Below are positions 1 to 14,202 of a DNA stretch of 14,202 nucleotides, piece after piece; position 1 is the first letter of the stretch, and the number at the start of each line of letters is the position of its first letter. A program made the position numbers and the translations under genes. This stretch comes from Chitinophagales bacterium (lineage in GTDB: Bacteria > Bacteroidota > Bacteroidia > Chitinophagales > JADIYW01): NCBI GenBank assembly GCA_020848315.1, contig JADLAH010000337.1, positions 1-14,202 on the forward strand, given 5' to 3'. A model generated the notes under the pieces. It was not told where the DNA came from and did not search any database. It saw nothing but the letters and a program-made list of their open reading frames with translations.

Positions 1-422
1 GGATGCCACGGATGATTGCAGCCCGGTGTGTTGGCAGGCGGATAATTGTTGTTGGGCGTATTCGGATAAAAACCGCCAGCTACCTGATCCAGATACCAGT
101 TCACAGGTGTCGTAGGTAATTTGGTAATAATCTGCAGACCGAAATATCTGTCTAATTCGGCGACGGTGCGGTAGCCGTTCTGTATGTTAATCATTTTGTT
201 GTAGATGACTCTTCCGTTGAATCCGTTTTCCGTAACACGCAACAGGTGGTTGCCCGGTGTGATGTCATAAAAACGGAAGATGTTTTTGGGAGAGGTAATC
301 ACCTGGTTATTCAGGCTGACCGTATATTTTCCGAACGTATTTATTTTCAGGAAAAATGCGGCATCAGCCCATAGCGACTGAACGATGAATATCGTAATAG
401 CAAGCGTGTAAAGTTTTTTCAT
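1..422 (-). CDS. Secreted protein, DUF4476-like N-terminal part (partial, runs off left edge)
   Basis: The first 140 codons are present; the 3' end lies outside the window. The ATG at 422 opens a classic signal peptide (Lys-Lys, then a hydrophobic stretch to about residue 18, with probable cleavage near W-A-D-A). Next comes a short beta-rich segment of about 70 residues with the pattern LNNQ...FYDITPGNHLLRV. This is typical of the PEGA-like N-terminal domain found in Bacteroidota proteins that end in DUF4476. A Pro/Asn-rich linker (about residues 122-135) follows and would separate it from the missing C-terminal domain. The product is probably exported to the periplasm or cell surface; its function is unknown. 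It lies 69 bp downstream of dnaE on the same strand, with no clear terminator between, so co-transcription is possible. The DUF4476 assignment is inferred from the N-terminal pattern only. Confidence 0.7.
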   Translation of the reverse strand, partial: MKKLYTLAITIFIVQSLWADAAFFLKINTFGKYTVSLNNQVITSPKNIFRFYDITPGNHLLRVTENGFNGRVIYNKMINIQNGYRTVAELDRYFGLQIITKLPTTPVNWYLDQVAGGFYPNTPNNNYPPANTPGCNHPWH

Positions 423-491
423 AAGAAATATTTTATGAAAAAGCGATTACAATAGCCGTGCCAAATTACTGTAACTAATGTTTAATAGTTT

Positions 492-3400
492 TTAGGCCAT
501 CACTTTTATGCGGATATTCGGCAGCATCTCCAGCTGTGAAATCAGATCTTTGGTGATGGTTACACCCGTTTTATTGGAGTGGAACCTCAGTGGCGGCTGA
601 TTATCTTCAAACAGATATAGGGTCATCGGCTTCTTGCCGCTGTGTTTGGAAACAATCTTGTAGATTCGATCCACCAAATCTTCCGTCAGATTTTTATAAT
701 GCAGCATGATGCGCAATTCTTTCGAATTTTTTTCCATGACATCCTGCATGAATTCAATCTGTGAGATGTTGAGTTCATATTTTTCAGGATCCCGGAAACT
801 TTTTTTGTAGTTCCCTTTCAGCAAAAGCCGGTTGCCGGGTTCCAGGAAAGCCAGGAATTTATTGTAGTTGTCTTTGAAAAACATCACCTCCAGAGAACTT
901 TCCAGATCTTCAAAAGAAACTATAGCCCATGGCCTGCCATTTTTATCGGTGCGTTTGTTGACATTGCCTACCATACAGGCAACGGATACTTCTCCGTCCC
1001 TGCGGTTTTCAATGTCCGCAAAGTTGGTATTGGTATAATGTTTTATCTCAAAATCATATTCATCGAGTGGATGACCTGAAATATAAATACCCGTTACTTC
1101 CTTTTCTTTCTGCAATTTCTCAAATGGTTGCCAAGGGGTGGTATGTGGCATGTCCGGCTCAGGAATCTGCGCGTCTGCCGTATCGCCGAATAAGGAAAAC
1201 GCGGTAGAGGCGCTCTGGTCTTTCACGTTGTTGCCAAATCGGATGGCGAGTTCTATCAGCGTGCTGCCATCTTTGAAGGTGTGGAAATATTGTGCACGGT
1301 GTGCATCCGGAAATCCGTCAAATGCGCCGGCCTGTGCCAGTGCCTCAATGTTCTTTTTATTCGCCGCACGGAGGTTAATTCTTTTGGTTAAATCAAAGAT
1401 ATTTTTGAAAGGTCCGTTGGCGGCACGCTCTTCCAGAATGGAATTGACCGCAGCCTCGCCACAGCCTTTGATAGCGGATAACGCAAATCGGATTTCTCCG
1501 GCTTTATTCACCGAAAATTTACTGTCACTTTCGTTGATGTCCGGTCCGAGTGTCGGCACATTCATGCGGCGGCATTCGCTGAGGAAGAAATTGATTTGTT
1601 TGATGTCGCTCATGTTGTGCGATAGCACCGACGCCATGTATTCCGCCGGATAATGCGCTTTCAGATAGGCGGTCTGGAAGGCGACAAAGGCGTAACAGGT
1701 GGAGTGCGATTTGTTGAACGCGTAGGAAGCGAATTTTTCCCAGTCCACCCAAATTTTTTCGCAGGTTTCTGCCTTCAGGTTGTTGGCAGCGCAACCTTCC
1801 ATAAACAGCGGTTTTAAGGAGTCGAGTTTGGCGCGGTCTTTCTTACCCATTGCCTTTCTCAATTCATCCGCTTTCCCCTTCGTGAAGTTGGCCAGCTTTT
1901 GTGACAACAACATCACCTGTTCTTGATAGACCGTAATGCCGTAGGTGTCTTTCAGGTATTCTTCCATCTCCGGCAAGTCGTAGGTGATAGGCTCACGTCC
2001 GTGTTTACGGGCAACGAAGTTGGGAATATAATCCATCGGTCCGGGACGATACAATGCGTTCATCGCAATGAGGTCGTCAAACTTATCCGGCTTGAGGTCG
2101 CGGAGATATTTCTGCATGCCCGGACTTTCAAACTGGAATGTTCCGATGGTGTCGCCGCGCTGATAGAGTTCAAATGTCTTGACATCATCCAGCGGTACGT
2201 CGTTGATATTAATCTTAATCCCGTGGTTCTTTTCTATCAGTCTCAGTGCGTCGCGGATAATGGTCAGTGTTTTCAGTCCCAGAAAGTCCATCTTCAGCAT
2301 TCCGGCACTTTCGATAATGCTGCCGTCAAACTGTGTTACCAATAGTTCGGCATCTTTCGCGGTGCAGACCGGTACATAGTTAACGATATCTTCCGGCGCA
2401 ATAATTACCGCCGAGGCGTGAATACCGCGGTTGCGGATAGAGCCTTCCAGGTTCTCCGCCAGTTTCAGCGTGCGTTGCAGCGGATTGTTGTTGTCTTGCC
2501 GCAGGCTGCGCAGTTCTTCCACTTCCTTGTAGGCATCCGCCAATGTCACTTTCGGGCGCTCCGGTACCAGCTTCGACATTCTGTCGGTGTCTGATAATGG
2601 CACTTTCAAAACGCGGCCTACATCCTTTATCGAACTCTTGGCAGCCATGGTGCCGTATGTGATAATCTGGGCTACCTGATTCTTTCCGTATTTATCCACG
2701 ACATAATCAATCACGCGCTGACGACCTTCGTCGTCAAAGTCGATATCAATATCGGGCATCGATATACGATCCGGATTGAGGAAACGCTCAAAGAGCAGGT
2801 TGTATTTTATCGGGTCTACATTGGTGATGCCAATCGCGTAAGCTACCGCGGAACCGGCGGCAGAACCACGTCCGGGGCCAATGGAAACGCCGAGATTGCG
2901 TCCTTCGTTGATAAAGTCCTGTACAATGAGGAAGTAACCCGGGAATCCCATATGTTGTATGGTTTTGAGCTCAAAGTCGAGTCGCTCAATAACGTCCAGT
3001 GGCAGTATCTCACCCCATCTTTTTCGGGCGCCTTCAAAGGTCAGAAAATGAAGGTATTCATCCTGATTGCTGAAGCCCGGAGGCAATTGGAAAGCCGGTA
3101 GCAGGATATCGCGACTCAGGTTCAGCGCCTGTACTTTCTCTGCAATTTCAAGCGTGTTCTCGATGGCAAAAGGTACATCCTTGAACAAGTCCTTCATTTC
3201 ATATTGTGTCTTGAAAAAAAACTTGTCATTGGGAAAGCGGAAACGATCCGGATCTACGAAGTCGCGGCCGGTCTGCAAGCACAACAGAATGTCGTGTGCC
3301 TCGCTGTCTTTTTGGTCCACATAGTGCGAATCGTTGGTGGCGATGACTTTTACTTTGTGCTTTTGCGCGAATTTCAGCAACTCCTGATTGATGCGCTCCT

Positions 3401-3971
3401 GACTCCATCCGGTGCCATCGAGATCATCGATATTGTGTCGCTGTAGTTCTATGTAATAATCTTCTCCGAAGATTTTCAACCATTCCAGAAATACTTTTTC
3501 CGCTGCTTCCACGCCTTTTGTAATCATGGTTTGCGGAACTTCGGCTCCCACACAGCAGGTGGTGGCGATAATGCCTTCGCTGTGCTGCTCAATCAGTGCT
3601 CTGTCCACCCGTGGGAAATCCATGTATAGACCGTCAATGAATCCGAGTGAAACTAGTTTCATTAGATTTTTATAGCCGGTTTCATTTTTCGCCAGCAGAA
3701 GTTGATGGTAACGCTTGTCCTTGAACTCGCGGGTGAATTTTTTGTTGAAACGGTCTTCCACCACATACACCTCACAGCCCAGAATGGGCTTGATTCCGTG
3801 TTTTTTGCAGGCGGAAAAGAATTTGAATGCCCCGAACATATTGCCATGGTCAGTGATGGCCACCGCAGGCATATTGTCCGCTTTTGCTTTCTTTACCATA
3901 GCCTCGATGTCCGCGGCACCGTCTAGCAGAGAATATTGGGTATGGCAGTGTAATGGAGCAAAATCGCACAT
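492..3971 (-). CDS. dnaE: DNA polymerase III subunit alpha (replicative polymerase, DnaE type)
   Basis: Catalytic subunit of the chromosomal replicase, 1159 aa, a normal full length. Domains in order: N-terminal PHP domain (about 1-280); palm with GPGRGS at 365-370 and the PDIDIDF motif at 406-412, where D407 and D409 are two metal-binding aspartates and D562 in MDFLG is the third; thumb/fingers to about 780; helix-hairpin-helix region near 827-850; OB-fold about 994-1074; C-terminal tail. The PHP ligands appear complete: H8, H10, D17, H42, E67, H89, C139 or C140, D214, H216. A complete set is associated with proofreading nuclease activity in some DnaE proteins, whereas E. coli DnaE has lost it. 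A clamp-binding-like AFSLF at 924-928 lacks the usual leading Gln. The ATG at 3971 puts the conserved HCH motif at residues 8-10. The gene is transcribed away from the structured intergenic region at 3972-4542. Confidence 0.97.
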   Translation of the reverse strand: MCDFAPLHCHTQYSLLDGAADIEAMVKKAKADNMPAVAITDHGNMFGAFKFFSACKKHGIKPILGCEVYVVEDRFNKKFTREFKDKRYHQLLLAKNETGYKNLMKLVSLGFIDGLYMDFPRVDRALIEQHSEGIIATTCCVGAEVPQTMITKGVEAAEKVFLEWLKIFGEDYYIELQRHNIDDLDGTGWSQERINQELLKFAQKHKVKVIATNDSHYVDQKDSEAHDILLCLQTGRDFVDPDRFRFPNDKFFFKTQYEMKDLFKDVPFAIENTLEIAEKVQALNLSRDILLPAFQLPPGFSNQDEYLHFLTFEGARKRWGEILPLDVIERLDFELKTIQHMGFPGYFLIVQDFINEGRNLGVSIGPGRGSAAGSAVAYAIGITNVDPIKYNLLFERFLNPDRISMPDIDIDFDDEGRQRVIDYVVDKYGKNQVAQIITYGTMAAKSSIKDVGRVLKVPLSDTDRMSKLVPERPKVTLADAYKEVEELRSLRQDNNNPLQRTLKLAENLEGSIRNRGIHASAVIIAPEDIVNYVPVCTAKDAELLVTQFDGSIIESAGMLKMDFLGLKTLTIIRDALRLIEKNHGIKININDVPLDDVKTFELYQRGDTIGTFQFESPGMQKYLRDLKPDKFDDLIAMNALYRPGPMDYIPNFVARKHGREPITYDLPEMEEYLKDTYGITVYQEQVMLLSQKLANFTKGKADELRKAMGKKDRAKLDSLKPLFMEGCAANNLKAETCEKIWVDWEKFASYAFNKSHSTCYAFVAFQTAYLKAHYPAEYMASVLSHNMSDIKQINFFLSECRRMNVPTLGPDINESDSKFSVNKAGEIRFALSAIKGCGEAAVNSILEERAANGPFKNIFDLTKRINLRAANKKNIEALAQAGAFDGFPDAHRAQYFHTFKDGSTLIELAIRFGNNVKDQSASTAFSLFGDTADAQIPEPDMPHTTPWQPFEKLQKEKEVTGIYISGHPLDEYDFEIKHYTNTNFADIENRRDGEVSVACMVGNVNKRTDKNGRPWAIVSFEDLESSLEVMFFKDNYNKFLAFLEPGNRLLLKGNYKKSFRDPEKYELNISQIEFMQDVMEKNSKELRIMLHYKNLTEDLVDRIYKIVSKHSGKKPMTLYLFEDNQPPLRFHSNKTGVTITKDLISQLEMLPNIRIKVMA

Positions 3972-4011
3972 AGGAACAGGATTTAAAGCATTAAAATTGG
4001 CGGATACTACC

Positions 4012-4019
4012 CAAAATTA
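4012..4019 (-). promoter_or_regulatory. Candidate dnaE promoter (-7 element)
   Basis: TAATTTTG on the minus strand fully matches the Bacteroidota -7 consensus TAnnTTTG and ends 40 bases before the dnaE ATG, implying a leader of roughly 35 nt. No TTG sits 19-23 bases upstream, so the -33 part is weak. It lies downstream of both minus-strand terminators (4094-4117 and 4257-4285), so dnaE needs a promoter here if those terminators work. Confidence 0.4.
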
Positions 4020-4093
4020 CAATAGAAAAGACAGGGATGATATTTTTCCGGTCATTTTATTTTTCAACAGTGTATCATATTGATAATCAATTT

Positions 4094-4117
4094 AAAAACC
4101 GCACCTGAAAGGTGCGG
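4094..4117 (-). terminator. Rho-independent terminator of minus-strand module 2
   Basis: Perfect 8-bp GC-rich hairpin, CCGCACCT/AGGTGCGG (4110-4117 with 4099-4106), with a 3-nt loop and five U residues on the minus strand (4094-4098). The plus strand has no U-run after the hairpin, so it acts leftward only. No coding gene lies upstream of it on the minus strand before the divergent start at 4543, so it must end a non-coding transcript. Confidence 0.85.
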
Positions 4118-4161
4118 CGAACTAAATTGCCTTGAACTCAGTTTACTGCTAGTACGAAAGC
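4094..4161 (-). ncRNA. Candidate small RNA of module 2 (about 68 nt)
   Basis: Inferred transcript running from the promoter-like TAGCTTAG (4167-4174) to the terminator U-run at 4094. The start is taken about 6 nt after the -7-like element. It contains no credible reading frame and the only strong structure is the terminator hairpin. It resembles no RNA family I know. It could instead be an attenuated leader, but the next gene leftward, dnaE, seems to have its own promoter. Confidence 0.4.
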
Positions 4162-4166
4162 TTTTA

Positions 4167-4174
4167 CTAAGCTA
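4167..4174 (-). promoter_or_regulatory. Promoter-like element of module 2, in register with module 1
   Basis: TAGCTTAG differs from TAnnTTTG at one position. It begins 31 bases downstream of the inner operator repeat (4205), exactly the distance seen in module 1 (4406 to 4375). No good -33/-35 hexamer is present at the expected place, which would suit a promoter that depends on an activator. Support comes from the conserved spacing rather than from the motif itself. Confidence 0.35.
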
Positions 4175-4204
4175 AGGATAAACTATAATGAGAATGGAAA
4201 CAAC

Positions 4205-4237
4205 TGAGTGAGCGGTCGGAAAATTGAGTAAACGGCA
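4205..4237 (-). promoter_or_regulatory. LytTR-like direct-repeat operator pair, module 2
   Basis: On the minus strand, GCCGTTTACTCA (4225-4236) and GACCGCTCACTCA (4205-4217) are direct repeats with a 20-bp period, two helical turns. Their core resembles the recognition sequence reported for AgrA/AlgR-type LytTR regulators, [TA][AC][CA]GTTN[AG][TG] in direct-repeat pairs about 21 bp apart. The outer copy keeps the GTT core and the inner copy does not. The regulator is not encoded in this window, so the family assignment is an inference. Confidence 0.55.
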
Positions 4238-4256
4238 AGATGGGTGGCTGTTTGAC

Positions 4257-4285
4257 AAAAAAATGCCCGGACATTGCATCCGGGC
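4257..4285 (-). terminator. Rho-independent terminator of minus-strand module 1
   Basis: Minus-strand hairpin GCCCGGA/TCCGGGC (4279-4285 with 4265-4271), 7 bp, 7-nt loop, followed after one A by seven U residues (4257-4263). It is a strong leftward terminator with no coding sequence upstream of it on the minus strand. The module 2 operators begin about 20 bases further on. Confidence 0.88.
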
Positions 4286-4362
4286 TACACGCAACTAAGA
4301 GTTTTCATTTAAGACTAAATGAAACATCACTTCATCATAGTTTTATGGATTTATGAAGTTGA
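4257..4362 (-). ncRNA. Candidate structured small RNA of module 1 (about 106 nt)
   Basis: Predicted transcript from the promoter at 4368-4399 to the U-run at 4257. Three successive hairpins can be read on the minus strand: stem 1 ACTTCAT/ATGAAGT (4353-4359 with 4329-4335), stem 2 TTTCATTTA/TAAATGAAA (4316-4324 with 4303-4311, a perfect 9-bp stem with a 4-nt loop), and the terminator stem. Reading frames inside are at most 10 codons. It matches no RNA family I recognise. Existence of the RNA is inferred from the promoter, structure and terminator in the right order and spacing. Confidence 0.55.
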
Positions 4363-4367
4363 TATAG

Positions 4368-4399
4368 CAATATTACATGTTTTTGTTGATGTATGTCAA
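4368..4399 (-). promoter_or_regulatory. Promoter of module 1 (minus strand)
   Basis: TTGACA (4394-4399) and TAATAT (4370-4375) are separated by 18 bp, a near-perfect sigma-70-type promoter. Read in the Bacteroidota style it is TTG-N21-TAATATTG, one mismatch from TAnnTTTG. The direct-repeat operators end six bases upstream of the TTG, the usual place for an activator touching RNA polymerase. The expected start is near 4362. Confidence 0.6.
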
Positions 4400-4405
4400 T
4401 AAAAA

Positions 4406-4438
4406 TGAGTAAACGGTCACTTTAATGAGTAAGTGGGA
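4406..4438 (-). promoter_or_regulatory. LytTR-like direct-repeat operator pair, module 1
   Basis: Minus-strand repeats TCCCACTTACTCA (4426-4438) and GACCGTTTACTCA (4406-4418), again with a 20-bp period. The inner copy contains ACCGTTTAC, matching eight of nine positions of the LytTR-type core; the outer copy is degenerate. Position immediately upstream of a promoter suggests activation. The two operator pairs are 201 bp apart. Confidence 0.6.
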
Positions 4439-4460
4439 AATGTGCGTCTCGCGACACTGA

Positions 4461-4491
4461 TTGCATCATACCCCATAAAAAGGTATTATTG
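4461..4491 (+). promoter_or_regulatory. Candidate upstream promoter of the GbsR-type gene
   Basis: TTG (4461-4463), 20 bases, then TATTATTG (4484-4491), one mismatch from TAnnTTTG. It would give a leader of about 45 nt that includes the dyad at 4496-4526. It competes with the second candidate at 4507-4539; sequence alone does not decide between them. Confidence 0.35.
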
Positions 4492-4495
4492 AAAC

Positions 4496-4526
4496 TTTCA
4501 GATAGTTTTGAAATTATTGTCTGAAA
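4496..4526. promoter_or_regulatory. Inverted repeat TTTCAGA-N17-TCTGAAA before the GbsR-type gene
   Basis: Two 7-bp arms (4496-4502 and 4520-4526) form a perfect dyad that extends inward by a G-T and an A-T pair. It overlaps the -33 region and spacer of the promoter candidate at 4507-4539. MarR/GbsR-family dimers bind such dyads and often repress their own gene, so autoregulation is a reasonable guess. It could also form an RNA hairpin if transcription starts upstream. Confidence 0.4.
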
Positions 4527-4539
4527 ATCATTATATTTG
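4507..4539 (+). promoter_or_regulatory. Consensus Bacteroidota promoter abutting the GbsR-type start codon
   Basis: TTTG (4507-4510), 21 bases, then TATATTTG (4532-4539), a full match to TAnnTTTG with standard spacing. The ATG follows only three bases later, so a transcript starting 4-7 bases after the element would begin at or beside the start codon. Confidence 0.45.
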
Positions 4540-4542
4540 AGG

Positions 4543-5055
4543 ATGCAAATACAGCAGGCAAAACACCAGTTTGTTCAGGCATGGGGCGCATTTGGTTCCC
4601 ATTGGGGTGTCAATAAAACCATGGCGCAGATTCATGCGCTGATGATGATTTCTGAAGAATCCCTCAGTACAGAGGAAATTATGGAGACATTGGCCATTTC
4701 AAGAGGCAATGTCAATATGAATGTGCGCGAACTGATTGACATGGGATTGGTGTTTAAGGTGTTCAAACAAGGCGAAAGACGGGACTATTTTATCGGTGAA
4801 AAGGATGTCTGGAAGATTGCCAAGCAGGTGGCCAAGCTCAGGAAAGCCAGAGAGTTGGATCCGGTGCTTAACCTGCTGCAGGAAATCAGACAGATGGATT
4901 TACCTCCGAAAAATGAAGAAGTAAAGCGTTTTTTAAAGCTCGTTGATGACTTTTATAAACTGGCAGTCAACATTGACCGATTGGTGGAAGGGATTATTAA
5001 AGCAGAAGAAAGCTGGTTCTGGGATAAAGTACTGAAACTGCTGGCCAAAAAATAA
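4543..5055 (+). CDS. GbsR/MarR-family transcriptional regulator
   Basis: Cytoplasmic DNA-binding protein of 170 aa, normal for the family. The N-terminal W-G-A-F-G-S-H-W-G stretch (14-22) followed by M-A-Q-I-H-A-L (27-33) is characteristic of the Bacteroidota GbsR-like group. The winged helix runs from about 27 to 88, with the helix-turn-helix at about 41-70 and the wing at 73-85 (KQGERRDYF). The C-terminal half is helical and probably forms the dimer. The ATG at 4543 is preferred over a TTG two codons upstream because the conserved region starts soon after it. No Shine-Dalgarno sequence is present at a usable distance. Four bases separate it from the DCC-type gene, so the two probably form an operon and the regulator may control it; its ligand is unknown. 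Confidence 0.88.
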   Translation: MQIQQAKHQFVQAWGAFGSHWGVNKTMAQIHALMMISEESLSTEEIMETLAISRGNVNMNVRELIDMGLVFKVFKQGERRDYFIGEKDVWKIAKQVAKLRKARELDPVLNLLQEIRQMDLPPKNEEVKRFLKLVDDFYKLAVNIDRLVEGIIKAEESWFWDKVLKLLAKK

Positions 5056-5059
5056 AAAC

Positions 5060-5833
5060 ATGGAAGGTGTAGAAGACAAAGCATTGATTTATGACAGTAA
5101 TTGTCCGATGTGCTGTTGGTACACCGATAAATTTGTACAGACCGGCACGCTGGAGAAAGATGGCAGAGTCAGCTTCGACGAACTGACTACAACACAGGCA
5201 GCCTGTATCGACTGGCAGCGCGGCAGACATGAAATTCCGCTGTTGGATAAAAAGTCGGGAAAGGTGATGTACGGACTGGATGGCCTGACTTACATCCTGT
5301 CGGCGAGGTGGCCGTTTTTTGCGCCCGTGTTGCAACATCCGTTCGGAAAGAAGTTAGTCAAACCGCTGTATCAGTTTATATCTTACAACAGAAGAATAAT
5401 AGTGCCGCATGGTGTTGCCGCGATGCCCAAGTACGATTGTGCACCTGATTTCAGTCTGGGCTGGCGACTGGCACTGATACTCATCTGCGGAGGTATTTTT
5501 GTCGGATTATCTTATGCGATTACAGTTGTTCAGAATCCGATGGCTGCAATGTTTATCTTTTTACCCACGGTTCTCTATCTGTTGACTATCGTTTTGGGAT
5601 CGCGAAAGAATGGCAGAGAAGCTATGTGGAATGCCACAGGCGATTTTTTTGTCACACAACTGAGTACTTTCCTGTTATTTCTGCCATTTTTTTTGTTGAT
5701 GAAATGGCTGTTGAATGATAATGTTTACGGATTGCTGGGCGCATGGATGCTGATGCAGGTGCGGTTGCTGTTTTCATTTGTCCGAAGAATGAAAAATAAA
5801 GGCTACATGGCGGACAGTCAGGCGGTGGTATAA
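5060..5833 (+). CDS. DCC-motif (DUF393-like) thiol oxidoreductase with four-helix membrane tail
   Basis: 257 aa. The N-terminal domain opens with Y-D-S-N-C-P-M-C, the D12-x-x-C15-x-x-C18 signature of the DCC family, a thioredoxin-fold group predicted to do thiol-disulfide chemistry; C19 is an extra cysteine. The soluble part runs to about residue 130. Four hydrophobic segments follow (about 134-157, 160-180, 196-217, 222-241) and the tail is basic and cytoplasmic-looking. There is no signal peptide, so the DCC domain probably faces the cytoplasm. The usual DCC protein is a single soluble domain of about 130 residues, so this is a membrane-anchored version. It is transcribed with the GbsR-type regulator. 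The 34 bp before the convergent YkgJ-type gene contain no convincing terminator hairpin. Confidence 0.75.
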   Translation: MEGVEDKALIYDSNCPMCCWYTDKFVQTGTLEKDGRVSFDELTTTQAACIDWQRGRHEIPLLDKKSGKVMYGLDGLTYILSARWPFFAPVLQHPFGKKLVKPLYQFISYNRRIIVPHGVAAMPKYDCAPDFSLGWRLALILICGGIFVGLSYAITVVQNPMAAMFIFLPTVLYLLTIVLGSRKNGREAMWNATGDFFVTQLSTFLLFLPFFLLMKWLLNDNVYGLLGAWMLMQVRLLFSFVRRMKNKGYMADSQAVV

Positions 5834-5867
5834 TCTGCACTTTTTCTGAGAAACAGGGAAGGCAATT

Positions 5868-6365
5868 CTATAAAAGCGTTTCTTCCAGGCGATCTAATAT
5901 TCTGGCGACGGCGGGACAAATACCGGCATTGGTCACCGTTAAGTCCAGGATTTTAGTCATTTTTTTCTGATGGGTATGCGGATATTCCCGGCAGGCGTTG
6001 GGGCGCACTTCATAAATGCTGCAATAATTGTCATCATTCAGGAATGAACAAGGGGTATGCTTGAAAACAAAATCACCGTCTTCATCCTTGCGCACATATT
6101 CATCCATGAATTTTGCCGCACTCATGCGAAGGTGTTTGCTGATAGTGCTGATGTCTTCGTACAGTAATAAGGCCGGTGTGGTCCGGCAGCAGTTGCCGCA
6201 ATCCAAACAATCAATTTCCTCAAATACCGTCTCATGCTCCGTGTGAAATAATTCATCTACATCAAAAGGTTTCATCTTTTTCAGTTGTTGCACCAGTCTC
6301 AGGTGTTCTTTTCTTTTCTGAACGGCTTGTGTATGCAGCTGTCGGATTTCTTCCTGTAAATCCAT
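5868..6365 (-). CDS. YkgJ-family cysteine-cluster protein
   Basis: 165 aa, last gene of the five-gene minus-strand operon. A basic, helical N-terminus (1-35) precedes the signature C-L-D-C-G-N-C-C (C53, C56, C59, C60). Further cysteines are C106 (TPCSF), C115 (YCSIYEVRP), C125 (NACREYP) and C150. This is the eight-cysteine layout of the YkgJ/UPF0153 family, thought to bind zinc or an iron-sulfur centre; the true role is unknown. The start ATG shares one base with the stop of the SUI1-like gene (TAATG), which suggests translational coupling. Confidence 0.87.
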   Translation of the reverse strand: MDLQEEIRQLHTQAVQKRKEHLRLVQQLKKMKPFDVDELFHTEHETVFEEIDCLDCGNCCRTTPALLLYEDISTISKHLRMSAAKFMDEYVRKDEDGDFVFKHTPCSFLNDDNYCSIYEVRPNACREYPHTHQKKMTKILDLTVTNAGICPAVARILDRLEETLL

Positions 6366-6703
6366 TATCTCACTTTTACTTTATAGCCTTCCTTCTCCAG
6401 GATTTCTTTCACTTTCTGCTTGAAGTCGCCCTGCAAAACAATCTCGCCGTCTTTGGCCGCGCCGCCGACGCCGCATTTCGTTTTCAGGAATTTTGCCAGT
6501 GTTTCGAGGTCTTCGTTTTTTCCGATGAATTGCTGCACCAGTGTCACCGTCTTGCCTTTGCGTTGTTTGCTGTCCGTGCAGACAACTAACAACTGCTTCG
6601 ATTTCTCGAGGGTTTCCTGTTCTTCTTCCTGCTCCGACTGATACTGAAAGTCAGGGTTGGTAGAATATACTGTGCCGAGTCTGTCTTTCCAGTTTTTGCT
6701 CAT
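6365..6703 (-). CDS. SUI1/YciH-like translation initiation factor (eIF1-type)
   Basis: 112 aa, the usual length for bacterial YciH-type proteins. An acidic linker rich in Glu and Gln (about 20-33) leads into the SUI1 domain (about 36-110). Typical family features are the basic Q-R-K-G-K-T-V-T segment (47-54) and the C-G-V-G-G-A-A-K-D-G-E-I-V-L-Q-G-D segment (77-93). The eIF1-type fold binds near the ribosomal P site and affects start-codon discrimination; in bacteria it is non-essential and its role is unclear. It sits 27 bp after the lipid kinase gene and overlaps the YkgJ-type gene by one base. Confidence 0.92.
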   Translation of the reverse strand: MSKNWKDRLGTVYSTNPDFQYQSEQEEEQETLEKSKQLLVVCTDSKQRKGKTVTLVQQFIGKNEDLETLAKFLKTKCGVGGAAKDGEIVLQGDFKQKVKEILEKEGYKVKVR

Positions 6704-6730
6704 AGTGGTGAATTTTTTAAGTGAATCAGA

Positions 6731-7630
6731 TCAGCACGAAAAATCCTGGTCAACCAGAAAGTTGAGGGCTTCTTTCTTGCAGATAACTTCTATGTAGTTG
6801 GTTTGTCCCTTGTAATCGCCGTCCATCTGTATGCTCTCAATCTTGTTGGCACGGATGATGAGTTTTTCATTGACGCGATGTGTCTCCAGCATTTCCTGTG
6901 ATGCGATATCGCCAAAGAAAGCTTCATACACGAGCGTAGGTACTTTCGTTCTGTCGAAATTTTTTATAATGGTGATTTCAAATTTGCCATCGTTCAGGAT
7001 ACTGTTTTTCGTGAATTCAATATTGTATCCAAGTTGACCGGTATTGGTAATTAACACGGTGAAAGCCTCTGTTTCTATAGCAGGTTTATCATCCATCTGT
7101 ATGGTAAAATGCGGCAGTTTGTAGGTGAATGCAGTTGACAATACGCCCGATAAATAAGCCCCGACACCGCGGAATGGAATCTTGTCAAATTGCTCCACTA
7201 CTTTGGCGTCATAACCAATGCCCGCCGTCATAAAGAATGGTTGTCCGTTCAGAAAACAGGCGTCAATTTTGTATGCCTTGCCGGTATTAATCAATCTTAT
7301 GGCCTGCGGAACATTAATCGGAACACCCATTTTACGGGCATTGGCATTGCCGGAGCCGGTAGGGATGCTCGCCAGTATTACCGGCGTATTGACTATTACC
7401 TGTCCCACTTCATTCTGGGTGCCATCGCCACCCACCACCGCGATGATGTCTACCTTATCTATCAGCGATTGCTGGGCAATCTTAATGGCATGGCCGGCAA
7501 ATTTGGTATAGAAAATATCATAATCAAATACATTCAGATCGAGATTTTTCTTCACCATACGTTCCGTGAAATGAGCACCAAATGTGCCTCCGGATTTGGG
7601 ATTTACTATAAATCGTACTTTCTTTCTCAA
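6731..7630 (-). CDS. Diacylglycerol/lipid kinase family protein (DagK/YegS-like)
   Basis: 299 aa, normal length. ATP-dependent phosphorylation of a lipid alcohol such as diacylglycerol is the expected reaction, at the inner face of the membrane. Motifs: N-P-K-S-G-G (10-15), the nucleotide-binding V-V-G-G-D-G-T (65-71), P-T-G-S-G-N (90-95), and M-D-G-D (269-272) near the C-terminus. The frame opens with TTG at 7630. An in-frame TGA nine bases upstream rules out an earlier start, and the next ATG (residue 25) would delete the NPKSGG motif. An out-of-frame ATG at 7640 would be in frame if the C4 run at 7631-7634 were one base shorter. The gene lies 22 bp after nadC. Confidence 0.9.
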   Translation of the reverse strand: MRKKVRFIVNPKSGGTFGAHFTERMVKKNLDLNVFDYDIFYTKFAGHAIKIAQQSLIDKVDIIAVVGGDGTQNEVGQVIVNTPVILASIPTGSGNANARKMGVPINVPQAIRLINTGKAYKIDACFLNGQPFFMTAGIGYDAKVVEQFDKIPFRGVGAYLSGVLSTAFTYKLPHFTIQMDDKPAIETEAFTVLITNTGQLGYNIEFTKNSILNDGKFEITIIKNFDRTKVPTLVYEAFFGDIASQEMLETHRVNEKLIIRANKIESIQMDGDYKGQTNYIEVICKKEALNFLVDQDFSC

Positions 7631-7652
7631 GGGGATTCATTTTGGGGTATAA

Positions 7653-8504
7653 TCAGCCTATTTCGGCTTTCAAACTCAGGTCTAGACTTTTTACGGAATG
7701 CGTCAGTGCTCCGACGGAAATGAAGTCTACTCCGGTTTCTGCAAAGGAGCGGATGGTTTCCAGAGTAATGCCGCCGCTGGCTTCCGTTTCGAATCGTTTG
7801 TCAATCAGGACAACCGCTTCCCGCACGAGTTCCGGAGTAAAATTGTCCAGCATGATGCGGTGTATGCCGCCGCACTCGAGTGCTTCTTTCACATGGTCCA
7901 GATTTCGCGTTTCCACTTCTATGCGCAGGTCGAGTTGCTGCTCCTGCAGATAAGCGTGTACCTTTTTAATAGCCTTCGTAATGCCGCCGCAGAAATCGAT
8001 GTGATTATCTTTCAGCATAATCATGTCATACAATCCGAATCGGTGATTCGCGCCACCGCCCACGGTCACAGCATATTTTTCGAGAAACCTAAGATGCGGT
8101 GTCGTTTTCCGGGTGTCTATCACTTTGGCGGATGTTCCTTCGATGGCTTTCACATAAGCCTGCGTGCGTGTCGCGATGCCGCTCATGCGTTGCATGCAAT
8201 TCAATACCAGTCGCTCTGCGGTCAGGATGGAAACGGCGTTGCCATATACATGAAACGCGATGTCGCCGTATTGTATCGCTGCACCTTCTTCCATATGATT
8301 TTCCATGCGAAGCGTCGGGTCTACCTGGTGAAATACAGCCCGGGCTACTTCCATGCCACATAAAACGCCGTTGTCTTTCACCAGCAGACGTGCTTTTCCC
8401 TGCGTGCCGGTATCAATGGAAGCAAGGGAAGAATGATCTCCTTCGCGCACATCTTCCTGCAGCGCCAGACGTATAAATTCGTTGAGTTCCTGTTCACAAA
8501 TCAT
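7653..8504 (-). CDS. nadC: Quinolinate phosphoribosyltransferase (nicotinate-nucleotide pyrophosphorylase, carboxylating)
   Basis: Converts quinolinate and PRPP to nicotinate mononucleotide, CO2 and pyrophosphate in de novo NAD synthesis. The 283-aa length is typical. Visible active-site motifs: E-R-L-V-L-N (97-102), D-T-R-K-T-T-P (130-136), H154-R155, L-K-D-N-H (164-168), E196 and D220 of the barrel, S-G-G-I (243-246) and S-V-G-A-L (263-267). I chose the ATG at 8504 over a TTG two codons earlier because the family normally starts just before the first helix. It follows the DUF4783 gene by 59 bp. No nadA or nadB is in the window. Confidence 0.96.
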   Translation of the reverse strand: MICEQELNEFIRLALQEDVREGDHSSLASIDTGTQGKARLLVKDNGVLCGMEVARAVFHQVDPTLRMENHMEEGAAIQYGDIAFHVYGNAVSILTAERLVLNCMQRMSGIATRTQAYVKAIEGTSAKVIDTRKTTPHLRFLEKYAVTVGGGANHRFGLYDMIMLKDNHIDFCGGITKAIKKVHAYLQEQQLDLRIEVETRNLDHVKEALECGGIHRIMLDNFTPELVREAVVLIDKRFETEASGGITLETIRSFAETGVDFISVGALTHSVKSLDLSLKAEIG

Positions 8505-8563
8505 GGACAAGATTAAGCAAATTCTTCTTAAAATGGTAATCCGTAGGCGAAATGCAGCGTGGA

Positions 8564-8956
8564 TTATTCCTTTTCAAATCGTATTTCCTGAATGAATTGA
8601 ACGCCGCCTGATTTCTTGACGTAGATATAGGTGCGGTAGGAACCGGCATTGGTTTTCAGGCTGCCGATGGTATATTGGGCGCCGTCAGGGGAGGTGCCTT
8701 TGTGAATGACGGTGAAATCGCGGAAGGAAAATTTACCCAGAAATCCCTTTAATATCATCTCGGCCTGCGTATTGCTGTAATTATCTGCATTGTCATCAAT
8801 GGTAATGTCCACTCTTTTATCGAAGTTTTTAGCGATTTGAGCCGCATTACCCGATTTTAAGGCAGCCGCCACCGACGGGATTACTTCCTGTGCCTGCACC
8901 AACAGGGAAAAAAGTAAACTAAATATAAATACAGCGGATAGCTTTGATAACTTCAT
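8564..8956 (-). CDS. DUF4783 domain-containing secreted protein
   Basis: 130 aa with a clear signal peptide (Lys-rich start, hydrophobic 8-20, likely cleavage after V-Q-A at residue 22). The mature protein of about 108 residues is a small alpha+beta domain of NTF2-like appearance, with the DUF4783 features I-P-S-V, A-L-K-S-G-N, a central I-L-K-G-F-L segment and the ending I-Q-E-I-R-F. It is a known Bacteroidota family of unknown function that is often found next to nadC, as here. It is first in the five-gene operon and has a strong promoter match directly upstream. Confidence 0.85.
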   Translation of the reverse strand: MKLSKLSAVFIFSLLFSLLVQAQEVIPSVAAALKSGNAAQIAKNFDKRVDITIDDNADNYSNTQAEMILKGFLGKFSFRDFTVIHKGTSPDGAQYTIGSLKTNAGSYRTYIYVKKSGGVQFIQEIRFEKE

Positions 8957-8963
8957 AAAATCG

Positions 8964-8971
8964 TATTTTTG
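8964..8971 (+). promoter_or_regulatory. Candidate gpmI promoter (-7 element)
   Basis: TATTTTTG fully matches TAnnTTTG and would give a leader of about 60 nt before the GTG at 9039. The nearest upstream TTTG (8943-8946) is 17 bases away, shorter than the usual 19-23. AAGATTTG at 8996-9003 is a second, weaker candidate. Confidence 0.3.
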
Positions 8972-8981
8972 TCAATGTATC

Positions 8982-8994
8982 GCACAATTTGTGC
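8982..8994. promoter_or_regulatory. 13-bp palindrome in the divergent promoter region
   Basis: GCACAA-T-TTGTGC, a perfect 6-bp dyad with one central base, in the 82-bp gap between the DUF4783-nadC operon and gpmI. It lies just downstream of the expected starts of both divergent promoters, a position suited to a repressor. I do not recognise it as a known NAD-regulator site. It could be a chance palindrome. Confidence 0.35.
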
Positions 8995-9005
8995 CAAGAT
9001 TTGTT

Positions 9006-9037
9006 CAAAAATAGAAATTTTTAATAAAAATTAACAA
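9006..9037 (-). promoter_or_regulatory. Promoter of the DUF4783-nadC-lipid kinase-SUI1-ykgJ operon
   Basis: On the minus strand, TTG (9035-9037), 21 bases, then TATTTTTG (9006-9013): both elements and the spacing match the Bacteroidota sigma-ABfr consensus. The predicted start is near 9000, giving a leader of about 44 nt. The -33 element lies against the gpmI GTG (9039), so the two divergent units are very tightly packed. Confidence 0.6.
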
Positions 9038-9038
9038 C

Positions 9039-10577
9039 GTGAGCGCAGCAATCCAAAAAGCAATGTTGATAATTATGGACGGTTGGGGTACCAATCGCAA
9101 TCCGAAATCAAGTGCCATCGAGGCGGCGCATACGCCTTTTGTGGATAGTTTATACCTGAAATATCCCAATACCGGACTGCTGACCCACGGAGAATACGTC
9201 GGATTGCCGGCCGACCAAATGGGGAACTCAGAAGTGGGACACATGAATCTGGGGGCAGGTCGTGTGATTTTTCAGGATTTGATGCTGATTAATCATAAAG
9301 TGCAGTCAGGAGAGATTTTTAGTAACAAAGTGTTGCTGGACGCATTTGAATACGCCGTTAAGAATGAAAAACAGGTTCATTTCATGGGCCTGGTATCCGA
9401 CGGTGGCATTCATGCGCACATCAGCCATCTGAAGGCCCTGATTAAAATGGCGCAGGATAATGGCGTTACCCGCAGTTTTGTGCATGCTTTCACGGATGGC
9501 AGGGATACGGATCCTAAGTCGGGACTCGGCTTTGTGGAGGATATATATCGTTTTTGCGAAAAAACACCTACCCGGATTGCTTCTGTTTGCGGCCGTTATT
9601 ATGCGATGGACCGCGACAAAAGATGGGAAAGGGTAAAGGAAGCTTATCTGTTGCTGACGAAGGGAACAGGTGCAGTCGTGCAAAATCCGGTGGAAGGTAT
9701 ACGGAACGCTTACACCCATGGTGTTACCGACGAGTTTATTCAGCCTGTGGTGGTAACGGACGCCGCAGGGCAGCCGCTGGCAACCATACAACCGGGGGAT
9801 GTGGTGATTTGCTTTAATTTCAGAACAGACCGTTGCCGCGAAATTACGACGGTGCTGACACAGCAGGACATGCCGGAATGGGATATGCACACGATGCCAT
9901 TGCATTATGTTACAATGACCATCTATGATGATAAATACAGGAACGTACATCCCGTCTATGGAAAGGAAAATATAGTGAATTCGCTGGGTGAAGTTATCGC
10001 CGTCAATGGACTTACGCAGTTGCGCATCGCGGAGACTGAAAAATATCCGCACGTTACCTTCTTTTTTTCCGGCGGACGCGAAGAGGTATTTCCCGGAGAG
10101 GAGCGCATCATGATTCCATCGCCGAAGGTTCCTACTTATGATTTACAGCCTGAAATGAGTGCCTATGAAATCAAGGATGCGGTTATTCAACATATGGAAG
10201 AGCGCACGCCGCATTTTATTTGCCTTAATTTTGCCAATACGGATATGGTGGGTCATACAGGGGTTTTTGAGGCAGCCGTGAAAGCGGCGGAGGCGGTGGA
10301 TACCTGTGTGTCAGCTGTGGTAGAAAAGGCATTGCAACACGATTACGCCGTCTTCCTGACTGCGGATCATGGGAATGCTGACTACATCGTCAATGAAGAC
10401 GGCACACCGAATACGGCCCACACCAAGAATATTGTGCCTTTGTTTTTAATCAGTAAGCACTATCGCGGTACGATGCAACCCGGAAAACTGGCAGATATCG
10501 CGCCTACCATTCTTACGGTGATGGGATTGCAGGTACCTTCCGATATGCTCGGCCATATTTTAGTAGATAATAATTAA
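9039..10577 (+). CDS. gpmI: 2,3-bisphosphoglycerate-independent phosphoglycerate mutase
   Basis: Interconverts 3- and 2-phosphoglycerate in glycolysis and gluconeogenesis using two Mn ions and no cofactor. It is 512 aa, full length. Alkaline-phosphatase-superfamily residues are present: D14 in M-D-G-W-G, the phosphorylated S64 in G-N-S-E-V-G-H, H125 in G-G-I-H-A-H, F-T-D-G-R-D-T (151-157), R-Y-Y-A-M-D-R-D (186-193), F-R-T-D-R (261-265), D402 and H406 in T-D-M-V-G-H, D443-H444 in A-D-H-G-N, and H461. The start is GTG at 9039; no ATG lies upstream in frame, and the next ATG (codon 9) would leave only five residues before D14, fewer than usual. Three bases separate it from the lipoprotein gene. 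Confidence 0.96.
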   Translation: MSAAIQKAMLIIMDGWGTNRNPKSSAIEAAHTPFVDSLYLKYPNTGLLTHGEYVGLPADQMGNSEVGHMNLGAGRVIFQDLMLINHKVQSGEIFSNKVLLDAFEYAVKNEKQVHFMGLVSDGGIHAHISHLKALIKMAQDNGVTRSFVHAFTDGRDTDPKSGLGFVEDIYRFCEKTPTRIASVCGRYYAMDRDKRWERVKEAYLLLTKGTGAVVQNPVEGIRNAYTHGVTDEFIQPVVVTDAAGQPLATIQPGDVVICFNFRTDRCREITTVLTQQDMPEWDMHTMPLHYVTMTIYDDKYRNVHPVYGKENIVNSLGEVIAVNGLTQLRIAETEKYPHVTFFFSGGREEVFPGEERIMIPSPKVPTYDLQPEMSAYEIKDAVIQHMEERTPHFICLNFANTDMVGHTGVFEAAVKAAEAVDTCVSAVVEKALQHDYAVFLTADHGNADYIVNEDGTPNTAHTKNIVPLFLISKHYRGTMQPGKLADIAPTILTVMGLQVPSDMLGHILVDNN

Positions 10578-10580
10578 TAC

Positions 10581-11186
10581 ATGAAAATGAAAAGCAGTAA
10601 AACCGGCAACCGATTGGGGCAATATTTATTGCTTGTCATAAGCGTGATGCTGTTGTCTGGATGGATGACCGGTTGTACGCCTTCTGAAACGGTAAAAGAA
10701 GAAATATCCAGGGAGAAATTTTATTTTGATCTGGAACGTGTGGTGAAACAGGATATAGACACCAACACGACCAATCACCTGAGTGAAAATAAAACCGTTA
10801 TTATCAATGGAAGAAAAGAAACCAAGAAGATAGATACTGTCGACTGGAAACTGGAGCTGCAACCCATCGCGGATGCCGATATCAACAGGGCGGCCTGGAA
10901 AGGGAAATTTCTGGCAGACACACTGGATGTCGGTGTGGCCGGCAGAAAAACGATACAATACCGCGCCTTGTCGGCAGATATTCCGGTGCAATCCATGCGC
11001 GTGGATTTTGAAAATAATCAGGTGTACCGCGTGAGTATCCTCAAAAAAATCAACTCTATGCTTTTTACTTCCATACAGTACATGGATTATTATCCGCGCA
11101 AAGGATTTATTATCCGGAGCGAACAGAAGGCATTTATCATCAACTCACTCCAAACGGAAATAGCCGTGGATTTTGTCAAAAAATAA
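10581..11186 (+). CDS. Putative lipoprotein of unknown function
   Basis: 201 aa. A basic N-terminus and hydrophobic segment (about 13-27) end in a lipobox-like M-T-G-C with C32 as the lipidated residue, so it is probably a membrane lipoprotein. The mature part is polar and beta-rich, with a central K-K-I-D-T-V-D-W stretch and a C-terminal half with alternating hydrophobic residues (Y-R-V-S-I-L...F-I-I-R-S). I do not recognise a domain. It lies between gpmI (3 bp before) and hisS (15 bp after) and is very likely co-transcribed with them, but nothing ties its function to either. The start could also be Met3. Confidence 0.75.
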   Translation: MKMKSSKTGNRLGQYLLLVISVMLLSGWMTGCTPSETVKEEISREKFYFDLERVVKQDIDTNTTNHLSENKTVIINGRKETKKIDTVDWKLELQPIADADINRAAWKGKFLADTLDVGVAGRKTIQYRALSADIPVQSMRVDFENNQVYRVSILKKINSMLFTSIQYMDYYPRKGFIIRSEQKAFIINSLQTEIAVDFVKK

Positions 11187-11201
11187 AAAGTAATACCCAT
11201 T

Positions 11202-12503
11202 ATGATACAACCCAGAACATTCAAAGGAGCGCGCGATTTTTTACCGGAACAGATGTTGCACAGAGAACGCATTACGCAGGTGATGCGTCAGACTTTCAAG
11301 AAATACGGATTTGCACCGATTGAAACGCCGGCGATTGAGTATCTGGATGTGCTGACCGGAAAATATGGCGAAGATGCAGACCGGCTGATTTACCGTTTGA
11401 ATTATAAAAACGGGAGCAAGGACGAAGCGGCGCTGCACTACGACCTGACCGTGCCTTTTTCGAGGGTGGTGGCTATGAATCCGGATCTGGCAATGCCCTT
11501 CAAACGCTATCAGATTCAACCGGTATGGCGTGCCGACCGGCCTCAGCCACATCAGGGACGTTTCCGTGAGTTTTATCAATGCGATGTCGACTGTGTCGGT
11601 TCTTCGTCCATGGTGATAGATGCCGAAATGGTGGCCATTACCTATGAAGTGCTGTCTCAGCTCGGGTTTGAAGGGTTTCTTATAAAAATCAATAACCGAA
11701 AAATACTGAATGGTATCACTCAGTATGTCGGACTGGATGCTTCGTGGACACTGGAAGTCTGCCGTTCTATCGATAAATTGGATAAAGTGGAATGGTCGGA
11801 AGTGCGCAAGGAACTGACCGACAAAAATATCGCGGAAGACGCTATTGCGAAACTGGAATTTTTACTGCAGAAAGAATTAACGCTGACGAATCTCGAAGCG
11901 GAATTAAGTGCTGTTGAAGTGGCACAGGAAGGTATCCGCGAACTGAAGCAGGTGTTCGCTTACCTCGATATATTGGGTATTCCTGCGTCAGCCTATAGGT
12001 TTGATATTTCGCTGGCGCGCGGATTGGATTATTATACCGGCCCTATATTTGAAACCAAATTGCCGGCGCATCCACATATCGGTTCACTCACAGGTGGTGG
12101 CCGCTATGATACACTTATCGGAATGTTTACGGGTAAAGATATGCCGTCTGTCGGAACGACGCTCGGACTCGACCGCATCTTCACGGCGATGCAGCAATTA
12201 AATCTGCTGGAGGACGTCAAAACATCCACGCAGGTGCTTGTGGCCAATTTCGGCGATGATACCATGCAGGATGCGCTGTCGCTGGTGAAATCCCTGCGTG
12301 AAAATAATGTGAATACAGAGTTTTATCCGGAACCGGCCAAGATGAAGAAACAGTTTGCCTACTGCGATAAAAAGAAAATTCCTTATGTATGCATCATTGG
12401 TGAAACAGAAAAGGCAGCGCAGAAAGTATCTGTAAAAAATATGCAGACAGGAGAGCAGCATGTTGTGTCGTTGGAAGAGCTTGTTTTTTTGTTAAAAAAA
12501 TAA
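11202..12503 (+). CDS. hisS: Histidyl-tRNA synthetase
   Basis: Class II synthetase that charges tRNA-His; cytoplasmic, 433 aa. Motif 1 lies around 41-53. Motif 2 spans about 102-127, including R-F-R-E-F-Y-Q-C-D. The HisRS-specific segment is R-G-L-D-Y-Y-T-G (273-280). Motif 3 is in G-G-G-R-Y-D (298-303) and G-T-T-L-G-L-D-R (318-325). The anticodon-binding domain runs from about 342 to the end. The motif 2 loop resembles the eukaryotic-type enzymes (GRxREFYQCD) more than the E. coli type (RxERPQKGRxRQF). It is third in the gpmI operon. Confidence 0.96.
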   Translation: MIQPRTFKGARDFLPEQMLHRERITQVMRQTFKKYGFAPIETPAIEYLDVLTGKYGEDADRLIYRLNYKNGSKDEAALHYDLTVPFSRVVAMNPDLAMPFKRYQIQPVWRADRPQPHQGRFREFYQCDVDCVGSSSMVIDAEMVAITYEVLSQLGFEGFLIKINNRKILNGITQYVGLDASWTLEVCRSIDKLDKVEWSEVRKELTDKNIAEDAIAKLEFLLQKELTLTNLEAELSAVEVAQEGIRELKQVFAYLDILGIPASAYRFDISLARGLDYYTGPIFETKLPAHPHIGSLTGGGRYDTLIGMFTGKDMPSVGTTLGLDRIFTAMQQLNLLEDVKTSTQVLVANFGDDTMQDALSLVKSLRENNVNTEFYPEPAKMKKQFAYCDKKKIPYVCIIGETEKAAQKVSVKNMQTGEQHVVSLEELVFLLKK

Positions 12504-12542
12504 GCCGCTAAACTTTTTAGAACTCAGTGCGTTATAGCAGGT

Positions 12543-13514
12543 ATGAGTTTGATAAAACATAAAAATTCCCATTCATTCAGAGGTGTACTGCTCGTGGCAG
12601 GCGTATACCATTTGCTGTGGGGACTGAGTGTTATTCTGTTCCCATCTTTCTTTTTTACTTTGTCTGCCGCAGCTTTGCCATCGCATATAGAATTATGGCA
12701 GGCTGTCGGTCTCTACACTGCCGTACTCGGACTTGGCTATTTGTTGGCTACCGGTGATCCCATCCGCAACTGGCATATCGTTTTCATGGGTTTCACCGCC
12801 AAATTATGTATCGTCATCTGGTGTCTGGTGAGTCTGTGGATACATCAGGAAAATTCGGTGTTGTTTACAATGCTGTTTGTGAATCACGTGGTGTGGTTGT
12901 TGCCGTTTTTGTGGATTCTGTATAATGTTTACAAATACCCGTATCTACTGGATAACGAGATGATACGCATGAATCAGTTTGCAGTAGATGAATTGCTGGA
13001 TATGTTCACCACGAATAAAGGAGAGTCACTGGCGGAAATGTCGATGAGACAACCCGTGATGCTGGTGTTCTTACGCCATTTCGGATGCACGTTCTGCAAG
13101 GAAACCATCATGAATATCCGTGAAAACAAAGATGCTATCAGAGAAAAAGGAACGGCTATCGTATTTGTCAATATGCTGAGCGAAAAGGAAGGTATGCGCA
13201 TTCTGCAGGAATACCAGATGGATGATAGCGTTTATGTGTCTGATCCGGAAGCCCTGTTATACAAGGCATTTAATCTGCGCAGAGGAACTTTGTCTCAGTT
13301 GCTCGGACCGGCGGTTTTATTGCGGGGGATTTATCTCTGGTTTACGAAGAAGGCTTTCACGACCTATAAAAGCGGTGCGGATGTCTATCAGATGCCGGGT
13401 ATATTTTTGCTGTATCAGGGTGTCGTGATAAAACAGTTTGTGCACGAGACAGTGGCCGACAATCCACCGTATCTGGAACTGGCTACCTGTGAGCAGTGTA
13501 TGCCGGCTTTGTAA
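12543..13514 (+). CDS. Four-TM membrane domain fused to a peroxiredoxin-like (AhpC/TSA-2 type) domain
   Basis: 323 aa. The N-terminal 130 residues hold four hydrophobic helices (about 12-35, 50-70, 77-100, 105-128) with no known signature. After a linker, a soluble thioredoxin-fold domain (about 145-305) has V-F-L-R-H-F-G-C-T-F-C-K-E (175-187), the CxxC (C182, C185) and flanks typical of the AhpC/TSA_2 (PRXL2-like) family. A late hydrophobic stretch (251-267) is part of this domain. The protein ends in a second CxxC (C316, C319), four residues before the stop. The likely role is thiol-based peroxide or disulfide reduction at the membrane; the substrate is unknown. A 39-bp gap after hisS without a terminator suggests read-through. 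Start ATG at 12543. Confidence 0.75.
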   Translation: MSLIKHKNSHSFRGVLLVAGVYHLLWGLSVILFPSFFFTLSAAALPSHIELWQAVGLYTAVLGLGYLLATGDPIRNWHIVFMGFTAKLCIVIWCLVSLWIHQENSVLFTMLFVNHVVWLLPFLWILYNVYKYPYLLDNEMIRMNQFAVDELLDMFTTNKGESLAEMSMRQPVMLVFLRHFGCTFCKETIMNIRENKDAIREKGTAIVFVNMLSEKEGMRILQEYQMDDSVYVSDPEALLYKAFNLRRGTLSQLLGPAVLLRGIYLWFTKKAFTTYKSGADVYQMPGIFLLYQGVVIKQFVHETVADNPPYLELATCEQCMPAL

Positions 13515-13618
13515 TTGCGCTGTCACTTCTTATTTTTTGTTAAGTCGCCACATTTCCCAAATATTTCTTCTGTTGTATAGTTTTAAATACTAAATTTAAG
13601 TGTTCAAAAACAATAAAC
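13515..13618 (+). promoter_or_regulatory. Short AT-rich gap with a weak promoter candidate
   Basis: This 104-bp gap separates the redox-fusion gene from the next secreted-protein gene. TAAATTTA (13591-13598) is one mismatch from TAnnTTTG, but no TTG lies at a good distance. No clear terminator hairpin is visible. Confidence 0.2.
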
Positions 13619-14202
13619 ATGAAGAAACTGACTTCTCTTATGCTGGTAGCATTCGCTTTGATGCTGCAAATGAGTTTCGCTACACAGGTACAATTAACCG
13701 TACGACTGAAAAATGGCGATGTCGTAACCGGAAAATCCAATCTGCCGAAGATTACAGTAGTAACTCCTTATGGTAGTTTGTCAATTCCTATTGAGAAAGT
13801 AAATACCCTCAAATTCGGAGTGCCATCTGACCCGACCAAAACGCCTGCGGTACTGACAGATTTGAAAAAATTACAGACGGCAACACCTGCGGAATCCAAA
13901 GTGGTATACGAACGTTTGTTGGGATATGGTACACCTATTCTCGCTGCTGTAGTGGCTTTCACACAGGATGCAAACTATAAAGTTTCCGATAATGAAGAAT
14001 ACACTATTGAGCAATTACTGGAAGCATTATATGCTAAAGCCGGTGTGACATCCGCTGATAATGTAAATGATGCGCTAACTTACGATGGACTGAACTACGT
14101 AGAAGGGGCTATCGCTTTTACAGACATTAATGTACAGTCAGAATATGGCAACCTGCTGTTTCGTCGCGATAAGATAGAAAGCATGGATGTGTCCGTGATT
14201 GA
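13619..14202 (+). CDS. Secreted protein with two related beta-rich segments (partial, runs off right edge)
   Basis: The first 194 codons are present. A signal peptide (M-K-K-L-T, hydrophobic to about 20) probably ends after S-F-A at residue 21. Two segments look related: about 30-67 (N-G-D-V-V-T-G...T-P-Y-G-S-L-S-I-P-I-E-K-V) and about 155-191 (D-G-L-N-Y-V-E-G...S-E-Y-G-N-L-L-F-R-R-D-K-I). Both carry the pattern G-x-L followed by a basic or acidic residue, Ile/Val and a final hydrophobic pair. This pattern recurs in small beta domains of secreted bacterial proteins, sometimes with HEAT-like helices; here the region between them (about 74-145) is mostly helical. The function is unknown. Start ATG at 13619; protein sequence was translated by hand. 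Confidence 0.75.
   Translation, partial: MKKLTSLMLVAFALMLQMSFATQVQLTVRLKNGDVVTGKSNLPKITVVTPYGSLSIPIEKVNTLKFGVPSDPTKTPAVLTDLKKLQTATPAESKVVYERLLGYGTPILAAVVAFTQDANYKVSDNEEYTIEQLLEALYAKAGVTSADNVNDALTYDGLNYVEGAIAFTDINVQSEYGNLLFRRDKIESMDVSVI

Follow-up and report, generated by a model that had tools for sequence, protein, structure and literature searches.

What is made from two short predicted transcription units lying side by side between a DNA polymerase gene and a regulator gene, and what controls them? The window, a stretch of 14,202 nucleotides that is contig C337 of a 2.2-Mb draft Chitinophagales genome (G000), carries dnaE, the gene for DNA polymerase III alpha, on its minus strand (492–3971, the downstream neighbour) and, divergently on the plus strand, a MarR/GbsR-like regulator gene (4537–5055). 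Between them the minus strand holds two consecutive units, each consisting of a direct repeat, a -7 box, a short stretch and a terminator, which a first-pass annotation of the window had read as a duplicated regulatory module making two small RNAs, or two attenuated leaders, under one regulator. We consider it probable that both units are small RNA genes activated by a LytTR-type regulator, the first of them also being under FNR-like control.

The two operator-promoter-terminator units are real, their repeats, -7 boxes and terminators having been located where the first-pass annotation had put them. In unit 1 the direct repeat CCCACTTACTCA-N8-ACCGTTTACTCA (operator 1, minus strand 4406–4437, period 20, centred at about -58) is followed by the -7 box TAATATTG (4368–4375), a predicted small RNA of about 107 nt (RNA 1, 4257–4363) and an intrinsic terminator (4256–4285; hairpin 4285–4265 and a T-run to 4256). 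Unit 2, on the same strand, consists of the direct repeat GCCGTTTACTCA-N8-ACCGCTCACTCA (operator 2, 4205–4236, also of period 20), the -7 box TAGCTTAG (4167–4174), a predicted small RNA of about 69 nt (RNA 2, 4094–4162) and an intrinsic terminator with its hairpin at 4099–4117 and a T-run; no good -33 element was seen by eye. Both boxes match TAnnTTTG at five of six positions, and in both units 30 bases lie between repeat and box, which begins at the 31st base exactly as had been counted before. Taking the box to lie at -12 to -5, its position in Flavobacterium psychrophilum according to the available part of PMC9723704, we predict starts at 4363 (RNA 1) and 4162 (RNA 2), each one base from those first proposed (4362 and 4161).

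A weight matrix whose training set contained the two window sites themselves returned only these two repeat pairs at scores above 12 (32.9 for unit 1 and 35.7 for unit 2), the best score in 20 mononucleotide shuffles of the window being 12.5. The two terminators are the first two entries listed by a terminator scan that found 19 against 14.4 expected, and the fold z-scores are -3.50 (4256–4362) and -4.14 (4094–4163). Each unit has, as far as sequence can tell, its own promoter, with operator and -7 box at a fixed offset, and its own intrinsic terminator.

Unit 1 is conserved in the genus, for which we used eight genomes (G000–G007), the same-genus records being Chitinophagales or Bacteroidota metagenome genomes (JAGQYE010000007, JAGNZZ010000002, CAUJCO010000009, JADKZZ010000193 and JADLAJ010000297). 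When 60 relatives were searched at the DNA level, six of the seven other genus genomes (G002–G007) showed matches to parts of unit 1 or to its operator, and an exact core pattern, CTTAGTTGCGTG followed by TGCAA, was present in six of 298 genomes of the order, all within the genus. A covariance model built from six sequences (R1) and searched against 396 genomes of the order matched seven of the eight genus genomes, with E-values from 3.2e-25 to 4.8e-5; the G002 copy was found although it was outside the model and differs in its internal-loop bases, and its neighbourhood is the same. The only match in the 388 other genomes of the order (G340, E 0.009) is at chance level because 396 genomes were searched. 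RNA 1 lies between the marR-like gene and dnaE in all seven genomes that carry it. Its -7 box reaches only four of six matches in G004 and G002, and in G003 the repeat before it is degenerate (score 17.1). Public scans with the core pattern returned 62 and 9 stretches; five of the 62 are RNA 1 (L085, L106, L107, L108 and L115), and the rest, left unread, were put down to chance in view of how long the variable gap is. The covariance search against Rfam that had been suggested at the outset gave no family: in the window nothing matched at gathering score, the ten matches at E≤10 all lying far below it, and at E≤1 a single match, taken for chance, appeared among 14 related loci. RNA 1 is well supported as a predicted small RNA gene conserved in the genus, without a match in Rfam.

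The first-pass annotation had staked its reading in part on conservation in close relatives, and there RNA 1 was recovered together with its repeat whereas RNA 2 was not; the proposal of two small RNAs under one regulator stands well for unit 1, with its RNA in seven of eight genus genomes, and is plausible for unit 2, which is unconserved. The DNA search of relatives found no match to RNA 2 in the seven other genus genomes, and no second strong repeat pair was found between RNA 1 and dnaE in six relatives (L085, L106, L107, L108, L115 and L007). One match over the promoter part of unit 2, in G024 (E 5.6e-4), falls at the start of a putative ribosomal protein gene, and we regard it as a chance match. 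The two transcribed parts had been described as different under like control, and RNA 2 does share the operator of RNA 1 and not its sequence: homology of the two RNAs was rejected (local alignment score 15 against a shuffled mean of 17.9, p 0.84), and R1 with filters off gave no match on 4094–4162 among 34 matches up to E 10. Duplication describes the operator and -7 spacing, which the units have in common, and not the RNAs, which are dissimilar. A relic promoter beside an unrelated terminator, with no function for unit 2, would fit both the absence of matches in the genus and the poor -33 region; the strong repeat pair (35.7), the -7 box after 30 bases and the fold z-score of -4.14 argue against it, and we think it unlikely, if worth serious thought. 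RNA 2 is more readily seen as a lineage-specific small RNA, likely but unproven, which would have been added to the regulon of RNA 1 in this lineage.

The direct repeat recurs far beyond the two units. A pattern derived from the window repeats (half-site ACCGNNTACTMA, 20-base period in both units), allowing up to three mismatches, found three sites in the 2.2-Mb genome against none for the reversed control, and since two of these are the window sites from which it was drawn, independent support comes from the third alone; with period 21 one more site was found in this genome. With a wrong spacer the pattern gave none in the window and, in the genome, 10 sites against 14 for the control, no excess. 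Across 13 genomes we found 23 period-20 and 29 period-21 sites, with 1 and 0 for the respective reversed patterns. Genome G001 has no site of either period, and outside the genus the patterns gave one match in G010 and four in G009. The G009 matches (L132, L137, L142 and L146) fall on successive ACCCAATACTCA-like units that look like tandem repeats. For counting we used 47 sites from G000–G007, including one degenerate G003 site added by hand and leaving aside the G010 entry, an overlapping G005 entry and the four from G009.

The search patterns for the repeat carry no information on the -7 box, and 34 of the 47 sites have a box with at least five of six matches to TAnnTTTG after 28–31 bases, compared with at most 8 there, and at most 12 anywhere, in shuffles; away from this peak no 4-base window held more than 7. 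Without the seven RNA 1 orthologues the box is present at 29 of 40 sites, and with one site per orthologue group (groups assigned by eye) at 23 of 31, where shuffles reached at most 6. The other 13 operator-like sites, among them the third period-20 site of G000 (L028, 4/6), have no such box at the right place. The direct repeat is, on these counts, a predicted genus-wide operator with fixed spacing to a -7 box. The 13 sites without such a box also include those before RNA 1 in G004 and G002, and three in which a conserved operator-like repeat stands at the 3′ end of a gene read as a thiolase (L138, L139 and L128).

Downstream of the sites lie, among others, small genes whose products look exported or lipoprotein-like to judge from the N-terminus (one matches the Pfam lipocalin family), and RNA-like stretches with terminators. 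One such family (L135 in G004, L147 in G005 and L136 in G006, beside a gene read as a PLP enzyme) has CTGTTG..GAAACA, then AAAGACTGGTTA, then a terminator; another stretch follows an operator on contig C122 of G004 (L145), and a further one in G000 (L023) lies after an AIR-synthase gene, with a box of just four of six matches. A separate RNA-like family around GTAGGGTTTTTATGTTTCTA recurs in the genus, mostly with a terminator-like hairpin after it by eye, in G000 (L224:1629–1642 on contig C214, L228 and L223), G003 (L226 and L230), G005 (L225) and G007 (L227, L229 and L231). Its C214 copy lies behind the same direct-repeat operator as RNA 1, and none of the stretches of this family matched Rfam at E≤1. 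With filters off, R1 matched L225 weakly at two places (E 0.0035 and 0.0064), the second being the copy of this family, which may reflect a distant relation to RNA 1 or a common terminator shape.

Which protein binds the repeat? LytTR repeats are mostly 12 bp apart, in a minority 11 or 13, and lie just upstream of -35, according to the accessible text of PMC6193735, and those of AgrA are centred near -60 in that of PMC4227749. The genus operator, with its period of 20–21, its centre at about -58 and its place upstream of the promoter, agrees with the direct-repeat spacing of LytTR proteins. In a FastTree of 30 LytTR proteins, from which we took clades A, A′ and C as drawn and without branch support values, clade A is found in all seven genus genomes with the operator and RNA 1 and is absent from G001, which has neither. 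Clade C is present in G001 and six others, so that G001 is not devoid of LytTR genes as such; the co-occurrence, a within-genus one, rests on this one negative genome, the LytTR genes of G010 being only partly placed. Clade A is a receiver-LytTR protein beside a divergent TPR protein (domains tested for G000). Clade A′ was rejected as the sole regulator, since it was not found in G000, G003 or G007 (one G007 match, on contig C59, is unplaced). In L154, L155 and L166 a repeat is followed by a gene for a small cysteine-containing exported protein and, directly downstream, by a clade A′ LytTR response regulator.

Half-site spacing alone cannot tell LytTR from AraC, and the operator could be bound by another class that uses 20–21 bp direct repeats, such as AraC proteins, or by the MarR-like protein, whose gene is the divergent neighbour of RNA 1 in relatives too. 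MarR proteins, however, usually bind palindromes rather than direct repeats, the other operator sites with examined contexts are away from marR-like genes, and operator-like repeats stand near genes of the sister LytTR clade in three genomes (L154, score 28.0; L155, 13.4 and weak; L166, 22.3), and we regard a binder of another class as improbable. Taken together, the period and position of the repeat and its co-occurrence with clade A favour a LytTR response regulator. This protein would bind the repeat centred near -58 and activate a Bacteroidota promoter with its -7 box 30 bases further on, and the transcripts would end at the terminators, yielding RNA 1 (~107 nt) and RNA 2 (~69 nt).

Unit 1 has a further element that escaped the first-pass annotation, the FNR/CRP-like near-palindrome TTGACATACATCAA (minus strand, 4399–4386), centred at about -30 over the -33 region and found in unit 1 only. 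The motif TTGAYNNNNRTCAA follows the repeat by 6–7 nt at 9 of the 47 sites (shuffled mean 0.01), six of them in RNA 1 promoters and the other three in promoters of small-protein genes (L134, L140 and L151). FNR sites have a consensus of the TTGAT-N4-ATCAA type, and six of the seven RNA 1 promoters have a site of this type, 6 nt downstream of the repeat. The six genomes in which an FNR-like orthologue was found (L184–L189, grouped by eye) are also the six whose RNA 1 is preceded by the intact box. The N-terminal cysteines of the six proteins are spaced C-x2-C-x8-C, a spacing that differs from that of Escherichia coli FNR, and for the only protein tested, that of G000, the best-matching NCBIfam model is Fnr, at a score below its cut-off. 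In G002, where no HTH_Crp_2 match was found and the box is degenerate, RNA 1 is retained, so FNR control would not be essential. A search of eight genomes for the repeat plus FNR composite with a spacer of 7 gave 62 matches against 52 for the control, with just two exact matches, both at small-protein promoters (L206 and L208); as the spacer is 6 in RNA 1, its promoters were missed by this pattern. From the position over the -33 region a repressor-like or tuning role is to be expected, and our guess at the sign of control is that an FNR-like protein would block or tune RNA 1, and not RNA 2, according to redox state.

The predicted fold of RNA 1 consists of an outer helix, an inner hairpin and the terminator hairpin. 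The two blocks of highest conservation, CATAAAACTATGA (4335–4347, 5′ side) and TCTTAGTTGCGTG (4288–4300, 3′ side), are the strands of the outer helix, which encloses an inner hairpin of variable sequence (4303–4324). In an alignment of seven sequences, which was fitted to the structure and so favours it in these counts, 92.2% of 167 cells are paired, as opposed to 27–40% for slid partners and just 75.5% in the inner hairpin. The stem covariation that the first-pass annotation had proposed to examine was found in part: in 7 of 24 pairs both partners have changed (mean of shuffles 4.0; 16 of 500 shuffles reach 7), all of them in the inner hairpin and the terminator, and the outer helix is nearly invariant, so that its support is complementarity and not covariation. 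Twelve of the 24 pairs, including 8 of 10 in the outer helix, are invariant and say nothing for or against the fold, and the 11 further pair types show no excess over shuffles (mean 10.4; 241 of 500 reach 11).

The ATG at 4338 could instead start a tiny peptide, making RNA 1 a short mRNA or a dual-function RNA, and it is true that AAACTATGA is conserved in all seven RNA 1 sequences, that in four genomes the frame opens with a similar M(I/T)(N/T)L and that the same operator precedes small exported proteins elsewhere. Nevertheless, no conserved ORF was found among the seven sequences, the frames from this ATG running to 3–12 residues and otherwise differing, and the conserved block is accounted for as one side of the outer helix; a coding role strikes us as quite unlikely. 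The other alternative, that dnaE has the units as its attenuated or regulatory leaders, with terminators that are conditionally read through, would suit the place of dnaE, which follows RNA 1 on one strand in seven genomes (159–434 nt from core to dnaE start in the five measured, the window, L085, L106, L107 and L108). It is highly improbable given the two ORFs of 95 and 185 aa, neither with a Pfam match, between RNA 1 and dnaE in G007, the whole of unit 2 in that position in the window, the 6/6 TAnnTTTG box of dnaE itself at 4019–4012, and conserved blocks of RNA 1 that precede a terminator whose hairpin is itself conserved. As a small RNA, RNA 1 would form a closed structure held by its long-range helix and would probably act in trans by base pairing.

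Response regulators that activate regulatory RNA genes are known, as AgrA with RNAIII in Staphylococcus aureus, VirR with VR-RNA and FasA with FasX (PMC7602753, as far as its available text goes), and the arrangement predicted here resembles them in having a response regulator drive a regulatory RNA. The likeness is closest for AgrA, which carries LytTR and has repeats near -60 (PMC4227749, in part), against a centre of about -58 here. These three RNAs, however, are Firmicutes RNAs of 514, 386 and 205 nt (PMC7602753, same excerpt), longer than those described here. RNAIII and FasX are encoded in the locus of their regulator, whereas our RNAs are unlinked to the LytTR gene and one has an FNR-like site; a search against Rfam found no sequence relation to RNAIII, VR-RNA or FasX. 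VirR and FasA are LytTR proteins as well. The small RNA FnrS of E. coli has an FNR-type promoter site, as RNA 1 does, and is reportedly activated by FNR; the RNA 1 site, in contrast, lies over the -33 region, which suggests repression, and RNA 1 has no Rfam match.

Within the Bacteroidota, GibS of Bacteroides thetaiotaomicron and Rfp18 of F. psychrophilum are likewise small RNAs conserved in their genus (PMC7366714 and PMC9723704), the available portions of which mention no direct-repeat operator; RNA 1 is set apart from them by description and not by sequence. The LytTR Regulatory Systems of Streptococcus mutans also have direct repeats about 12 bp apart just upstream of the promoter (PMC6193735), with a regulator paired, in the text at hand, with a membrane protein, whereas the candidate here has a receiver domain and the repeat half-site reads ACCGNNTACTMA. 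A small RNA under a response regulator is thus a known kind of system, already described in Firmicutes (PMC7602753, in its available part). What is new, as far as literature searches show, is the RNA family and the composite promoter in Bacteroidota; a search by title found no paper on small RNAs in Chitinophaga or Chitinophagales.

The locus provides this group with a defined small RNA family and with an operator described by its half-site, period and distance to the -7 box, which allows the regulon to be listed in other genomes of the genus. The composite promoter lends itself to a clear test of how one Bacteroidota -33/-7 promoter would be shared by an activator and an FNR-like protein. We put forward tentatively, as a possibility we would not yet bet on, that these sites make up a Bacteroidota LytTR two-component regulon of several unrelated small RNAs and small exported proteins, one RNA being gated by FNR over its -33 box. 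If true, this would mean that a logic like that of Agr and RNAIII operates in a Gram-negative phylum.
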